This document shows positions 1-64,000 of a stretch of 64,000 bases of DNA, in pieces; positions within the stretch are counted from its first letter, which is position 1; the number at the start of each line of letters is the position of its first letter. The position numbers and the translations under genes were made by a program. The stretch lies in assembly GCF_002095435.2 (NCBI RefSeq), contig NZ_MJEJ02000047.1:62001-126000 (forward strand). The letters run 5' to 3'. The notes below the pieces were generated by a model. It ran no database searches, was not told where the DNA came from, and worked only from the letters and a program-made list of their open reading frames with translations. This DNA comes from Williamsia sp. 1138 (lineage in GTDB: Bacteria > Actinomycetota > Actinomycetes > Mycobacteriales > Mycobacteriaceae).

Positions 1-929
1 GGTGCATGTGCATCGGAGTCGATGGCGAACAGGCAGCCGAGGTCGCGGGCCAGCTCGATGAGTTCATCGGGTGGGTCGACGCGTTCGGGCCGTGAGTTAA
101 TCTCGACGGCCGTAACGGATTCGGCGCACGCCTCGAAGACGGCACGAGCGTCGAACTTCGACTGCGCACGCTGGCCGCGGCCGCCGGTGACGAGTCGGCC
201 CGTGCAGTGCCCCAGGACATTCACGCGGGGATCCCGTGCTGCAGCAACCATTCGCCGGGTCATCGGCCCGGCATCCATCTTGAGCTTGGAATGTACTGAT
301 GCCGTGACGATCTCGAGCTGACCGAGCATTTCGTCGGTCTGATCCAGCGATCCGTCGTCGAGGATGTCGACCTCGATGCCCCGCAACAATCGGAACTGTT
401 CACCGAGCGCGCGGTTGAGCTTGTCCACAACGCCGAGCTGCTCGGTGAGCCGCTCGGCTGACAGACCGTTGGCGACGGTCAGTCTGGGGGAGTGGTCGGT
501 CAGGGCCATCCAGTCCTGGCCGAGGTCGATGGCAGTGCGGACCATCTCGATGATCGGGGAGCCGCCGTCGCTCCAGTCCGAGTGAGTGTGCAGATCGCCG
601 ATGGTGGCGGCGTACAGCTCTTCGCCGCCGTCGGCAAGTGCGCCGATCTCTTTGTCCTGCAGCGACTCCAGGTACTCGGGTAGCTCGCCGTGTACCGCCT
701 GGGTGATGACCGCCGCCGTCGACTTGCCGATGCCGGTCAGCTCGGTGAGCCGGCCGCCGTCGACGCGGGCCGCCAGATCGTCGTCGGAGAGCTTGTCGAC
801 CACCTTGAGCGCCTTGCGGAACGCTTCCACCCGGTAGGTGCCTGCGCGAGAGCGTTCGAGCAGCAGTGCGATGCGGCGCAGCGACTCCGCTGCGGTGACG
901 GGCGCGGTCAGTGGCGATACGGACTTCAC
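1..929 (-). CDS. PHP-domain phosphoesterase with N-terminal helix-hairpin-helix region (partial)
   Basis: The gene runs off the left edge, so its C-terminus is missing. The first ~100 residues resemble the helical and helix-hairpin-helix part of family X DNA polymerases (LTGIGKSTAAVI). Then the PHP metal site begins: GDLHTHSDWSDG, later LTDHSPR and GIEVDIL, with VTASVHSK, NVLGHCTGR and AIDSDAHA further on. The family hydrolyses phosphoesters or acts with DNA repair; the substrate here is unknown. The GTG start at 927-929 overlaps the stop of the upstream MmpL gene as GTGA, so the two are probably translationally coupled. I see no polymerase catalytic domain, so a PolX-derived stand-alone PHP protein is the better call. 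Confidence 0.8.
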   Translation of the reverse strand, partial: MKSVSPLTAPVTAAESLRRIALLLERSRAGTYRVEAFRKALKVVDKLSDDDLAARVDGGRLTELTGIGKSTAAVITQAVHGELPEYLESLQDKEIGALADGGEELYAATIGDLHTHSDWSDGGSPIIEMVRTAIDLGQDWMALTDHSPRLTVANGLSAERLTEQLGVVDKLNRALGEQFRLLRGIEVDILDDGSLDQTDEMLGQLEIVTASVHSKLKMDAGPMTRRMVAAARDPRVNVLGHCTGRLVTGGRGQRAQSKFDARAVFEACAESVTAVEINSRPERVDPPDELIELARDLGCLFAIDSDAHA

Positions 930-3169
930 CTCACCAGCTTGCCACTGTCGGAAGTCTTGCCGGAAGGGGTGGTGTCGACAGGGGTGGGGTCGGCGTCGTC
1001 GGAGTCGTTGTGGATTCCGTCCACGCGCGGAATCCATTCGAGCCAGCTCGGGAACCACCAATTTGCCTTGCCGAGGATCTCCATGGTCGCCGGCACCAGT
1101 AGCAGACGCACGATGCTGGCGTCGATCAGCACCGCGACCGCAAGCCCGACACCGAGGATCTTCAGGCTGCGGTCGGGCAGGAATGCCAGGGAGAGGAAGA
1201 CGCAGATCATGATGAGGGCCGCGCAGGTGATGACCCGCGCTGTGCTGGCCAGACCTTCCGCCACCGACGTGGTTGCATCGCCGGTCTTCTCGTATCGCTC
1301 TTTGATCCGCGACACCAGGAACACCTCGTAGTCCATCGCCAGACCGATGGCGGTCACGAACAGCATCATCGGTACCCAGCTGTCGATCGGGCCCGCCCGT
1401 CCGACACCGAATATCGATGCGCCCCAGCCCCACTGGAAGATCGCCACGATGACGCCGTACGCGGCGCCGAGGGAGAGCACGTTGACGATCACGGCCTTGA
1501 CCGGCACGACGATCGACCGGAATGCCAGGACCAGGAGCAGGAATGCCGCCGCCAGCACGGCTGCGATCGACCACGGGAGCAGATCCAGGGTGACCTCCGC
1601 GTAGTCGATGGAACCGGCGGTGATGCCTGTGATCTGCACCGACACATCCGAGTTCGTGCCCAGCGCCTCGGGGATGACCTCTGAGCGCAGCCGATTGACA
1701 AGATCGGTCGTCGCCTCGTCCTGCGGTCCGCTCTTCGGGATCACCGTCATCACCGCGATCTCTGACCCATCGGTGGCGCCGACCGGGACGACCGGGGTGA
1801 TGCCGCCGTCGATGACGTCGGGATCAGCGGAGATCCGGTCGGTGAGAGTGCTCAGGGCAGCGGCGGGGTCGCTGCCTTCCGGGTACTTCGCCACGACGAT
1901 CAACGGGCCATTCGCCCCGATCCCAAATCCTTCGGTGACGTAGTCGTAGGCGACTCGTGTGGTCGCTTCTGTCGACCGGTTGCCGGCGTCGGAGAAGCCC
2001 AACCGCATCTGGAATGCCGGTATCGAGAGGATCACCAGGACCAGCACTGCGCCGATGACCCCGACCCAGGGCCGCTGCTGGATCTTCTGACTCCACTTCT
2101 GCGCCCAGACCCCTTCCAGCGCGCGATCGGGGTCCTTGCCGCGGCGTTTGCGCAGCCAGTGCAGAGACAGTCGGTTCACCCGGGTGCCGATGACCGAGAG
2201 CAGGGCCGGGAGCAGCGACATCGAGGCGACCAGCGTGCCGAGAATGCCGATGATCGCGGCAAAGGTGAGCGCGGGACCGAGTTCTCCGCCGGAGATGAGG
2301 ATGCCGCACATCGCGATGATGACGGTGCATCCGGCGAACAGCACCGAACGGCCGGCACGTTGCATTGCGACCGTCACAGCCCGTTCGGGGTCGAGGCCAT
2401 CGTGCAGACCTGATCGGAAGCGGGTGACGATCAGCAACGCGTAGTCGATCCCCACGCCGATGCCGAGGATCAACGTCACCGAGATCGCAAAGTTCGGGAT
2501 GTTCATGAAGTTCTGGACGATGAACAGTATCGACGCCCCGACACCGACTCCGAACAGCGCTGACAGGATCGGGAGACCGGCTGCCACAACCGATCCGAAA
2601 GCGACGAGCAGAATGATGAGCGCGAGTAGCACTCCTACGCCCTCGGCAGCCCCGTTCGGCGGTTGTTCGTCGAAGCGGGGATCGCTGAACTCGACTCCGA
2701 CGCCGGGTATCTCGGTCTTGTCAGCGATCGTCTTGATGCTGTCGACGCGATCTTGCACCTCGGAGTCTGTGCCGGTGCCGAGGTCGAGGGTGGTCACCGA
2801 GATCCGGCCGTCCTGCGAGATCTGCGCGCCGGGCGCATAGGGATCGCCGACGGTGACGTCGGGTGAAGAACGCCTGATCTCGTCGACCAGGCTGTTCACA
2901 GCCTCGCTGACCTGCGGATTGCGGACACCACCGGGTACCCCCGGGACCGCCGCGATGACGATCTGCCCGGCCGTCGCCTCGTCGCCTTGCCCGGCGTTTT
3001 CGAGTAGCTGACCGGCCTTGCCCGACTCTGTCCGGAGGTCGTTGGTGAAGGTTGTCGTGGTGGGGCCCGCCCACATGGTCGCCGCCGCGATCGCCGCGAA
3101 GAGAACCACCACCCAGGCCCCGATGACAGACCAGCGCCTGCGAATGATGAATGCGATGTAACGGTCCAT
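926..3169 (-). CDS. MMPL/RND-family membrane transporter (short, YdfJ-like)
   Basis: A 747-residue protein with RND-like architecture: one membrane helix near residues 12-33, a large extracytoplasmic loop, a block of helices, then a second loop and a second helix block. Both proton-relay Asp-Tyr pairs of the MmpL family are present, in GIGVGIDYALLIV (residues 242-243) and GLAMDYEVFLVSR (about 613-614). It probably exports a lipid or hydrophobic small molecule by proton motive force; the substrate cannot be told. It is shorter than the MmpL4/5 type and has no MmpS partner. Its stop overlaps the start of the PHP gene. A GATATCAGG palindrome lies upstream at 3233-3256 and may bind a regulator. 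Confidence 0.9.
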   Translation of the reverse strand: MDRYIAFIIRRRWSVIGAWVVVLFAAIAAATMWAGPTTTTFTNDLRTESGKAGQLLENAGQGDEATAGQIVIAAVPGVPGGVRNPQVSEAVNSLVDEIRRSSPDVTVGDPYAPGAQISQDGRISVTTLDLGTGTDSEVQDRVDSIKTIADKTEIPGVGVEFSDPRFDEQPPNGAAEGVGVLLALIILLVAFGSVVAAGLPILSALFGVGVGASILFIVQNFMNIPNFAISVTLILGIGVGIDYALLIVTRFRSGLHDGLDPERAVTVAMQRAGRSVLFAGCTVIIAMCGILISGGELGPALTFAAIIGILGTLVASMSLLPALLSVIGTRVNRLSLHWLRKRRGKDPDRALEGVWAQKWSQKIQQRPWVGVIGAVLVLVILSIPAFQMRLGFSDAGNRSTEATTRVAYDYVTEGFGIGANGPLIVVAKYPEGSDPAAALSTLTDRISADPDVIDGGITPVVPVGATDGSEIAVMTVIPKSGPQDEATTDLVNRLRSEVIPEALGTNSDVSVQITGITAGSIDYAEVTLDLLPWSIAAVLAAAFLLLVLAFRSIVVPVKAVIVNVLSLGAAYGVIVAIFQWGWGASIFGVGRAGPIDSWVPMMLFVTAIGLAMDYEVFLVSRIKERYEKTGDATTSVAEGLASTARVITCAALIMICVFLSLAFLPDRSLKILGVGLAVAVLIDASIVRLLLVPATMEILGKANWWFPSWLEWIPRVDGIHNDSDDADPTPVDTTPSGKTSDSGKLVR

Positions 3170-3232
3170 GTCGTGCTCCCCGGGCAGTGGTCGAGTGGAC
3201 GTCTCTCATCATTGCCCTGTTCGGAGGGCAGC

Positions 3233-3256
3233 GATATCAGGATTGACCCTGATATC
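3233..3256. promoter_or_regulatory. Palindromic operator candidate upstream of MmpL gene
   Basis: GATATCAGG (3233-3241) and CCTGATATC (3248-3256) form a perfect inverted repeat with a 6-base spacer, 64 bases upstream of the MmpL start. This size and symmetry fit a TetR-type operator. No regulator gene is adjacent, so the binding protein is unknown. Confidence 0.5.
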
Positions 3257-3458
3257 TCCCTGAACTCATCGGTGGATCAACGGTAGACCCGCGCAAGGTC
3301 AATGTCTGCCCCTTGTCGTGTTCGTGTCCATCTATCGGGGGACAAGGCGTGTCATCCGACAGAACCCCTGATCAGCGGGTACTTGTCCACCAAGTCCGGG
3401 CGCACTGTTGTCTCATCGCCGCAACACGAGGTGAACAACCACTCGAGACGAAGGAACG

Positions 3459-3956
3459 ATGATGAACGCCTCACAGCTCACCCTCTCCCAGACTCGCCTT
3501 CGCACCCGGGTTGCAGCCGCAGCCATCGGCGTCGCGGGTGCCGGCGGAATCCTGGTTGCCGGTGCCGGTGCGGCTCACGCCGGCACGGTGCCGGTGACCA
3601 ATCCTTCCGAGCCTTCGGTCGCCATGACGATCACCAACCACACCGACAAGACCGAATACCTCGGAGACTCGGGCCCCAATGGTGGCCAGTGGGTCCAGGC
3701 CCCGCAGCGCAAACTCGCACCGGGCGCGTCGGAGACCGTCGTCGCGGTCGCGCCGGGTCAGACCTCACTGACGGTCAACGTGAACTATCACGTCGGGTTG
3801 TTCGGGCCGACTGCCGACTACTCGATCGAGAACATGGTAGGCAACACCAACTTGTTCAACACCGGGGTCTACAACAACAACGCCGGGCACTACATGATCG
3901 ACGCCAACATCGCGTCGTCCTTCCCGAACGCCAACGTCACTTACAACCTGGCCTGA
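3459..3956 (+). CDS. Secreted small protein, function unknown
   Basis: A 165-residue protein with a clear Sec signal peptide: a basic N-terminus, then a long Gly/Ala/Val stretch ending in GAAHA-GTV, so cleavage is expected near residue 42. The mature part is beta-rich (VAMTITNHTDKTEYLG, LAPGASETVVAVAPGQ, VNVNYHVGLFG), which recalls immunoglobulin-like or aegerolysin-like secreted proteins, but I cannot assign a family. The start is set by AAGGAA about 6 bases before tandem ATGs. It stands alone between an MmpL gene and a DUF222 gene and ends just before a strong hairpin at 3983-4013. Confidence 0.75.
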   Translation: MMNASQLTLSQTRLRTRVAAAAIGVAGAGGILVAGAGAAHAGTVPVTNPSEPSVAMTITNHTDKTEYLGDSGPNGGQWVQAPQRKLAPGASETVVAVAPGQTSLTVNVNYHVGLFGPTADYSIENMVGNTNLFNTGVYNNNAGHYMIDANIASSFPNANVTYNLA

Positions 3957-3982
3957 CGCACCGAGCAGGGCGACGGCGATGA

Positions 3983-4013
3983 TGCTGCCGCCCAGCCCAT
4001 CTGGGCGGCAGCA
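3983..4013 (+). terminator. Hairpin terminator after secreted protein gene
   Basis: Thirteen perfect base pairs: TGCTGCCGCCCAG (3983-3995) with CTGGGCGGCAGCA (4001-4013) and a 5-base loop. It lies 27 bases after the stop. There is no strong T-run, as is usual in actinobacterial hairpin terminators. It may also serve the convergent DUF222 gene. Confidence 0.75.
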
Positions 4014-4119
4014 CCATGCACTTTTCACACTATGGAGTTGTCAAGGAAACAAGCGCGGTCCCGACGTTGGTCGGGTGCGGCAGGAATTGAAAAAAGACTG
4101 TGGGGTCGAGGGGTAGGGG

Positions 4120-5334
4120 TCAGGCCGCGAGTGACATGGTCCGGCGGTTGTAGGCGGGCAAGGGTCTTCGCAGCGGATCTACATCAGCCGGCGGAATCAA
4201 CCACGGATGGCCATCGCTACCCATCTCGACCTCCCACTCGGTGTAATGGATTGCGCGATGGCAGGTTCGGCACAACAAGCATCCATTTCCGACCGTGGTG
4301 GTACCGCCGTTCGACCAGTAAATGATGTGGTGGCAGTCTGACCAACCGGCGGGTGCCCCGCACTTGATGCAGCACGTGTCGCGAATGATGATGGCTTTAC
4401 GGACAAGTCCTGTGAACAGGCGTTTCGGCGGGCTCAAGTCGATCGGCACCTCCTGGCCGTCCAGGGTGATCGAGCTGATGGTCGAGTCACACGCCAGCAT
4501 GGCGGCGGTGGCTTCGGTGATCGGACCCATCCACTCGAGCGACGCCCGGTTCGGATGGTCGGCCGGCACCGATACATTCACCTCGGTCCGCGGCGCCGAA
4601 ATGAACCCATCCCCGCCGCCGCCACCGCAATCGAGCAGCTGGTGAAACGCGTCCGCCCGGATCTGTGTCTTGCTCCGCGGATCCTTGGAACCATCAGGCT
4701 GGGGCCGAGGTTTACTCCAGAAGCTCAGTGCCGAGTGCACCTTCTCGGCGATCTGCGCGTCCACATCGAACCGGCCGACCAGGCGACCTTCATTGACCTC
4801 GAAGTCAAAACTGTTGAGCGAAGGATCTTCTGCCGGCGGGGGGCCGCCGGTGTCGTCTGCGATCTGATTGCCCAGTCCGCGAGCGGTCTTCTCGACTTCT
4901 GCCGGTGGTGCCCCGGAGATAACGTGCGACAGGAGAGTGCTCTCGTACCCAGATCGTTCCTCCGTCGTTACTCCCACCTCGGAGCGTCCATCGATATGAT
5001 GAAGTCCCTTGACGATGGCGTCGACGTGCTCGGTCGAGAGGAATCCATCTCGAAAATATCCGGCTGTGCGATCGAGGTTCACCAGGCCGGTGCCCACCCG
5101 TACCCAGCGGGCAGCCGCAGACGGCGCAGCACCATTGGCTTGCAACAACTTCGACGTGGTCGAGCCCGCCTCCCGCGCGACACCCAGCCTTTCCATCACC
5201 GCGGCGCACACCGACAACTGATGCTCCGTCGCATTACGCAACGTGATCAGATCCTTCACCAGCCGCAGTACACCTGCCGAATCATCAGGCACCTTCAGCT
5301 CAATCAGAGCGTCGACTGAATCGAGAACATTCAT
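4120..5334 (-). CDS. DUF222 / HNH endonuclease-domain protein (13E12 type)
   Basis: About 404 residues. The N-terminal two thirds match the helical DUF222 pattern of actinobacterial 13E12-repeat proteins. The C-terminus is an HNH nuclease domain: CIKCGAPAGWSDCHHI, then NGGTTTVGNGCLLCRTCHRAIH, with both CxxC pairs, the His-His and the Asn. I prefer the ATG at 5334, because GGGAGGTG lies 7-8 bases before it; an upstream in-frame start at 5364 lacks this. The cellular role of these proteins is not settled; many are multicopy and thought to be mobile or DNA-active. Next to it is a TetR gene on the same strand, with a 240-base gap. Confidence 0.88.
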   Translation of the reverse strand: MNVLDSVDALIELKVPDDSAGVLRLVKDLITLRNATEHQLSVCAAVMERLGVAREAGSTTSKLLQANGAAPSAAARWVRVGTGLVNLDRTAGYFRDGFLSTEHVDAIVKGLHHIDGRSEVGVTTEERSGYESTLLSHVISGAPPAEVEKTARGLGNQIADDTGGPPPAEDPSLNSFDFEVNEGRLVGRFDVDAQIAEKVHSALSFWSKPRPQPDGSKDPRSKTQIRADAFHQLLDCGGGGGDGFISAPRTEVNVSVPADHPNRASLEWMGPITEATAAMLACDSTISSITLDGQEVPIDLSPPKRLFTGLVRKAIIIRDTCCIKCGAPAGWSDCHHIIYWSNGGTTTVGNGCLLCRTCHRAIHYTEWEVEMGSDGHPWLIPPADVDPLRRPLPAYNRRTMSLAA

Positions 5335-5576
5335 TGCACAACACCTCCCATGAGAAACCGTCAAGGATCAGTCGGCGGCATCTTCCCGGGAAGGGGCATG
5401 TATCCAGATTCGTCATCAGTGGGGCCGACTGAGTCCAATGTAACCCGTCGAACGTATGTGCGCAAGAGGTGTCTTTGATCAATTCGACTGATGTGCAACA
5501 TTTTTCGTCGCACGAACAACAGGCACGAATTTGCCGATGGCAGCTTACCGAAGGCCTCTGACATCGAGAATTTCAG

Positions 5577-6185
5577 TCAAGGTCGGGGCAAGACCAACCG
5601 CACCGCATGATCGACAACGGCGTCGAGATCGTCTCCTAGGTTGCCGTTCAGCCATTCCTGCGCGAGCTCGGCCATCGCCCCGGTGTACATCGAGGCGCCG
5701 ACCCGGGCCGCGACCGGATCGGACGCCGGTTTGATGTGTCCGCTCTCGGTCAAGACGACATCGCGCAGCAGGTCCTGGGTGAGCGCACGACGCTCGGCCA
5801 GCACGGGGTTGGCGCGGGCATCGGTGAACAGGACGCGTCCTCGTCTGGGGTCGGTGGAGCTGAACCCCAGTACGGCCTTGATGCCGGCGTGGGTGCGCGC
5901 GCGAACGGAAGGGCCGGCTGCGGTGATCGCCCGCTCGACGTCGGTTGCGAGGTCGAGGGCAACTCGGTCGTAGACGGCTCCCAGGAGTTCGTCCGTGTCG
6001 GTGAAGCTCTCGTAGAAGTAGCGGGTGTTGAGTTCGCACTCGCGGCACACCGACCGGACCGACAACGCTGCCTCGCCGCCGGACCCGAAGAGCCCGAACG
6101 CTGCGTCGACGAGCAGTGCGCGTCGTTCTGTGCGGCGGTCGTGCAACGGAACGCCGGCCCATCGGGTGGGGGAGGACATCACCAC
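5577..6185 (-). CDS. TetR/AcrR-family transcriptional regulator
   Basis: About 200 residues with an N-terminal TetR helix-turn-helix: LLVDAAFGLFGSGGEAALSVRSVCRECELNTRYFYESF. The recognition helix (LNTRYFYESF) is almost the same as in the TetR at 10329-11012 (LNKRYFYESF), so the two probably bind related sites. It is divergent from the MpaB-type oxygenase gene at 6290, and the shared region contains repeated TCTGG half-sites. It probably represses itself and the oxygenase. The start may be ATG 6185 or ATG 6179. Confidence 0.85.
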   Translation of the reverse strand: MVMSSPTRWAGVPLHDRRTERRALLVDAAFGLFGSGGEAALSVRSVCRECELNTRYFYESFTDTDELLGAVYDRVALDLATDVERAITAAGPSVRARTHAGIKAVLGFSSTDPRRGRVLFTDARANPVLAERRALTQDLLRDVVLTESGHIKPASDPVAARVGASMYTGAMAELAQEWLNGNLGDDLDAVVDHAVRLVLPRP

Positions 6186-6218
6186 ACAATAGATCGTTCT
6201 GCATTTCTTCGGTCAGGC

Positions 6219-6257
6219 TCTGGTCACAGCCGTCTCCAGAACCTATTCTGGTCACAG
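6219..6257. promoter_or_regulatory. Operator candidate between TetR and oxygenase genes
   Basis: TCTGGTCACAG occurs twice as a direct repeat (6219-6229 and 6247-6257), 28 bases apart. In addition CCAGA (6236-6240) and TCTGG (6247-6251) make an inverted repeat with a 6-base spacer. The same TCTGG/CCAGA half-sites occur at 10247-10304 in front of the paralogous regulator. Confidence 0.5.
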
Positions 6258-6289
6258 ACGTAGCCAAACCACCGCGGAGGATTGATCTC

Positions 6290-7288
6290 ATGTTGCCGGT
6301 CTTGCCCCACCAACTAGCTGGTCAATGGCTCAATCAACGGTTCGACGACAACATCCGTAAGAACTACTTCCGCGGAATGGACTTCGCAGGGCCCGAGGGC
6401 GACCCGGGCTGGTTCGGACCCGGCAGCGCAGTCTGGCATGTGCACTCCCACACGTCGGTGCTCATCTTCGGGCTACAGTGCGCGTCGTACCTCGAGCGTC
6501 TCGATCCCAGCATCTTCTGGATGGGGATGCACCACTCGCGGCTCGTGGAGAAAGACGGCGACGGTGAGGCGACCGGTCGGCTTGATCCGGCAGGTATCGC
6601 GGTTCGGCTGGGCCATTCGGTGGCGTTCTTCATCGGAACCGCCTACGGATCGACGGAGACCGCGGAGCGACTGGCACGCACCGTGCGGGCGATGCATCAC
6701 ACCATCAAGGGGGTTCGCCCCGATGGGCTCTCCTACGATGCGGACGATCCCGAATGGTTGCGGTGGAACTACGCCACCGTCGTATGGGGCATCGCCACCG
6801 CTCATGAGATCTACCATCCGCGTCCGCTGCGGGGCGCCGAACTGGATCAGTACTACGGTGAGTTCGTGCGCGTCGGTCATGCGCTCGGCGGTACCGATCT
6901 ACCTACCACCAAGGCCGAGACGCTCGACTGCCTCAAGTCGTACCTTCCCAAGCTCGGCCTGACGCACGGAAACGCGGTGGCCACCGGCATCAACGTCACC
7001 GATCCGTTCCAGGGTGCGGTCGACTGGGCGGTCCGCGACACCATGCCGGATTGGGCTGCCCAATTGGTGATGTACAAGCCGCCGAACATCGTCGAGCGCA
7101 CCGCCCGTCGCAGCGCGGTGTGGACCTCACTGAACGCATTGCAGACGGCCATGGGTACTGCGCCGGAGTTCACTGCGGCCAAGGCGCGGGTGGCGGGCGG
7201 GACATCTGTGCCGAACACCCTGCCGACCTACGAGCTGGGCACGGATCCTGTGCGCGATCGAGAGACCGTGGAAGCGACCATGGCATAG
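6290..7288 (+). CDS. Oxygenase MpaB-family protein (DUF2236, latex-clearing-protein relative)
   Basis: A 332-residue protein of the MpaB/rubber-oxygenase catalytic domain type, heme-dependent enzymes related to latex clearing protein Lcp. Motifs seen include GPGSAVWHVHSHTSVLIFG, FIGTAYGSTETAERLARTVRAMH, YDADDPEWLRWNYATVVWG and a long C-terminal helical part. The substrate is unknown. The ATG at 6290 is chosen because GCGGAGG sits 9 bases before it; longer in-frame openings run through the TetR promoter region. It is convergent with the P450 gene (27 bases apart) and divergent from a TetR, its likely regulator. Confidence 0.82.
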   Translation: MLPVLPHQLAGQWLNQRFDDNIRKNYFRGMDFAGPEGDPGWFGPGSAVWHVHSHTSVLIFGLQCASYLERLDPSIFWMGMHHSRLVEKDGDGEATGRLDPAGIAVRLGHSVAFFIGTAYGSTETAERLARTVRAMHHTIKGVRPDGLSYDADDPEWLRWNYATVVWGIATAHEIYHPRPLRGAELDQYYGEFVRVGHALGGTDLPTTKAETLDCLKSYLPKLGLTHGNAVATGINVTDPFQGAVDWAVRDTMPDWAAQLVMYKPPNIVERTARRSAVWTSLNALQTAMGTAPEFTAAKARVAGGTSVPNTLPTYELGTDPVRDRETVEATMA

Positions 7289-7315
7289 CCGATTTCATTC
7301 GTGGTGCACCGCGCG

Positions 7316-8746
7316 TCAGTTCCTCGTCAGTCGCACGGGCAATCCATCTGCGGGTGTCGGCCCGGTTCCCCACGTCATCAGTGGGGTGTACGACTGAGGG
7401 ACAGTCCAGGCGAAGTCGAGGAGCATCCTGTGCAGGATCGCCTTCACCGTGAGTCCGGCGAAGTGCATTCCGATGCACTTGTGCGCACCGGCGCCGAACG
7501 GTGACCAGGCGTACCTCTCGAGCTTCTTCAGCGTGGCCGGATCGTCGAATCGGCCGGGGTCGAACACATCCGGTCGGTCCCACCAGGTGTCTATTCGCAT
7601 GGACGTGTGGACGCTCAGAGCGATCTCGGTGCCGTGCGGGATGAAGTGACCGGCGATACTGGTGTCCGCGGTGGCCTGCCGGAACAACGTACCTGCGGGT
7701 GCATACATCCTGAGCGACTCTTTGAACGCGCAGTCGAGAAGATGTGCCGAGTTGAGTTCCTCGATGGTCGGGTCACGCGGCAGTCGGCACGCCTCCTCGC
7801 GTAATCGCTGTTGTAGCGCAGGGTCTTTGCCAAGGTGGTACAGCAACATCGACAGGGCGATGGTGCTGGTGTCGTGCGCTGCCATGAGCAGGAAGATCAT
7901 GTGGTTGATGACGTCGTCGTCGCTGAACGTCTGTCCCTCCTCCGTCTCGGAGTGGCACAGCGCGGTGAAGAGGTCATCGCCGGTTCCTGCGCGCCGGTCG
8001 CCGATCGCGCCACGGAAGTAACGTTGTAGTTCCCGACGTCCGCGCAGGCCCCGGGACCAGCGGCCTGTCGGAAAAGGCTGTCGCACAATGGCTTGTGCGC
8101 CGCCTACCGCATCATCGAAGGCGCGTGTCAGGAGTCGGGCGGTGTCTCCATCTGCGGGTTCTCCGACAAAAACCTGACTCGCCATTGCCAGCAGTAGGCT
8201 CTTGACCTGGTCGTAGATCGGGATTTGATCTCCCGGTGCCCAGGTCGCCAAAGTGTGCGCGACGAGGGGTCGGGTCATGTCGAGATAGCCGGTGAGCCGG
8301 GCGCGGGTGAACGCCTGCTGCATGATTCGGCGATGGAGGAGGTGTTCGTCGAAGTCGAGCAGCATGAGTCCGCGATGAAAGAAGGGGCCGATCATAGGCT
8401 TCCAGCCGGCTTCGCTGGAGAAGACCTTGCCCCGGTCGAGCCACACTTCGTGCAGCGCATCAGGGCTCACAACCGTGACAACCCGAAACCCCACCGCGCC
8501 GGTCCAGAACACCGGCCCGAATCGTCGATACCGATCGCGTCCGAATTCGAGTGGTTCGGCGATGCTCTCGAGTGCGTGTCCGAGACCGGGCATGCCGTAG
8601 CTGCCCATCACCGGCTTGAGGCCACTGCCGGCGGGAGGCGTCGCCAGCGGTTGTGCCGTGGCCGGGTACAGCGACGTCACCCGCGCACCGGTGCGCTGCA
8701 TTGCTTGAGCGAGTGTGGTTTTCGAGAGCAGGCCGGCGGTCTTCAC
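7316..8746 (-). CDS. Cytochrome P450, CYP136-like
   Basis: 476 residues with all P450 hallmarks: I-helix AAHDTSTIA, the ExxR motif in FKESLRMYAP, and the heme-binding loop FGAGAHKCIGMHFA, with the ligand Cys near residue 424. The segment PMIGPFFHRGLMLLDFDEH and the following HRRIMQQAF closely match what I recall of M. tuberculosis CYP136 (Rv3059). It uses NAD(P)H-derived electrons through a ferredoxin to hydroxylate a lipophilic substrate that is not known. Its start overlaps the stop of the upstream SDR gene as ATGA (8743-8746). No ferredoxin gene is next to it. Confidence 0.92.
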   Translation of the reverse strand: MKTAGLLSKTTLAQAMQRTGARVTSLYPATAQPLATPPAGSGLKPVMGSYGMPGLGHALESIAEPLEFGRDRYRRFGPVFWTGAVGFRVVTVVSPDALHEVWLDRGKVFSSEAGWKPMIGPFFHRGLMLLDFDEHLLHRRIMQQAFTRARLTGYLDMTRPLVAHTLATWAPGDQIPIYDQVKSLLLAMASQVFVGEPADGDTARLLTRAFDDAVGGAQAIVRQPFPTGRWSRGLRGRRELQRYFRGAIGDRRAGTGDDLFTALCHSETEEGQTFSDDDVINHMIFLLMAAHDTSTIALSMLLYHLGKDPALQQRLREEACRLPRDPTIEELNSAHLLDCAFKESLRMYAPAGTLFRQATADTSIAGHFIPHGTEIALSVHTSMRIDTWWDRPDVFDPGRFDDPATLKKLERYAWSPFGAGAHKCIGMHFAGLTVKAILHRMLLDFAWTVPQSYTPLMTWGTGPTPADGLPVRLTRN

Positions 8747-9549
8747 GGTGTGGTCCTGTCGAGGTAGGCCTTGCGTCGACCGGGGTCGAAAGCGCCGGGT
8801 TCTCTTCCCCCGACGAGACGTTTGGCGCCCAGGAGAAGGTTCTCCGGCACCCCTTGCTCGACGAGACCCATCGGGGCCAGCCAGCGCGGCACCGTGACTT
8901 CTGGACGACCGTGCCGGGTGCTGGCGACGATGGCCCGTGCCACGTCCTCAGGTTCCAGGGTGGGCTGGAGTCTCAACGTGACACCGGACGTCAGGTCGGT
9001 GCGGGTGGCGGCAGGCATCACCGTGGTCAGGGTGACCCCGGTCCCGGTCAGCTCGGCGCGAATCGCTCGCGACAACGCAACAACCCCGAACTTGGAGGCG
9101 CAGTAGGTGGCCATCCCCGGAGTCGAGACCTTGCCGGCCATGGACGACACGTTGACGATATGCCCCCGACCACGAGCAATCATGCGCGGCAGCACAAGCC
9201 GGGTTCCGGTGATCACGGCACCCAGATTGATGGCCAGTTCACGGTGCAGCGCATCGAGGCCGATCTCCGCGAACCGCCCCATGAGCTGGATTCCGGCGTT
9301 GTTCACCAAGACGTCGATATCGCCACCGTCGGAGGTGGCCACCAAGAAGTCGCGAAAGCTCGACGGGTCGGTGACATCGAGATGATGCGCGTGCACGCCG
9401 ATGTCCGAGGCTGTCTCGGTGGCGGCATCGAGGTCGATGTCGCCGATGGTGACGATCGCGCCGCGTGCTGCCATCGCCGCGGCAGTTGCCTTACCGATGC
9501 CGCGTGCCCCGCCCGTCACACCCACTCGGGCGCCGTCGAGGTCGATCAC
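8743..9549 (-). CDS. Short-chain dehydrogenase/reductase (Rv3057c-like)
   Basis: 268 residues, classical SDR: TGGARGIG (13-20) for the cofactor, NNAG, VNVSSMAG, and the catalytic YCASK. An Asp at the end of the second strand (IGDIDLD) favours NAD over NADP. It is in the middle of a tightly coupled operon: the upstream gene's stop overlaps its start (9546-9549) and its stop overlaps the P450 start. It likely oxidises an alcohol made by the P450 or acts on the same lipid. The gene order P450-SDR with a TetR matches the mycobacterial cyp136 neighbourhood as I remember it. Confidence 0.9.
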   Translation of the reverse strand: MIDLDGARVGVTGGARGIGKATAAAMAARGAIVTIGDIDLDAATETASDIGVHAHHLDVTDPSSFRDFLVATSDGGDIDVLVNNAGIQLMGRFAEIGLDALHRELAINLGAVITGTRLVLPRMIARGRGHIVNVSSMAGKVSTPGMATYCASKFGVVALSRAIRAELTGTGVTLTTVMPAATRTDLTSGVTLRLQPTLEPEDVARAIVASTRHGRPEVTVPRWLAPMGLVEQGVPENLLLGAKRLVGGREPGAFDPGRRKAYLDRTTP

Positions 9550-10232
9550 AGCGGACTGCCGATGGGCTGCCGCAAGGCGAAGTGCGCGATGAGGCGAACC
9601 TCTCCTGACCGCATGGTGAGTAGTGCTCGGCCGAGGTAGACCCCGGGGACGACCTCGACGATCTCGTCGCGGGTGCGCTTGATGGGGAAGGTTCGGACGC
9701 TGGGATTCTTGTACTGGGGCACCCCATAATCGAGTGCGCGGACCATCACCCGGGGCTCGATGTGGCCTTCTTCGATCGCATGGTCGAAATCGAAACCCTC
9801 CACCTCGCCGTCGCCCCGTCGCAATCCCCGGTAGCCGACAGCGACGATCGGCATCGCCAGGCGAGCGATCGGAGCGAGGCGGTTGAAGCCGGTGCCGGCC
9901 TGGAGGTCGAACGTCTTCCCTTCCCAGGTGGGATTGATGCGCATCAAGGGGTTGGCCAGGTGTGCTTCCGGGATCCCGAAGAGCTTTCCGACGATGAGTC
10001 CTTCGAGTTTGCCGTCGGGGCCGTCTGGTGCCGTACCTTCGCCGAAGAGGATCGCCAGTGCAGGCAGATCATTTCGATCGCCGAGTTCCTTGATGTATTG
10101 CCAGGTCGCGGCCCGGGCGACGGTGGGGCGGGTTCGGGCCAAGCTGCGCAGTTCGACGAGCATCGCTCTGACGGCCGACGCTTCCGGCTCGCCCGTCTGT
10201 GCCGGGTCGACCTGGTGAACCGGTGCACTCAT
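9546..10232 (-). CDS. Conserved protein of unknown function, first gene of the P450 operon
   Basis: 228 residues from the ATG at 10232, which has AGGAGG 7 bases upstream. An in-frame opening continues to 10313 but would run through the operator region. No membrane segments or catalytic motif that I recognise. Notable parts are GKLFGIPEAHLANPLMRI, WEGKTFDLQAGTGFNR and the C-terminal RDEIVEVVPGVYLGRALL. Its stop overlaps the SDR start by 4 bases, so it is co-translated with SDR and P450. It is probably a small binding or accessory protein; no reaction is proposed. Confidence 0.8.
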   Translation of the reverse strand: MSAPVHQVDPAQTGEPEASAVRAMLVELRSLARTRPTVARAATWQYIKELGDRNDLPALAILFGEGTAPDGPDGKLEGLIVGKLFGIPEAHLANPLMRINPTWEGKTFDLQAGTGFNRLAPIARLAMPIVAVGYRGLRRGDGEVEGFDFDHAIEEGHIEPRVMVRALDYGVPQYKNPSVRTFPIKRTRDEIVEVVPGVYLGRALLTMRSGEVRLIAHFALRQPIGSPL

Positions 10233-10246
10233 CCGGAGCCTCCTAT

Positions 10247-10304
10247 TCTGGTACGAATCAGTGCCAGACTGCACTGTGGGACGAAACGGTACCAGATTGT
10301 CTGG
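10247..10304. promoter_or_regulatory. Operator cluster between P450 operon and TetR
   Basis: TCTGGTAC (10247-10254) with GTGCCAGA (10261-10268) forms an inverted repeat with one mismatch and a 6-base spacer. A second group follows: GGTACCAGA (10289-10297), overlapping CCAGA-ttg-TCTGG (10292-10304). These lie between the divergent starts at 10232 and 10329 and probably bind the TetR encoded at 10329. Confidence 0.6.
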
Positions 10305-10328
10305 GCCCGTCAACAGGTTTATCGATCG

Positions 10329-11012
10329 GTGAATGCCAAACTTGCGAGCGTGACTGGTGGCGGTGAGCGCAACTATGCGGGCACGAGTGCAGCGGCTCGC
10401 GTCGAGAAGAGGCGTGCGAGCTTGCTGGATGCTGCGCTCACCGAGATGGCGCAGAGTCGCTGGCGTTCGGCGACTGTTGCGAGCGTGTGCGCCGAGGCGC
10501 GCTTGAACAAGCGCTACTTCTACGAGAGTTTCGACGATCTCGACAAGCTCGCCGACGCGGTCATCGACGCGGTGGCCGGCGAAGTGGTCGTTGCCGCCAT
10601 CGGTGGCTTCAGCGCGACTGCGGGGTCTCCGCTGGACGAGCAGGCACGCGCTGTGGTCGCGACCGTGGTCGACGTACTCGGTGAGGATCGGCGGAAGGCG
10701 TTGGTGTTGCTGGGCGGTGTGTCGACGGCGGCCAGTCAGGACGACAAGCGCAGGGCAGCGATCTCAGGGCTGACGACGGTGTTGGTCGACCATGCCCGGA
10801 AGATCCATGACGTTGCGCTCGAGCGTGATTCGCTTGCCGCGACCGGTCCGGCGTTTGTCATCGGCGGAACCGCGCAAACAATCCTGTCCTGGGTGAACGC
10901 AGACCTGGCGGTCAGTCGCGAGCAGTTGATCGAGGATATTGCTGCCCTGTGGCTGGCGCTGGGGGAGAGTGCCTCCGGGATCGCACGATCGAGAATCGAG
11001 CCGGAAGAATGA
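10329..11012 (+). CDS. TetR-family regulator of the P450 operon (Rv3058c-like)
   Basis: About 227 residues. The HTH is in SLLDAALTEMAQSRWRSATVASVCAEARLNKRYFYESF; the rest is the ligand-binding helical domain. I place the start at GTG 10329 because longer openings overlap the divergent operon's start; no good Shine-Dalgarno is visible, so a leaderless transcript is possible and GTG 10350 is an alternative. The recognition helix is nearly identical to that of the TetR at 5577-6185. Its 3' end overlaps the convergent serine hydrolase gene by 101 bases. Confidence 0.83.
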   Translation: MNAKLASVTGGGERNYAGTSAAARVEKRRASLLDAALTEMAQSRWRSATVASVCAEARLNKRYFYESFDDLDKLADAVIDAVAGEVVVAAIGGFSATAGSPLDEQARAVVATVVDVLGEDRRKALVLLGGVSTAASQDDKRRAAISGLTTVLVDHARKIHDVALERDSLAATGPAFVIGGTAQTILSWVNADLAVSREQLIEDIAALWLALGESASGIARSRIEPEE

Positions 11013-12378
11013 GCAGCGCCGCGGCGAGTGACCAGGTGATGAGGGACACGATCAGCATGATCGCGGCGTCGGGCATCCAAAGCCGCATCACCCGAAGGTC
11101 GGCGCCAAAGAAGCTCGGCAGCAACCAGAGTCCGCTGATGATCACGATTGCGGCGACGGCTGTCGTCCAGCGCAGTACGCGTCGCGCCGGACGCCACCAG
11201 GACGCAAAGGCTATCGCGAGACCGAGTGCCGCGACTGCTGAGACCACCCAGGGAAGCGCCGTCAGCAGCGGGTCGCCGCTTGTCGCCGTCGGCGATTGTC
11301 CATCGAGTATCAGCAGCAAGTTTTCGGCGACCGAGGCGAGTGCAGGGGCCTTGGCTTCGCTGTAGGCGTTGGCCAGGACAACCACGGACTGGCCGTCCGG
11401 GCCGAGCATCACATGGGCGAAATAGCCTGGTGTGGCTCCGGTGTGGTGCACCAACGGTCCGAGATCCGACGGTGTGATCCGCCAGCCGTAACCGTAGTCG
11501 TCGTCACCGGCATCGACTCGCGGAGTGTGCAACTGTCGCAACAATTCTGGGTCGAGAACATCGGGGTCGGCGCCGGCCTGGGCACGTGCGTAGCGGGTGA
11601 GGTCGTCGAGAGTGGACGCGACGTAGCCGAAAGGTGTTCCTGATTCGTCGAATCCGGGGGAGTACCTGCGAGGCGATCCCCACCAGTAGCGATGGCCGGG
11701 CGGTAGGTCTGATGCGGCGTCGGAGGTGCTCGCGGTGTCGCGCATGTCCAGCGGTTCGAGCAGGTCGGTCCTGAGTACTTCACCGAACGGCTTGCCGTCG
11801 AGTTGTTCCACGAGCGCGCCGAGGACCAGGTAGTTGGCGTCGCTGTACTCGTATTGCCCTCGCGTGCCGGAGTACTTCAGGTCTTCTGCAGCACGTCGGA
11901 CAGCGCCGGGAGCATTGTCGAACCGTTCGGCGACCGCGAGACCATCGGCGCCCGAGAACCCGCTGGTGTGGGTGAGGAGTTCCTCGACCGTGGGGGACGT
12001 GGCCACGAGCCAAGGGAGGTGATCCCCGACAGGGTCGGTCAACGCCAGGACGCCCCTGTCGACGTGCTGCATGACCACGGCGGCGGTCATCGATTTCGCC
12101 AGTGATCCGATCAAGAATGGGGTGTCCCGGGTGACCGGAGCTCCGTTGCCGTCAGCACCAGACGTCCAGTCGAAATCGGCCACCCCGGGTGACAGCACCG
12201 TGGCGGCCAGGCCCGGAATTTGCTGGTCCGCGGCTACTTCGGCCAGGTAGTCCGCGACGGCTGTGTTCCCGGCGGCGATCGCCGCGGTCGGTTCGCTTGT
12301 CGCCGGGCCGGCCGCGGTCGAGATCAGTACGGCACCGAATGTCGCGACTGCGAGGATCGTGCGGACGCATCTGAGCAT
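10912..12378 (-). CDS. Membrane-anchored serine hydrolase, class C beta-lactamase/PBP family
   Basis: 488 residues: signal peptide (ending near AAGPATSEP), then the beta-lactamase-like serine hydrolase domain with catalytic SLAK (SxxK) and YSDANYL (YxN), a HTG-like HHTGATPGY in place of KTG, and a C-terminal region with about four membrane helices. Such proteins are esterases, D-aminopeptidases or carboxypeptidases rather than true beta-lactamases. It acts at the outer face of the membrane. It is divergent from the TetR at 12468, with two 16-bp palindromes between them. The last 101 bases overlap the end of the TetR at 10329 on the other strand. Confidence 0.88.
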   Translation of the reverse strand: MLRCVRTILAVATFGAVLISTAAGPATSEPTAAIAAGNTAVADYLAEVAADQQIPGLAATVLSPGVADFDWTSGADGNGAPVTRDTPFLIGSLAKSMTAAVVMQHVDRGVLALTDPVGDHLPWLVATSPTVEELLTHTSGFSGADGLAVAERFDNAPGAVRRAAEDLKYSGTRGQYEYSDANYLVLGALVEQLDGKPFGEVLRTDLLEPLDMRDTASTSDAASDLPPGHRYWWGSPRRYSPGFDESGTPFGYVASTLDDLTRYARAQAGADPDVLDPELLRQLHTPRVDAGDDDYGYGWRITPSDLGPLVHHTGATPGYFAHVMLGPDGQSVVVLANAYSEAKAPALASVAENLLLILDGQSPTATSGDPLLTALPWVVSAVAALGLAIAFASWWRPARRVLRWTTAVAAIVIISGLWLLPSFFGADLRVMRLWMPDAAIMLIVSLITWSLAAALLILPARFSIVRSRRHSPPAPATGQQYPRSTARD

Positions 12379-12394
12379 GCTCGCTCATCCTTTC

Positions 12395-12436
12395 CAATAT
12401 GTGCATATTGTTTTGAAGGCCAATATAGCCATATTG
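12395..12436. promoter_or_regulatory. Twin palindromic operators for TetR
   Basis: CAATATGTGCATATTG (12395-12410) and CAATATAGCCATATTG (12421-12436) are two CAATAT-N4-ATATTG palindromes, 26 bases centre to centre. They sit between the divergent starts at 12378 and 12468, so one TetR dimer pair could repress both genes. Confidence 0.75.
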
Positions 12437-12467
12437 TTTCCAAGCGCAAGTGGGCTACCATCGGTTG

Positions 12468-13154
12468 ATGGCACGAACGGCGAATCACGACGAACGGCGG
12501 GCGCAAATTCTCGGTGGGGTGCGCACCGTCGCAACCAGTTCGGGGATAGGACGGGTGACAGTCGCGCGCGCGGCGGAGGCGGCCGGCGTGTCCGTGGGGT
12601 TGGTGCAGCACTACTACTCGTCGAAAGAAGAACTCCTCATCGACACCTTCGCTTCGGTCCGTGCTGACGTGTTCACCAGGATCGACGCCGAGATCGCCCG
12701 CGCTGAGAAGCGGGGGTCGCGTATCGAGCAGATGCTGGTCGACAGTGTGGGTCAGCTGTTGCCGATCGGTGCGCGTAAGCGGGACGAGGTGTACGTCGCG
12801 CACGCGTTCGCCGGACTGGCTCTTGAAGACCCCACTCTCCGCGGGCATCTGCGAGCAGCGAATGAACAATTGCAGCAACGGGTTGCCACGGGTCTGACCA
12901 ACGGCAAGGAATGCGGTGAGGTCGATCCGAGTCTCGACGTCGATGAGGCGGCCTACGCGCTGGTGGCGTTGACCGACGGGCTTGCCGCGCGGTTACTGGT
13001 CCACGCGGGGGCGGCGCAGAAGAAGTGGGCGCTCGACTCTCTCCGGGCACGCGCCCGCGAGCTGTGTCCGGGGGAGTGCGCACATCGCCGGGTGAACAGC
13101 GGTGAGGCCCTGCATCCGAAGATGCAGGGCCTCAACGTTGCCGGGCGGCACTAG
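12468..13154 (+). CDS. TetR-family transcriptional regulator
   Basis: 228 residues from ATG 12468. The HTH covers QILGGVRTVATSSGIGRVTVARAAEAAGVSVGLVQHYYSSKEELL, the BetI-like subgroup of TetR. It is divergent from the serine hydrolase gene and probably controls it and itself through the twin CAATAT palindromes. The last 17 codons run through a perfect terminator-like hairpin (13103-13134), so transcription may end close to the stop codon. The ligand is unknown. Confidence 0.87.
   Translation: MARTANHDERRAQILGGVRTVATSSGIGRVTVARAAEAAGVSVGLVQHYYSSKEELLIDTFASVRADVFTRIDAEIARAEKRGSRIEQMLVDSVGQLLPIGARKRDEVYVAHAFAGLALEDPTLRGHLRAANEQLQQRVATGLTNGKECGEVDPSLDVDEAAYALVALTDGLAARLLVHAGAAQKKWALDSLRARARELCPGECAHRRVNSGEALHPKMQGLNVAGRH
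13103..13134. terminator. Perfect hairpin inside the 3' end of the TetR gene
   Basis: Fourteen base pairs, with GAGGCCCTGCATC (13104-13116) and GATGCAGGGCCTC (13121-13133) plus an outer T-A, and a CGAA loop. It starts about 50 bases before the TetR stop codon, and lies just downstream of the convergent CPBP gene, so it can serve both directions. Confidence 0.65.
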
Positions 13155-14041
13155 CGCACGGTGGCCACCGGTTCGGGATGCAAGACCTCCCTGGAGGCAT
13201 GGAGGGTGTCGTGAACTGCGCCCTTGTCGTTGTCGCGCCACACCCGTGCCCGAAGTAGATAGATCGTGGCGACCAGAGCAACCGCGCCGAAGGTGGCGAG
13301 CCCGCTTTCGCCGGCGACGTACGCCAGGTGGTCCGGGTTGGAGGCGATGACGGCGGTGGCGCCCAGGGTGAAGGCGGTGTTGGCTGCATTGTGCGCCACT
13401 GCCACGGTCCACACGGAGTGTGAGCGGTCCCAGAGGTAGGCGTAGAACACTCCGGCGAGGGTGATGGTGGCGACCACGGCCGGGGCAACGATCCAGCGGG
13501 CACCGTCGGCGTCGTAGGTGGTGGCGATCAGGATCAGCGGGAGGTGGAACAGCCCGTGGATGAACCCAGTGAGCAGTGCGGCCCGGCGCATTCCGGTGAG
13601 CTGTTGCATACGTGGCAACAGGTATCCGCGCCAGCCGATTTCCTCACCGAGGATGAACAGAGTGCCGATGCCGAGTTCGACGATGAGGTCGACGACCCAG
13701 CTCGCGGTGCCGAGGGGAGTGGCAGTGATCGAGACGAAGTCGGCGACACCGGTCAGGACCGCGGCGCCGTAGGCGAGCAGTAGCAGGACGACGGGAACCG
13801 TCAGAGCCGGCCTGAGCGCGGACCCGCCGGATTTGTTGAGTCCGAAGCTCCGCCACAGTTCTTTGCGGGAGCCCCTGGGAATGACGGTGAACGTCATGAT
13901 CGCAACTGTGAGCGCAGGTATGAAGACACTGAGCACCATGTTGATCTCGGCGTCGGGCAGAGCGGTGGCCACCGCGATGGCCAGCGAGAACGCCACGGCC
14001 ACAAAGGCGGTGATCTCACGGATGACTGGGGTGCGAAACAT
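13151..14041 (-). CDS. CPBP-family intramembrane glutamic protease
   Basis: 296 residues, about eight membrane helices. The family motifs are present: EEIGWRGYLLPRMQ (catalytic Glu-Glu and Arg), GFIHGLFHLPLI (His), and AHNAANTAF. CPBP/Abi proteins cleave peptides within the membrane, for example prenylated or bacteriocin-like substrates. The ATG at 14041 is favoured by AGGAG 7 bases upstream; a longer in-frame opening (to 14119) has no such site. It lies directly downstream of a two-component system on the same strand (136-base gap), which may control it. Confidence 0.87.
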   Translation of the reverse strand: MFRTPVIREITAFVAVAFSLAIAVATALPDAEINMVLSVFIPALTVAIMTFTVIPRGSRKELWRSFGLNKSGGSALRPALTVPVVLLLLAYGAAVLTGVADFVSITATPLGTASWVVDLIVELGIGTLFILGEEIGWRGYLLPRMQQLTGMRRAALLTGFIHGLFHLPLILIATTYDADGARWIVAPAVVATITLAGVFYAYLWDRSHSVWTVAVAHNAANTAFTLGATAVIASNPDHLAYVAGESGLATFGAVALVATIYLLRARVWRDNDKGAVHDTLHASREVLHPEPVATVR

Positions 14042-14177
14042 CGGGGGACTCCTGGTGGTGGGATGCGGCCCTGGTGGCCGTGTTCCATCAATCTCCTCCA
14101 GGAGGGGTGGGCCCGGCATCTGGCGCCAGGCCCCGGTTTTGTCGGCGCGTCTCTATCTGCAGACAGAGACGCGAGCA

Positions 14178-14837
14178 TCAGGTTCGCGGTACGGCCAGTC
14201 CCGATTCGTAGGCGTACATCACCAGTTGCGCGCGATCACGGCTGTCCAGCTTGGTCAGCAGATGACTGACGTGGGTCTTCACGGTCCCGTATCCCATGTG
14301 CAGCGCAGCGGCGATCTCGTTGTTCGACAACCCTTGTGCGACGGCGAGCAGCACCTCGCGTTCGCGTTCGGTGAGTCCATTCGCCGCGCTCTCGCGAGGT
14401 GTCGTATCCGGCAGTGCGGCGAAACGTTCGATCATACGGCGGGTGACGGTGGGGGACAGTAGCGCTTCTCCGGCGGCGATCACCGTGATGGCGTCGAGCA
14501 ACAACCCAGGTCTGGTGTCTTTGAGAAGAAACCCGCTCGCACCGGCGCGCAGCGCTGCGACAACGAGCTCGTCCTCATCAAAAGTTGTCAGGATCAGCAC
14601 CTTGGTGCCCGCGCACAACGGATCGTTGACGATTCGCTGCGTTGCCTCGATGCCGTCCATGATGGGCATTCGGACGTCCATCAACACGACGTCCGGGGTG
14701 GTGCGCCGGCACAGGTCCCAGGCTTGTTGGCCGTTGCTCGCTTCGCCGACGATCTCTATGTCCGGTTCGGAATGAAGGAGCACCGCAAACCCGGAACGAA
14801 CCAGAGCCTGGTCGTCGACAACTGCCACCGTGGTCAT
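14178..14837 (-). CDS. NarL/LuxR-type response regulator
   Basis: 219 residues. Receiver domain with acidic pair D8/D9 and phospho-acceptor D54 (VVLMDVRMP), then a C-terminal LuxR HTH (LTEREREVLLAVAQGLSNNEIAAALHMGYGTVKTHVSHLLTKL). It is the partner of the histidine kinase just upstream: the kinase stop and this ATG share one base (TGATG at 14835-14839). It likely controls the CPBP protease gene downstream or genes elsewhere. Confidence 0.93.
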   Translation of the reverse strand: MTTVAVVDDQALVRSGFAVLLHSEPDIEIVGEASNGQQAWDLCRRTTPDVVLMDVRMPIMDGIEATQRIVNDPLCAGTKVLILTTFDEDELVVAALRAGASGFLLKDTRPGLLLDAITVIAAGEALLSPTVTRRMIERFAALPDTTPRESAANGLTEREREVLLAVAQGLSNNEIAAALHMGYGTVKTHVSHLLTKLDSRDRAQLVMYAYESGLAVPRT

Positions 14838-16024
14838 CAGGAGCCGTTCTCTGTGAGGGGAAGTGTTGCGTGGGCTCGGAATCCGCCGTCAGGGGTAGGG
14901 CCGGAGGTGAACCTTCCGCTGACGAGGTGGGCGCGTTCGCGGAGCCCGCTCAGGCCGTGTCCGCCGCTGTCCTGACTTGGTGCAACCGACCGTCCGCCGG
15001 GATCGGTGATCTCGATGTCCAGTTCGTCGGCGCGGTATGTCAGCTGAACATGCGCACGGGGTCCACCGTGTTTGAGCACATTGGTCAGCGACTCCTGCAC
15101 GATGCGGTATGCCGCCAATTCCACTGCGGGGTCCAGTCGGGTTGGAGCGCCTTCGATCTCGAGATCGATGTCGACTCCGGCTGTTTGCACCACCGTGATT
15201 AGTCCCGGAATGTCGTCGATGCCTTGCGGCACCGGTCCGCTGACCGGATCGTCCTCCTGGCGCAGTACCCCGAGCATGGACCGTGTCTGCGCCAGCGCCT
15301 CGCGGCTGGTCTCCGCGACGATCTGCAGCGCCCGTTCGGCCGCGTCGACGTCGGTGCGGATCACATGGGCGCCCACTCCCGCCTGGACGGCGATCAGCGA
15401 CATGCTGTGGGCCACCACGTCATGCAACTCCCGGGCGATACGTAGACGCTCTTCGGCGACTGCGCGGCCCGTCTGCTCACGTGCCAAGGCGGCATCGTGT
15501 TCAGCGGCAAGAAGCTGGTCGCGGTGCTGCCCTCTGCGCGCCCGGATGGCGTCGCCGATCGCCCACGCCGTGATCACCAGGGCCCAGGCCTGCAGGAGAT
15601 CTGAGGTGCGGAGGTCGGGGATGTTCGCGGCGGCCAGGCAGGCGAATGTCAGGATCGTCGCGACCAGCGCGACCGCGGCATGTCGTCGTCGGCCGTATGC
15701 TGCCAGCGAGTACAGCGCGAAGAGCAGGAGTACGGACAGTAGCCCGATGTAGTGACCGGTCAGAGTGACAACCAGGCAGCCGCCCCCGAATGCTGCGTAG
15801 GCGATCGCCGGGTATGTTCTGCGCCAGTAGAGGGCACCTGTGGCGATTACAGTGCCGACGATCGCGACAGCGTCAGGACCCTCCAGGCGTGGGTCGATGT
15901 TCTCGACGTCCGCGGCGAACAGCGCACCGATCGAGAGCGCGGTGGCTGCGACCGCGATGGCGATGTCGAGGAAGGGTGCGAGTCGTCCCGCGGCCCGGGC
16001 CCACATGCCGCCCTCGTGTTGCAT
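14837..16024 (-). CDS. Sensor histidine kinase, HisKA_3 (DesK/NarX-like) type
   Basis: 395 residues. Five to six N-terminal membrane helices, a coiled region, then the HisKA_3 dimerisation helix with the phosphorylated His in ELHDVVAHSMSLI, and a HATPase_c domain ending in GGHGLSGLRERAHLVSGRF. The membrane part has no large extracytoplasmic domain, so the signal is probably sensed in or near the membrane. A GTG one codon upstream (16027) is an alternative start. It forms a two-gene operon with the response regulator. Confidence 0.92.
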   Translation of the reverse strand: MQHEGGMWARAAGRLAPFLDIAIAVAATALSIGALFAADVENIDPRLEGPDAVAIVGTVIATGALYWRRTYPAIAYAAFGGGCLVVTLTGHYIGLLSVLLLFALYSLAAYGRRRHAAVALVATILTFACLAAANIPDLRTSDLLQAWALVITAWAIGDAIRARRGQHRDQLLAAEHDAALAREQTGRAVAEERLRIARELHDVVAHSMSLIAVQAGVGAHVIRTDVDAAERALQIVAETSREALAQTRSMLGVLRQEDDPVSGPVPQGIDDIPGLITVVQTAGVDIDLEIEGAPTRLDPAVELAAYRIVQESLTNVLKHGGPRAHVQLTYRADELDIEITDPGGRSVAPSQDSGGHGLSGLRERAHLVSGRFTSGPTPDGGFRAHATLPLTENGS

Positions 16025-16208
16025 CACACCAGCCGATTGCTCATGTCGCGGATGCTACGCCGAGCGCGGGCTGCGCACCGACGCGCACCGAAACGTACGT
16101 CGTAGTGTCACTCGGGCAGCTGGCGCACAAATGTGACCTGAGCCACATTGACCCCACCTGCCCCAGTGAGCGGCCGAACGACAGTTCAGAGCGGGTGGAG
16201 AGTGAGTG

Positions 16209-17339
16209 TTACGGCGTTGCCGCGTACGCCGCAGCGAGGTCGATCCGCAACCAGCCGCCGTCGGGGCCGGACTGGTCAAGCGGGTAGCCGGCCGGGATGG
16301 CCGTCTGCTCGAGGATTCCCAGGCGCTGCTGATCAGTCAGGTGCGGGAACTTGGTCCGCAGGAGCGCAGCGGCCTCTGCCGGGATTCGGTTCTGCTGCCC
16401 GGGGTTCACCTGCGGGAGCCCGTACGTCATCAGTGCCTGGTGCTCCGACACGGCCTGCTCGGTGGTCAGGTACGGGGTATCGGTGGCGATGAACTGGGCC
16501 AGCGGCAACCCCGTGGCCTTCTCGAGTTGTTCGCGAAGTTGGGTGCCTGCCTCGTCGATCAGCCGGTCGAAGCCGGGATCGGAGAGGCGGGCCGCGGTGA
16601 GGTCCATGGCCATGAGCCTTCCGCCCATCACGTCGAGCGGGTAGTGGACGCCGAGAACGACGCGTCCGAGTCCGATCTCGCCGGCGCGAGCGATGATCTG
16701 AGGGCCGAGTTCCGGCAGCCACGACGCCAGCAGCGCCCCCTTCCAGTACCCCATGTTCGCGTGACCCGACGGGTACGAGCCGTTGCCTTCGAGCTCGGAG
16801 TAGAGGTGGCCGCCGGGCTCGTCATACCGCTTGATACTGGCCGGTGCCGCGACGAACGGTCGCGGATTGTTGAAGAACTGCTTCTCGGGCAGCGTCGTTC
16901 CCGACGGCAGACCGGCGCGAGCCAAGTCACCCTCGGCCAACGCGGCAACCTTCGGAAGCTTGCCGTCGTCCAATAGCTTCAGGAAGACGGGGCCCAGCTT
17001 GTCACCGAGCGCTGCGGCGAGCGAGACCAGGCGGTCGTCATAGTTGATCTCGATCGCGTCCTGTTGTGCCTCAGGGGTCGCCTCATTATTGATACGCACG
17101 ACGGTCTGCAGGTTCTGCGCCATCAGGGCGGGGTTCTTGTCGCGCAATTTGGTGAAGCCATCCAGGACCGGCAGATACGTGCCGCCTGCCGGGAGGTCCG
17201 ACGGGTACGGACCGATCAGCTGGACAGGGGTGAAGCTCTGAGGAGCAGTGTCCGCGGTGGCAACCCCGCTTACCGGAAAAACGAGGGCGACGGCCGCCAG
17301 CATCGTCAAGACGATGGACCGTGAACGCGAAAACGACAT
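16209..17339 (-). CDS. Secreted PAP2-type (class A-like) acid phosphatase
   Basis: 376 residues with a signal peptide (MSFSRSRSIVLTMLAAVALVF, cleavage near GVATA-DT). The three phosphatase motifs are visible: KQFFNNPRP (KxxxxxxRP), SYPSGHAN (PSGH) and GRVVLGVHYPLDV (SRxxxxxHxxxD variant, with Gly in place of Ser). It hydrolyses phosphomonoesters outside the membrane. I take the ATG at 17339 since the preceding 12 codons are not signal-like. It is the last chromosomal gene before the element's left attachment site. Confidence 0.87.
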   Translation of the reverse strand: MSFSRSRSIVLTMLAAVALVFPVSGVATADTAPQSFTPVQLIGPYPSDLPAGGTYLPVLDGFTKLRDKNPALMAQNLQTVVRINNEATPEAQQDAIEINYDDRLVSLAAALGDKLGPVFLKLLDDGKLPKVAALAEGDLARAGLPSGTTLPEKQFFNNPRPFVAAPASIKRYDEPGGHLYSELEGNGSYPSGHANMGYWKGALLASWLPELGPQIIARAGEIGLGRVVLGVHYPLDVMGGRLMAMDLTAARLSDPGFDRLIDEAGTQLREQLEKATGLPLAQFIATDTPYLTTEQAVSEHQALMTYGLPQVNPGQQNRIPAEAAALLRTKFPHLTDQQRLGILEQTAIPAGYPLDQSGPDGGWLRIDLAAAYAATP

Positions 17340-17503
17340 GACCAGGATATTTCCCGAAGCCGACCGCGGGCACAAGTTTACGAATCGCTGATCGGGGCGC
17401 GTACTGGGCGAACGCCGTACCGGTTACCGCGATGTGGAGCGGTATTCATCCGGTGGCAACCCTGCCGGTGCTGGACGCGGCTGTCGCTGCCCGGGTAGAT
17501 GGT

Positions 17504-17555
17504 GGTGCCCCCTCTCGGGCTCGAACCGAGGACCTGCGGATTCAAAGTCCGTAGC
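17504..17555 (-). repeat. attL: 3' fragment of tRNA-Lys
   Basis: The first 39 bases are identical to 31164-31202, then one mismatch (17543 against 31203), then 12 identical bases. It covers the tRNA's acceptor 3' strand, T-arm, variable loop and part of the anticodon arm; the 5' half is missing, so it cannot make a tRNA. The mismatch lies at anticodon position 36 of the intact tRNA, so crossover probably took place in the 39-base block. Confidence 0.88.
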
Positions 17556-17765
17556 AGAGGCGATAGCTCGTAGCTGTGCAACCTGCATCAACGCGCGCCC
17601 GAAGCGCCAACTATGCCCGTTGACCAGGCAGTATAGGTCGTTAGCAGTCGCTTCGGGTCGCTTTGCGGTCGGTCCCGGTCGGGCCCGAATCGCCCCCGGT
17701 CGCCGGGGTGAGGCCGGGGGAGCCTCGCGGGACCCCGTCCTGGGTTGACCGAGCGACTCTGCAGG

Positions 17766-17894
17766 CACGCCAAGGTCACCACCACCCTGTCGGTGTACGC
17801 GCACCTGTTCGAGGATGACCACACCGACGCCATGGCCGGGCTCGGGGCGATGGGCCAACCGCGAGGCGAGAACGTGGTACGGCTACGACGCTAG
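17766..17894 (+). pseudogene. C-terminal remnant of a tyrosine integrase
   Basis: Forty-two codons read HAKVTTTLSVYAHLF, then a tail ending VVRLRR and a stop. This is the typical end of a tyrosine recombinase: the His of GHxxxxTT and the catalytic Tyr (SVYAHLF). The rest of the gene is absent. It does not derive from the intact integrase at 27529, whose end reads HASFVTTLNVYADY. Its TAG overlaps the convergent ATPase stop in CTAG at 17891-17894. It is probably what remains of an earlier element in the same tRNA. Confidence 0.8.
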
Positions 17895-19318
17895 TCAAAT
17901 AGGCCAATCGACTTGCCGTAAATCTCAAGTTTCTTGAGCACATAGTTCGAGATGTCAGCTGATCCCGTCGAGTTCCGCCACATGAATTCAAGGCGAATTG
18001 ATTCGCCGGTTGGCAATGTGACGATGAGATCGCTGTAGTACTTCCGGTCTTTGCCGAACAGTTTCTCTGGTTCAAAGTCCGTAATTATCCCAGTCTGTTT
18101 CAAAGCGGTTGCGATGGCAATGTTTATTAGCGTGTCATTGTCTGACGCTATCGCCGTCAGGTTCGAAAAAGCCGACAAGGTGTTGCCTTTTGCCTTCGCG
18201 CCGCGACGCCCTGTGCCGAGCGTAGAGCCCTGGAGAAGTATGCCGAGCGTAGAGTCCCCAATTCGGTCAATCGCCTTGGAATCTTTGCTAGTTGACATAC
18301 CTTTTTCGGTCATTAGCTGGCGCAGACTGTCGTCCGCAAACGTGCGTGCAACCGCGAGTGCGGAGAAGACGTCTAAGTAGACGACTCGGGCATCCAGAAC
18401 CGTGCCCAGTATGCCCAACCGGTCTGGGAACTTCTGCAGGTCTGCGACAATATTGGCATTAGTCGACGTCATCATGCGATCGATATCGGCGTAGGCGTCG
18501 CGGCCTCGTGTAACCGCGTTGACCGCACTCTCCGCGTTCGAGTCGGAAACTACGATGGTCCAAACTCGCAGCGATTCTTGGGGCATCAACCCTTGGATGC
18601 GTTCCACATTTTTCTGAAGTTCAATCCGTACGCGGCCCAAGAATTCGCCAATTGTATCGCTACGGACTGCTAACTCATCGGCTCTCTCGACGCTCAACCC
18701 CAGGTTGTAGATAGATGCACCCTGATTGAGTGCGCCGATTGTTTGATCGGCGATCTTGATAAAATCAGACTTAGGTGGCCCGGTAAACAGGTGGAACTCA
18801 TCCTCGAAACCCAGCAGTGCCTTCGCTCCGATGCTGCGAGCTATGTCGGTGAGCAGTTCCACCATATTGTCGGTGTTGACCGGCCATACCAGGAGGCTTG
18901 TGCGCCCGGCTTCGGACCGGACGAAGTTGTTGGCCGCGTGAAGGTAGCTCTCGATGGACTCGCGAGCCACCTCACCCAGAGCTTCGCGACCTTCGACGAT
19001 CACGAGCCGAGGGTTGTTAGTCGCGGGCAATTCGCGCAGCGCTACCGTCAGTTCTTGCTGGCTGTCGACCGGCACGATGTCAATTTCTCGAAAGAGATTT
19101 GCCGTCTTGGCGAAGGTTGACTTCCCGGCACCCGACACGCCTTTCAGGATCATTAACCCCCCGCGCTCTGCAGAGCGTATCTCGAGGAATCGCTCGTCGA
19201 TGGCGCTGAGGCTCGCTTCGACTGGTGTAACAACGCCGCGGAGGGTTGCGGCGTCTTCAGTGGCGAGCGCCTCAAACCTGTCGGGTACTCGAAGGATCTC
19301 ACGTTCCGCAGATGTCAC
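17891..19318 (-). CDS. P-loop ATPase of unknown function, attL-side cargo
   Basis: 475 residues. A Walker A motif GVSGAGKS lies at 60-67 and a probable Walker B at RLVIVEGRE near 105. The middle is helical without a family I can name. The last 50 residues (YYSDLIVTLPTGESIRLEFMWR, then ISNYVLKKLEIYGKSIG) have spaced acidic residues and a following helix that weakly recall restriction-like nuclease folds; this is only a guess. The gene is visibly richer in A+T than its neighbours, which points to separate origin. Lone ATPases at the edges of satellites are often defence genes, but nothing in the sequence proves it. Confidence 0.8.
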   Translation of the reverse strand: MTSAEREILRVPDRFEALATEDAATLRGVVTPVEASLSAIDERFLEIRSAERGGLMILKGVSGAGKSTFAKTANLFREIDIVPVDSQQELTVALRELPATNNPRLVIVEGREALGEVARESIESYLHAANNFVRSEAGRTSLLVWPVNTDNMVELLTDIARSIGAKALLGFEDEFHLFTGPPKSDFIKIADQTIGALNQGASIYNLGLSVERADELAVRSDTIGEFLGRVRIELQKNVERIQGLMPQESLRVWTIVVSDSNAESAVNAVTRGRDAYADIDRMMTSTNANIVADLQKFPDRLGILGTVLDARVVYLDVFSALAVARTFADDSLRQLMTEKGMSTSKDSKAIDRIGDSTLGILLQGSTLGTGRRGAKAKGNTLSAFSNLTAIASDNDTLINIAIATALKQTGIITDFEPEKLFGKDRKYYSDLIVTLPTGESIRLEFMWRNSTGSADISNYVLKKLEIYGKSIGLFD

Positions 19319-19449
19319 CCGAGCATTCTGACACGAGGAACGCGGTGGCTACGGAAGCCCGCCATCAGGTGGAGTGTGTGGGGAGTGTATTAAGTGTCGC
19401 GGAGATCAGGCGTTCGACGGCCAAAAAACTTCTTTACCGGCGGCGATGA

Positions 19450-19497
19450 TGGAGCCGATGACGGAAATCGAACCCGCGTATGCAGCTTGGGAAGCTA
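19450..19497 (-). repeat. 3' fragment of tRNA-Gly(CCC), probable old attachment site
   Basis: On the minus strand the sequence reads through AGCTTCCCAAGCT (anticodon stem-loop with CCC), the T-arm GCGGGTTCGATTTCCGTC and an acceptor end GGCTCCA. The 5' half of the tRNA is missing. It is like attL of an element that uses tRNA-Gly, or the attP of such a phage, but lies inside an element that sits in tRNA-Lys. Confidence 0.7.
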
Positions 19498-19676
19498 TTT
19501 CCGGGTTGAGGCGGCTGTTCGAGTATTCGCAGCTAGACGCCTAGGCTGGTCTCGCGTTTCGCCTGATCAAGGCTACATTTGAGGGCGCTTCGGGTACGTC
19601 TTCGGACGGTTCTCGACCGGCTCGGGACGGGAGCAAATCGCTTCAACTGGAGGCCCCTGCGCGGCCCGCAGTGACC

Positions 19677-20099
19677 CTAAGACTCTAGGGCTGGCAGGTA
19701 TTCGGGGCAGTAGTACTGAACCGAGAAGTACACCAGGCTCCCGGTGTCAAAATCTGACCAGCCGTTGACCCCGCTGGGGGCTGATGCACGGTGCTCTTTG
19801 TTCAGGCCCGACTTGACGTAGAGGGCAACAGACGCGTTGGTCGCGCCGATCTCGAACATTTCGCAGATGGTTCCCGCCCACGTTTCCGGCTGGACCGCGA
19901 GTAGCTCGCCGTTGCCGTATCCCGCCACTTCTCGGCGAAAGCCTTCTGGGTCGGCGTCCGTGCCTTGCGTAGCCGAGGCGGTAGCGGGCGTCGCACTTGG
20001 TGCGCTGCTTGTGCTCGTCGTGGTGGTCGAGCCGCCTCCGCAAGCGGACATAGCCAGCACGAGAACGCCCATGAGGGCTGAGAGAAGCTTCGGTCGCAT
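19677..20099 (-). CDS. Small lipoprotein (DUF732-like)
   Basis: 140 residues. A lipoprotein signal peptide with the lipobox MSAC near residue 20, a Ser/Thr/Ala linker (STTTTSTSSAPSATPA), then a small domain with two cysteines (GTICEMF and QYYCPEYLPAL) like mycobacterial DUF732 proteins. It would be anchored to the outer face of the membrane. It is divergent from the repressor gene at 20236, the usual place for genes expressed from the integrated element. Prophage lipoproteins at this position often block superinfection; that role is a guess here. Confidence 0.78.
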   Translation of the reverse strand: MRPKLLSALMGVLVLAMSACGGGSTTTTSTSSAPSATPATASATQGTDADPEGFRREVAGYGNGELLAVQPETWAGTICEMFEIGATNASVALYVKSGLNKEHRASAPSGVNGWSDFDTGSLVYFSVQYYCPEYLPALES

Positions 20100-20235
20100 C
20101 GTGTGAAGTCCTATGGTTTGGGACCCTCTGTCGTGGTCGCGTAGGAAGCATACGACACCAATAGAGCCCTTGAACTGCGGACACGACGATTCCGCTCTGG
20201 ACCTATGCGCGCTAGACGTATGGGGTTGGTGTGCC

Positions 20236-20487
20236 ATGACTGCCGCCTCGAAGCCACCCCTGAACTCAACGCTGGGTGCGTTTGGTGCGCGCGTTCGGGC
20301 GAGGCGGCTCGAGCTTGGTTGGAGCCAAGAGGTAGCCGCACAAGAGATCGGTGTCCACTGGACCCATCTAGGGCAGGTCGAGCGCGGGCAACGAAGCGCG
20401 CGGGTGGAGAACATCCTCCGGATCGCTGCTGGCTTGCAAACCACGCCAGGGCAGCTGTTAGACGGGCTACCTAGAACAGAAAACTAG
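20236..20487 (+). CDS. XRE/Cro-C1-type HTH regulator
   Basis: 83 residues, nearly all a helix-turn-helix domain: FGARVRARRLELGWSQEVAAQEIGVHWTHLGQVERGQRSARVENILRIAAGL. The ATG at 20236 places the domain about 15 residues from the N-terminus; further upstream in-frame codons lie in the divergent promoter region. It is probably the element's main repressor, controlling the capsid gene promoter to its right and the lipoprotein to its left. Confidence 0.85.
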   Translation: MTAASKPPLNSTLGAFGARVRARRLELGWSQEVAAQEIGVHWTHLGQVERGQRSARVENILRIAAGLQTTPGQLLDGLPRTEN

Positions 20488-20654
20488 CGTGCGAGGCTGA
20501 GGGCGATGCGCGCTGTACTATCGGAAGTGCGTAGTCGCCGGAGGCGGCTCGCGTCGTACGTCGTGTAAATGCAGCGCTGAGCGCGCAACTCCCGAGGCTA
20601 GTGGCCCGGAGTGAGCACACCCCCTCATTTCAATGCCCTATGCCAGGAGTATTC

Positions 20655-21860
20655 ATGTCTCACAACGGTTTTGATCCGTTCAACTACAGCCGACCCATCT
20701 TCGGTGCCGAGCCTCGCATCAGCCGAGGCATCTCGTCTCAAGGTGACGCGCTCGTCTCAGCCACCGCCGACGGAATCGACCTCAATGTCATCTGGGATGA
20801 ATGGATCGATGTACTCGCTCTGTGGAATGAAGAGCGGACGTCGATTGCGTCGCTGCTCAGCTACTTCACCACCCTGCGTGGCGAGGCTGTGCCGCAGACG
20901 TTGTCGCAGATGAAGTTTGAGGAGGCGTCAGAGTTCGGTGTGCCCGCTTCGGGCCGGGCTACCGCGACGCCACTTGAGCTTGGTTACCCGTTCACCGACT
21001 TCGATCTGCGCCTCGCGACATCATGGAAGTTTCTGCGAGATGCCGACTCTCGTCAAATTGCGGCTAACCTCGCGGAGGCGATGGAAGCAGACAACAGGCT
21101 CGTAACCGGGTCGGTCCTGCGCCGGTTGTTCGATCCGGAACCTGGCATGAACGACGATGGCCGGAAGGTCTACGGGTTGTATACCGGCACGGACGGCGTG
21201 ACCCCGCCGCCATACATGGGGGTGGAGTTCGCCGAGTCCACCACGCACTACTTTACGACCGAAACCCCAGTGCTGGATAGTCGCGACATCGAGAGTGCGA
21301 TCAAGGCGATCACCTCGAAGGGCTACGGCCCGGCGGCAGGTGCGCAGCTGGTCATCCTCTGCAGCGAGTTCGAAGCGGACGTCATCAGCACCTGGCGGCG
21401 CGGCGAGCCCTCTCGTGACGCGACGGCTGCTGAGCTGACGACCGACTCTGGGGCGACCGGCCCGATCGCCAAGTTTGATTTTGTTCTGAGTGCCAGCGCC
21501 CCGGCGTACCTGACCGAGGAGACAATCGTTGGTCAGCAAGCGCCGGGCACGTTCAATGGCCTGCCGGTTTACGGGAGCTACGGTGAGGCGCTCATCATCA
21601 AATCCAACGTCATCCCTCCGGGGTACGTCGCCGTTGTGGCGACGGGTGGGCCGGGAAGCGACCAGAATCCGCTCGCTATCCGCCAGCACCCCAACACCGT
21701 CTACCAAGGTCTTCGAATTATCCCCGGTGCCGGGAGCTACCCGCTTCAGAACAGCTACCTCCAGCGATCCTTCGGTGTGGGTACCCGTCGCCGAGGCGCT
21801 GCGGCAGCGATCCAGGTCACCAGCGGCTCGACGTACACCGCGCCGACGTTCGCGCTCTAG
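20655..21860 (+). CDS. HK97-like major capsid protein
   Basis: 401 residues from ATG 20655 (AGGAG 6 bases upstream). The C-terminal half has the features of actinophage HK97-fold capsid proteins: LVILCSEFEADVIS, GTFNGLPVYGSYGEALIIKSNVIPPGY, LAIRQHPNTVYQGLRIIPG, then NSYLQRSFGVGTRRRGAAAAIQV. The N-terminal ~100 residues may be the scaffold-like or delta part. No protease, portal or terminase is encoded nearby, so particle formation would need a helper phage. The call is from pattern similarity, not from a search. A long hairpin follows the gene at 21879-21923. Confidence 0.75.
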   Translation: MSHNGFDPFNYSRPIFGAEPRISRGISSQGDALVSATADGIDLNVIWDEWIDVLALWNEERTSIASLLSYFTTLRGEAVPQTLSQMKFEEASEFGVPASGRATATPLELGYPFTDFDLRLATSWKFLRDADSRQIAANLAEAMEADNRLVTGSVLRRLFDPEPGMNDDGRKVYGLYTGTDGVTPPPYMGVEFAESTTHYFTTETPVLDSRDIESAIKAITSKGYGPAAGAQLVILCSEFEADVISTWRRGEPSRDATAAELTTDSGATGPIAKFDFVLSASAPAYLTEETIVGQQAPGTFNGLPVYGSYGEALIIKSNVIPPGYVAVVATGGPGSDQNPLAIRQHPNTVYQGLRIIPGAGSYPLQNSYLQRSFGVGTRRRGAAAAIQVTSGSTYTAPTFAL

Positions 21861-21878
21861 CCCCAACAGGAACGCTCA

Positions 21879-21923
21879 AACGGCCACCCGTCATCGTGCA
21901 CAGGCGCGGTGCGGGTGGCCGTT
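21879..21923 (+). terminator. Long hairpin after capsid gene
   Basis: AACGGCCACCCG (21879-21890) pairs perfectly with CGGGTGGCCGTT (21912-21923) across a 21-base loop. It begins 18 bases after the capsid stop and ends 21 bases before the next start. It may stop or slow transcription between the capsid gene and the small gene. Confidence 0.6.
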
Positions 21924-21944
21924 CCGCACTCCAGAGGAGTTCGC

Positions 21945-22160
21945 ATGAAGAACGATGACCGAGACTCTGAGTTCTCGCTTGTAGATCGCCGACTCCGCCC
22001 TGGCCGTGACGCTGCGGTCGCTGCGCCGACGCTTGATGGCGGGCGCTACCGTGGCTTGTCGCCATCAGAGCCGACCGACGACACGGAGCTGCATCAGCCG
22101 CTCCGACGGCCGGCCACGGTCCCGCTGCCAAAGAAAATTCGTCGCCCTCAGATGCCCTGA
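21945..22160 (+). CDS. Small basic protein downstream of capsid gene
   Basis: 71 residues from ATG 21945, with AGAGGAG about 7 bases upstream. The protein is hydrophilic and rich in Arg and Pro (SLVDRRLRPGRDAA, PLRRPATVPLPKKIRRPQMP), probably mostly disordered. It follows the capsid gene, so it may be a head-decoration, scaffold or head-size protein, but no similarity is recognised. Confidence 0.6.
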   Translation: MKNDDRDSEFSLVDRRLRPGRDAAVAAPTLDGGRYRGLSPSEPTDDTELHQPLRRPATVPLPKKIRRPQMP

Positions 22161-22270
22161 GCGCCGTTTCGAAGAACGGCCCGGTATGGGGGTACCCGAA
22201 ATTGACCCTCAGAACTCGTAAGGTGTTGGCCTGCTGAGCCTTCGGCGGATCGCCCTCGAGTCGGATGCGC

Positions 22271-22454
22271 TATAGTAGAAGACGTCTCCGGGGGACTCGG
22301 AGACTGCTTCGATAGGTACCTGAAGCAGGCAAATGCCCTCCATTAGCGAACGAACGCGCGTCGCAAGGCGTTGGTGAAGCCGCCCCTCAGGGGTGAGAAG
22401 CCAGCGTAGCGAGGATAGGGCGAGCCGGGTAGGCCGCGTCACGCCCAGGGTCAG
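22271..22454 (+). ncRNA. Candidate structured RNA or long 5' leader
   Basis: No convincing gene lies between 22161 and 22524. A -10-like TATAGT at 22271-22276 precedes a series of hairpins: GTCTCCG/CGGAGAC (22284-22290 with 22298-22304), CTGCTTC/GAAGCAG (22304-22310 with 22322-22328), and a CCCC-TCA-GGGG hairpin around 22383, followed by repeated GAAGCC. The density of perfect stems suggests an RNA product or a structured leader of the excisionase-like gene. I do not recognise the family. Confidence 0.4.
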
Positions 22455-22524
22455 CTAATCAACCTTGCTGACTGCCGATCTGTGCCCATTCCGGGTCGGC
22501 GCCAACCCGAGAGGACGAACGGGC

Positions 22525-22776
22525 ATGTCCGTTACGCCAAGCAACCTGAAAGACGAACCGCACACTGACCGGATGTTGCGGGGTGAGGATGGGGTCGCTG
22601 AATACCTGACCGGTATCTGTATACCCACCACGCCGCGCTTCGTTAAGACCATCTTCGAACGCGGAGAACTGCCCTACTACGTGGTCGCGCGCCGACGATT
22701 CGCGCGCGTCGGTGACGTCCTGAACTGGCTAGAGTCGACAAAGCGGAACGCCACAAGTGCGGGTGACGGGCGATGA
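22525..22776 (+). CDS. Small excisionase-like DNA-binding protein
   Basis: 83 residues from ATG 22525 (GAGAGGA upstream). The core GVAEYLTGICIPTTPRFVKTIFERGELPYYVVARRRFARVGDVLNWLES has the winged-helix layout of MerR/Xis-type excisionase proteins. Its likely task is directionality of the integrase or control of the replication genes. Its stop overlaps the next start (ATGA, 22773-22776), so it leads an operon with the unknown zinc-site protein and the prim-pol gene. Confidence 0.75.
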   Translation: MSVTPSNLKDEPHTDRMLRGEDGVAEYLTGICIPTTPRFVKTIFERGELPYYVVARRRFARVGDVLNWLESTKRNATSAGDGR

Positions 22777-23633
22777 GCAGCCGATTCAATCCTCAACGTC
22801 GACAACGGCTCATCGATAAGTTTGGAATAGCTCGCATCCGCGAGCAAGACTGGACCGGCCACCCTGCAATCGACGCCGACGAAGAGAGCGCCCTGCTCAC
22901 CAGACGCCTATCGCCGGGAGCGTCCGCGGATCCCATCATCAGGCGGTTGTGCCGGGAAGACTACGACAAGCCAGTGACGTTGGCGGATGGCGAGCTGTTG
23001 TTCGGGGCAATGGACTACCTGTACTCAGATATGTCCCGACGCCGCGCCGCCCCGTGGTGTGCTGGCGGCTACTCGGATAGCGAGCTGATTGACCGAACCG
23101 AATGCCGGTTCTTGGATCCTGAGCGGATCGATCGGTTCGCTGAGTTTCTCGGTTGGTCAGCGCATGGCCGACCCGGACAGGTAGAGGTCGTTCTCCATGA
23201 CAAGGAGGCGCCAGTGGAGCGCGGCGACCAAGGACAGGAAACGTGCATCGCGTTCCCGGTTCTGCCCAGCACCGAGGTGGACGTACCCGACGACTTTACG
23301 ATGGACCGGCCTGCGGTTGGCGAAGATACCGAGCCCAACTACGCATGGTCGGTTCAACGGCTGGTGATGCGGTTGATGTCGCTGTTCGCAACTGAATGCC
23401 GCTTCTGCACAACAGTATCCCGCCTACCGCGTGAGCGGGGAGCTTACCCCGACGTTGCCCTGGTTGTCGGTCGGGGGCAGCGGGTCCATGTGTTCCCGGC
23501 GTGCCAGTCGTGCAAGTTTGAGATCGAGCGCCCGTACTACGAAACCGAGGCCCTGGACCCGCGTGTTCTGACGTTCATGGGCAATGACGGTTTTTTCGAG
23601 CAGATCGGCCACCCCGAAGAGAAGTACTACTGA
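22773..23633 (+). CDS. Element protein of unknown function with a Cys4 site
   Basis: 286 residues. Two CxxC pairs (ECRFCTTV and ACQSCKFE, about residues 210 and 250) could bind zinc as in a treble-clef or HNH-like fold, though I see no clear HNH histidines. The N-terminal part is hydrophilic and helical. It is translated with the excisionase-like gene (4-base overlap) and sits just before the replication protein, so it probably belongs to the replication or excision module. Confidence 0.7.
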   Translation: MSSRFNPQRRQRLIDKFGIARIREQDWTGHPAIDADEESALLTRRLSPGASADPIIRRLCREDYDKPVTLADGELLFGAMDYLYSDMSRRRAAPWCAGGYSDSELIDRTECRFLDPERIDRFAEFLGWSAHGRPGQVEVVLHDKEAPVERGDQGQETCIAFPVLPSTEVDVPDDFTMDRPAVGEDTEPNYAWSVQRLVMRLMSLFATECRFCTTVSRLPRERGAYPDVALVVGRGQRVHVFPACQSCKFEIERPYYETEALDPRVLTFMGNDGFFEQIGHPEEKYY

Positions 23634-23763
23634 CGCCGATACGCCTTGCTGGATGCGGTGGGCCGGGTTTCTCGCAGTCACCACGGTTCAACCTGACCCA
23701 CCGCCAATCCAGAGGGCGGCGCTCCTCACGAATTCCACTGTGTCGCAGAAAGAATACGCAAAT

Positions 23764-26151
23764 ATGAGTATATCGTACGATCCCGATAGGCCGTCGACCG
23801 AGAGTGAACCAAGAGTCGAAGTAGATTCCTACGAGTCGCCTACTAGCGACGGTGCGCCCTCGCTCGTTAATCCGCCGAACGGACCCGCCGAGAGTGCCGC
23901 AGTCGAGATGAAAGGCCCTTCGGCGGTAGTCGATAGCCCCGGTGCTTCAGATCGAGGAGAGTTCGAGCGGCTTACGCCAGAGGAGTTCTTCAAGCATGGC
24001 AAACGTCTACTTGATCTCGGATGGCATCCGATTCCGCTCGGCAACGGTCGTGCCGATGTCAAAGGTAAGACGCCGCTAGTGATCGGGGTAACGGGCCACG
24101 AAGGCAAAGACATCGAAACTACCGAGGAACTTCGGAAGTGGGCCGACAGGCTTGCCACACGGGCAGGCGGAATGAACCTTGGCACCCGAATGCCTATGGG
24201 CGTCATTGGTATCGACATCGATTGCTATGACGGTAAGCCTGGCGCGGAAACGATCAGACGACACGAGGCGAAATGGGGTTCGCTGCCTGCAACGTGGTCT
24301 CTGACCGCGCGGACTGACGGAAGCAGGAAGCTGTTCTTTCGCGTGCCCGTGGGGTGGGCAGGTCCGGGTGTTCTTGCAGAGGGTGGTGTTGAAATTCTCC
24401 AGCGTCATCACCGCTACGCGGTTGCCCCTCCGTCCGTGCACCACTCCGGCACGAGGGTCCGCGCGTTCGATCCTGCCGGGGAAGAATGTGTGCAGCTGCC
24501 GCGTCCGAGCGAGCTTCCTGAGTTGCCCGTGTCGTGGCTGCAGGGTCTCGATCACCATGTGGAGGCACTCACGAAGGCGACTGTGGCGGAGGGAAGAGAG
24601 GTATGGAGCAGCTTCAAGAGCGGACCAATGACGCCCGAAGTAGCAGAGCAGGTCAACGGTGTTTTGGACGCGATCCACAATGGTGCCAGCAGATTCGATG
24701 CCTGTAGGAACGCGATCTTCGCATTGGTGGGTTTCGGTCTCGAGCGGCACTCAGGTGTGGCACCCGCGTTGCGGACCATCGAGGACCAATATCTGGGTGC
24801 TATAGGCCCGATCCGTGGGCAGGATGCAGCGCGCGGGGAGATCGAGCGCATGATCCAAGGCGCATTGCGGAAGATGGCGGCCAACCATCCTGCCGCGCAG
24901 ATGACTGAAGACGACTGGGTTATGGGCCGTGAGGCTTTCGCGCCGGGTGGTGCCTGGCACCCAGACAACCCGCGCGGGAACGCCTACCGCCACCCGGGCA
25001 CTATCGACGGCCAGCCGGTCCGGTCACCTGAGGGTCGGCAGTTCACGCAGTCCCTGGCGGGAGTTGAACCGACGAAGGTGCAATGGCTCTGGTGGCCGTG
25101 GATTCCGCTGGGCAAGCTGACAATGTTCGAAGGTGAGCCGGACGTAGGCAAGTCGACGATGACTTTGGCCTGGGCCGCAACAGTGTCGAACGGTGGGAGC
25201 TGGCCCCGCTCAGTTGTGGGCGAAACGATGAGCAGCAATGAGAAGGGGCTGCACGAACCAGCGGATGTTGTGCTGGTTGGGATGGAGGACGACCTCGCCG
25301 ACACAGTGGTACCCCGATTGAACGCTGCGGGTGCCGACCTCTCTCGCATCTCAACGATGGCACGTCCTCGCGACCGCGATGGCCGCCCAATTCCCTTCCT
25401 GATCCCGGAAGACGTGGACAAGCTCAAACGGGCAATCGAGGAGGTCGAAGCCAAGCTCGTCGTTATCGACCCGATCAGTGCCTTCATGTCGGACACGGTG
25501 AAGGCCGGGAGCGACAGTTCAAACCGGAAGGCGTTGATGGAACTCGTGGACGTCGCAGAACAGACAGGTGCGGCGGTGGTGCTGGTGCGGCACCTTAACA
25601 AGGCCACGGGAATGAATGCGAAGCATCGGGGCGGCGGCTCAATCGCCTTCACGGCGCTCGCGCGATCCGCGCTCATCGCAGCCAAACTCCCGCGAACCGA
25701 CGACCGCGAGAACACGCAGGCGACGCATGGGTTGGCTTCCATCAAAGGCAACCTGAGCAGGGAGCCGAAGGCTCTGGGCTACCGGCTCATCTCAAGCCTG
25801 ACCGATGCCGATTCACCAGTGGTGCGGTGGGAGGGTGTGCTGGATGAGAATGCTGACCAACTCGTCGGTGCGGACGGGATCGCAGGCGACGCGCGCAAGT
25901 CGGCCCCAGCGAGAGACGAAGCGGAACGGATGATCGGGGAACTACTTTCAGCCGGGCCGATGGACGCTCAGGAGGTTCGGAGGGCGGTGATGAGAGAGGT
26001 CGGTTGCAGCGCAAAGACAGTCGCCAACGCTGCAAACAAGATGCGGGTAATTAAGAAGGCCGTTCGCGACAGTAGCGGCAGGGTCACTCACTGGATGTGG
26101 ACGCTGTCGGGCCGTCTGGAGAGGAGCGGCGGGGATGCGGGCGGAGGCTAG
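23764..26151 (+). CDS. Prim-pol / RepA-type helicase replication protein
   Basis: 795 residues from ATG 23764. Residues ~70-270 are a bifunctional primase-polymerase domain: the metal pair DID at 151-153 (GVIGIDIDCYDGKPG), SRKLFFRVP, and HHRYAVAPPSVHHSG. A RepA/AAA_25-like helicase domain follows, with Walker A GEPDVGKST (about 457-465), Walker B LVVIDPISAFM and VVLVRHLNKATG. A C-terminal winged-helix-like tail ends the protein. It would prime and unwind DNA for replication of the excised element, much like the primase gene of phiRv1. An inverted-repeat region that may be the origin lies right after the stop. Confidence 0.87.
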   Translation: MSISYDPDRPSTESEPRVEVDSYESPTSDGAPSLVNPPNGPAESAAVEMKGPSAVVDSPGASDRGEFERLTPEEFFKHGKRLLDLGWHPIPLGNGRADVKGKTPLVIGVTGHEGKDIETTEELRKWADRLATRAGGMNLGTRMPMGVIGIDIDCYDGKPGAETIRRHEAKWGSLPATWSLTARTDGSRKLFFRVPVGWAGPGVLAEGGVEILQRHHRYAVAPPSVHHSGTRVRAFDPAGEECVQLPRPSELPELPVSWLQGLDHHVEALTKATVAEGREVWSSFKSGPMTPEVAEQVNGVLDAIHNGASRFDACRNAIFALVGFGLERHSGVAPALRTIEDQYLGAIGPIRGQDAARGEIERMIQGALRKMAANHPAAQMTEDDWVMGREAFAPGGAWHPDNPRGNAYRHPGTIDGQPVRSPEGRQFTQSLAGVEPTKVQWLWWPWIPLGKLTMFEGEPDVGKSTMTLAWAATVSNGGSWPRSVVGETMSSNEKGLHEPADVVLVGMEDDLADTVVPRLNAAGADLSRISTMARPRDRDGRPIPFLIPEDVDKLKRAIEEVEAKLVVIDPISAFMSDTVKAGSDSSNRKALMELVDVAEQTGAAVVLVRHLNKATGMNAKHRGGGSIAFTALARSALIAAKLPRTDDRENTQATHGLASIKGNLSREPKALGYRLISSLTDADSPVVRWEGVLDENADQLVGADGIAGDARKSAPARDEAERMIGELLSAGPMDAQEVRRAVMREVGCSAKTVANAANKMRVIKKAVRDSSGRVTHWMWTLSGRLERSGGDAGGG

Positions 26152-26181
26152 ATGCCCTCGGTTCCCTCCTCTATCGACTAG

Positions 26182-26277
26182 GGGGTTCTAGGGGATTCTG
26201 GGTACCTGGTTCGAGTCCAGTTACGGGGCAGAACAATTGCCAATCGGCTGTCAGACCCAGGTTCCCCTAGAACCCTC
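26182..26277. repeat. Long inverted repeat, possible origin of element replication
   Basis: The left arm (26182-26202, core GTTCTAGGGGA) pairs with the right arm (26256-26277, core TCCCCTAGAAC) with few mismatches, around a ~53-base loop. The loop contains CTGGTTCGAGTCCAG, which looks like a tRNA T-arm. Further CTAGGGG/CCCCTAG units follow to 26290. The 619-base stretch 26152-26770 holds no gene that I can support. Placed after the prim-pol gene it could be an origin, an attP-like site or a terminator. Confidence 0.5.
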
Positions 26278-26770
26278 TAGATACCCCTAGAAGTACTAGA
26301 AGAAAGGGGGAGTAGGTCGCGCGCGAGGACGCTGCATCGCGACCGCGATGCGCTCCGATTGGTGCGTCATGCCAGCTAGGCCGTTTAGCCACAGGTGTTC
26401 TCTGGCTCTCCGCTCGCTCATCGCCACTTCGTAAGCGGCAACACGCCTCGGCTGTCCTGCCTGGCAGCAACCCAGGCCATCGCCACGCTAGCCAGTTGAA
26501 GGGACGTACTCACCTAACGAGGCCGGACCCGCAGTCAAGATGGCGTGCGTTGGAGCTAGCTGGGTAGAACCGCCGCTGCTGCGCCGGGTAGCGGAACCCC
26601 GCGAGGCGTGCGCAACACGCAAGATGATGAGAAGGCAAGTGGTTGAACAGATTATGGAGAATGCGAGGACGTGTACTTGGCGTACGGTAGGCGGCGTCGT
26701 AAACCGGTAAACGGTCGTTGAGCGATTCCGACGCCCAGCGAGCAGGCGGAACAAGCAGGAGGCACGAACC

Positions 26771-27529
26771 ATGAGCAAGTCATCCAATCGAGCGGAGAAC
26801 CTACGCCGCGCCCTGGCATCTGGCAGCAAGCCGGACACCGTTGATTCAGCTGGTACCAAGGTGGAAACCGCTGCAGAGCAGATACTTCCGCTGACCTTGG
26901 TCGGCTACGCGCGGGTATCGACGGCCACTCAGCACGTGAAGGGCTACGGACTACGCGCCCAGGAGGACTTTCTGGCGCAGTGGTGCGCGGCACGCGGACA
27001 CCAATTGCTCACTGTCACAAACGATGTGATCAGCGGAACGAAGGCGGAACAGATGAATGGCAGGGCAGTAGCCATCGCAGCGATCGAAGCGGGCCTCGCG
27101 GACGGGTTGCTGGTGCGCGCGTTGGATCGGGCAACGCGTGACCAGCTCGACGCTGCATCCCTCTACAAGCAGGCAGAGAAGCGCGGATGGCGGTTGATGG
27201 ACTGCGACAACGCAGACAGCAGCGACCCGAGCCAGAGGCTGACGGCTGACATTCGGCTCGCCGTGGCAGCGGAGGAGCGCAGGCGGATCAGCATCCGGAC
27301 GAAGGAAGGGCTGGCGCGTGCGAAGCGCGAGGGTAAGAAGCTTGGCCGGCCAAGTCGGATCGACCCAATTGTGGTGGAGGAGATCGTGTTGATGAGACGC
27401 GACGAAGGGCTGGGGCCGAAAGCGATAGCGACGTACCTGGATCAGGCGCAGATACCGACGCCTGGTGGTGGTGAGCGTTGGCACTACGCGACAGTGCGCC
27501 GCGTACTCAAACGAGAGGGAGTGGCCTGA
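26771..27529 (+). CDS. Serine recombinase (resolvase/invertase type)
   Basis: 252 residues. The catalytic domain begins with VGYARVSTATQ; the nucleophile is Ser50. Other motifs are LLVRALDRATRDQLD and ERRRISIRTKEGLARAKREGKKLGRPS, then a Recombinase/HTH tail (GLGPKAIATYLDQAQIP). It is too short for a large serine integrase (no zinc-ribbon/coiled-coil arm), so it acts more likely as a resolvase or invertase. AGGAGG lies 9 bases before the ATG. Its stop shares one base with the start of the tyrosine integrase, so the two are co-translated. Confidence 0.9.
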   Translation: MSKSSNRAENLRRALASGSKPDTVDSAGTKVETAAEQILPLTLVGYARVSTATQHVKGYGLRAQEDFLAQWCAARGHQLLTVTNDVISGTKAEQMNGRAVAIAAIEAGLADGLLVRALDRATRDQLDAASLYKQAEKRGWRLMDCDNADSSDPSQRLTADIRLAVAAEERRRISIRTKEGLARAKREGKKLGRPSRIDPIVVEEIVLMRRDEGLGPKAIATYLDQAQIPTPGGGERWHYATVRRVLKREGVA

Positions 27530-28989
27530 TGGCATACATACGCGCCCACGAAACGAACCAGCGTCGCAATGGCAAAGCGGTCAAGCGATACGAGGTCGTG
27601 TGGACCGAGCCTGTGAGGGACGCGATGGGGCTTCCGGTGTCCGTCGATCCGACAACCCCGACCGGTAAGAAGCGCCAACGGTCGCGGCAGGAGAGCTACG
27701 CAACCCGCGAAGCTGCGGAGGAGCGGCGGGACCAACTGAACGCGGCGAGGCGTACCGCTACAGGCACGGCCACGCTCGCGGACCAGCGCAAGGCAGGAGA
27801 CCTACCAATCGGCCACTACGCGCGGGAGTTCATCGAGTCCATGCGGGGGACAGTCAAGCCGAGAACGGTCCGCGAGACGGAGTCGGTGTACCTGCGCTAC
27901 ATCGCGGAACCATTCGGAGGCCGGGCAGTAGCGAGCGTGACGGCTGCGGACGTTCGCCACTTCCGCGCGGACCTGTTGTCGCCGAGACCGCGCCGTAGCT
28001 ACGACACCCGTTCGGCGAACCGCACTGAGGTCGACCCAGGCAACGCGACGGAGTTCGTGACGCTGTCTCGATCGACCGTCAAGCACGCCTACGACGTTCT
28101 CCGGCGAATCTTGGATGTCGCCGTAGTGGACGGGGCGATCCACGCGAACCCGGTGCACTCCGTGCCACTGCCCCGGCAGGCCGCGACCGCCAGGACGACG
28201 GACCCGACGACCGGAAAGCCGAAAGAGCCGTTCAAGCCGCTACCGCTGACCGGCGCTCAGGTCGCCGCAGTGGCCGGCCACGTAGCCGAGACGATGGGCC
28301 GCCCCATCGACGCTCTCGCCGTCACGTTCAGCGCCTACACCGGCGTCCGAGCGGGCGAGCTGCGGGGCTTGGAGATAGGTGACCTCGACCTGACGGACCG
28401 TTCGGGCGCGCTCGGCTCGGTATCCATCACGCGCACGAAGACGCGACGTAAGGGCGGTTGGGAGGTGGGCACCCCGAAGTCGGTTCGGTCCACGCGAATA
28501 GTGCCGATTGATGGCTGGCTGGCGGACGACCTCCGGACGTACCTTGCGGGCCATCCTCGCCGACTCGACCCGGCTGCGCCGTTGTTTCCAGGCAGGATGA
28601 CCCGAGCCGACGCGAAGGCAGCAGGAGTGAACGCGAATGACCCGACGGCGACTGTGAAGTGGTCGGAGCCGATCAATACCGACAACGTCTCGGACCGCTA
28701 CTACACACCCGCCCTGGCAGCTGTAGGCGCTCCTGCGGCCCGCTGGCACGACCTGCGCCACACGTTCGCGGTGCTGAGCCTCAGCGCCGGCGAGCACTAC
28801 ATGCAGGTGTCGAAGTGGCTAGGTCACGCCAGCTTCGTGACGACGTTGAACGTGTACGCCGACTACATCTCGGAGGCTGAGGGTGGCAAGAAAGCGCCGC
28901 TTACGCGTCCTGAACTGGCGCACCCGGCGCACCTGGCGCAGCGGGATCAGTCGGTTCCGTCGAATGTGGTGAGCTTGTTTGGTCGGTAG
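27529..28989 (+). CDS. Tyrosine integrase of the element
   Basis: 486 residues from ATG 27529 (1-base overlap with the recombinase stop). N-terminal arm-binding part, a core-binding SAM-like domain (PIGHYAREFIESMRGTVKPRTVRETES), then the catalytic domain with Arg near 273 (GVRAGELRGLEI), HDLRH near 407, His in WLGHASF, and Tyr near 443 (TTLNVYADY). It should catalyse integration between attP and the tRNA-Lys 3' end. It is 2.2 kb from attR rather than next to it, because a minus-strand cargo operon lies between. Confidence 0.93.
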   Translation: MAYIRAHETNQRRNGKAVKRYEVVWTEPVRDAMGLPVSVDPTTPTGKKRQRSRQESYATREAAEERRDQLNAARRTATGTATLADQRKAGDLPIGHYAREFIESMRGTVKPRTVRETESVYLRYIAEPFGGRAVASVTAADVRHFRADLLSPRPRRSYDTRSANRTEVDPGNATEFVTLSRSTVKHAYDVLRRILDVAVVDGAIHANPVHSVPLPRQAATARTTDPTTGKPKEPFKPLPLTGAQVAAVAGHVAETMGRPIDALAVTFSAYTGVRAGELRGLEIGDLDLTDRSGALGSVSITRTKTRRKGGWEVGTPKSVRSTRIVPIDGWLADDLRTYLAGHPRRLDPAAPLFPGRMTRADAKAAGVNANDPTATVKWSEPINTDNVSDRYYTPALAAVGAPAARWHDLRHTFAVLSLSAGEHYMQVSKWLGHASFVTTLNVYADYISEAEGGKKAPLTRPELAHPAHLAQRDQSVPSNVVSLFGR

Positions 28990-29542
28990 GCGGTGCTTCG
29001 AGCAAGAGTCGTGCGGCATTCGCAAAATCCCGAGAAGAGAGCGCGACTTTCTTGGTCGCGGCTTGTAGCTGTTGCTGTGTGTCGTTCAGAAATCCAATCG
29101 GTGAGACATGGGACGTGAGGCCGACCGGGTCGGACTGTGCTACCGCAAGCGCTTCTATGAGGGAGTTCCAGACGTCTGAAATCTCGGCCTCTAGCTGGTC
29201 GCGCACTACGAGACTAACGCGGGCGCTCAGGTCGGGGATAACTGAAATTCGGTTCGTCTCGTTGATCCAGTTTGATGCAAACTCGGTCATTTTCCACTGA
29301 GGTGCAGCGTTGATTCGGCTCGACGCCTGATGCGCCACGGACAAGATTTCATCACATAGTGTCGCTAGCTTATTTCTCTTCCATTGAAGCCACTCACGCG
29401 ACGCCGCAGCCTCCAACGTTTCACTATGCTGCTTCCGCGCGAGCTCAAGGGTCTGTCGGTTCTGACGTTGGTTTGCGACCAGGACGATTAGCGTGACCAG
29501 CGCGATAAGAGCGCTGCCGATCAGCGGGTAGATGTCGCTCAT
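28901..29542 (-). CDS. Membrane-anchored coiled-coil protein, attR-side cargo
   Basis: 213 residues. One N-terminal membrane helix (SALIALVTLIVLVANQ), then a coiled-coil-like stretch (LELARKQHSETLEAAASREWLQWKRNKLATL) and a helical domain, with a Pro/Ala/Gly-rich tail. It is likely anchored with the bulk in the cytoplasm. Last gene of a three-gene operon; its start overlaps the stop of the previous gene (ATGA, 29539-29542). Its tail overlaps the end of the integrase gene by 89 bases on the other strand. No family recognised. Confidence 0.72.
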   Translation of the reverse strand: MSDIYPLIGSALIALVTLIVLVANQRQNRQTLELARKQHSETLEAAASREWLQWKRNKLATLCDEILSVAHQASSRINAAPQWKMTEFASNWINETNRISVIPDLSARVSLVVRDQLEAEISDVWNSLIEALAVAQSDPVGLTSHVSPIGFLNDTQQQLQAATKKVALSSRDFANAARLLLEAPPTDQTSSPHSTEPTDPAAPGAPGAPVQDA

Positions 29543-30405
29543 TCGCCACCCCCGTCTCGCCGCTCCGCCCGCTGCGAAAGTCGCTGTTCACGGCGCTCCT
29601 GAGCTAGACGCACCCGTTCTGCCCGTTGTCTTGAAACTTCAGCGCGGCGGGCCCGCTCAGCGTCGGCATCGGTCGGGTAGACCCAGACGCCCTTGTGCTC
29701 ATCACCAAACTCAGTCAGCGACCTCGCGATCGAGGCGAGTTGCGCATTCTGTGCCCCGAGCTTCGCCTCAAGGTCCTTCGCGAGACTGTGTAGGTTCTTG
29801 GTCTCGACCGTTACCTTCGCCTGAAGCGGCGTCCAGTCGAGCACGGCTTCGGTGTTTAGTGCTCTGCCGTGGCTGTCTCGATATGTGACCAGTGCGCTGA
29901 ACTTTGATTCCAGCTGTGTATCGGCTTCGTTTCGGGAAGCCAGGTCATCCCAATTTGTGCGCCATTCTTGGTTGGGGACAAGCATCGGGATCTCTCGCGG
30001 ATACATCAGATGAGTGACACGTTCGCCGGTGTCCAGCCGCTCGAACGGCGTCACGTCCAATTCCGGGGTGAACGCGAGCATGATGTCGTAGGCGGGTGTC
30101 AGCCCAAAGTTCTTGACTACGAGGTCGCAGAAACCCCAGTGATTTTCGTCGGGCTCCATAAACGCGACGACATTCGGCTGTGCCTGTTCCTGGCGAAGCT
30201 TCTGGGCATCCGCCGCCTGCTCGATTCTGGCCTGCTCCGCTTGGCCTATTTGCTCCCGCGCTTGCTCGACTTGCTTCTTTGCGTACCGGCCTGTCACGAC
30301 GACGGTGCCGCCCGCGATCAGGACTGTGGCCCAGGCTGCGATGGCCGCCCACGCTCCGGACGGGAGTGCCCAGAGATTGTCCCAAATGCCCTCAAGCCAG
30401 TCCAC
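29539..30405 (-). CDS. Membrane-anchored coiled-coil protein with beta domain, attR-side cargo
   Basis: 288 residues. One membrane helix near 18-40 (AWAAIAAWATVLIAGGTVVV), a Gln/Glu/Ala-rich coiled coil (YAKKQVEQAREQIGQAEQARIEQAADAQKLRQ; residues ~42-75), then a beta-rich domain beginning PNVVAFMEPDENHWGFCDLVVKNFGLTPAYDI, and a long Arg/Glu-rich C-terminal helix. Such membrane-plus-beta proteins are frequent unknown cargo in actinobacterial islands. It is coupled to the next gene by a 4-base overlap and starts 23 bases after the DUF4145 gene ends. Confidence 0.75.
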   Translation of the reverse strand: MDWLEGIWDNLWALPSGAWAAIAAWATVLIAGGTVVVTGRYAKKQVEQAREQIGQAEQARIEQAADAQKLRQEQAQPNVVAFMEPDENHWGFCDLVVKNFGLTPAYDIMLAFTPELDVTPFERLDTGERVTHLMYPREIPMLVPNQEWRTNWDDLASRNEADTQLESKFSALVTYRDSHGRALNTEAVLDWTPLQAKVTVETKNLHSLAKDLEAKLGAQNAQLASIARSLTEFGDEHKGVWVYPTDADAERARRAEVSRQRAERVRLAQERREQRLSQRAERRDGGGE

Positions 30406-30428
30406 GGAGCATCCTCTGTTCTCGTCGC

Positions 30429-31037
30429 CTATTCGGCGTCATCGGTGTTGGGCAACTCAAGTTCTCCAGGGACCTCAAACAAGTTTCTTAGGAGCTGCGT
30501 AGTGAAATTGAGAGCCTGTTCTGCCGTCTCCTCGTCGACTCGTTCATCACCCGCATGGGCCCCCATATTGCCCACCGCACGTATCCGGTGCATCGCTTCG
30601 CCGAATTGCTTGGTAACGAGCCCTTGCTCGATCAACTTCTCAATGCTCCGTTGAAGAACGCGCTCTCGGACTTCGAACCGTGCGGCGGCTGCCTCAAGCG
30701 TTCGCCGCAACTGCACTGCCGCGGCATCAGGAACGCCTGCATCTAATACTCTTCGGGCGTCGTTGTAGTAGTTGCGGACGTCCTCGGGTAGGTGCTTCAC
30801 ATCCATCTTCATATCGTCCGCGTCGGGAATCACACGCACGATGGTTGCTCGGGCCTGGTGAGGCTTAGCGGTCTGAAGCATTGTCAGACGACCACAATCG
30901 GGACATTCGAGGATCGTGTGGGTGAGGACACTGCCTCGTGCGGTAACTGACTGATGGTCCGAAAGAACCAGTCCCATGTGGGCGCGTTTCAGCCCGCAGT
31001 ACCCGCAGGTGCGCATCGCCATGTGTGGTTCAAACAT
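30429..31037 (-). CDS. Zinc-ribbon DUF4145-type protein, attR-side cargo
   Basis: About 202 residues. An N-terminal zinc ribbon (TCGYC and ECPDCG) precedes a helical DUF4145-like domain: DVRNYYNDARRVLDAGVPDAAAVQLRRTLEAAAARF, IRAVGNMGAHAGDERVDEETAEQALNFTTQLLRNLFEVP. DUF4145 also occurs in type I restriction enzymes and other defence loci, where its function is unclear. First gene of the three-gene operon at the right end of the element. ATG 31037 is my choice; TTG 31067 and ATG 31022 are possible, as no Shine-Dalgarno is obvious. Confidence 0.75.
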   Translation of the reverse strand: MFEPHMAMRTCGYCGLKRAHMGLVLSDHQSVTARGSVLTHTILECPDCGRLTMLQTAKPHQARATIVRVIPDADDMKMDVKHLPEDVRNYYNDARRVLDAGVPDAAAVQLRRTLEAAAARFEVRERVLQRSIEKLIEQGLVTKQFGEAMHRIRAVGNMGAHAGDERVDEETAEQALNFTTQLLRNLFEVPGELELPNTDDAE

Positions 31038-31163
31038 GGAACGAATGATCGCACTCGACCCCGACAAACCCGGCGTGACGCGCGGTCGCCGGGGTAAAAC
31101 CGGGATGGCGGGGGTGAGTCGGACGGGTCAGGAACGCCGTAGCGCTCCGACCAGGGTGTTCGC

Positions 31164-31215
31164 GGTGCCCCCTCTCGGGCTCGAACCGAGGACCTGCGGA
31201 TTAAAAGTCCGTAGC
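31164..31215 (-). repeat. attR: shared repeat within intact tRNA-Lys
   Basis: Copy of 17504-17555 with one mismatch at 31203. It overlaps the 3' end of tRNA-Lys(TTT), so integration restores the tRNA. This is the usual pattern for tyrosine integrases that use tRNA 3' ends. Confidence 0.88.
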
Positions 31216-31238
31216 TCTACCAACTGAGCTAAAGGGGC
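31166..31238 (-). tRNA. tRNA-Lys(TTT)
   Basis: A complete 73-base cloverleaf on the minus strand: acceptor GCCCCTT with AGGGGGC, D-arm AGCTCAGTTGGTAGAGCT, anticodon loop CTTTTAA (TTT), T-arm TCGGTTCGAGCCCGA, discriminator A. The CCA end is not encoded. Its 3' half is the attachment site of the element. Confidence 0.95.
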
Positions 31239-31513
31239 GTGCCCCGGAACTGTCGGTTTCAGGGCGTCACGAAGTTTACAGATGAGGTGCACATAGATGA
31301 AAACGGGGCAGTGCCACTGTCGGAGGGGCTTGGGCTCGCGCACCCTTTGGTGCCTGCCGCGCACCGGATCAATCCGGTGCGCGGAGCACCACACGGTGCG
31401 GCAGCTACGTCCGAGTGAGGTGTCGAAATGGCAGAAAACCGAGGTTGACGTGCTGATTTGGGATTTGCCGCATCGGTGTCATATTCTGATTCAGCTCCCA
31501 ACGGAGATTACCG

Positions 31514-31586
31514 GCCCCCTTCGTCTAGCGGCCTAGGACGCCGCCCTTTCAAGGCGGTAGCGCGGGTTCGAATCCCGTAGGGGGTA
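31514..31586 (+). tRNA. tRNA-Glu(TTC)
   Basis: 73 bases: acceptor GCCCCCT with AGGGGGT (G-U end pair, as in other actinobacterial tRNA-Glu), D-arm CGTCTAGCGGCCTAGGACG, anticodon loop CTTTCAA (TTC), T-arm GCGGGTTCGAATCCCGT, discriminator A. First of three tRNA genes transcribed together. Confidence 0.95.
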
Positions 31587-31624
31587 CGCATGGCCATAGT
31601 GACGTATGGCTGAGCACAAAGCAT

Positions 31625-31698
31625 GGCCCTGTGGCGCAGTTGGTTAGCGCGCCGCCCTGTCACGGCGGAGGTCGCGGGTTCGAGTCCCGTCAGGGTCG
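31625..31698 (+). tRNA. tRNA-Asp(GTC)
   Basis: 74 bases: acceptor GGCCCTG with CAGGGTC, D-arm GCGCAGTTGGTTAGCGC, anticodon loop CTGTCAC (GTC), T-arm GCGGGTTCGAGTCCCGT, discriminator G as expected for tRNA-Asp. Confidence 0.95.
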
Positions 31699-31768
31699 CT
31701 TTACCGTCTCCGGTTCGCCGGAGGCCGCAAGACAGCAGTAGGTGTGGCATTCGGTTCGAGTGCCGTCC

Positions 31769-31842
31769 GGCCAGGTAGCTCAGTTGGTACGAGCGTCCGC
31801 CTGAAAAGCGGAAGGTCGTCGGTTCGATCCCGACTCTGGCCA
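31769..31842 (+). tRNA. tRNA-Phe(GAA)
   Basis: 74 bases: acceptor GGCCAGG with TCTGGCC, D-arm GCTCAGTTGGTACGAGC, anticodon loop CTGAAAA (GAA), T-arm GTCGGTTCGATCCCGAC, discriminator A. It is followed by a strong terminator at 31879-31908. Confidence 0.95.
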
Positions 31843-31878
31843 CAATTAGTTTTACCAGGTCAGCGAGTTTTCTGACGT

Positions 31879-31908
31879 AATCCGGTCCTCCGCGAGGACC
31901 GGATTTTT
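31879..31908 (+). terminator. Rho-independent terminator of the tRNA operon
   Basis: AATCCGGTCCTC (31879-31890) pairs with GAGGACCGGATT (31894-31905) over a CGC loop, followed by a run of five T (31904-31908). This is a textbook intrinsic terminator about 40 bases after tRNA-Phe. Confidence 0.9.
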
Positions 31909-31965
31909 GCGTTCGATGGGGCAACAGTCATGACTGCTTCCCCGCTACCGGCAGATCAGGCGACG

Positions 31966-32674
31966 TCAGAGCCGGCATATCGAGAAATTGGCTCCAAAGC
32001 TAGGATCCAACGGCGTGGTTACCGGGTGACTGTGGCTTTGCCGACAGCACGCGTCGAGAAGGCGCAGCGGCTCGTCGTCCACCTGGAGGTCGAAGTTTGC
32101 TGCAGCGTCCGAGCCTGCCGGGCCGGCGCCCAGCGCTTTATAACCGGAGAGGTAGCCGCAGACTTGGCTGTCGCGTACGGGGAAGAGGTTTGGTCGTTTG
32201 CGGGCGCAGAGTTTGGCTGCGAACACCCAGCGGTTCGAATCCGTGGTGTCGGTGGCGAGCAGTGTGCGGAAGAGATCGTGTAGCTCCCACATTTGCTCAA
32301 GGACGCCGGCGCCGAGACTGGCGGTGATGGTGAGCGATGGGGGCAAGGCCGCCAAGACTTCAGTGGCTCGATCTCGTGCGGATCCTCGGGCGACATCGTT
32401 CCCGTCGATTGGTCACGTCAATTCTGAGGCGGCTCACGGCGTACAGGTCGTCTGCTGCGATTGACGTGTCTAAGTTGTCGCCTGCGTCGAGGAATCTGGT
32501 GCCGGCGTACTCCCTAAGTGGGTAGTAGAAGTAGCCAAGTCGGCGGAGTGGGTCGTCGCCGGTGATGGCGTCGAGCGTTTGCGAGAGCGCTATTTGCAGG
32601 GTCTGTTCGTCGAGGGGATTCCACGATTCGGGAAGTGGGTACGTGCGGTTGTCGGCGTAGTGCCCGGAGTGGCT
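31966..32674 (-). pseudogene. Frameshifted DUF6308-family gene remnant
   Basis: Two reading frames must be joined. Upstream piece (about 32400-32674) reads LPESWNPLDEQTLQIALSQ, LGYFYYPLREYAGTRFLDAGDN and AADDLYAVSRLRIDV. Downstream piece (31966-32355) reads LPPSLTITASLGAGVLEQMWELHDLF, RWVFAAKLCARKRPNLFPVRDSQV. Together they follow the order of DUF6308 proteins, with a frameshift or small deletion near 32360-32400 and no start codon at the left of the first piece. The function of the family is unknown. Confidence 0.65.
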
Positions 32675-32715
32675 TCATGACTTGACCGTGGGGAGTTGCG
32701 CCGCATTCGTGGTGG

Positions 32716-32990
32716 TTATGGCCAGCAGTGGCGGGATTGGAAGTATTGGGTGGCTTCGGGTTCGGTGGTGTACTCGAGGAGGTTGCCGAGTTTCGTGGCG
32801 AGGACGTCGCGGACTTGCGTGGGGGTGGCGAAGAACTCTCGTCGTGGGTTCGCGTGGTTCAGGCGAAGTTCTGTGAACTGTTTATGCAGTTGGTTTTCGA
32901 GTTTGACTGCGTCGGCAGAGAAGTAGACGGCGTGGACGTCGGAGGGGAAGGGGGCCGAAGCGTGCGACGGTTCTTTGCGTGGCGGGAGCA
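32716..32990 (-). pseudogene. C-terminal fragment of a GIY-YIG/T5orf172 nuclease-type gene
   Basis: The minus strand encodes APFPSDVHAVYFSADAVKLENQLHKQF, then LRLNHANPRREFFATPTQVRDVL and LLEYTTEPEATQYFQS. This is like the C-terminal part of DUF4041/MUG113 (T5orf172) proteins; the N-terminal coiled coil and the GIY-YIG catalytic core are missing upstream. With the neighbouring DUF6308 remnant it marks decayed DNA next to a tRNA hot spot. Confidence 0.6.
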
Positions 32991-33132
32991 GGCGATAGGC
33001 GACTGGGGAGGGCGTCGTCTGCCCGTGTGGCCTAGACGGCTGTGGGTTGGGAATCGCCCTGATGAGCCGCACGTGGCGTGCGGACCGGACTCGTCGCCCG
33101 ATCTCGCTTACCGGACCGGGTGGGCGGCGGGC

Positions 33133-33543
33133 TTAGGCGGTCGGGAGTTGTTCGACGTAGGCGAGAACCTGGAACGGGTCGAGCGACTCGGTAACTTTGA
33201 TCAGCTTGCCGTCTCGTAGGCGGAACATGATCAGGTAGTTGTTGTTGTACTTGGCCTCGCCCGGACCGATTCCTTCGGTCGTGGCCTCTACGACGACGCG
33301 GTCCTCTTCACCGGTCACGCTGTGGACATCGAATCGGAACTGATCGAAAGGTCCTAGGAACCCCTCCAGGAGGGCCTTGGTGCCGGCCTTGTCGTTGGGG
33401 CCGCCGTATTCGAAGCGATCTTTGCGATTCGGGAGCGTCCACGTTCCTTCGTCGTCGATGAGATCGAACAGTGCCGGGAAGTTGCGGTCGCTGATGTACT
33501 GGCAGACGTTGAGGACGATTTCTTTGTTCTTCTCGACGGACAT
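33133..33543 (-). CDS. NTF2/SnoaL-like protein
   Basis: 136 residues from ATG 33543 (AGGAGG 7 bases upstream). A single SnoaL/NTF2-like domain: KEIVLNVCQYISDRNFPALFDLIDDEGTWTLPNR, then VVVEATTEGIGPGEAKYNNNYLIMFRLRDGKLIKVTESLDPF. Such proteins are small hydrolases, isomerases or binding proteins; the reaction is unknown. Sites of the type TTGA-N8-TCAA lie upstream at 33723-33742 and 33813-33832, the same as in front of the esterase and carboxylase genes, so it probably belongs to that regulon. Confidence 0.82.
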   Translation of the reverse strand: MSVEKNKEIVLNVCQYISDRNFPALFDLIDDEGTWTLPNRKDRFEYGGPNDKAGTKALLEGFLGPFDQFRFDVHSVTGEEDRVVVEATTEGIGPGEAKYNNNYLIMFRLRDGKLIKVTESLDPFQVLAYVEQLPTA

Positions 33544-33722
33544 TGAGAGCCTCCTGGGGTAGCGGATTGATGCCGATGAACGCGGGGCCGCAGGCGATGT
33601 GGGGCCTTCTATCGCTGAAAACACGCAACGTATGGCAATGCTGTCGCGCGTGACGCGCCTCGCTGGTGCTGACGTAGTGGCGGAAACTCCGCCGCTTCAA
33701 GCACAGTGTGATCATAAGCACA

Positions 33723-33832
33723 CTTGATCGATGAGTCAACTACGATGACTGGTCAATTACCCGGAGATGCCGCAATTGCCATACTGGGTCAGGTAGGAAG
33801 CAGGGTCGACAATATGACTGAAAAGTCAACTC
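33723..33832. promoter_or_regulatory. Two regulon operator sites upstream of NTF2-like gene
   Basis: CTTGATCGATGAGTCAACTA (33723-33742) and TATGACTGAAAAGTCAACTC (33813-33832) match the sites at 39571-39590 and 39673-39692. The common pattern is TTGA-N8-TCAACT. The gap 33544-34081 holds no gene that I can support apart from these sites. Confidence 0.65.
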
Positions 33833-34081
33833 ATGGGAACGATGAGAATGTTCAGTGGTCGACAGGCAAGACGTGGGCCTTCCACTGCTATGGAACAGAG
33901 AGCGGGGACTGCCCGTGTATGGGCGCGAAATATGCTGCCACCGAGTGGATTCCATTTTAACGATGGCGCCACACCTCACGCAGGTAGGGGTGCGTCCTGC
34001 CCCCTGGGGCTAAGTGTGTGGCATGGCTATGCCAGGGAGGGGATCAGCGGTTGCGCGCCGGCTTGGTGCTGGGCGGCTGGT

Positions 34082-34753
34082 TTACTTCAGGCCGAGAGCT
34101 TGAGACCACAACCGGGTCAGGGTCGTGATGGCAGCGTCCTCATCGAACTTGGCCCCGTGGATGAACCACATCTGAGTGAAGTGTTCGATCATCCCGCCGA
34201 GGGCGGCGGCGGCGATGGTGGGGTCGAGGCTAGGTTCTACGTCGCCAGTTCGCTGCAGGTGGCGGATGCCGGCTTCGTTGCGCCGGAGAAACAGATCCCT
34301 GATCTGCAGTTTTAGTGTCCGGAACCGGTCGTCGCGGATCGCCATCTCGTCGATGACGGCGATGAGCCTGGCGTTCCGTGCTGCGGCGGTGAAGTACTGG
34401 CGGTTCGCCGCCTCGATCTTGGTGATTGCGTCGTCACCGACGGCGCCGGTGGTCTGCGATGCGGTGAACATCTCGCCCGCGACCACACTGAACAGCTCGT
34501 GTAGGACGTCGTCTTTTGTTTCGAAGTAGTGGTAGAAAGTGCCGTAAGAGGTACCGGATCGCTCAGCTATATCCGAGATTCGTGTATCCCGAAATCCCTT
34601 TTCTTCGAACAGTTCCCGCGCTGCGGCGACCAGTGCGCCGCGGGTACGCCACCCACGTTGGGTAGTGGGCTTTTCTTGCTGGGAGGGCCGCGTTGGTGCC
34701 ACCGGGGCAGTGGCGATTCCGGTGTCGGACCGACTGCCGTCTTGTAGTGTCAC
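34082..34753 (-). CDS. TetR-family regulator of the catabolic island
   Basis: 223 residues from GTG 34753 (GGAAGGAC upstream). The HTH is GALVAAARELFEEKGFRDTRISDIAERSGTSYGTFYHYFETKDDVL; the C-terminal part has TetR ligand-domain features (DPTIAAAALGGMIEHFTQMWF) similar to KstR2/FadR-type regulators of acyl-CoA pathways. It is the last gene of the minus-strand operon from 39429, 52 bases after the ligase. It is the best candidate to bind the four TTGA-N8-TCAA sites, probably released by an acyl-CoA. Confidence 0.85.
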   Translation of the reverse strand: MTLQDGSRSDTGIATAPVAPTRPSQQEKPTTQRGWRTRGALVAAARELFEEKGFRDTRISDIAERSGTSYGTFYHYFETKDDVLHELFSVVAGEMFTASQTTGAVGDDAITKIEAANRQYFTAAARNARLIAVIDEMAIRDDRFRTLKLQIRDLFLRRNEAGIRHLQRTGDVEPSLDPTIAAAALGGMIEHFTQMWFIHGAKFDEDAAITTLTRLWSQALGLK

Positions 34754-34805
34754 GTCGTCCTTCCGGGAGATCGGCCACAGATCAAACGTAGTTTACGGTA
34801 CCGAG

Positions 34806-36398
34806 TCAGGTCGCCGCCGACTCGCGCAGAGCCACCTTCTTGATTTTTCCAGAGGGGGTGAGTGGGAGTGAGTCGACGACGTGGATGTGGGCAGGAATTT
34901 TGTACTTTGCGAGCTGCTGGCGGCATCTGTTGAGAAGCGCTTCGACATCGACAGTGGCTCCTGGTGTGGGCACGACGTAGGCGTGACCGACTTCGCCGTA
35001 GAGGGCGTCGGGTACTCCGATGACCGCACTCATAGCCACAGCCTCGTCGCTGGCCAGGACGTTCTCTATTTCCACGGGATAGACGTTGTATCCGCTACGG
35101 ACGTACATCTCTTTCCTGCGCCCGCACAGCGCTATCCGTCCATCGGGGCGTTGGGTAGCCATGTCGCCGGTGTCGAGCCACCCGTCGGAGAGAAACGTTC
35201 GTTGGGTATCGGCCGGGTTGTCCCAGTAGCCGCCGGCGACGCAGCCGCCGCGGATGTGCAGTTCGCCCTCGGTGTCGGGGGGCAGGGGTTGTCCGGTGTC
35301 GTCGGTGATGCGCGCTTGGAAGTCTCCGATTGCCACGCCTAAGGTGGCGACCAGGGTTTCGAGGTCGTCGCCGAGCGCTGAGATGATGCAGCCGCCCGAG
35401 GTCTCGGACAAGCCGTAGAGGTTGGCCATCCGGGCGCCGGCGAATGTGTCGAGGATGCGGCGACCCATGGCGGGTTCGACGTTCGAGCCTCCGATGATGC
35501 AGGTCCGGACCGAAGAAGTGTCGGTGCCCGCGAACTCCTCGAGGTCCATCATCATGGTGTACATGGTCGGTACACCGATGTAGATGGTGACTTTGTGGCG
35601 CTCGATCGTCGTTAGTGCCAACTGGGGGCTGTAGCGGGGCAGTAGTGCCACGGTGCTTCCGGCGACCATGGAGGCGGTGACGGTGCAGGTCATCCCGCCC
35701 ACGTGATTGAGCGGCATATGGCCGATGGCGACGTCGTTGGCAGTTTGGTGCAGATGGCCCGCCTGGGCAGTGGCCGAGGACAGGATGCTGGCGTGCGTCA
35801 GAGTGGCGCCCTTGGGCTGGCCGGTGGTGCCCGAGGTGTACAGGATCACCGCCGGATCGTCCGGTTGCACTTGCGCCTGAAGGGCAGTGAGGGTCTGCGA
35901 ATCAGGCGCAGTGACAAGGTCCTCCCAGCGGTGACTGCCGGCAAAGCCGGCGCCGCCGAGGAAAACGAAGTGGTGCACCGCCTGAATGCGGGGGCGCAGA
36001 CCTTGGAGGAATTCGACGAAGTCGAAGTTGTTGTCGCTGGCGCAGCACACGAGCATGACGGCGCCGGATTGGTTCAGCATGTAGTCGAACTCGCGGTCCC
36101 GGTAGGCAACGTTGAGTGTGACCAGTACGGCGCCGATCTTCGCTGCGGCGAACCAGGTAATCAGCCACTGGGCGGAGTTGGGTGCGGCGATGGCGATGCG
36201 GTCGTGGCGCGTGATTCCCAGTGAGAGCAGACCCGCGGCGAACTGGTCGACCTGCTCAGCGAACTGGCCGTAGCTCAAGGTCTGGTCTGGACACAGTAGG
36301 AACGGCGCGGATGCGTGCAGCGATGTTTCGTCCAGCAGGGCCGGCAGGGTCGCGGTGCTGTGGGTGAGCGTGTGATCGTGCTCGGCATCGATGGTCAT
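34806..36398 (-). CDS. Acyl-CoA synthetase (AMP-forming)
   Basis: 530 residues of the ANL superfamily: P-loop YTSGTTGQPKG (about 187), YGLSETSGG, DGWLDTGDMA and the C-terminal PLTPSGKIKKVAL with the catalytic Lys. It activates a carboxylic acid to its CoA thioester with ATP. In this cluster it would act on the acid freed by the esterase after Baeyer-Villiger oxidation. Its exact substrate is not evident; the size and motifs fit medium/long-chain or branched acid ligases. Co-oriented with the YciI, BVMO and esterase genes. Confidence 0.9.
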   Translation of the reverse strand: MTIDAEHDHTLTHSTATLPALLDETSLHASAPFLLCPDQTLSYGQFAEQVDQFAAGLLSLGITRHDRIAIAAPNSAQWLITWFAAAKIGAVLVTLNVAYRDREFDYMLNQSGAVMLVCCASDNNFDFVEFLQGLRPRIQAVHHFVFLGGAGFAGSHRWEDLVTAPDSQTLTALQAQVQPDDPAVILYTSGTTGQPKGATLTHASILSSATAQAGHLHQTANDVAIGHMPLNHVGGMTCTVTASMVAGSTVALLPRYSPQLALTTIERHKVTIYIGVPTMYTMMMDLEEFAGTDTSSVRTCIIGGSNVEPAMGRRILDTFAGARMANLYGLSETSGGCIISALGDDLETLVATLGVAIGDFQARITDDTGQPLPPDTEGELHIRGGCVAGGYWDNPADTQRTFLSDGWLDTGDMATQRPDGRIALCGRRKEMYVRSGYNVYPVEIENVLASDEAVAMSAVIGVPDALYGEVGHAYVVPTPGATVDVEALLNRCRQQLAKYKIPAHIHVVDSLPLTPSGKIKKVALRESAAT

Positions 36399-36501
36399 GG
36401 GTGGGTCCTTTTACTAGCGTCAGGCGGGGGTCGGACTTGTAGTGGATCGGCGACGTGCCAGGTCGGTATGTCGAGACTGGCACGTCGCCTGGTGGTGCGT
36501 C

Positions 36502-36786
36502 CTACGATTCGACGAGGTCGGGATGCACTGCCCTCGATGGGTGAAAGTGCAGGTAGTCGTAGTGAGCGACTCCCTCGCGCACCATGGGATCGTTACCCAT
36601 GAGAGCGCGAACTTCGTTCTCGTCGTCACCCCTCGCGATGATCAGACCGCCGGTGAACGGGTGGCGGGGTCCTGAGGCGATGAATCGTCCAGCGTCATAA
36701 CATTGGTCGAGGAACGCCAAGTGTTCGGTCACGACTGTTTCACCTCGTTCCAGGGGACGGGTGTAGGTGCTGGAGATGACGAACAT
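36502..36786 (-). CDS. YciI-family protein
   Basis: 94 residues: MFVISSTYTRPLE, HLAFLDQCYDAGRFIASGPRHPFTGGLIIARG, NDPMVREGVAHYDYLHFHP. This is the ferredoxin-like YciI fold with the His and Asp of a proposed catalytic or ligand site. Its role in the pathway is unknown; YciI-like proteins can be dehalogenases, lactone hydrolases or muconolactone isomerase relatives. It lies 27 bases after the BVMO gene. Confidence 0.85.
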   Translation of the reverse strand: MFVISSTYTRPLERGETVVTEHLAFLDQCYDAGRFIASGPRHPFTGGLIIARGDDENEVRALMGNDPMVREGVAHYDYLHFHPSRAVHPDLVES

Positions 36787-36813
36787 GCGCGCCTGCTTTC
36801 GTTGTGCGGTCGG

Positions 36814-38460
36814 TCAGTTGTGGGCTTTGACGGGAACTTTCGAGAACTCGAAGCCGGCGAAATCGTTGCCTGCGCTCTTCTCGAGTTCCTGGAAGTATCC
36901 GGCGGCCCCGCCGAAGTAGAACAGCACGCGGCGCGGTTTGCCGGGGGTGTTGGCGCCCAGGTACCAACTGTTCGCCGATTCTCCGCTGGGGAGCAGAGTC
37001 ATGTTGAATACGTCCGAGACGTGCGTTGTCCACTGCTCGGTGGCCTCCTCGGTGGGCTGCATTCGGTCATAACCGTTGTCTTTCATGAAGTTCAGGGCGC
37101 GGCTGAGCCAGTTGACGACCCCTTCGATGATGACCGGAATGTTGGCGTACGCGCTCTGCGGTCCGCAAATCATGAGCATGTTGGGAAATCCTGGGGTTCC
37201 GATACCCAGGAATGTTTCGGGGCCGCCAGCCCAGTACTGGGACAGCTTCACCCCGTCCTCGCCGCGGATGTCGATGTTGTTCAAAGCGCCGGTGACCGCG
37301 TCGAACCCGGTAGCGAGGATGATGACGTCGAACTCGTAGTCACGGTCGCTGGTGCGCAGACCGTTGGCGGTGATCGCCTCGATCGGGTTGCTCTGAATGT
37401 CGACGAGGGTGACGTTGTCACGGTTGAAGGTTTCGTAGTAGTTGGTACCGGAGGGTGGCCGCTTGGACACGTATGGGTACCCACGTGGGGTGAGCAGTTC
37501 GGCGATCGCTGGATCTTTGACGGTCTCTGCGATTTTCTTGCGGATGAAGTCGGCAGCGGCATCGTTGGATCGCTGATCGAGAATCAGATCGTCGAAGGTT
37601 TCGAAGACGAAGTGGAAACCGCCGTTCTGCCAGCCTTCTTCGAAGATTCGCTCGCGTTCGGCCTCTATATCGACATCGTCATACATTCGGCCGGCCGGAT
37701 CCATGGGGAACCCGAAGACGTGGCCTCGGGCCTTGTCCCACACCGCGGCATAATCCTCTTTGATCTTTCGGCGGAACTCATCGTCGAGGTCGTGGTTCTG
37801 GGCGGGCATGACGTAGTTGGGGGTCCGCTGGAACACGGTCAGATGCTTGGCGGCTTCGGCCACGTGGGGGATGGTCTGGATGCCGGAGGCGCCGGTGCCG
37901 ATCACGGCCACTCGCTTGCCGGTCAGGTCGACGTGGTCCTTGGGCCACTGCGAGGTGCGGTAGATGTCTCCGGTGAAACTGTTGATGCCCTCGAACTGAG
38001 GTTCCTGCGGCACGGACAGATGCCCCAGGGCAGGCAGGAAGTACGTGCAGGTGAACTGCTGCCCGTTTTCTGCGGTGATGGTCCACAAGTTGCTCGGCTT
38101 GTCGTATGTCGCGGCCAGGACGCGGTGGCTGAAACGGATGTTGCGGCGGACGTCGAAACGGTCGGCGACGAACGCGATGTACTTCTGCACTTCCACCTGA
38201 CCGGGGTAACGCTCGGCCCAGTTCCATTCCTGTTCGATCTCTGGGAAAGGGAAGCAGTACGACCAACTTTCGCTGTCAGTACGAGCTCCCGGGTAGCGGT
38301 TCCAATACCACGTTCCTCCGACGTCTGTTCCCGCTTCGAGGGCTACCGCAGAGAGCCCGAGTTTCTGCAGTTCGATGAGCATGCGTATGCCGCCGAATCC
38401 AGCACCGATGACCACGGCATCGGTGTGTAAGGGCGTTGCGGTTGATTCCTGGTCGGACAT
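36814..38460 (-). CDS. Flavin-dependent Baeyer-Villiger-type monooxygenase
   Basis: 548 residues. FAD motif GAGFGG (19-24), GTWYWNRYPGARTDSES typical of cyclohexanone-type BVMOs, NADPH Rossmann motif GTGASG (188-193), and ATGFDAVTG near 385. The BVMO fingerprint FxGxxxHxxxWP appears at 162-173 as FTGDIYRTSQWP, with Arg in place of His at residue 168. It should insert oxygen next to a ketone to give an ester or lactone, or the changed residue may mark a different oxygenation. It sits 57 bases downstream of the esterase gene, in the same operon. Confidence 0.87.
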   Translation of the reverse strand: MSDQESTATPLHTDAVVIGAGFGGIRMLIELQKLGLSAVALEAGTDVGGTWYWNRYPGARTDSESWSYCFPFPEIEQEWNWAERYPGQVEVQKYIAFVADRFDVRRNIRFSHRVLAATYDKPSNLWTITAENGQQFTCTYFLPALGHLSVPQEPQFEGINSFTGDIYRTSQWPKDHVDLTGKRVAVIGTGASGIQTIPHVAEAAKHLTVFQRTPNYVMPAQNHDLDDEFRRKIKEDYAAVWDKARGHVFGFPMDPAGRMYDDVDIEAERERIFEEGWQNGGFHFVFETFDDLILDQRSNDAAADFIRKKIAETVKDPAIAELLTPRGYPYVSKRPPSGTNYYETFNRDNVTLVDIQSNPIEAITANGLRTSDRDYEFDVIILATGFDAVTGALNNIDIRGEDGVKLSQYWAGGPETFLGIGTPGFPNMLMICGPQSAYANIPVIIEGVVNWLSRALNFMKDNGYDRMQPTEEATEQWTTHVSDVFNMTLLPSGESANSWYLGANTPGKPRRVLFYFGGAAGYFQELEKSAGNDFAGFEFSKVPVKAHN

Positions 38461-38517
38461 CTGGTCACTCCTTGATTGGTTCGATGAAAGGTGCAGCGAG
38501 CGCGCGGTTGCCCACCG

Positions 38518-39429
38518 TCAGTTCACTGCGAGGTGGGGGCGCAGCCAGGCTGCCGCCGCTGCAATGGCGTCGTCTGCTTCTGGTGCGCGCCCGGCCATGA
38601 AGGTGAACACGTGCTGCTGATCGGGCACTGTACGAAGCTCGACGTCCACGCCGGCCTGGCCGGCCCGCTCGGTGAGGCGCTCGGAGTCGCTGAGCAGCGC
38701 TTCGGCTTCGCTGACGGTGATGTGCAGCGGTGGGATCCCGGAGAGGTCGGCGTGTAGCGGGTTGGCGAGGCCGTCTGTCGCGGAACCGTCTGATCCCAAA
38801 TACATTTGCGACATCATGGTCACCACGCCGAGGCTGATCAACGCGTCGTTGTCGGCGTTGCTCTCGAGGGTTTTGCCCACCAGTTCCATATCCAACCAGG
38901 GGGACACGGTGACGATGGCTGCTGGCAGTTCCTCACCGAGGTCGCGCAGTTTCAAGACCGAACTGATAGCGAGGTTCCCGCCGGCCGAGTCGCCGGCGAC
39001 CGCCAGGTTCGCTCCCGAGAATCCCTGTGCATGTAGCCACTGGTGCGCGGCGACCGCATCATCAATCTGAGCCGGGAACGGGTGCTCGGGGGCGAGCCGG
39101 TAGTCGAGCACAAACGCTCGCACGCCAGTGGCTTTGGCTAGATGAGCGGCGACTTTACGGTGACTATGGACAGTGTTTCCTACGAAACCACCACCATGTG
39201 TGTACAGGATCGCCTTATCCGCAGGTGCGCCAGCGGGCACGCACCACAGCCCACGTACTTCCTGCGTGTCGACCTCGGCGTAGGTGACGTCTTCGGGTTC
39301 GGCGGTCTGAACCGCGAGCTCTTCGAAGATCGACCGCATCGCAGCCAGACCCATCTCCGGGTTCGCTGCCAAACGGTCAGTAATCGATTGGTAGTGCGCC
39401 TTCAAAGCTGCGGATTCGGTACTGGGCAT
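38518..39429 (-). CDS. HSL-type alpha/beta hydrolase (esterase)
   Basis: 303 residues from ATG 39429 (GAGGAGG 6 bases upstream). Hormone-sensitive-lipase family: oxyanion motif HGGG (YTHGGGFV), nucleophile GDSAGG, Asp in ITVSEAEALLSDSE and His in PDQQHVFTFMAG. It would cleave the ester formed by the BVMO into an acid and an alcohol. First gene of the minus-strand catabolic operon; two regulator sites (39571-39590 and 39673-39692) lie upstream. Confidence 0.9.
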   Translation of the reverse strand: MPSTESAALKAHYQSITDRLAANPEMGLAAMRSIFEELAVQTAEPEDVTYAEVDTQEVRGLWCVPAGAPADKAILYTHGGGFVGNTVHSHRKVAAHLAKATGVRAFVLDYRLAPEHPFPAQIDDAVAAHQWLHAQGFSGANLAVAGDSAGGNLAISSVLKLRDLGEELPAAIVTVSPWLDMELVGKTLESNADNDALISLGVVTMMSQMYLGSDGSATDGLANPLHADLSGIPPLHITVSEAEALLSDSERLTERAGQAGVDVELRTVPDQQHVFTFMAGRAPEADDAIAAAAAWLRPHLAVN

Positions 39430-39570
39430 GATGCCTCCTCGGCGTAACGGTTGTGCCAGTTGAAACGGGGCGCGTCGTGGGCGTCGCAGGCTGTCCGCCG
39501 CACGGCCACATCTGGATCGATTTGTGTGCGCGGTCACCACTAGCAGGCCCTGGTTGTGATCGTAGACACA

Positions 39571-39692
39571 GTTGATCGACCAGTCAACTATTCGGCGAAC
39601 GTGGCTCGGACTCCGTCGGAATGACCGGAGTTTCGTGGGCCCTAAGCTGGGAAGAGTTGCCTGAGTCGCGTACTTGACTGATAAATCAACTA
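39571..39692. promoter_or_regulatory. Two regulon operator sites in the divergent promoter region
   Basis: GTTGATCGACCAGTCAACTA (39571-39590) and CTTGACTGATAAATCAACTA (39673-39692) share TTGA-N8-TCAACTA with the sites near 33.7 kb. They lie between the divergent starts at 39429 and 39858, so they can control both arms. Confidence 0.7.
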
Positions 39693-39857
39693 AGGGTTAT
39701 ATGAGACAGGCAAGGCCCTGGCGGGTAGTCGACCTCAACCCAGCGATGCCGCAGCGTCGGACAGCGCGACCAGGTCATGGCGATCTCAACAAACGAGGTT
39801 GATATTCGTGCTCTCGCGACTTGTTCACTTGCCTTCACTTATCGATCGAGGTGTTTT

Positions 39858-41456
39858 ATGACTGTCATTTCCACACAGTTCGATACTGAGTCCGAGCAGT
39901 TTCATCTCGACAGTCAGGCGATGCTCGACGCACTCGAACCGTTGCAGACCCTGTCCGCTCAGGTGCTCGCGGCAGGTGGGGACAAGTCGGTCGAGCGGCA
40001 TCGATCGCGAGCCAAACTCCTCGCTCGCGAGCGGGTGGATCTGCTCCTCGACGAGGATGCTCCATTTCTTGAATTGTCCTGCTACGCAGGTGCACACGAC
40101 CCCTCCGAGCAACCGGGTGGCCGGCTCATCACCGGGATCGGGCCGATCCAAGGTGTGGAGTGCATGGTCATCGCCAATCAGTCGACGGTCAAAGGCGGAT
40201 CGCTCAATCCTGATGCCGTCGCCAAACAGCTCCGCGCTCTGGATATAGCCGAACGCAATCGGCTTCCAGTGGTGACCCTCATCGAATCTGGAGGCGCAGA
40301 CCTGCCGCAACAGGCCGACATTTTTGTCCCCGGCGGGCGTACCTTTCGCGAGTTGACAAGGCTCACTGCTGCCGGGATTCCCACCATCTCGTTGGTGTTC
40401 GGGAGTTCGACCGCGGGCGGGGCCTATATGCCGGGTATGAGCCAATACACGGTGCTGGTCAAGCAGGCCGCGTCGGTGTACTTGGGCGGCCCACCGTTGG
40501 TGAAGATGGCCATCAACGAGGACATCGATGACGAGTCCCTCGGCGGCGCCGAAATGCACGCCCGCGTCTCCGGGCTAGCTGACTACCTCGCTGAGGACGA
40601 ACGTGACGCGCTGCGCCTCGGCCGACAAATAGTGGCCGATCTGCAGTGGACCAAGGCTGGGCCAGGGCCCACGTTGCCCGCCGATCCACCGGTCTATGAC
40701 CCCGAGGAGCTGCTTGCGTGCGCGGCGGCAGACGCCAAACGATCGGTCGAGGTCCGCGAGATTCTGGCCCGGGTCCTCGACGGATCACGGTTTAACGAGT
40801 TCAAACCGTTGTACGGCACCCAGTTGGTCACGGGGTGGGGATCGATCGCCGGGTTCCCGGTCGGCATCCTCGCCAACAACGGCATCCTGTTCTCCGACGA
40901 AGCCAACAAGGGCGCCCACTTCATTCAGCTGGCCAATGCACGCAACATTCCGTTGGTGTTCGTCCAGAACATCACCGGGTTCATGGTCGGATCGGCCGCC
41001 GAACGCGGCGGCATCATCAAAGACGGCGCCAAGCTGATCAACGCGGTATCCAATTCGGCTGTCCCGCACCTGACTTTGATGATCGGCGCATCCTATGGCG
41101 CGGGCAACTACGCGATGTCCGGGCGTGCATATGACCCTCGCTTTGTCTTCAGTTGGCCCAACCATCGAATTGCGGTCATGGGCGGGCCCCAGCTCGGTGG
41201 CGTTATGTCGATCATCCGCAGGTCTGCTGCCGACCGCGCGGGAGTGCCCTACAGCGACACCGAAGACGCCCGGGTTCGCCGCGAGACCGAAGAAATGATC
41301 GACAGCCAGTCCGGCGCGATCTACGCCACCGGAAGGATCTGGGACGACGGCGTGATCGATCCCCGCGACACCCGGGCGGTCCTGGGTCTGGCGCTGTCGG
41401 CCACCCACTCGGCTCCGGTCCGCGGCACCGACCACTTCGCCACCTTCCGATTGTGA
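39858..41456 (+). CDS. Acyl-CoA carboxylase beta (carboxyltransferase) subunit
   Basis: 532 residues from ATG 39858 (GAGGTG 5 bases upstream). The carboxyltransferase motifs are GSSTAGGAYMPGMSQYTVLVK and NITGFMVGSAAERGGIIKDGAK, with GASYGAGNYAMSGRAYDPRF at the C-terminal half. These match the methylcrotonyl-CoA/geranyl-CoA carboxylase group more than the propionyl-CoA group. It transfers CO2 from carboxybiotin to an unsaturated branched acyl-CoA. One base separates it from the alpha subunit gene. Confidence 0.9.
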   Translation: MTVISTQFDTESEQFHLDSQAMLDALEPLQTLSAQVLAAGGDKSVERHRSRAKLLARERVDLLLDEDAPFLELSCYAGAHDPSEQPGGRLITGIGPIQGVECMVIANQSTVKGGSLNPDAVAKQLRALDIAERNRLPVVTLIESGGADLPQQADIFVPGGRTFRELTRLTAAGIPTISLVFGSSTAGGAYMPGMSQYTVLVKQAASVYLGGPPLVKMAINEDIDDESLGGAEMHARVSGLADYLAEDERDALRLGRQIVADLQWTKAGPGPTLPADPPVYDPEELLACAAADAKRSVEVREILARVLDGSRFNEFKPLYGTQLVTGWGSIAGFPVGILANNGILFSDEANKGAHFIQLANARNIPLVFVQNITGFMVGSAAERGGIIKDGAKLINAVSNSAVPHLTLMIGASYGAGNYAMSGRAYDPRFVFSWPNHRIAVMGGPQLGGVMSIIRRSAADRAGVPYSDTEDARVRRETEEMIDSQSGAIYATGRIWDDGVIDPRDTRAVLGLALSATHSAPVRGTDHFATFRL

Positions 41457-41457
41457 G

Positions 41458-43482
41458 ATGACTGTGAACACCACCCCCATCAGGACACTGCTCATTGCCA
41501 ACCGCGGCGAGATCGCCCGGCGCGTCATCCGTACCGCCCGCGCCTTGGGTATACGGACGGTTGCGGTCTACTCGACCCCCGACGTCCGATCCCCCCACGT
41601 CACCGATGCCGACTTCGCGGTGCCCATCGGCGGTGCCAGCAGTGCCGAGTCCTACCTGATGTGGGACAAAATACTCGACGCCGCCACACGCACCGGGGCG
41701 GACGCCATCCATCCCGGATATGGCTTCCTCTCAGAAAATGCAGAGTTCGCCGAGGCCTGTGAGGCGGCAGGCATCGTCTTCGTCGGCCCTAGCCCGGACT
41801 CCATCCGAGAGATGGGTCTGAAAGACAGGGCCAAAGAGTGGGCACGCAAGGCCGAGGTACCGGTCCTGCTCGACGCGGTCATCACCGGCGAGGACACCGA
41901 TGCGTGGACAGCGGCCGCCGCCGAGGTCGGATTCCCGTTGCTGGTCAAAGCCGTTGCGGGTGGTGGCGGTAAAGGGATGCGCCTAGTCGAACGTTCTGAT
42001 GATGTTGTCGAGGCCATCGCCGCCGCGCGGCGGGAGGGTTTGAATCTGTTCGGCAACGCCACAGTGTTCCTCGAGCGCTACCTGACCGCATCCCGGCATA
42101 TCGAGATCCAGGTCTTCGGTGACAAGCATGGCAATGCGGTACATCTCGGGGAACGGGAATGTTCCATCCAGCGGCGACATCAAAAGGTGCTCGAAGAAGC
42201 ACCCTCACCGGTCATCACCGCCGACGTTCGGCAACGCATGGGCGCCACCGCCGTGTCGCTGGTCCGCGAACTCGGTTACATCGGCGCCGGCACCGTGGAG
42301 TATTTGTTCGACGACACCACCGGTGGCTTCTACTTCCTGGAGATGAACACCAGGCTGCAGGTCGAACACCCCGTCACCGAAGAGGTCACCGGGCTGGACC
42401 TGGTCGCGCTTCAACTAAGAGTGGCGCGCGGCGAGCAGCTCGGCTTCGAACAATCCGATGTCCAGATCAATGGTCATGCCATCGAAGTCCGGCTCTACGC
42501 CGAAGACCCCGCCGCCGACTACGCGCCCACGCCGGGCACCCTGCATCGCTACGAACATCCGGATCGAGCTGGGCTGCGGTACGAGGACGGAATCGCTGCG
42601 CCGTCACAAATCTCCTCGTTCTATGACCCCATGATCGCCAAAATCATCGCCCATGGCGCGACCCGTTCCGAAGCTGCGTTCACTTTGGCCGCAGCCCTGG
42701 ACGGCACCCAGGTCCACGGCGTCACCACCAACCGAGCCTTCCTGGCGGCACTGCTCCGCGATCCGGACTACCTCGCAGGGGCAACCCGGACCGACTTCCT
42801 CGAGCACCACCCCCAGTTGCTCGACCCGCCGATGTCGACCCCATGGCCCGTGCACCTGGCCGCCGCAGTCGCCACTGGCGCTGCCCGCCGCAAGGCCTCG
42901 GATCCAACTCACGGTCTCGCCCGGCCCGGATTTCGGCCCCTGGCCACCCGGCTGCTGACGCACGCGACGTGGCATCGCGCCGGGGACTCGACGCCGTTGG
43001 AGGTGGATTATCACCTCGGTGGCTGGTCCGGCCAGGCCGACCTGACCATCGTCGTCGACGACGAGTCACACGGGTTCACCCTCAGCGACCTCACCCCCGA
43101 GAGCGTGCGCATCAACTACGACGGTGTGGACTACCCGTGCACGGTCTGGACCTATCCCGATGGGTCCGTATGGGTCAATGACGCCGGCAGCCAGTCCGGT
43201 TGGCACCCAGCGCCGCGTCTGCCCGACCCCGACGATCTCGCCGCTACCGCTCTAGGACCGGTCAACGAAATCCCCGGAACCGTGGTCCATATCGGCGTCG
43301 AGGTGGGAGACAGCGTCACTGCCGGACAGAAACTGGTGGTGGTCGAGGCGATGAAGATGGAACACCCGGCCACCGCGGCGACTGATGGTGTTGTCGAGAA
43401 GATCAATGTCTCCGTCGGCCAGTACGTCGACGCGCACACCGTCCTGGTCACCCTCGCCGCACCGCAAGAGGAGCAGTCATGA
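41458..43482 (+). CDS. Acyl-CoA carboxylase alpha subunit (biotin carboxylase + BCCP)
   Basis: 674 residues. Biotin carboxylase N-domain (LIANRGEIARRVIRTARALG), ATP-grasp (KAVAGGGGKGMRLV; EMNTRLQVEHPVTE), C-domain, BT-like linker, and a C-terminal biotinyl domain with VVEAMKMEHP (biotin Lys near 633). It carboxylates its own biotin with ATP and bicarbonate and passes CO2 to the beta subunit. The next gene starts within its stop (ATGA, 43479-43482). Confidence 0.93.
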   Translation: MTVNTTPIRTLLIANRGEIARRVIRTARALGIRTVAVYSTPDVRSPHVTDADFAVPIGGASSAESYLMWDKILDAATRTGADAIHPGYGFLSENAEFAEACEAAGIVFVGPSPDSIREMGLKDRAKEWARKAEVPVLLDAVITGEDTDAWTAAAAEVGFPLLVKAVAGGGGKGMRLVERSDDVVEAIAAARREGLNLFGNATVFLERYLTASRHIEIQVFGDKHGNAVHLGERECSIQRRHQKVLEEAPSPVITADVRQRMGATAVSLVRELGYIGAGTVEYLFDDTTGGFYFLEMNTRLQVEHPVTEEVTGLDLVALQLRVARGEQLGFEQSDVQINGHAIEVRLYAEDPAADYAPTPGTLHRYEHPDRAGLRYEDGIAAPSQISSFYDPMIAKIIAHGATRSEAAFTLAAALDGTQVHGVTTNRAFLAALLRDPDYLAGATRTDFLEHHPQLLDPPMSTPWPVHLAAAVATGAARRKASDPTHGLARPGFRPLATRLLTHATWHRAGDSTPLEVDYHLGGWSGQADLTIVVDDESHGFTLSDLTPESVRINYDGVDYPCTVWTYPDGSVWVNDAGSQSGWHPAPRLPDPDDLAATALGPVNEIPGTVVHIGVEVGDSVTAGQKLVVVEAMKMEHPATAATDGVVEKINVSVGQYVDAHTVLVTLAAPQEEQS

Positions 43483-45296
43483 CTCTGGGCCCACTTCGCA
43501 TCGCAAACTGCTCCGGATTCTTCGGGGACAGGCTGTCGGCGGCGTACGACATGGTCCACGGCGAAGCGATCGACGTCCTCACCGGGGACTGGCTGGCAGA
43601 GCTCACCATGGGGGTGCTGGTCAAACAGCGAAAGCGAAACGCAGACAAAGGTTTTGCGGGGACCTTTGTCAGCCAGCTTGATCAGGTCCTCGAGACCTGT
43701 CTCGACCAAGGCATCAAGGTGGTTTCGAACGCTGGTGGACTCAACCCGCACGGGTGTGCCGCCCAGATCGCTGACATCGCCCGCCGCATCGACCGGCCGG
43801 TGAAGATCGCTGTAGTGGACGGCGACGACGCCACCCATGCATTCGAGGAAGCCCGTCGAAGTGGCTGGCTCGCAGAACATCTAGATACTGGCGAGCCATT
43901 CTCCACGGCCGGGCAAGATCCCGACGTTGTCAGTGCCTACCTCGGCGGGTGGGCGATAAAAGAAGCTCTCGATGCCGGCGCCGACGTCGTGGTGACGGGT
44001 CGAGTCACCGACGCCGCCATCATCCTGGGGCCAGCGGCCTGGCACTTCAATTGGTCCAGAACGGACTGGGATGCCTTGGCGGGCGCAGTGGTCGCCGGGC
44101 ACATCATCGAATGCGGCGCCCAAGCAACCGGGGGGAACTTTTCGTTCTTCACCGAAGTGGCCGGCATGGAGCGGACCGGGTTTCCCATCGCCGAGATCAG
44201 CGAAGACGGATCCTCGGTGATCACCAAACAGCCAGGCACCGGGGGCGCGGTCACCGTCGAAACCGTCACCGCCCAACTGCTGTATGAAATCGACGGCCCT
44301 CGATACGCCAACCCCGATGTCATCGCTCGACTCGACACCGTGCGGCTCGCGCACATCGGAGAGGACAGAGTCCAAGTCTCAGGCGTCAAGGGCGAACCCG
44401 CACCCACACGCGTCAAGGTCGGGGCTCTGGTCTCTGGCGGATGGCGCAATGAGATCACCTTCGTCCTCACCGGTTCGGACATCGAAGCGAAAGCCGAACT
44501 CGCGCAAAGCGCTCTATGGGCAGCATTGCCCGAGGGCAAAGACTCGTTTCAGAACGTGACCGTCCGCCTGCTGCGCGCTGATCAACCCGATCCACGCACT
44601 ATGTCTGAGGCGGTTGCTCTGCTGACCATCACCGTGAACGACCCGTCACGGGAGAAGGCAACAGCCTTTCCTCGGGCGGCCATCGAAACAGGATTGGCAA
44701 GCTACCCAGGGCTCTACTTCACAGCCCCGCCCTCACCGGCGAGTGAGATCAGCGTGTTCTGGCCGACTCTGATGCCGGCAGCCATCTTCCCGCAACGGTT
44801 CACGCTGGGGGAGAGGCACGTTGTCGTGCCACCACCACCATCGGTGGACAGCACAGCGTCACCGATGGCTGACCCCGCCTCGGAGCCACGGCCTCAGCCA
44901 CCCACCGGCCCCACGGTGCGCCAGCCCCTGGGCTCACTGTTTGGGAGCCGCTCCGGCGACAAAGCAGGCAACGCGACACTGGGTATCTGGGCACGCACCG
45001 ACGCCGCACATGACTGGCTACGGTCCTGGTGGACGCCCGAGGCCATACGTCAGCTCATTCCGGAAGCCGAGCAGTGCAGCCTTCGGGTCTGGGAACTGCC
45101 GCACCTGCGTGCCTGCGGTGTAACCGTCGTTGGTCTCCTCGGCCGGGGCGTCGCGGCAAACCTCGACCTCGATTCGCAGGGTAAGGGTCTTGGGGAGTAC
45201 GTACGCGCGAAAGCAATCGACATCCCCGTCGCCCTCACCAATGAAACCCGCAATCTAGCAGACCCATTCAGGTCTACCGATAGGATTTCACGTTGA
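43479..45296 (+). CDS. AtuA-family protein (DUF1446), acyclic terpene utilisation type
   Basis: 605 residues. N-terminal AtuA domain: RIANCSGFFGDRLSAAYDMV, VVSNAGGLNPHGCA, VVVTGRVTDAAIILGPAAWHF, GHIIECGAQATGGNFSFF. A linker with Pro/Ser follows (about 445-475) and the C-terminal ~115 residues form the ferredoxin-like AtuA domain (GSRSGDKAGNATLGIWAR). AtuA is needed for geraniol/citronellol use in Pseudomonas but its reaction is not established. Both halves are fused here. It is coupled to the carboxylase upstream and to the hydratase downstream. Confidence 0.88.
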   Translation: MTLGPLRIANCSGFFGDRLSAAYDMVHGEAIDVLTGDWLAELTMGVLVKQRKRNADKGFAGTFVSQLDQVLETCLDQGIKVVSNAGGLNPHGCAAQIADIARRIDRPVKIAVVDGDDATHAFEEARRSGWLAEHLDTGEPFSTAGQDPDVVSAYLGGWAIKEALDAGADVVVTGRVTDAAIILGPAAWHFNWSRTDWDALAGAVVAGHIIECGAQATGGNFSFFTEVAGMERTGFPIAEISEDGSSVITKQPGTGGAVTVETVTAQLLYEIDGPRYANPDVIARLDTVRLAHIGEDRVQVSGVKGEPAPTRVKVGALVSGGWRNEITFVLTGSDIEAKAELAQSALWAALPEGKDSFQNVTVRLLRADQPDPRTMSEAVALLTITVNDPSREKATAFPRAAIETGLASYPGLYFTAPPSPASEISVFWPTLMPAAIFPQRFTLGERHVVVPPPPSVDSTASPMADPASEPRPQPPTGPTVRQPLGSLFGSRSGDKAGNATLGIWARTDAAHDWLRSWWTPEAIRQLIPEAEQCSLRVWELPHLRACGVTVVGLLGRGVAANLDLDSQGKGLGEYVRAKAIDIPVALTNETRNLADPFRSTDRISR

Positions 45297-46072
45297 CCAC
45301 ATCGGACCCGGGTGCCGTGGTGCATTCTGCTGTGGCACACGGTGTCGCGACCATCACCCTTGATTCCCCCACCAACCGCAATGCTCTGTCGAACCAGCTC
45401 CGCGCAGAGCTCGCCGAGAGCATCGAGAGCGCCTTACGCGACGACTCCGTGCGGCTATTGGTCCTGACTCACACCGGACCGGTGTTCTGCGCAGGAGCCG
45501 ACCTCAAAGAGGCCCGCGGCGCCGACGCGGCGCCCGCAGGTTCGGAGTTGGTTGGGCTACTCACCGCAGTGATGACAGCAGACAAACCGGTGATTGCGCG
45601 CCTGGCCGGGCCGGCACGGGCCGGAGGTATCGGTCTGGTCGCCGCATGTGATCTCGTGGTCGCCACCGAATCGACAACATTTGTTTTTTCGGAGGTCCGC
45701 CTTGGCGTAGTCCCAGCGATCATCTCGGTTCCCCTGCGGGGCCGGGTCGCACCTCAAGCACTCCGAGAACTCTTTTTGACCGGCAACCTCTTCGATGCGA
45801 AGCACGCGGCACAGATCGGTCTGGTCGACACCGTCACCAGCGAGGCTGACCTAGATGACGCCATCGACACACTGGCCGCCGCCCTGAATTTGGCATCGCC
45901 CCACGCACTCAACGGCGTCAAGAAGCTGCTGGGGCCGAACCGGCGTGAGCTGATTGAGGAAATGGCCCAGATGCAACAGCTCACCGCCCAATACTTCTCC
46001 TCCGAAGACGGCCAAGAGGGCGTCCGTGCATTCGGTGAAAAACGATTGCCAGCGTGGGCGGGGACCGCGTAA
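45293..46072 (+). CDS. Enoyl-CoA hydratase/isomerase family protein
   Basis: 259 residues, starting with TTG at 45293 that overlaps the AtuA stop (TTGA), with TAGGA about 7 bases upstream. Crotonase features: FCAGADLKEARG (oxyanion hole), AGPARAGGIGLVAACDLVVA, RLGVVPAIISVPL with the Glu position changed. It likely hydrates the glutaconyl-CoA-type product of the carboxylase, as AtuE or LiuC do. Last gene of the plus-strand operon. Confidence 0.87.
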   Translation: MTTSDPGAVVHSAVAHGVATITLDSPTNRNALSNQLRAELAESIESALRDDSVRLLVLTHTGPVFCAGADLKEARGADAAPAGSELVGLLTAVMTADKPVIARLAGPARAGGIGLVAACDLVVATESTTFVFSEVRLGVVPAIISVPLRGRVAPQALRELFLTGNLFDAKHAAQIGLVDTVTSEADLDDAIDTLAAALNLASPHALNGVKKLLGPNRRELIEEMAQMQQLTAQYFSSEDGQEGVRAFGEKRLPAWAGTA

Positions 46073-46120
46073 CCCACGGTGACTTCGACGACGCCGAATG
46101 CTGCTAGAGGCGCGTGTATT

Positions 46121-46663
46121 TCAGGAGGAAGCTCGCAATGTCCGAGTGACGTGCCCCGCGATCCACGCGGGATCGAGTGGGCCTGTTCGGAGTAACCATC
46201 GATGAAAGATGGGGCCTAGAAAAAGTTCGGTCGCGGCGTCGGGATCAGGCCAGTTCCCTTGCCGCAATCGATCTGCAATGCCATCGAATTGCGGCCGAAA
46301 GAGCAGATCTCGATATAGCGCGGCGAGATCTTCGTCTGTCTGTATCTCGGCGGTGACTGCTCGAAGTAGGGGTTCTTGGGTGGGATCGGTCAATTCTGCG
46401 ACCGTTGCCGAGGCCAGCGATAGCAAATCTGCGGCCACATCGCCAGAATTGGGTACCGCGACAACCCCTGCCGCGTTCGTGCTTCCAGCCAGTAGAGCGT
46501 CGAAGAGAACCGCTCCGGTGGAGGGCCACGTCCGGTAGAGGGTTTGCTTGCTGACGCTCGCGCGTGCGGCTATCCCCTCCATGGTGATCGCTCCCACCTG
46601 ATTTTCGCGGGCGAGGGACAGCACTGCTTCATGCACCTTGTTGCGGATTCGGGGAGTCGCCAT
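46121..46663 (-). CDS. TetR-family regulator
   Basis: 180 residues with HTH VHEAVLSLARENQVGAITMEGIAARASVSKQTLYRTWPSTGAVL and a TetR_C-type ligand domain. It is divergent from the SDR gene at 46722; the 58-base gap carries an inverted repeat (46675-46706), so it probably represses both. Confidence 0.86.
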   Translation of the reverse strand: MATPRIRNKVHEAVLSLARENQVGAITMEGIAARASVSKQTLYRTWPSTGAVLFDALLAGSTNAAGVVAVPNSGDVAADLLSLASATVAELTDPTQEPLLRAVTAEIQTDEDLAALYRDLLFRPQFDGIADRLRQGNWPDPDAATELFLGPIFHRWLLRTGPLDPAWIAGHVTRTLRASS

Positions 46664-46674
46664 ATTTGCACTCT

Positions 46675-46706
46675 ACTCAAAAAACGAGACGGAGCGTCCA
46701 TTTTGA
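46675..46706. promoter_or_regulatory. Inverted repeat between TetR and SDR genes
   Basis: CTCAAAA at the left end and TTTTGAG at the right end form arms around a ~18-base spacer that contains GAGACGGAGCGTC. It is the only symmetric sequence in the short divergent promoter region. Confidence 0.45.
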
Positions 46707-46721
46707 GCTAGCGTCGATCGC

Positions 46722-47456
46722 ATGGCAGAACCGCAGACATGGATGATCACCGGAGCCAATCGGGGACTGGGCCGCGCACTCACCCTCGCGGCTTTGCGCG
46801 CCGGCCATGCAGTGGTCGCGACGGTACGTAGCGAGCACTCCCTTCCCGACCACGACCGCCTCTACGTGCAGCAGCTCGACGTGCGCGATCGGCATGCGGC
46901 GCAGCAGGCAGTGGAGTCGGCCGCAACCCACCTTGGCAGGCTCGATGTCCTGGTGAACAACGCCGGGTACGGACTCATCGGTGCTATCGAGGAGACGGGC
47001 GAAGACGAAGCACGGGCGATCCTCGACACCAACCTGCTCGGACCTCTCTGGCTCAGCCAGGCTGCTATTGGGATCATGCGCGCTCAAGGCACCGGGCATG
47101 TCGTGCAGGTGTCGACTGTTGGTGCGGTGGGCACAATGCCCATGCTCGGGCTCTACAACTCCTCGAAGTGGGGGCTCGAAGCGTTCAGCGAAGCGATGGC
47201 ATCGGAAGTGGCGAGGTTTGGAATCCGGGTGACCCTTGTTGAACCCGGCGCGCTTGACACCGACTGGGCTGGTGCGAGCATGCAGTTCAGCGCACCCTGC
47301 AGCGACTATGACGATGTGCGGACAGAACTGTTCGGCACCAACGAAATCCCCTGGCCGCGAGGCGACTCTGGCGAAGGAACCAAGTCTGAAGATGCAGCCG
47401 CGGCCATACTCGCCCACGTCGCGCAGAAGATGACCAGCGCCTCAGACTCCTCGTAG
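46722..47456 (+). CDS. Short-chain dehydrogenase/reductase
   Basis: 244 residues: TGANRGLG cofactor motif, NNAG (VLVNNAGYGLIG), VVQVSTVGAVG, and catalytic YNSSK. An Arg after the second strand (VRSEHS) suggests NADP preference. The substrate is unknown. Paired with a divergent TetR that probably senses its substrate. Confidence 0.9.
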   Translation: MAEPQTWMITGANRGLGRALTLAALRAGHAVVATVRSEHSLPDHDRLYVQQLDVRDRHAAQQAVESAATHLGRLDVLVNNAGYGLIGAIEETGEDEARAILDTNLLGPLWLSQAAIGIMRAQGTGHVVQVSTVGAVGTMPMLGLYNSSKWGLEAFSEAMASEVARFGIRVTLVEPGALDTDWAGASMQFSAPCSDYDDVRTELFGTNEIPWPRGDSGEGTKSEDAAAAILAHVAQKMTSASDSS

Positions 47457-47632
47457 GGGACGACGCGCCCGCCCTGGTGCACGCAGCGCTACAACTGCGC
47501 GAAAGGGACTACGCTCGCGACCCTCGCTACAGGGACCGTTGCGGTCGCTGACTTTGAACCTCGCCGCCCCTACGGCGGTGCGCTTGCGTTGCCCGACGGA
47601 TCGTGGAAGGTCGGTGAGGTTGTCCGTATGCG

Positions 47633-48403
47633 TCACAGTGTGCAGCGAGTCTTCGGGTCCGGGCTGGACAGGTTGATCAAATAGTCCGCGACGACGGCAT
47701 TCACGCAGGTGTTGGCGCCGGAGTATGCGACGGTGTGCTGCTGGCCGTCGACGGTGAGTAACGAGCCGCCGAGGGTGTCGGCCAGACTGACTCCGCCGTC
47801 ATACGGTGTCGACGGATCGCCGGTGATCGAGATGGTCAACGTGTCCGGTAGGCCGTCGATGTCGGTGGCGTTACGGATATCCCAATGTCGGCTCTGCGGG
47901 CCAGGACTCGCATACATCGCGTGCACCGGCCGGGTCCTTGTCCGGGTCGGTGAACGGGGTGGCCTGCTGAATCTGAGCCCGCAGAGCGACCTGCTCCTGT
48001 GGGGTGCTGCGTTGTTCGTCCATGCAGTTGATCGCCAGCAGGGCCTCGTTGAAGTTGGGGTAGCGCCCGTTTGCGTCGCGGCCGGCAACGGCGTCGGTGA
48101 GAATGGTCAGGGTGTCGGATCGGCGGGCCTGCACCTCACCGAGTCCTTTGATGATCACCGGCCACGCGCTCTTGTCGTAAAGTCCGGCGGCCACGGCGTC
48201 GACGACGCCGTTGAAGTCCATCCGGCGGCCGTCCGGGCCAACGATCGGGTTGTCGATCAGCGGTCGCGTGATGTCGTGAAATGCTTCGGTGGCCTTGCTG
48301 GGGTCGCTACCGAGCGGGCACTGCGGGCCGGCGGCGCAGAAGGCGGCCATCTCGTCGAAAGACTTTTGGAAGCCTGTGTATTGCGAGATGCGATGCTCGG
48401 CGC
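47633..48403 (-). pseudogene. C-terminal remnant of a TAP-like secreted alpha/beta hydrolase
   Basis: The minus strand reads ISQYTGFQKSFDEMAAFCAAGPQCPLG through DVCESWPAEPTLGYP, then a stop. In the next frame it continues ATDIDGLPDTLTISITGDPSTPYDGG, QHTVAYSGANTCVN and ends RCTL. A single extra base near 47871-47872 turns the expected Tyr codon TAC into TAA. The N-terminal catalytic half is missing; at 48403 the sequence joins an AraC-type fragment. This is the tripeptidyl-aminopeptidase-like (SlpD) family. Confidence 0.8.
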
Positions 48404-48900
48404 CGCCAACTCATCGAGTCCGTCGCCGAGTTCATGCACGTGTCTGGCGACATCCGCGAAGTACCCTGCCGCGATCTCCGCCACCGGGGAGTCCCCGTTC
48501 AGACTGGTCACCGACACCGCCTCGACCGCCTTCTGGGAGAGGCCGAGTGCTGTCCGCGGAATACGGAAGCATGCTTTGTGCAGCCCACTGCTGTTGACAT
48601 GGGTGTAGGGCTGGGTTGCGTCGTACAGAACCATCTCGCCAGGCCGCAGTACTACTTCCCGGTCGTGCTGAATGATGATGCTGGACCCTGACAGCTGGAT
48701 GCCGAGAAAGACACATGGCTCAGCATCGTCGCGGATCAGAGACTGTGTGCGCCGCATCGTTGTCGATGTGGATGTTTCCTCAGCCGTACACACCGTGAAG
48801 TTACCTGTCTGGCCCAACGTCAATTTCGCTGCCAATACATCAGGTTCTTCGTAGTCGAGTTCAACCCGAACAAGATTGTCCAGACAACGTTTCGGACCAT
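48403..48900 (-). pseudogene. N-terminal remnant of an AraC-type regulator
   Basis: The minus strand encodes VRVELDYEEPDVLAAKLTLGQ, then CVFLGIQLSGSSIIIQHDREVVLRPGEMVLYDATQPYTHVN and PRTALGLSQKAVEAVSV, the cupin-like ligand domain of AraC_binding_2 proteins. The DNA-binding C-terminus is missing and is replaced by the hydrolase fragment at about 48403. The N-terminal boundary is unclear; no good start codon is seen. From 48900 to 49294 I see no gene. Confidence 0.7.
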
Positions 48901-49294
48901 GTCTGCACGCTCACGCGCGGCCACCCCTGACGTCGTCACTCGAACGGGGCTCACGGCATTACCTCCTCGACTGCGCCGAACCAGTGCTGAACCGTCCGGG
49001 CAGATTGAGAGAAAGCTATCGCGACTACAGGGGTCACGTCGCCGACCGGGCAACCTATCGGCAAAACGTGCAGACACGATCAACACCTGAGCACGATCAG
49101 CACACTCTGAGGATCGGCTAGCGCCATGTGAAGCTAGCGCTATGAAGGCAGCCCAGGTGTCGTGGCGACCGGTGCGTGCACGCACGGATTTCATGCTTCA
49201 TTTCGTCGCTGGTGACGAAATGGATTGCAGTATCAGTGATTGCGGCTGCAATAGGCGCTACGTCAGACGAGTTTTGCTGGATTGCGCCGGGAGT

Positions 49295-49729
49295 TCAGTC
49301 TCGGCCTTCGAGAAGGTGGGCATACGGGTCGCTGTCAGCGCCGACTTCTTCCGGCATGGGGTAGTAGGTCTTGATGAGTAGGTCGCCGTTGTCGTCCCAC
49401 GCGAACGTCTCGATGCTGTGGGAGGTCATCGTTTCTTCGCCTGTGCCGAAGTAGTTCTCGCACACCCACGCCATCTCATTGCCGTTGACATGGACGGTGA
49501 TCATGTTAATGCGCAGGTGTTTCTGAAAGAGGTCGAAGGCGTGAGTCGTGGCTGTGTCGAAGCCAGTCTTTTCCTCGGTGCCCACCGGGTCGAACATTCT
49601 GACCTCGCCGGGCACGATGGTGCGCCACGACGCGACCCATTCCTCGCGTTTACCTGCGTTCCATAGCTCGGCGTGAACGGCTGCGTGGGCCAGGCGTGCC
49701 CGACGGCTAGGTACCAAACTCATGGTCAC
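49295..49729 (-). CDS. SnoaL/NTF2-like protein
   Basis: 144 residues: AHAAVHAELWNAGKREEWVASWRTIVPGEVRMFDPVGTEE, HAFDLFQKHLRINMITVHVNGNEMAWVCENYFG, NGDLLIKTYYPMP. A single SnoaL-like cone-shaped fold. Function unknown; the family includes ketosteroid-isomerase-like enzymes. It stands alone, 216 bases downstream of the sigma factor gene. Confidence 0.8.
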   Translation of the reverse strand: MTMSLVPSRRARLAHAAVHAELWNAGKREEWVASWRTIVPGEVRMFDPVGTEEKTGFDTATTHAFDLFQKHLRINMITVHVNGNEMAWVCENYFGTGEETMTSHSIETFAWDDNGDLLIKTYYPMPEEVGADSDPYAHLLEGRD

Positions 49730-49945
49730 CTCTGTCTCGGTAAGCGACGTGTCTACCGCACCCTACTGTTGTTCTGGTCTACTGTCTAGACAGTCGTCCA
49801 TGTTCATTGGAGTAGCGCTTCGGTGCAGCTACACGAGGGCCGGATTCTTAGTTTCATGGGCAAGCAGCCGCTTTTAGCCCGGCGCTTTGACAGCGTGAGG
49901 TGCCGCTCGAGCGCCAAGAAGTTCTTAGCCCTGGATCCGTCCGCC

Positions 49946-50869
49946 CTATCCGCTCGTCGAGTGTTCAGAAGCAGCGCCGGCGCTGCTCCTGAACCCGTCC
50001 AGTTTGGTCGGATTCATCACCCAGTGCAGTTGCTCGATACCGGAAGAGGTTGTTGTGGCGCTGAGAAGGGTATAGGGCTCGCCGTCTCGGGACAGCAGCA
50101 CGGACGGCGCTCCGTTCGCCTGCACCCACGTGATCTGCGCGCCGGTCCAGAAATGAGAGGAGAAGGCCGCGACGAACTTCGCCACTCGCTCGTCGCCCAT
50201 GATCGGAATGCGCGCGGCGAGAACACCTTCTATTCCGCCGCCATCGGAGTTACTGACGACGTCGGCGGCCAGCAACGCGGTGAGTGCCTCGAGGTCGCCC
50301 GTCTGTGCGGCATCGACAAACGCAGTGAGTAGTCGCCGGTGATCCGAGGTGCTCACAGGCGCACTGCGGCCGGCTGCGATGTGTTTGCGTGCCCGGGTGA
50401 CGAGCTGACGTGCGTTCGCCTCCGTCACCTCGATGATCTCGCCGATCTGACGGTACGGATAGTCGAACGACTCCCGCAGGACATACGCGGCCCGCTCGGT
50501 CGGTGTGAGCTTTTCGAGTAGCAGCAGCACCGCGAACCCGAGGGCTTCGCCCCTGACGGCTCCGAGTGCTGGGTCCGCGCTGGTGTCGACGGGTTCGGGC
50601 AGCCACGGCCCAATGTAGGTTTCGTGCCTGGCCCGGGCAGACTGCACTGCGTTGATCGCCAATCGGGTTGTGGTGGTGGAGAGGAATGCTGCAGTGTTCT
50701 CGACTTTCGATCTGTCGTAGGCCTGCCACCGCAGCCATACGTCCTGCACGATGTCCTCGGCTTCGGAGGCGCTGCCCAACATCCGATATGCGATTCCGAA
50801 CAATCTGGGTCGCACGAGGTTGAACTCGGCCGCGACGTCGTCGAGTTCGGAACGGGGATTACGAGGCAT
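49946..50869 (-). CDS. ECF41-type RNA polymerase sigma factor (SigJ-like)
   Basis: 307 residues. Sigma region 2 (RPRLFGIAYRMLGSASEAEDIVQDVWLRWQAYD), region 4 (LTPTERAAYVLRESFDYPYRQIGEIIEVTEANARQLVTRARKHI), then a SnoaL-like C-terminal extension (residues ~180-290). The ECF41 hallmarks are visible: DGGGI in the domain linker and NPTKL (VMNPTKLDGF) near the end; the extension controls the sigma factor in that family. It is the last gene of the operon SDR - SnoaL - sigma, 5 bases after the preceding stop. Confidence 0.92.
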   Translation of the reverse strand: MPRNPRSELDDVAAEFNLVRPRLFGIAYRMLGSASEAEDIVQDVWLRWQAYDRSKVENTAAFLSTTTTRLAINAVQSARARHETYIGPWLPEPVDTSADPALGAVRGEALGFAVLLLLEKLTPTERAAYVLRESFDYPYRQIGEIIEVTEANARQLVTRARKHIAAGRSAPVSTSDHRRLLTAFVDAAQTGDLEALTALLAADVVSNSDGGGIEGVLAARIPIMGDERVAKFVAAFSSHFWTGAQITWVQANGAPSVLLSRDGEPYTLLSATTTSSGIEQLHWVMNPTKLDGFRSSAGAASEHSTSG

Positions 50870-50874
50870 CGCGG

Positions 50875-51255
50875 TCAGTCTTCCTGTTGGTCGAGGTCGA
50901 AGGGGCCGAGTGTCCAGTGGTGAAGCTTGTCAGGTGAGAGTACGAGCCAAACCCGTTCTATCAGTCCATGTTCGACCGAGATGGCAGCAATCCCCACGAC
51001 GCGACCGCCCCGCCGATACGCCAGTCCTGACTGCCCGTTGACCCACTCCACACTGACCGAACTCTGGTGATCAGTGGTTGCGTGCTGCACCAGAAGCGTG
51101 CTGACACTGCCTCGTCCGGTCCGTTCGCCTTCCCCGTCGACGACAGCGACGACGCTCGCCGCCAGCCATGTGCTCACCGTCAACGAATCACCGGTTCTGC
51201 ATGCCGTGGCGACGGCAACCACTGCTGCGTCGTAGGCGTTCGATGGATGCATCAT
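50875..51255 (-). CDS. Stand-alone SnoaL protein resembling an ECF41 C-terminal domain
   Basis: 126 residues with no sigma region. It reads like the C-terminal domain of the adjacent sigma factor: VVAVVDGEGERTGRG at the place of the DGGGK-type motif, WVNGQSGLAYRRGGRVVGIAAISVEHGLIERVWLVLSPDKLHHW at the NPxKL position (SPDKL). It may act in trans on the sigma factor, or be a small enzyme. It is encoded immediately upstream of the sigma gene (5-base gap). Confidence 0.78.
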   Translation of the reverse strand: MMHPSNAYDAAVVAVATACRTGDSLTVSTWLAASVVAVVDGEGERTGRGSVSTLLVQHATTDHQSSVSVEWVNGQSGLAYRRGGRVVGIAAISVEHGLIERVWLVLSPDKLHHWTLGPFDLDQQED

Positions 51256-51336
51256 TCGACGAGCCTTCCTGTGGTGTCGTCAGTATGCATCAGGCCTCGG
51301 CACGCGCCGCCCGGTCGAACTCCTGGCGGCGATTGA

Positions 51337-52101
51337 TCACGGCTTGGGGCCGCTGACGACATCAACCGCGAGCCACTCCTGGAACGTGGTCTCCGCGGGC
51401 TGGGCGTCGGCACTTGGAAGGAGTTCACGATCGGCCAAGCGGGCTCCGAAATACAGTGCGTCGTCGTCGATGACAACGGTTCGGGGGTCCCGATGCGCTT
51501 CGAGCCCGCGGGCAACGAAGTCGGCGAGCGTGAACACTTCCGGACCGCCGATCTCGACAGTGCCGTTCAGCGGCGCTCCGACGCTGACGCGTGCGACTGC
51601 GCTCGCGACCTCGTCTGCCGCGACCGGTTGGATCGACGCCGACGACAAGCGCACCTGATCATCAGACGTCGCCCCGCCAGCGATGGACTTGAAGAACTCG
51701 AAGAACTGCGTCGCATGGACGATCGAGTACGGAATCTTCGACTCCTTGATCAATTGCTCCTGCTTCACCTTGGCCCGCATGTAGCCACTGTCGGTGAGTC
51801 GTTCGGTTCCGACGACCGACAGTGCGACGTGGTGACCCACACCAGCGGTGGATTCTGCGGCGAGAATGTTCGTCGTTGCGCGCGTGAAGAAGTCGAGGAC
51901 AGCTGCGTCTTCGAATGACGGAGAGTTGGACACGTCGACGACTACATCGGCTCCGACGAGGATGTCGGCCAAACCCTCACCTGTGAGGGTGTTGACGCCG
52001 GAGTTGGGAGACGCGGCAATGGCGTCGTGCCCGTGTGCTCCGAGCTTGGTGACGAGCTTCGAGCCGATCAGTCCTGTACCGCCGATGACAACAATTCTCA
52101 T
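51337..52101 (-). CDS. NmrA/atypical SDR NAD(P)-binding protein, probable ECF41 target
   Basis: 254 residues from ATG 52101 (GGAAGAGA upstream). Glycine-rich GGTGLIGSKLV at the N-terminus, VVDVSNSPSFED, KVKQEQLIKESKIPYSIVHATQFFEF, typical of NmrA-type proteins that sense or reduce with NAD(P)H. ECF41 sigma factors are usually next to an oxidoreductase, epimerase or carboxymuconolactone decarboxylase gene that they control; this gene fills that place. It leads the sigma operon. Confidence 0.88.
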   Translation of the reverse strand: MRIVVIGGTGLIGSKLVTKLGAHGHDAIAASPNSGVNTLTGEGLADILVGADVVVDVSNSPSFEDAAVLDFFTRATTNILAAESTAGVGHHVALSVVGTERLTDSGYMRAKVKQEQLIKESKIPYSIVHATQFFEFFKSIAGGATSDDQVRLSSASIQPVAADEVASAVARVSVGAPLNGTVEIGGPEVFTLADFVARGLEAHRDPRTVVIDDDALYFGARLADRELLPSADAQPAETTFQEWLAVDVVSGPKP

Positions 52102-52210
52102 GAGAGTCTCTTCCGCTGTGTGCTGGACGCCGTGGTTGGCTGTCCGGTCACTGCATTCGACCGAGTAGCTCCTCGATTTGTGACAGCACCCGTCGGTGAC
52201 GGGTGGGACG

Positions 52211-55120
52211 TCAGTTGGTATGGGACGGTCTCTTGTTCCACTGAACAAAATTGGTGGGCCACCAGAACCAGCGACCCAGTAGCCGTGCGGTCGCTGGGAC
52301 GACAAGGGAACGCACGAGCACGGTGTCGATCAGGAGTCCGATGGCGACAGTGGTCCCGATTTGGGCGATGTTGTGGGCGTAACTGGCGAGCATGGCGAAC
52401 ATGGTGACGCCGAATGTGAGGCCCGCGGTCGTCACGACGCTGCCGGTGCCGACCATTGCCCTGATCAGTCCGGTGCTGGTACCGGCATGCATTTCTTCTT
52501 TGAACCTGCTGACGAGCAGCATGTTGTAGTCGGCGCCGACTGCGACGAGAAAGGTGAATGCCACTGGTGCTACCGACCAGTGCAGCGGGTTGCCGATGAT
52601 GTCCTGCCACAGGAAGATCGCGATACCCCAGGCCGTGAGGAATGACAGGCCCACGGTCGCGATGACGACGAACGCTGCGACCAGGCTGCGCAGCAGCGCC
52701 AGGACGACGCAGAACACGAATGCGAGCGCTGCGATGACGATGGCGATGAAGTCTTCGTGCAGGAACGATTCGATGTTGAGCAGGGTGCCTCCGGGTCCGC
52801 CGATGCTGACCGTGGACCCTGCCAGCGAGGTGCCTTTGATCGCGGTGAGCGAAGTCGGGATGATGTCCGCGCTCAGGTCCATGGCTTCGCGACTGAAGCC
52901 TTCCTCGGTGGGGGTGATGATCATTCGTGTCACCTTCCCGTCCGGCGAAAAGTAATACGGCATACCACTTTTGAACAGTGGGCTCTCCAGGGCCTGGGAG
53001 AGCAAAAAGAAGCCGGCGCCGGGGTTCCCGGCCGTGTATGCGCTGCTGACCTCGTCGAGGAAGGTGGTTATCTCCGACACTTGCGGCATAAGGGCCCCGA
53101 GGGTGCTGCGCAGCGGCGCGATGAGATCGCGGAGCTGCACGATGGTGGCTTTGATGCGCGGCAGCTCTGTCGCCGCCAGCGGTAGTGCTCGGGCTGCGGA
53201 GTCGGCGCTGGCCAGCAACTGGTTTGCCAGTGGCCCGAGCTTGGAAGTGTCGTCGAAAAGGGACAGGCTGGTCAGTGCTGCGTTGCACGGTTCGATGTTC
53301 CGGCAGCCTGGGACGCGTTCGATGAGATCTTTTGCGGGATTGCTAACTTCTTGGAGGGTGGCGAGTTTCGCAGTGGCCGAGTCGGTGACTGTCTTGAGGT
53401 TGGCGGTCGCGGTGGCGAGTTGTTGCAGGCCCTGTTGGCCTTGGGCGAGTGCGGCGGCGAACTGGTCCACGGATGTCTCGATGCCGTTGATCGACTCGAC
53501 CACGACGCCGAGGTCGGCGAGACGTTTGTTGAGCAGCGTGGTCATCTGGGTGAAGCGGTCTCCGATGTATGACGCCTGGCTGGTCAATGTGCCTTGCGCG
53601 ATCGGGGTGGCCAGCGGCCGGGTGATTCCCTGGACAGCATTGATCCCGGGCAGGTTCGCGATCGAATCGGTGAGTTTGGCGAGCGCGATCAGGTCAGCGG
53701 CGTTGCGCATGTCATGATCGGCTTCGACGAGGAACACGCTGGGGGCCATGACATTAGGGGGCAGATGCCGGTCGGCAGCAGCGAAGCCGAGGTTGGCGCG
53801 GGAGTCTGCGGGTTGAGCGATGCGCTCGTTGAAGCTGGGTTGGTAGGTGGGCACGAGCAGCACGGCCAGGAACAGCACCGCCAGAGTGGCAGCCAGTACG
53901 GGGCCCGGCCACCGTGCCACCGTGACGGCGATGCGCCGCCAGCGTCGCTGCGAGCGTTGGGAGGTTCGTGGTTCGAGGAAGCCGAGTCGACTGGTCACTG
54001 CGAGCAACGCCGGACCCAAAGTCAGTGCGGCACCGAGGGTGACGGTGATGGCGATGGTGCAGGGCAGTCCGGAGGTGCTGAAGATGGCCAGCCGGGTCAG
54101 CGCCAAGCAGGCCATGGCGCCTGCGACCGTGAGGCCGGAGGCGATGATGATGTGTTGCACGCCCGCGAGTGCGGCGTAGTAGGAGTCCTCCCGGGTGAGT
54201 CCGTTCCGACGGCCCTCCTGGTACCGGCCGACGAGAAAGATCCCGTAGTTGGTGCCCGCGCCCAGGACCACCACCGCTGACAGGGCGGAGGCGAAGATGG
54301 AGACGCTGATCATCTGTAGTTCCCCGCAGATGGCGACGACTGAACGGGCAACGGCCAACCCGATGCCCACGGTCAGTAGCGGTACCAATGCGGTGACTAT
54401 CGATCGGTAGACGAGCAGTAGTACGACGGTGACCAAGATCGAACAGATCGCGATCAGCAAGATCATCGATTCGTCGATGGCGACCAACTCGTCGTTGACC
54501 ACCGCTGAGGGTCCGGTGACGTGGGCCTGCACCCCTGGGGGAGCGGCAACACTGTCGACGATGTCGCGTGCTGCCTGAGTGGACTCCATGGCCTTGGCTG
54601 TGCCCATGTTCCCGGCCAGGTTGACCAGTGCATACGCAACCTGCCCGTCGGCGCTTTCTGCGGCGGGCGCCAGGTCCGGGTTCGACCACAAGTCCATCGC
54701 CGAGTTGACCATCGCGGTGTCGGCGGTGAGCTTGTCGAGAACGGTGGCGTAGTACTGACGGGCGTCGTCGCCGAGCACATCGTCCCCTTCGATGAGGACG
54801 TAGACGAAGTTGTTACTGCCCCCGCCGCCGAAGTGACCACCCATTTTCACCAACGCCTGCACGGCTGACGCTTCGTCGGGCATGAACGACTGTGCGTGCC
54901 GGTTGATGACGGTCTCTAGTTGGGGGAACACGACATTGAGGCCACCGGCAACGAGGAGCCAGGCGATGATCACCGGCACAGAGAAGGAGTAAAGCGCCCG
55001 CGCGACAAGGGGTCGCCTCGCTTTGTTTGCGCGAAAGTACCTCACGCGCAAAGGACGTCGTACTTCGGCGAGTAGTGCCGAAGTGACCTGGGCCAGGGTT
55101 GGTCGTGCGGTGGTGGTCAT
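52211..55120 (-). CDS. MmpL-family transporter (MmpL4/5-like size), with MmpS
   Basis: 969 residues, two RND halves with large periplasmic loops; the second loop has a long helical hairpin (about 520-680). Second proton-relay pair DY is at about 864-865 (GADYNMLLVSRF). In the first half the usual GTDY is GTNY (residues 291-292), so Asp is replaced by Asn. Siderophore or lipid export is the usual job of MmpL/MmpS pairs. It follows the mmpS gene by 15 bases. Confidence 0.92.
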   Translation of the reverse strand: MTTTARPTLAQVTSALLAEVRRPLRVRYFRANKARRPLVARALYSFSVPVIIAWLLVAGGLNVVFPQLETVINRHAQSFMPDEASAVQALVKMGGHFGGGGSNNFVYVLIEGDDVLGDDARQYYATVLDKLTADTAMVNSAMDLWSNPDLAPAAESADGQVAYALVNLAGNMGTAKAMESTQAARDIVDSVAAPPGVQAHVTGPSAVVNDELVAIDESMILLIAICSILVTVVLLLVYRSIVTALVPLLTVGIGLAVARSVVAICGELQMISVSIFASALSAVVVLGAGTNYGIFLVGRYQEGRRNGLTREDSYYAALAGVQHIIIASGLTVAGAMACLALTRLAIFSTSGLPCTIAITVTLGAALTLGPALLAVTSRLGFLEPRTSQRSQRRWRRIAVTVARWPGPVLAATLAVLFLAVLLVPTYQPSFNERIAQPADSRANLGFAAADRHLPPNVMAPSVFLVEADHDMRNAADLIALAKLTDSIANLPGINAVQGITRPLATPIAQGTLTSQASYIGDRFTQMTTLLNKRLADLGVVVESINGIETSVDQFAAALAQGQQGLQQLATATANLKTVTDSATAKLATLQEVSNPAKDLIERVPGCRNIEPCNAALTSLSLFDDTSKLGPLANQLLASADSAARALPLAATELPRIKATIVQLRDLIAPLRSTLGALMPQVSEITTFLDEVSSAYTAGNPGAGFFLLSQALESPLFKSGMPYYFSPDGKVTRMIITPTEEGFSREAMDLSADIIPTSLTAIKGTSLAGSTVSIGGPGGTLLNIESFLHEDFIAIVIAALAFVFCVVLALLRSLVAAFVVIATVGLSFLTAWGIAIFLWQDIIGNPLHWSVAPVAFTFLVAVGADYNMLLVSRFKEEMHAGTSTGLIRAMVGTGSVVTTAGLTFGVTMFAMLASYAHNIAQIGTTVAIGLLIDTVLVRSLVVPATARLLGRWFWWPTNFVQWNKRPSHTN

Positions 55121-55135
55121 GGATCCTTCTTGCGT

Positions 55136-55561
55136 TCAGGCCACGGGGACGGTGCATTGGATGGTCGCTGCGGAACCGGTTGCGGTCTTGTTGTCGCGTT
55201 CGATCCCGTTGACGTCGATGGCGCACGTCACCTGGCTACCGGCGGTTTGGGCGGTGACGCCGACGGAGGTGGTGAGTTCTCGTGTTCTCACTGTTCGGGT
55301 CCACGGCAATCGGACCTGATGCTCTTCGACATGCCCACCGGGCAGCAGCTGGGAAATGGTCGCGATCGTGTCGGTCTCCCCGCCGACCGTGTAGGTGATG
55401 GCTTTCTCCCGCGGGGCCGCAACCGCGTTCAGCGGAGGTGAGTGTCCGATCGCGCGATCGGGGATCTCCCTGATTCGCAGAGCCCCGATAGACGTACCCG
55501 CAGCCAGCAGGACGCAGACAATGCTGATGGGAATCCAGGCCCGGGCAAGCATCCGAAACAC
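55136..55561 (-). CDS. MmpS-family accessory protein
   Basis: 141 residues: one N-terminal membrane helix (WIPISIVCVLLAAGTSIGAL), then a beta-sandwich domain with ITYTVGGETDTIATISQLLPGG and VTCAIDVNGIERDNKTATGSAATIQCTVPVA. It is the periplasmic partner of the MmpL transporter downstream. The motif YEV-like core of mycobacterial MmpS proteins is YTV here. Confidence 0.9.
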   Translation of the reverse strand: MFRMLARAWIPISIVCVLLAAGTSIGALRIREIPDRAIGHSPPLNAVAAPREKAITYTVGGETDTIATISQLLPGGHVEEHQVRLPWTRTVRTRELTTSVGVTAQTAGSQVTCAIDVNGIERDNKTATGSAATIQCTVPVA

Positions 55562-55880
55562 CGGCTACCTCTTTCGTTGTTATGTAGACCGGGGCGAGTG
55601 CCACTCGGATACTTCGCGGACTGATATCGGAGACTTTTCACGTGGCATCAACCCTTTTGAGGGTCAGAGTGAGGGCTCAGGCGGCGGGTTGAACCAGTTG
55701 GCGAGCTGCCGCCCAGATCGACTGACGGTTCGCGCGTGAACGCGCGGCTGAGGCCGTCGATTCACCAGCCAACTGGCCCGATGTGCCGAGCACTGCCTCA
55801 ACCTGGTTCGGATGACTGGAGTCCGTATCTTGTTCTGCGTCCACCCTATTCACACGCCCCGTGTTTGGTCTAACGCAGAC

Positions 55881-55922
55881 TGCCAATGGCAGTTACAGTA
55901 GATGTAACAACGCCCATTGGCA
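55881..55922. promoter_or_regulatory. Nested palindromes between mmpS and TetR genes
   Basis: Outer arms TGCCAATGG (55881-55889) and CCATTGGCA (55914-55922) enclose inner arms GTTACA (55892-55897) and TGTAAC (55903-55908). This nested symmetry lies 85 bases before the TetR start. The region 55562-56006 has no gene that I can support. Confidence 0.6.
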
Positions 55923-56006
55923 AGCTTTATTTGAGAAAGCCGTGCACCGGCGTCGGAAAGCCAGGTAGCGCCGCCGACCCGGTGCCTCGACCGGGATACT
56001 GGTCGC

Positions 56007-56672
56007 ATGTGCAAGGTGACTAAGCCCAAGCCCCGCCGGTCCGCCGCGCAGATACGCGGTGAACTGATGCAAGCGGCTGTGGCCGAACTTGATGCCGTGG
56101 GCCCCGAGGGGGCGAGTTTGCGCTCCATCGCCCGGCGAGTGGGAATCACGCATCAGTCGGTGGCGCACCATTTTGCCGACCGCAGCGCTCTGTTCACTGC
56201 GGTAGCCATCCAGGGAATTGACGACCTGTACGCGAAGAGCGTGAGCGCACTGCAGGAGTTGCCCGCCGCAGCGCCCCTGGGGGAATCTGTGGCCGCGCTC
56301 GGCGAGACCTACGTGCGTTATGCGCGGACCAACAGGTCCACCTTGATGCTCATGTTCGGCTCACGCCTACTCGATGTTCGTGATCCCGACCTGGTTGAAG
56401 CACGTCTGCGGTTGTGGGATCTGCACCACGACACGGTCACGGCGGCGGTGCAGCAAGGCTGGGGTGGGGCGGTGCCGGCCGACCTGATTGCCATCGCCAC
56501 TTTTGCCATGGCTCACGGACTGGCCGCCCTCGAGGGCGAACTCCCCGGCGGATTCCCCGTCGAAGGGGAGATAGAGGACGTACTCCGCCTGGTCAACGCT
56601 GCCGTCATCGCTCCCCCTGCCGATGGAAAGGCCGGCGCTTCCACGCGACGCGGCAAGAAGTCGCCAACGTGA
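56007..56672 (+). CDS. TetR-family regulator, divergent from mmpS-mmpL
   Basis: 221 residues. HTH: RGELMQAAVAELDAVGPEGASLRSIARRVGITHQSVAHHFADRSALF, with a WHG-like C-terminal domain (AVIAPPAD tail). It probably represses itself and the mmpS-mmpL operon through the nested palindromes; a lipid or drug could be the ligand. Confidence 0.87.
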   Translation: MCKVTKPKPRRSAAQIRGELMQAAVAELDAVGPEGASLRSIARRVGITHQSVAHHFADRSALFTAVAIQGIDDLYAKSVSALQELPAAAPLGESVAALGETYVRYARTNRSTLMLMFGSRLLDVRDPDLVEARLRLWDLHHDTVTAAVQQGWGGAVPADLIAIATFAMAHGLAALEGELPGGFPVEGEIEDVLRLVNAAVIAPPADGKAGASTRRGKKSPT

Positions 56673-56725
56673 CAGCAGAAAAGTTGTCTGGTGCCCAAGT
56701 GGGTCGTGCGCACGCCCGTCCGTGC

Positions 56726-57100
56726 CTACCGTCGCCTGTCATCCTCCGGCCCGGCCTGCGCTGAGGTAACAGGCGGTGTCCCTTGGGGATTGGCGGTTGC
56801 GCCATCACTGAGCGTGGTCTCGCCCGGCCAGCCCATCGCATCGAGCCGATCGGCCTGCTCAAGTACGCGCGCGTGGTCGTCGTGGGAGAAATCGGCTCGA
56901 CGACGCGCTTCGGCGGAGTCGGCGGCGCGACGCAATTTGCGGGCGAACTGCACCGGTGAGAGTCCGAACGTCGTGAAGATTTCGTAGCTGTCGGCACCGC
57001 CGTACGGAATCCACCGGGAGGCGAAGTTCAGAATGTCTACTGCGGAGCGCACCTCGTCGCTGCCCTGGTCTCTGCTCGATCTGTTACGGGAACTGAACAT
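56726..57100 (-). CDS. Small protein of unknown function (DUF3263-like)
   Basis: 124 residues. The core DILNFASRWIPYGGADSYEIFTTFGLSPVQFARKLRRA resembles DUF3263-type proteins of actinobacteria, which look like short HTH sigma-like helices. The rest is hydrophilic. It might bind DNA. It is followed on the same strand by two other small genes in reverse order of position (57186 and 57463 upstream), which may be one transcript. Confidence 0.65.
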   Translation of the reverse strand: MFSSRNRSSRDQGSDEVRSAVDILNFASRWIPYGGADSYEIFTTFGLSPVQFARKLRRAADSAEARRRADFSHDDHARVLEQADRLDAMGWPGETTLSDGATANPQGTPPVTSAQAGPEDDRRR

Positions 57101-57185
57101 CTGAAGGGTCCCTGTCCGTCGGATGGTGGCGCCGGCCGTCTGGCGGATGCCTAAGGGGTCGCAATCGGCGAAGCGTGGTGGGTGA

Positions 57186-57383
57186 TCAGGACAAGACCCT
57201 GTACGTCACCTTTGCGACGCTGCCTTGTTGTCCGTCTTGAATGGCTACGACGTCTGCAAACTCTTCGCCGGCTGCTTGGGCCGCGTTGTGGGCGACGGTC
57301 TCAAAGTAGAACTGCCGCTCGTGCTCTGAGCGCCACAGGACAGGGGTCAGGGGTACGGGATGTTCGATCTCTCGGTGATGCAC
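57186..57383 (-). CDS. Small protein of unknown function
   Basis: 65 residues from GTG 57383 with AAGGAAG about 6 bases upstream. The sequence (HERQFYFETVAHNAAQAAGEEFADVVAIQDGQQGSVAKVTYRVLS) looks like a compact alpha/beta protein. No family recognised. Same strand as the genes on both sides. Confidence 0.55.
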   Translation of the reverse strand: MHHREIEHPVPLTPVLWRSEHERQFYFETVAHNAAQAAGEEFADVVAIQDGQQGSVAKVTYRVLS

Positions 57384-57462
57384 GTATATCTTCCTTTTCG
57401 CTGCCGGCCCTCTCGGCTACCGCACTCGCCCGTCTGTGCCGAGACGAGCAACCGCAGGTTTC

Positions 57463-57765
57463 TCACTGTGCTGCGGGTTGAAGGCTGTCGAGGTTGAGAA
57501 AGGCAAGCAGTCCGTTGTCGAGGTGAATGGCGAACTGCCGGGCGCTTACTGAACTGCCGTCTCCGAGGTGGACAGGGGCCGTGGGCAGAGGTCCGAAGTC
57601 TTCGACAATCGCCCCCTCCAGTCCGTCGTGCTCGCCGGCGGTGACCACCACCCTGTCTCCGATAGCGGGGGTGCCGGGTTGCTTCGTGTCGGTCGCTTCG
57701 GCCGCGGTGGGAGGTGCTGGCTCGGGAGGCCCCTGGTCGGGTGCCGCAGCATTTCGCTTCAACAT
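57463..57765 (-). CDS. Small protein with a KOW/SH3-like C-terminal region
   Basis: 100 residues. A Pro/Ala-rich N-terminal third, then IGDRVVVTAGEHDGLEGAIVEDFG, which is like the KOW or SH3-type loops seen in transcription and ribosome-associated proteins, and HLDNGLLAFLNLDSLQP. Function unknown. The ATG sits inside an AACATAGTGTCTAT sequence (57761-57774), whose near copy is at 57872-57885, so the start may be repressed or leaderless. Confidence 0.55.
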   Translation of the reverse strand: MLKRNAAAPDQGPPEPAPPTAAEATDTKQPGTPAIGDRVVVTAGEHDGLEGAIVEDFGPLPTAPVHLGDGSSVSARQFAIHLDNGLLAFLNLDSLQPAAQ

Positions 57766-57885
57766 AGTGTCTATTTAGTACAGCAAACTCGGCCGACAGG
57801 CAAAGGGAAATCGACGGTGCTGAATCCCACATTGCAGAAGCCGCATTATCTTGGTATGGCTTATGCTGTAGAACATAGAGACTAT
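57761..57885. promoter_or_regulatory. Near-identical repeats in the promoter of the small gene
   Basis: AACATAGTGTCTAT (57761-57774) and AACATAGAGACTAT (57872-57885) differ at two or three bases and are 111 bases apart. They may be operator sites for the TetR encoded at 57933-58520, which ends 48 bases to the right. Confidence 0.35.
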
Positions 57886-57932
57886 CGCGACCTGGGGGTT
57901 GAAGGCAGCTCGCAGCGCGGCTCCTGCGCACC

Positions 57933-58520
57933 TCACGTCGTGCCGGCAGCTCCTGCTGCAGCCACATACATGTCCTCTAGCTCAACAACGACATCGTCAA
58001 GTGGGGAGGCAGATCGCCGTGCGCGGCAGAGGATTACAGCACCCTCTATCGCTGCCACGAACATGGAAGCAAGCCGAGCGGCCCGCTCGTCGGCAATACC
58101 CTCCCGGACCATTGCGTTGGTGATCGCGACGTGCCAGTTCTGGAAGATCTGCGCGACCGCTGAATGCAGATGTTCTTCATCAGGCCCGCCCGAGATCGCT
58201 ACCGACGCCACCGGGCATCCGGCGCGGTAGCCGGAATTCTCCAACGACTTTGTCCAGAACGCCGCGATGCGATGCAGGATTGCGACAGGGCCATCGCCGA
58301 CAGAACGGTCAAGGATCGACCCGATCGCAAGTCCCGCGAGATCGACTGCCTCGGTCATGATCTGATCGCGTCCGCCCGGAAAGTGGTAGTACACCGACCC
58401 TCTTGGGGCATTGCTACGGCTCAGAACGGCATCGATTGTCACACCCGCGGCTCCGCGTTCCTGAAGCAGCTCGACCGCGCTCACCAGCATTCGCTGCTTG
58501 GTACTGATCCGCGCTCCCAC
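57933..58520 (-). CDS. TetR-family regulator (LmrA/YxaF type)
   Basis: 195 residues from GTG 58520 (AAGGGA about 7 bases upstream). HTH: MLVSAVELLQERGAAGVTIDAVLSRSNAPRGSVYYHFPGGRDQIM; the C-terminal part (NSGYRAGCPVASVAISGG) is typical of LmrA/YxaF-like TetR proteins. It follows the molybdopterin oxidoreductase gene by 56 bases on the same strand, so it probably controls that gene. Confidence 0.87.
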   Translation of the reverse strand: MGARISTKQRMLVSAVELLQERGAAGVTIDAVLSRSNAPRGSVYYHFPGGRDQIMTEAVDLAGLAIGSILDRSVGDGPVAILHRIAAFWTKSLENSGYRAGCPVASVAISGGPDEEHLHSAVAQIFQNWHVAITNAMVREGIADERAARLASMFVAAIEGAVILCRARRSASPLDDVVVELEDMYVAAAGAAGTT

Positions 58521-58576
58521 GTCGTCGTCCCTTCACATCGCCTCGAGGCTTGCGCATCCGAGGACCTTGGTATGTG

Positions 58577-61120
<2,544 letters not shown>

Positions 61121-61130
61121 ACGAACGTCC

Positions 61131-61148
61131 GCAGAATATGCATTCTGC
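61131..61148. promoter_or_regulatory. Palindrome upstream of molybdopterin oxidoreductase
   Basis: GCAGAATATGCATTCTGC has perfect 7-base arms around ATGC and lies 11 bases upstream of the start. A -35-like TTGACC and -10-like TATTAT are nearby on the minus strand (61150-61170). It is a good operator candidate for the TetR at 57933-58520. Confidence 0.55.
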
Positions 61149-61211
61149 CATAATACATATTGGTCAAGGTGTGGCGGGTGCAAGCAGTTGTCGGGTCAGC
61201 TCCCGAAACGA

Positions 61212-61246
61212 AAGGGGCCCAACTCCTCAGCGGGAGTGGGCCCCTT
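61212..61246 (-). terminator. Hairpin terminator after the secreted protein gene
   Basis: AAGGGGCCC (61212-61220) and ACTCC pair with GGGAGT and GGGCCCCTT (61238-61246), with a single bulged A and a TCAGC loop. It lies about 40 bases after the stop of the gene at 61286 and separates it from the oxidoreductase gene. Confidence 0.75.
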
Positions 61247-61285
61247 CGTGCGGTTCACATACGCATGTGCAGCATCAACCGTTGA

Positions 61286-61696
61286 TCACCAATCCTGCAT
61301 GACCCAGAGCGGCACGTCCGGGGTCTGCGGGTACACCCCGAACACCACGCGTCCACCTCGGTGGGCGGCAGCCTCGGAGACAACCTGCTGGCCAGTGACA
61401 TTGCTCCAGGTGCGAGCTTTCTCGGGGCGGAAGTAACTGTCACCCTGGTACCTGGAGTCGGTCTCCAAGATGACGCCCCAATGATCGTTGCCCAGAACCG
61501 CATTGATCACATTGCCTGCTCCGACCTGCGATGCCGCCACCGTCTCCTCGTGCGTCAATTCCACGATCAACACCTGATTGTCGGCAGTCGGGTACACCTT
61601 CGCGGCCGACGCGGGCCCTGCACCCACTATCAGGGCGCCGCTCAGTGCGATCGTCGTGAGCGCAGCAGCGGTAGCGCTCTTGACATGACGGCTCAT
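61286..61696 (-). CDS. Secreted protein of unknown function
   Basis: 136 residues. Signal peptide (SATAAALTTIALSGALIVGAGPASA-AKV) with GGAAGGGG about 5 bases before the ATG. The mature domain (VLIVELTHEETVAASQVGAGNVINAVLGNDHWGVILETDS) has a pattern like small actinobacterial secreted inhibitors or cell-wall proteins, but no family is assigned. The promoter contains an AGTTA-aaaa-TAACT palindrome (61713-61726). Flanked by a Clp-N protein gene and a hairpin terminator. Confidence 0.75.
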   Translation of the reverse strand: MSRHVKSATAAALTTIALSGALIVGAGPASAAKVYPTADNQVLIVELTHEETVAASQVGAGNVINAVLGNDHWGVILETDSRYQGDSYFRPEKARTWSNVTGQQVVSEAAAHRGGRVVFGVYPQTPDVPLWVMQDW

Positions 61697-61781
61697 GGTC
61701 TCCCCTTCCTAAAGTTAAAAATAACTATAACAAAGATTCCAGGCCACGGCGGGTTGGAGGCTGGCCGGACGGTATTGATCG

Positions 61782-62498
61782 TTACTTGGTCTCCGGCGAG
61801 AGGGTTGCCAACTGCGCCTCGACGACGACCTTGGTCAGCGCGATTCCGGACAAGGGTCCGTCACCGTTTTCGTGCTCGAGCAACGCGAGCAGTATGTGCT
61901 CGGTTCCGACGTCGGCCGCGCCCAGACGCAGCGCTTCGCGGAAACCGAGCTCCAGAACCTTCTTGGCCGATGCGTCGAAGGGTATGAGTGCCGGAAGGTC
62001 GGATGACTGCTCGGGGAGCGTTCCGGCAACCGCGCTGCGAACGGCATCCAGCGAAACTCTTACCCCGATGATGGTTTTCGCCGCCGTCGATTCGGAATCG
62101 CCGACGAGGCCCAAAGCCAGGTGGCCAGTGGTGATCTCGGCGTGACCGGCCTTGCGTGCTTCCTCCTGTGATGCCACCACGACATTCCGCGCACGTGTGG
62201 TGAATCGATTGAAGCCCTGGCTGGGGTCGAGGTCGGGTGTCGATGCGGGCTTGGAAACGAACCGTTTTTGCGCGGCCTGTTTGGTGACGCCCATGCTGGC
62301 GCCGATGTCGGTCCAGGAAGCGCCGGATCGTCGCGCTTGATCGACGAAGTGGCCGATCAGGTGGTCCGCGATATCACCGAGGTGATCGGCAGTCAGTACG
62401 GCGGTGGACAGTTGCTCCAGGGCGTCGTTGTGCACTGAGGTGATGGCTTCGATCAGATCGTCGAGGCGGACATGTTTGACGGGTGTGGGAGTAGTCAT
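61782..62498 (-). CDS. HTH protein with Clp-N (Clp R) repeat domain
   Basis: 238 residues. N-terminal HTH-like part (DQARRSGASWTDIGASMGVTKQAAQKRF) followed by two Clp-N repeats (FNRFTTRARNVVVASQEEARKAGHAEITTGHLALGLV; ALIPFDASAKKVLELGFREALRLGAADVGTEHILLALLEHENG). No AAA+ module is present. The Clp-N fold binds peptides or adaptors; combined with an HTH it could be a regulator that senses protein stress. Two palindromic operators lie directly upstream (62500-62520 and 62530-62548), consistent with autoregulation. Confidence 0.85.
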   Translation of the reverse strand: MTTPTPVKHVRLDDLIEAITSVHNDALEQLSTAVLTADHLGDIADHLIGHFVDQARRSGASWTDIGASMGVTKQAAQKRFVSKPASTPDLDPSQGFNRFTTRARNVVVASQEEARKAGHAEITTGHLALGLVGDSESTAAKTIIGVRVSLDAVRSAVAGTLPEQSSDLPALIPFDASAKKVLELGFREALRLGAADVGTEHILLALLEHENGDGPLSGIALTKVVVEAQLATLSPETK

Positions 62499-62499
62499 G

Positions 62500-62548
62500 C
62501 CGTCAACCCTAGGTTGACGGAGCCCAGTGCGTCAACCGTGGGTTGACG
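62500..62548. promoter_or_regulatory. Two palindromic operators upstream of the HTH/Clp-N gene
   Basis: CGTCAACC-cta-GGTTGACG (within 62500-62520) and CGTCAACC-gtg-GGTTGACG (62530-62548) have identical 8-base arms, about 29 bases centre to centre. The first ends two bases before the start codon, so bound protein would block transcription or initiation. Confidence 0.75.
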
Positions 62549-62557
62549 GACGCGGCG

Positions 62558-63094
62558 TCAGCGCCGCTCGGTGAGACGCGAGACTGCCCACAAAGTAAGA
62601 GGAATCGACAGCATCGCGAACTTCGTCAGGGCGGCTTTGCGGGCGCGTGCTGCATGCACCTGCCGGTCGCCGCCCCGCAGGATGCTCAGCAACGCGACGC
62701 CCTCGCAGGCGTCAGCGGCGACTGCAGCCGCGCAGAATAGTTGGGCCACCGGGCCGAACCGAATGCCGGACCGCTGCTCGATTCGACGGCCGGCACCTTC
62801 CGAGAGCAACGCCGTGAACGTTCCGTAGCTGCACATGTAGGCGAAGTCGAGCTGCAGCGACTTACGGGCAGCTGCAGTCCCTTCCGGGCCCCACCTGTCG
62901 AGAATCGCGGTGGCCTGCTGCTCGCTACCCGCCAACTCGAACGCGACGATGCCCGGGCCGCCTGTGGCATGCATAACCCGCTCGAGGCGCAGCATCTGTA
63001 CCGTCGCGGCCAGCCATGCTCCGAACGCCCAGCGGGTCGCCGTGGCCACCTCTGAGTCAGACATCGAACGCATCGACTTTACGACCACTGCCAT
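62558..63094 (-). CDS. Predicted membrane protein of unknown function
   Basis: 178 residues with helices at about 25-40, 95-125 (QLFCAAAVAADACEGVALLSIL) and near the C-terminus (FAMLSIPLTLWAVSRL). Several Cys and a helical core suggest a small membrane protein. No family recognised. The ATG at 63094 was taken as the first in-frame start. It may share a promoter region with the operators upstream of the Clp-N gene. Confidence 0.6.
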   Translation of the reverse strand: MAVVVKSMRSMSDSEVATATRWAFGAWLAATVQMLRLERVMHATGGPGIVAFELAGSEQQATAILDRWGPEGTAAARKSLQLDFAYMCSYGTFTALLSEGAGRRIEQRSGIRFGPVAQLFCAAAVAADACEGVALLSILRGGDRQVHAARARKAALTKFAMLSIPLTLWAVSRLTERR

Positions 63095-63395
63095 GGCAAG
63101 ATGCTAGTCCCCGCAATTGCGTATATGTGGCGTGCCGGGAGATTTCGCGACCGAACAGGTCCGACGAAACCCGTCAGCAAACGCTGCATCGTAACGAAAC
63201 CCGCTGATTACGAATGTGATCCGCCACCGCGCCGCTGCCCAGGATCACGCGAGCTTGTCCATCGAACAGATTCTGTCGCGTTAGCTTCAGGTGTGAAACC
63301 ATGCGCGGAGGCAATTTTCGGGTTTCGGGGAGATGCTGTCTCGTCTGGCGATGACAAGTGGACAGCACTGCGGTAGGTGAGGGAGGGGTTGGCAA

Positions 63396-63767
63396 GTGCC
63401 GTATTTGGGATTGATTGTGTTGGTGGTGATGGTGGCGGCGTTGATCGACATCATCGGCAGCGAGGTAGGGGTACGGGGGTTGCCGCGGTGGGGGTGGTTG
63501 TTGTTGGTGATCGTGTTGCCGTTGGTGGGTTCAATCGTGTGGTTCGTGGCTGGACGACCCCTCGGCGGTGGTGGCCATGGGCGGCGGGCGGGGTCGGGGC
63601 GTGCGACTGCGTTGGGATTTCCGGAATATGACGAGCCGGGCCGTTTCGAACCGCAGGACCCGGCCGTCGACGCGGAATTCTTGCGGCAGGTCCGCGCGCG
63701 GGCGCAAGAGCAACGCCGCCAAGGGGAACTCGAACGCCGTCGGCAACAAGGCGGCGCCGCCGAGTGA
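63396..63767 (+). CDS. Small membrane protein with PLDc_N-type domain
   Basis: 123 residues from GTG 63396 (GGGAGGGG about 9 bases upstream). Two membrane helices (LIVLVVMVAALIDIIG and WGWLLLVIVLPLVGSIVWFVAGRP), the phospholipase-D-nuclease N-terminal pattern, then a cytoplasmic Arg/Glu-rich tail (FLRQVRARAQEQRRQGELERRRQQ). Such proteins are common in actinobacteria and of unknown role. The 300-base gap 63095-63395 holds no gene or structure that I can point to. Confidence 0.8.
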   Translation: MPYLGLIVLVVMVAALIDIIGSEVGVRGLPRWGWLLLVIVLPLVGSIVWFVAGRPLGGGGHGRRAGSGRATALGFPEYDEPGRFEPQDPAVDAEFLRQVRARAQEQRRQGELERRRQQGGAAE

Positions 63768-63818
63768 TGGTCTGAACAACGGACCGGGGTTGACTCGGCT
63801 GGTGGCGGCCGCCAGATG

Positions 63819-64000
63819 CTAATGGGGTAGGCCGGGGGTCTGGGTGTTGTTGTAGGTGGCCTGGGGTCGGGGTCTCCAGGCGCCGAGAGGTTTGCTTACA
63901 CCGGCACCGGGCAGCCACCAGCGGGGGGAGAGCTGCTGGTAGCGGCTGCGCAGGTGATGCGCAGGGTGCCAGTAGAACTCGTCGATGGGGTACTGCCGGA
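63819..64000 (-). CDS. C-terminal part of an unknown protein (cut at the window edge)
   Basis: The minus strand encodes an open frame from the right edge that ends with TAG at 63819-63821: YPIDEFYWHPAHHLRSRYQQLSPRWWLPGAGVSKPLG, then PRPQATYNNTQTPGLPH. The start lies outside the window. No family can be assigned from this tail. Confidence 0.5.
   Translation of the reverse strand, partial: RQYPIDEFYWHPAHHLRSRYQQLSPRWWLPGAGVSKPLGAWRPRPQATYNNTQTPGLPH

What the first reader, a model, noticed from the sequence alone, without database searches (positions are those of the whole stretch)
17504..31215. Capsid-encoding satellite-like element in tRNA-Lys
Seen: 52-base direct repeats with one mismatch, the right copy in the intact tRNA; integrase, serine recombinase, excisionase-like protein, repressor, prim-pol/helicase and HK97-like capsid gene; no terminase, portal, protease or tail gene. 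Known: phiRv1/phiRv2 of M. tuberculosis and cf-PICI satellites encode some capsid genes. Inference: this is a defective or helper-dependent element whose closest relatives and helper are unknown. A single capsid gene with no protease is unusual even for those families.
Basis: partly seen in the sequence, partly recalled or inferred. Interest (0 to 1): 0.75.

Follow-up and report, generated by a model that had tools for sequence, protein, structure and literature searches.

The report
Capsid-borrowing satellite in tRNA-Lys gene
A 13.7 kb piece of mobile DNA in a soil actinobacterium carries its own replication and integration genes plus one phage shell gene, and related elements in many actinobacteria suggest it spreads by slotting that shell protein into a lytic phage's assembly line.

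Summary
A 13.66 kb element lies between 52-nt repeats (one mismatch), the right copy inside an intact tRNA-Lys. It encodes a tyrosine integrase, a serine recombinase, a prim-pol/helicase, a repressor and one HK97-fold capsid protein; no portal, large terminase, protease or tail gene was found. It does not look like a decayed prophage. Two other genomes of the genus have the uninterrupted site. The capsid gene has relatives in 50 of 401 family genomes; 32 of 51 loci examined have matching end repeats, and 25 of these span 11.7-13.7 kb. Twelve of 12 capsid pairs show purifying selection (dN/dS 0.06-0.26), and the capsids lie apart from those of 56-72 kb phages that lack integrases. Of 55 head, packaging and tail-module proteins from three such phages, the capsid recurs in 32 of 32 elements and the others almost never. 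Many relatives, but not this element, also carry a homologue of those phages' small terminase subunit. I read it as a helper-dependent satellite of that phage lineage that supplies its own shell subunit. Packaging and helper are inferred, not shown. Integrase-plus-capsid "candidate PICIs" are in print for Mycobacterium (PMC10654092); this is a new variant of that kind.

The parts
17504..17555 (.). attL: 52-nt repeat copy
   Evidence: the site is uninterrupted in L216 and L217
17891..19318 (-). 475-aa AAA-like ATPase, probable cargo
   Evidence: weak AAA hits; 89% identical protein inside the related element L041
19677..20123 (-). small lipoprotein-like protein, DUF732-like, cargo
   Evidence: DUF732 E 0.0055, below cutoff
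20236..20487 (+). HTH (Xre-type) regulator; start chosen by comparison with relatives
   Evidence: HTH_3 6.6e-11; relatives at 54-79% identity; sequence read
20655..21860 (+). major capsid protein, HK97 fold, Patience-like family, 401 aa
   Evidence: phrog_3990 2.4e-93; model matches PDB 8giu/8saj, E 2e-31 to 2e-33; dN/dS 0.11-0.14 against its nearest kin, dS saturated
21909..22160 (+). small protein just after the capsid gene, a diverged copy of the family's SEFSWGPG...GGxYRG protein
   Evidence: 43% to the L031 copy; motif scan; no library hit of its own
22465..22776 (+). excisionase/AlpA-like DNA-binding protein
   Evidence: cluster 6, present in 12 of 51 loci; library support weak
22773..23633 (+). 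286-aa conserved protein with paired CxxC-type motifs (my reading), function unknown
   Evidence: cluster 5, present in 17 of 51 loci; no library hit
23764..26151 (+). prim-pol/helicase replication protein; exact start uncertain (ORF opens at 23584)
   Evidence: Prim-Pol 3.9e-17, AAA_25 7.7e-31
26178..26302 (.). putative replication origin: CTAGGGG repeats in an inverted repeat (26178-26203 / 26255-26280)
   Evidence: first-listed inverted repeat of the element, 26 nt, 88% complementary; the densest repeat cluster lies at this place in 22 of 29 elements; this copy alone is not above shuffles
26771..27529 (+). serine recombinase, resolvase/invertase type, 252 aa
   Evidence: Resolvase 7e-29; present in 33 of 51 loci
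27532..28989 (+). tyrosine integrase
   Evidence: phrog_1 1.3e-47; 89% identical in L031 at the same tRNA-Lys
28901..29542 (-). 213-aa protein of unknown function, cargo
   Evidence: no significant hit
29539..30405 (-). 288-aa protein, cargo
   Evidence: phrog_9607 3.2e-18, unknown function; relatives in other elements
30429..31067 (-). DUF4145 protein, candidate anti-phage cargo
   Evidence: DUF4145 4.8e-16; PADLOC PD-T7-4 6.4e-13
31164..31215 (.). attR: repeat copy inside tRNA-Lys
31164..31238 (-). intact tRNA-Lys(TTT), integration target

Best explanation
The element is an integrated, helper-dependent phage satellite. Shown: it inserted at the 3' end of tRNA-Lys, encodes integration, regulation and replication functions and one major capsid protein, and belongs to a family kept together at about 12.4 kb. 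Inferred: on infection by a phage of the lineage of Patience, Troll4, Konstantine and DumpTruck it excises, replicates from an origin beside its prim-pol gene, and feeds its own capsid protein into the helper's portal, scaffold, protease and tail assembly, so that shells accept satellite DNA, probably smaller ones or ones holding several copies. Many relatives also bring their own small terminase subunit, presumably to redirect packaging; this element lacks it and would need a helper-like packaging site.
For: Site-specific insertion: repeat and intact tRNA. Empty site: the flanking gene was sought in 9 genus genomes (own included) and found at high identity in 4 others; in 2 of these 4 the window's joined flanks align without a break (1651 and 1466 columns), in a third with a gap near the junction, in the fourth not. 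Family: capsid homologue in 50 of 401 family genomes, a few only as fragments; among W and 50 fetched loci, capsid cluster in 47, prim-pol 36, integrase 36, serine recombinase 33, TerS-like 25; 32 with qualifying end repeats, 25 of them 11.7-13.7 kb. Capsid only: of 55 phage proteins the capsids hit 32 of 32 elements, plus two short hits in L040 to DumpTruck proteins of unknown function; cross-phage control positive. Two worlds: of the best 80 viral contigs (234 matched) 77 have other structural genes and 2 have integrase or recombinase; of 77 bacterial contigs 0 have named structural genes and 71 have integrase, recombinase or prim-pol. Separate descent: 35 satellite and 17 phage capsids split on one branch, 100/99. 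Helper lineage: 0 of 17 such phages match the integrase families phrog_1 or phrog_95; 12 of 17 have a TerS homologue, annotated as terminase small subunit in Patience. Own origin: repeat cluster at the prim-pol 3' end in 22 of 29. Function kept: dN/dS 0.06-0.26 in 12 of 12 pairs.
Against: No packaging, induction or transfer was observed. This element has no TerS by the most sensitive search, its small post-capsid protein is diverged, and its repeat cluster is not above shuffles. Scaffold absence rests on a weak control. One named bacterial contig (L168) has a weak match to a phage tail-region protein. At constant DNA density a 12-14 kb molecule fills only about a fifth of the T=7 shell of Patience/Adjutor, so a new shell size or several copies per shell must be assumed. 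No resident helper of this lineage was found in the genome, though that negative is weak. Satellite and phage capsids are only about 40% identical, so mixing with a helper's parts is not assured.
Confidence: 0.7

Rival explanations
1. Defective prophage: the remnant of a temperate phage that lost all late genes but the capsid gene.
For: A lone structural gene next to an integrase is what decay can leave; some loci look broken or altered (L055, L070 and L041 at 6.0-8.6 kb, L036 and L040 at 15.4-16.1 kb).
Against: The same capsid-only set recurs in 32 elements with narrow size, purifying selection and separate capsid descent. None of 17 phages with this capsid family matches the integrase families searched, so no temperate parent is seen.
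Confidence: 0.1
2. Phage-defence island: the capsid protein poisons the helper's shell assembly (dominant negative), and the element is not itself packaged.
For: Capsid without partners; a candidate defence gene beside it (PD-T7-4-like); cargo differs between elements.
Against: TerS-like gene in 21 of 32 repeat-bounded elements, own prim-pol with a repeat cluster, integrase, constant size and wide spread point to transfer. Poisoning and packaging are not exclusive.
Confidence: 0.12
3. Domesticated shell: the capsid protein forms an encapsulin-like compartment for the host.
For: HK97 fold; encapsulins appear lower in the fold search.
Against: The four best matches are phage capsids at 35-38% identity, E 2e-31 to 2e-33, against 6e-9 or weaker for encapsulins; it sits in mobile elements with replication and packaging-type genes.
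Confidence: 0.03

Closest known systems
Candidate mycobacterial PICIs (integrase plus major capsid protein), PMC10654092
   Same: Integrase and capsid gene, tRNA integration, some with DNA replication genes or terminase; presented as satellites. Several elements of the present family lie in Mycobacterium and probably fall inside that broad class.
   Different: That class is defined only by integrase plus any capsid gene and mixes diverse capsids, phiRv elements and elements with scaffold genes. It does not, in the section read, describe this capsid lineage, the lack of other virion genes, the TerS pairing, the origin or the size constraint, and it covers Mycobacterium.
Capsid-forming PICIs (cf-PICIs)
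   Same: Satellite-encoded capsid protein.
   Different: Described as encoding capsid, protease, portal, connectors and both terminase subunits, needing only tails (PMC10690885, passages read); here only the capsid, and TerS in many relatives.
Classical PICIs / SaPIs
   Same: Integrase, regulator, primase with origin, TerS in some, similar size (recalled).
   Different: Change capsid size with scaffold-like proteins such as Rcm or CpmB (PMC12409344, abstract read) instead of carrying a capsid gene.
phiRv1/phiRv2 and other small mycobacterial prophage-like elements, PMC3986857
   Same: About 9-12 kb, integrase, several with primase and capsid. phiMmcs_2 is listed with a capsid gene, HNH genes and a phiRv1-type integrase only.
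   Different: phiBN42_1, phiBN44_1 and phiMCAN_1 also carry a protease or portal/terminase genes (passages read). The gene lists of phiRv1/phiRv2 were not seen and no sequence comparison was made here.
Patience-like actinophages (Patience, Troll4, Konstantine, DumpTruck)
   Same: Capsid family (36-40% identity for these four) and TerS family (all four hit).
   Different: 65-71 kb; the three neighbourhoods read in phages of this capsid family (DumpTruck, Patience, Kurnik) have a full virion module; no integrase match.
Streptomyces satellites MulchRoom and MiniFlayer, PMC10690885
   Same: Actinobacterial satellites of virulent phages with own capsid genes.
   Different: They encode a full capsid and packaging set and have no primase (passages read).

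Membership tests
Phage satellite (general) | Integrates site-specifically and lacks a full virion gene set | tested here: met
Phage satellite (general) | Packaged and transferred by a helper phage | not testable with these tools
   needs infection and particle sequencing
Classical PICI | No phage structural genes (recalled definition) | tested here: not met
   major capsid gene present, phrog_3990 2.4e-93
Classical PICI | Integrase, regulator, primase with replication origin (recalled definition) | tested here: inconclusive
   integrase, regulator and prim-pol present; the origin is inferred from repeats
cf-PICI | Own capsid protein | tested here: met
cf-PICI | Own protease, portal, connectors and large terminase | tested here: not met
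   none found in 32 elements with a positive cross-phage control; PHROGs tables of 273 element ORFs show none among the families listed, but only 25 of 40, 53 and 71 families are shown
[quoted passage not shown]
   the host is Williamsia-like, not Mycobacterium
Defective prophage | Capsid gene free to decay | tested here: not met
   dN/dS 0.06-0.26 in 12 of 12 pairs
TerS-bearing part of this family | TerS-like gene | tested here: not met
   no hit in the window element with filters off; 21 of 32 elements have it at E below 1e-10, 2 more weakly

The most novel reading that the evidence does not exclude
A satellite strategy not seen in the listings of ten paper searches: instead of building a whole head (cf-PICI) or bending the helper's shell with a scaffold (P4, SaPI, PLE), these elements replace only the shell subunit, and in many cases also the DNA-recognition subunit TerS, inside a virulent helper's otherwise complete head-and-tail assembly line. 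The satellite capsid lineages stem from probably two or more captures and have since evolved apart from phage capsids under selection.
Probability: 0.45. Interest if true: 0.78.

Novelty: new variant of a known kind. Interest (0 to 1): 0.62.

Why it matters
If right, it names a likely helper lineage (actinophages with solved capsids, 8giu and 8saj) for a satellite family whose capsid gene is found in about one in eight sampled genomes of the family (50 of 401). It would make subunit swapping in phage capsids directly testable in laboratory M. smegmatis and Gordonia strains. It also offers an explanation for lone capsid genes that are otherwise easily filed as prophage remnants.

Tried and rejected
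Ideas dropped. (1) Serine recombinase as a capsid-gene invertase: capsid orientation relative to the integrase differs between elements (5 changes of state on the tree; states assigned by me), but no inverted repeats neatly flank the capsid gene in the window (25 of 53 pairs shown); left open, a resolvase role is equally possible. (2) The small protein after the capsid gene as a homologue of phage gp1: it shares the SEFSWGPG peptide with Troll4 gp1 (E 1.6e-6 in a set of 9, but 0.0036 in 19,905 ORFs, and only 1 of 82 phage stretches hit). Its profile was built from 21 scan lines, two of which were clearly false. Kept as a weak lead. It does not match gp4, the hexamer stabiliser. (3) Predicted structure of the TerS-like protein: poor model (pTM 0.35) and no significant fold match; NV1 small terminase appears at E 2.9. 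The TerS reading rests on sequence profiles. (4) Resident helper: no DumpTruck-like portal in the own genome; phrog_9 gave nothing, but I had not verified what that family is, so I draw nothing from it. (5) Capsid in plasmids: none. Single-sequence scans of genome contigs and viral contigs found nothing; the profile scans did.

Limits of counts. The family search drew 401 genomes from a larger group and scored at most 4 candidates a genome. Of W plus 50 fetched loci (L031-L080), 32 had a direct repeat that I accepted; the other 19 were dropped before the size count. Choices made: for L063 an 18-nt repeat although a 19-nt pair gives 15.8 kb; for L037 the 10.2 kb pair although a 48-nt pair gives 13.6 kb; for L062 the repeat, since the filter was misled by a second integrase; for L038, L049 and L060 a 15-nt repeat, the same sequence in each and contained in the 24-nt repeat of L067. 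The capsid alignment has 36 of 48 cluster members and the tree has 35 of them (L056 dropped for a disrupted C-terminus); a first tree had one phage protein in the wrong frame and was replaced. In the larger quick tree (160 rows, 149 different), 70 satellites plus one unclassified row form one side of a branch and 3 satellites fall among phages. The repeat-cluster score was compared with shuffles for 6 elements only: above the shuffled maximum in 4, not in W (4 against a maximum of 6.5) or L034; the misses in the position count are L033, L045, L057, L058, L059, L060 and L066. In some searches I scanned 273 of 315 listed ORFs, leaving out L055, L058, L070, most TerS-like ORFs and a few others; in the third table families weaker than 6.6e-88 with one member are hidden, so that scan excludes little by itself.
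Full report
WHAT IS THERE. The window lies in a 6.08 Mb genome of a genus in which 2 of 9 held genomes, own included, have the capsid gene. The other is Williamsia muralis NBRC 105860: locus G003 and the named contig of L138 share the length 1,430,875. The element runs from 17504 to 31215. Its two 52-nt repeats differ at one base, and the right one is the 3' part of an intact tRNA-Lys. The gene left of the element was found at high identity in four other genomes of the genus. In two of them the window's joined flanks align without a break, over 1651 columns at 91.8% (L216) and 1466 columns at 91.7% (L217); a third (L218) aligns on both sides with a gap near the junction; the fourth (L219) is arranged differently. 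So the repeats mark a real insertion site.

GENES. Order on the plus strand: HTH regulator, major capsid protein, a small protein, excisionase-like protein, a conserved 286-aa protein, prim-pol/helicase, a gap with CTAGGGG repeats, serine recombinase, tyrosine integrase. Minus-strand genes at both ends look like cargo; one resembles the anti-phage protein PD-T7-4 (6.4e-13), and another, the 475-aa ATPase, is 89% identical in a related element of another genus (L041), which fits cargo moving between elements.

THE CAPSID PROTEIN. It matches PHROG 3990 (2.4e-93) and 152 phage records, all under 60% identity. The AlphaFold model (mean pLDDT 77.8) matches the solved capsids of phages Patience and Adjutor (8giu, 8saj; E 2e-31 to 2e-33, 35-38% identity). 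These form T=7 shells with split hexamers around 64.5-70.5 kb genomes (PMC10635136; abstract, passages and part 1 of the results read).

A FAMILY, NOT A RELIC. Capsid homologues occur in 50 of 401 genomes of the family, a few only as fragments, and in 9 of 394 of the class sample. Around them the same genes recur: prim-pol in 36, integrase in 36, serine recombinase in 33 and a TerS-like protein in 25 of 51 loci, window included. For 32 of the 51 I could bracket the element by a direct repeat, at tRNA genes (Lys, Gly, Leu, Arg, Met) or at the 3' end of a GTPase gene (ychF, name recalled) in four (L038, L049, L060, L067); 25 of the 32 span 11.7-13.7 kb, median 12.4 kb; the other seven are 6.0-10.3 kb or 15.4-16.1 kb. 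Some repeats had to be chosen among alternatives (see Tried and rejected). Capsid pairs show dN/dS 0.06-0.26 in 12 of 12 comparisons (dS is saturated for the window pairs).

ONE SHELL GENE AND NO MORE. I searched 55 proteins of the head, packaging and tail modules of phages DumpTruck, Patience and Kurnik against the 32 elements. Capsid proteins hit 32 of 32; the only others were two short matches in L040 to DumpTruck proteins of unknown function. Portal, terminase, protease, minor capsid and major tail proteins do match among the three phages, so the method works for these; scaffolds cross-match only between DumpTruck gp12 and Kurnik. In 77 named bacterial contigs with this capsid family, none has such structural genes (one weak match to a tail-region protein in L168) and 71 have integrase, recombinase or prim-pol; 61 have the TerS-like gene. 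In the best 80 of 234 viral contigs it is the reverse: 77 have structural genes and two carry integrase or recombinase. Some named bacterial contigs are the same as unnamed ones, so the sets overlap.

DESCENT. In a careful tree, 35 satellite and 17 phage capsids fall on opposite sides of one branch (100/99). In a larger quick tree of 160 rows, 70 satellites plus one unclassified contig form one side of a branch (SH-aLRT 100), and three satellites from Nocardioides and Intrasporangiaceae sit among phages, so the gene was probably captured at least twice.

LIKELY HELPER. Of 17 phages with this capsid family (56-72 kb, chosen by me from 152 records), 0 match the integrase families phrog_1 or phrog_95, so they look virulent. 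A profile of the satellites' TerS-like protein hits 12 of the 17, among them Patience gp3, annotated terminase small subunit (51 bits). The two proteins, capsid and TerS, thus both occur in one phage lineage. That makes this lineage the best candidate helper. It is an inference from shared genes, not an observed interaction.

REPLICATION ORIGIN. The densest short-repeat cluster of an element is centred within -150 to +500 nt of the prim-pol 3' end in 22 of 29 elements, where about 5% would be expected by position. The repeat itself mostly differs between elements, as expected of origin iterons. Of six elements compared with shuffles, four exceed the shuffled maximum and two, the window and L034, do not. 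In the window it is four CCCCTAG/CTAGGGG copies in a 26-nt inverted repeat.

MECHANISM. Most likely steps: helper infection, excision by the integrase, replication from the prim-pol-linked origin, assembly of the satellite capsid protein on the helper's portal and scaffold, packaging by the helper's large terminase (guided by satellite TerS where present), helper tails. Only insertion, gene content, conservation and selection are shown. If genome length scales with T to the power 1.5 from 64.5-70.5 kb at T=7, a 12.4 kb molecule would fill a shell near T=2.3, so one expects either smaller shells (T=3 or 4) with one or two copies, or a T=7 shell with about five; this is my arithmetic, not a tool result.

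THIS ELEMENT'S OWN STATE. It has open integrase, recombinase, prim-pol and capsid frames, but no TerS, which its close repeat-bounded relatives L031 and L033 also lack. It may use helper TerS through a packaging site of its own, or have lost autonomy in packaging.

PRIOR WORK. The listings of ten paper searches showed no description of capsid-plus-TerS-only satellites; the library holds open-licence papers only, and one search listed 12 of 37 papers. The broad class of Mycobacterium 'candidate PICIs' with integrase and capsid gene is in print (PMC10654092, section 9 read), and one older mycobacterial element, phiMmcs_2, is listed with a capsid and integrase and no other virion gene among its four assigned genes (PMC3986857, passages). 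Hence: new variant of a known kind.

Noticed in passing
window 30429-31067: DUF4145 protein matching PADLOC model PD-T7-4 (6.4e-13), a candidate anti-phage gene carried as cargo.
   Followed up: partly
   Followed up: no
L038, L049, L060, L067: Members of the family are integrated at the 3' end of a GTPase gene (ychF, name recalled) instead of a tRNA.
   Followed up: partly
loci L031-L080: The capsid gene points the same way as the integrase in some elements and the opposite way in others, with 5 changes on the capsid tree; the cause is unknown.
   Followed up: partly
   Followed up: no
L179, L191: One Nocardioides MAG contig holds two capsid genes of this family about 12.2 kb apart, close to one element length, so possibly tandem satellites.
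   Followed up: no
window 21909-22160 and relatives: A small protein right after the capsid gene with a conserved SEFSWGPG...GGxYRG pattern was found by motif scan in 19 of 32 elements; it shares the first peptide with phage Troll4 gp1.
   Followed up: partly
L212: A capsid match on a contig labelled as a Rhodanobacter MAG, the only non-actinobacterial label I noticed among 77 named loci; mis-binning is possible.
   Followed up: no
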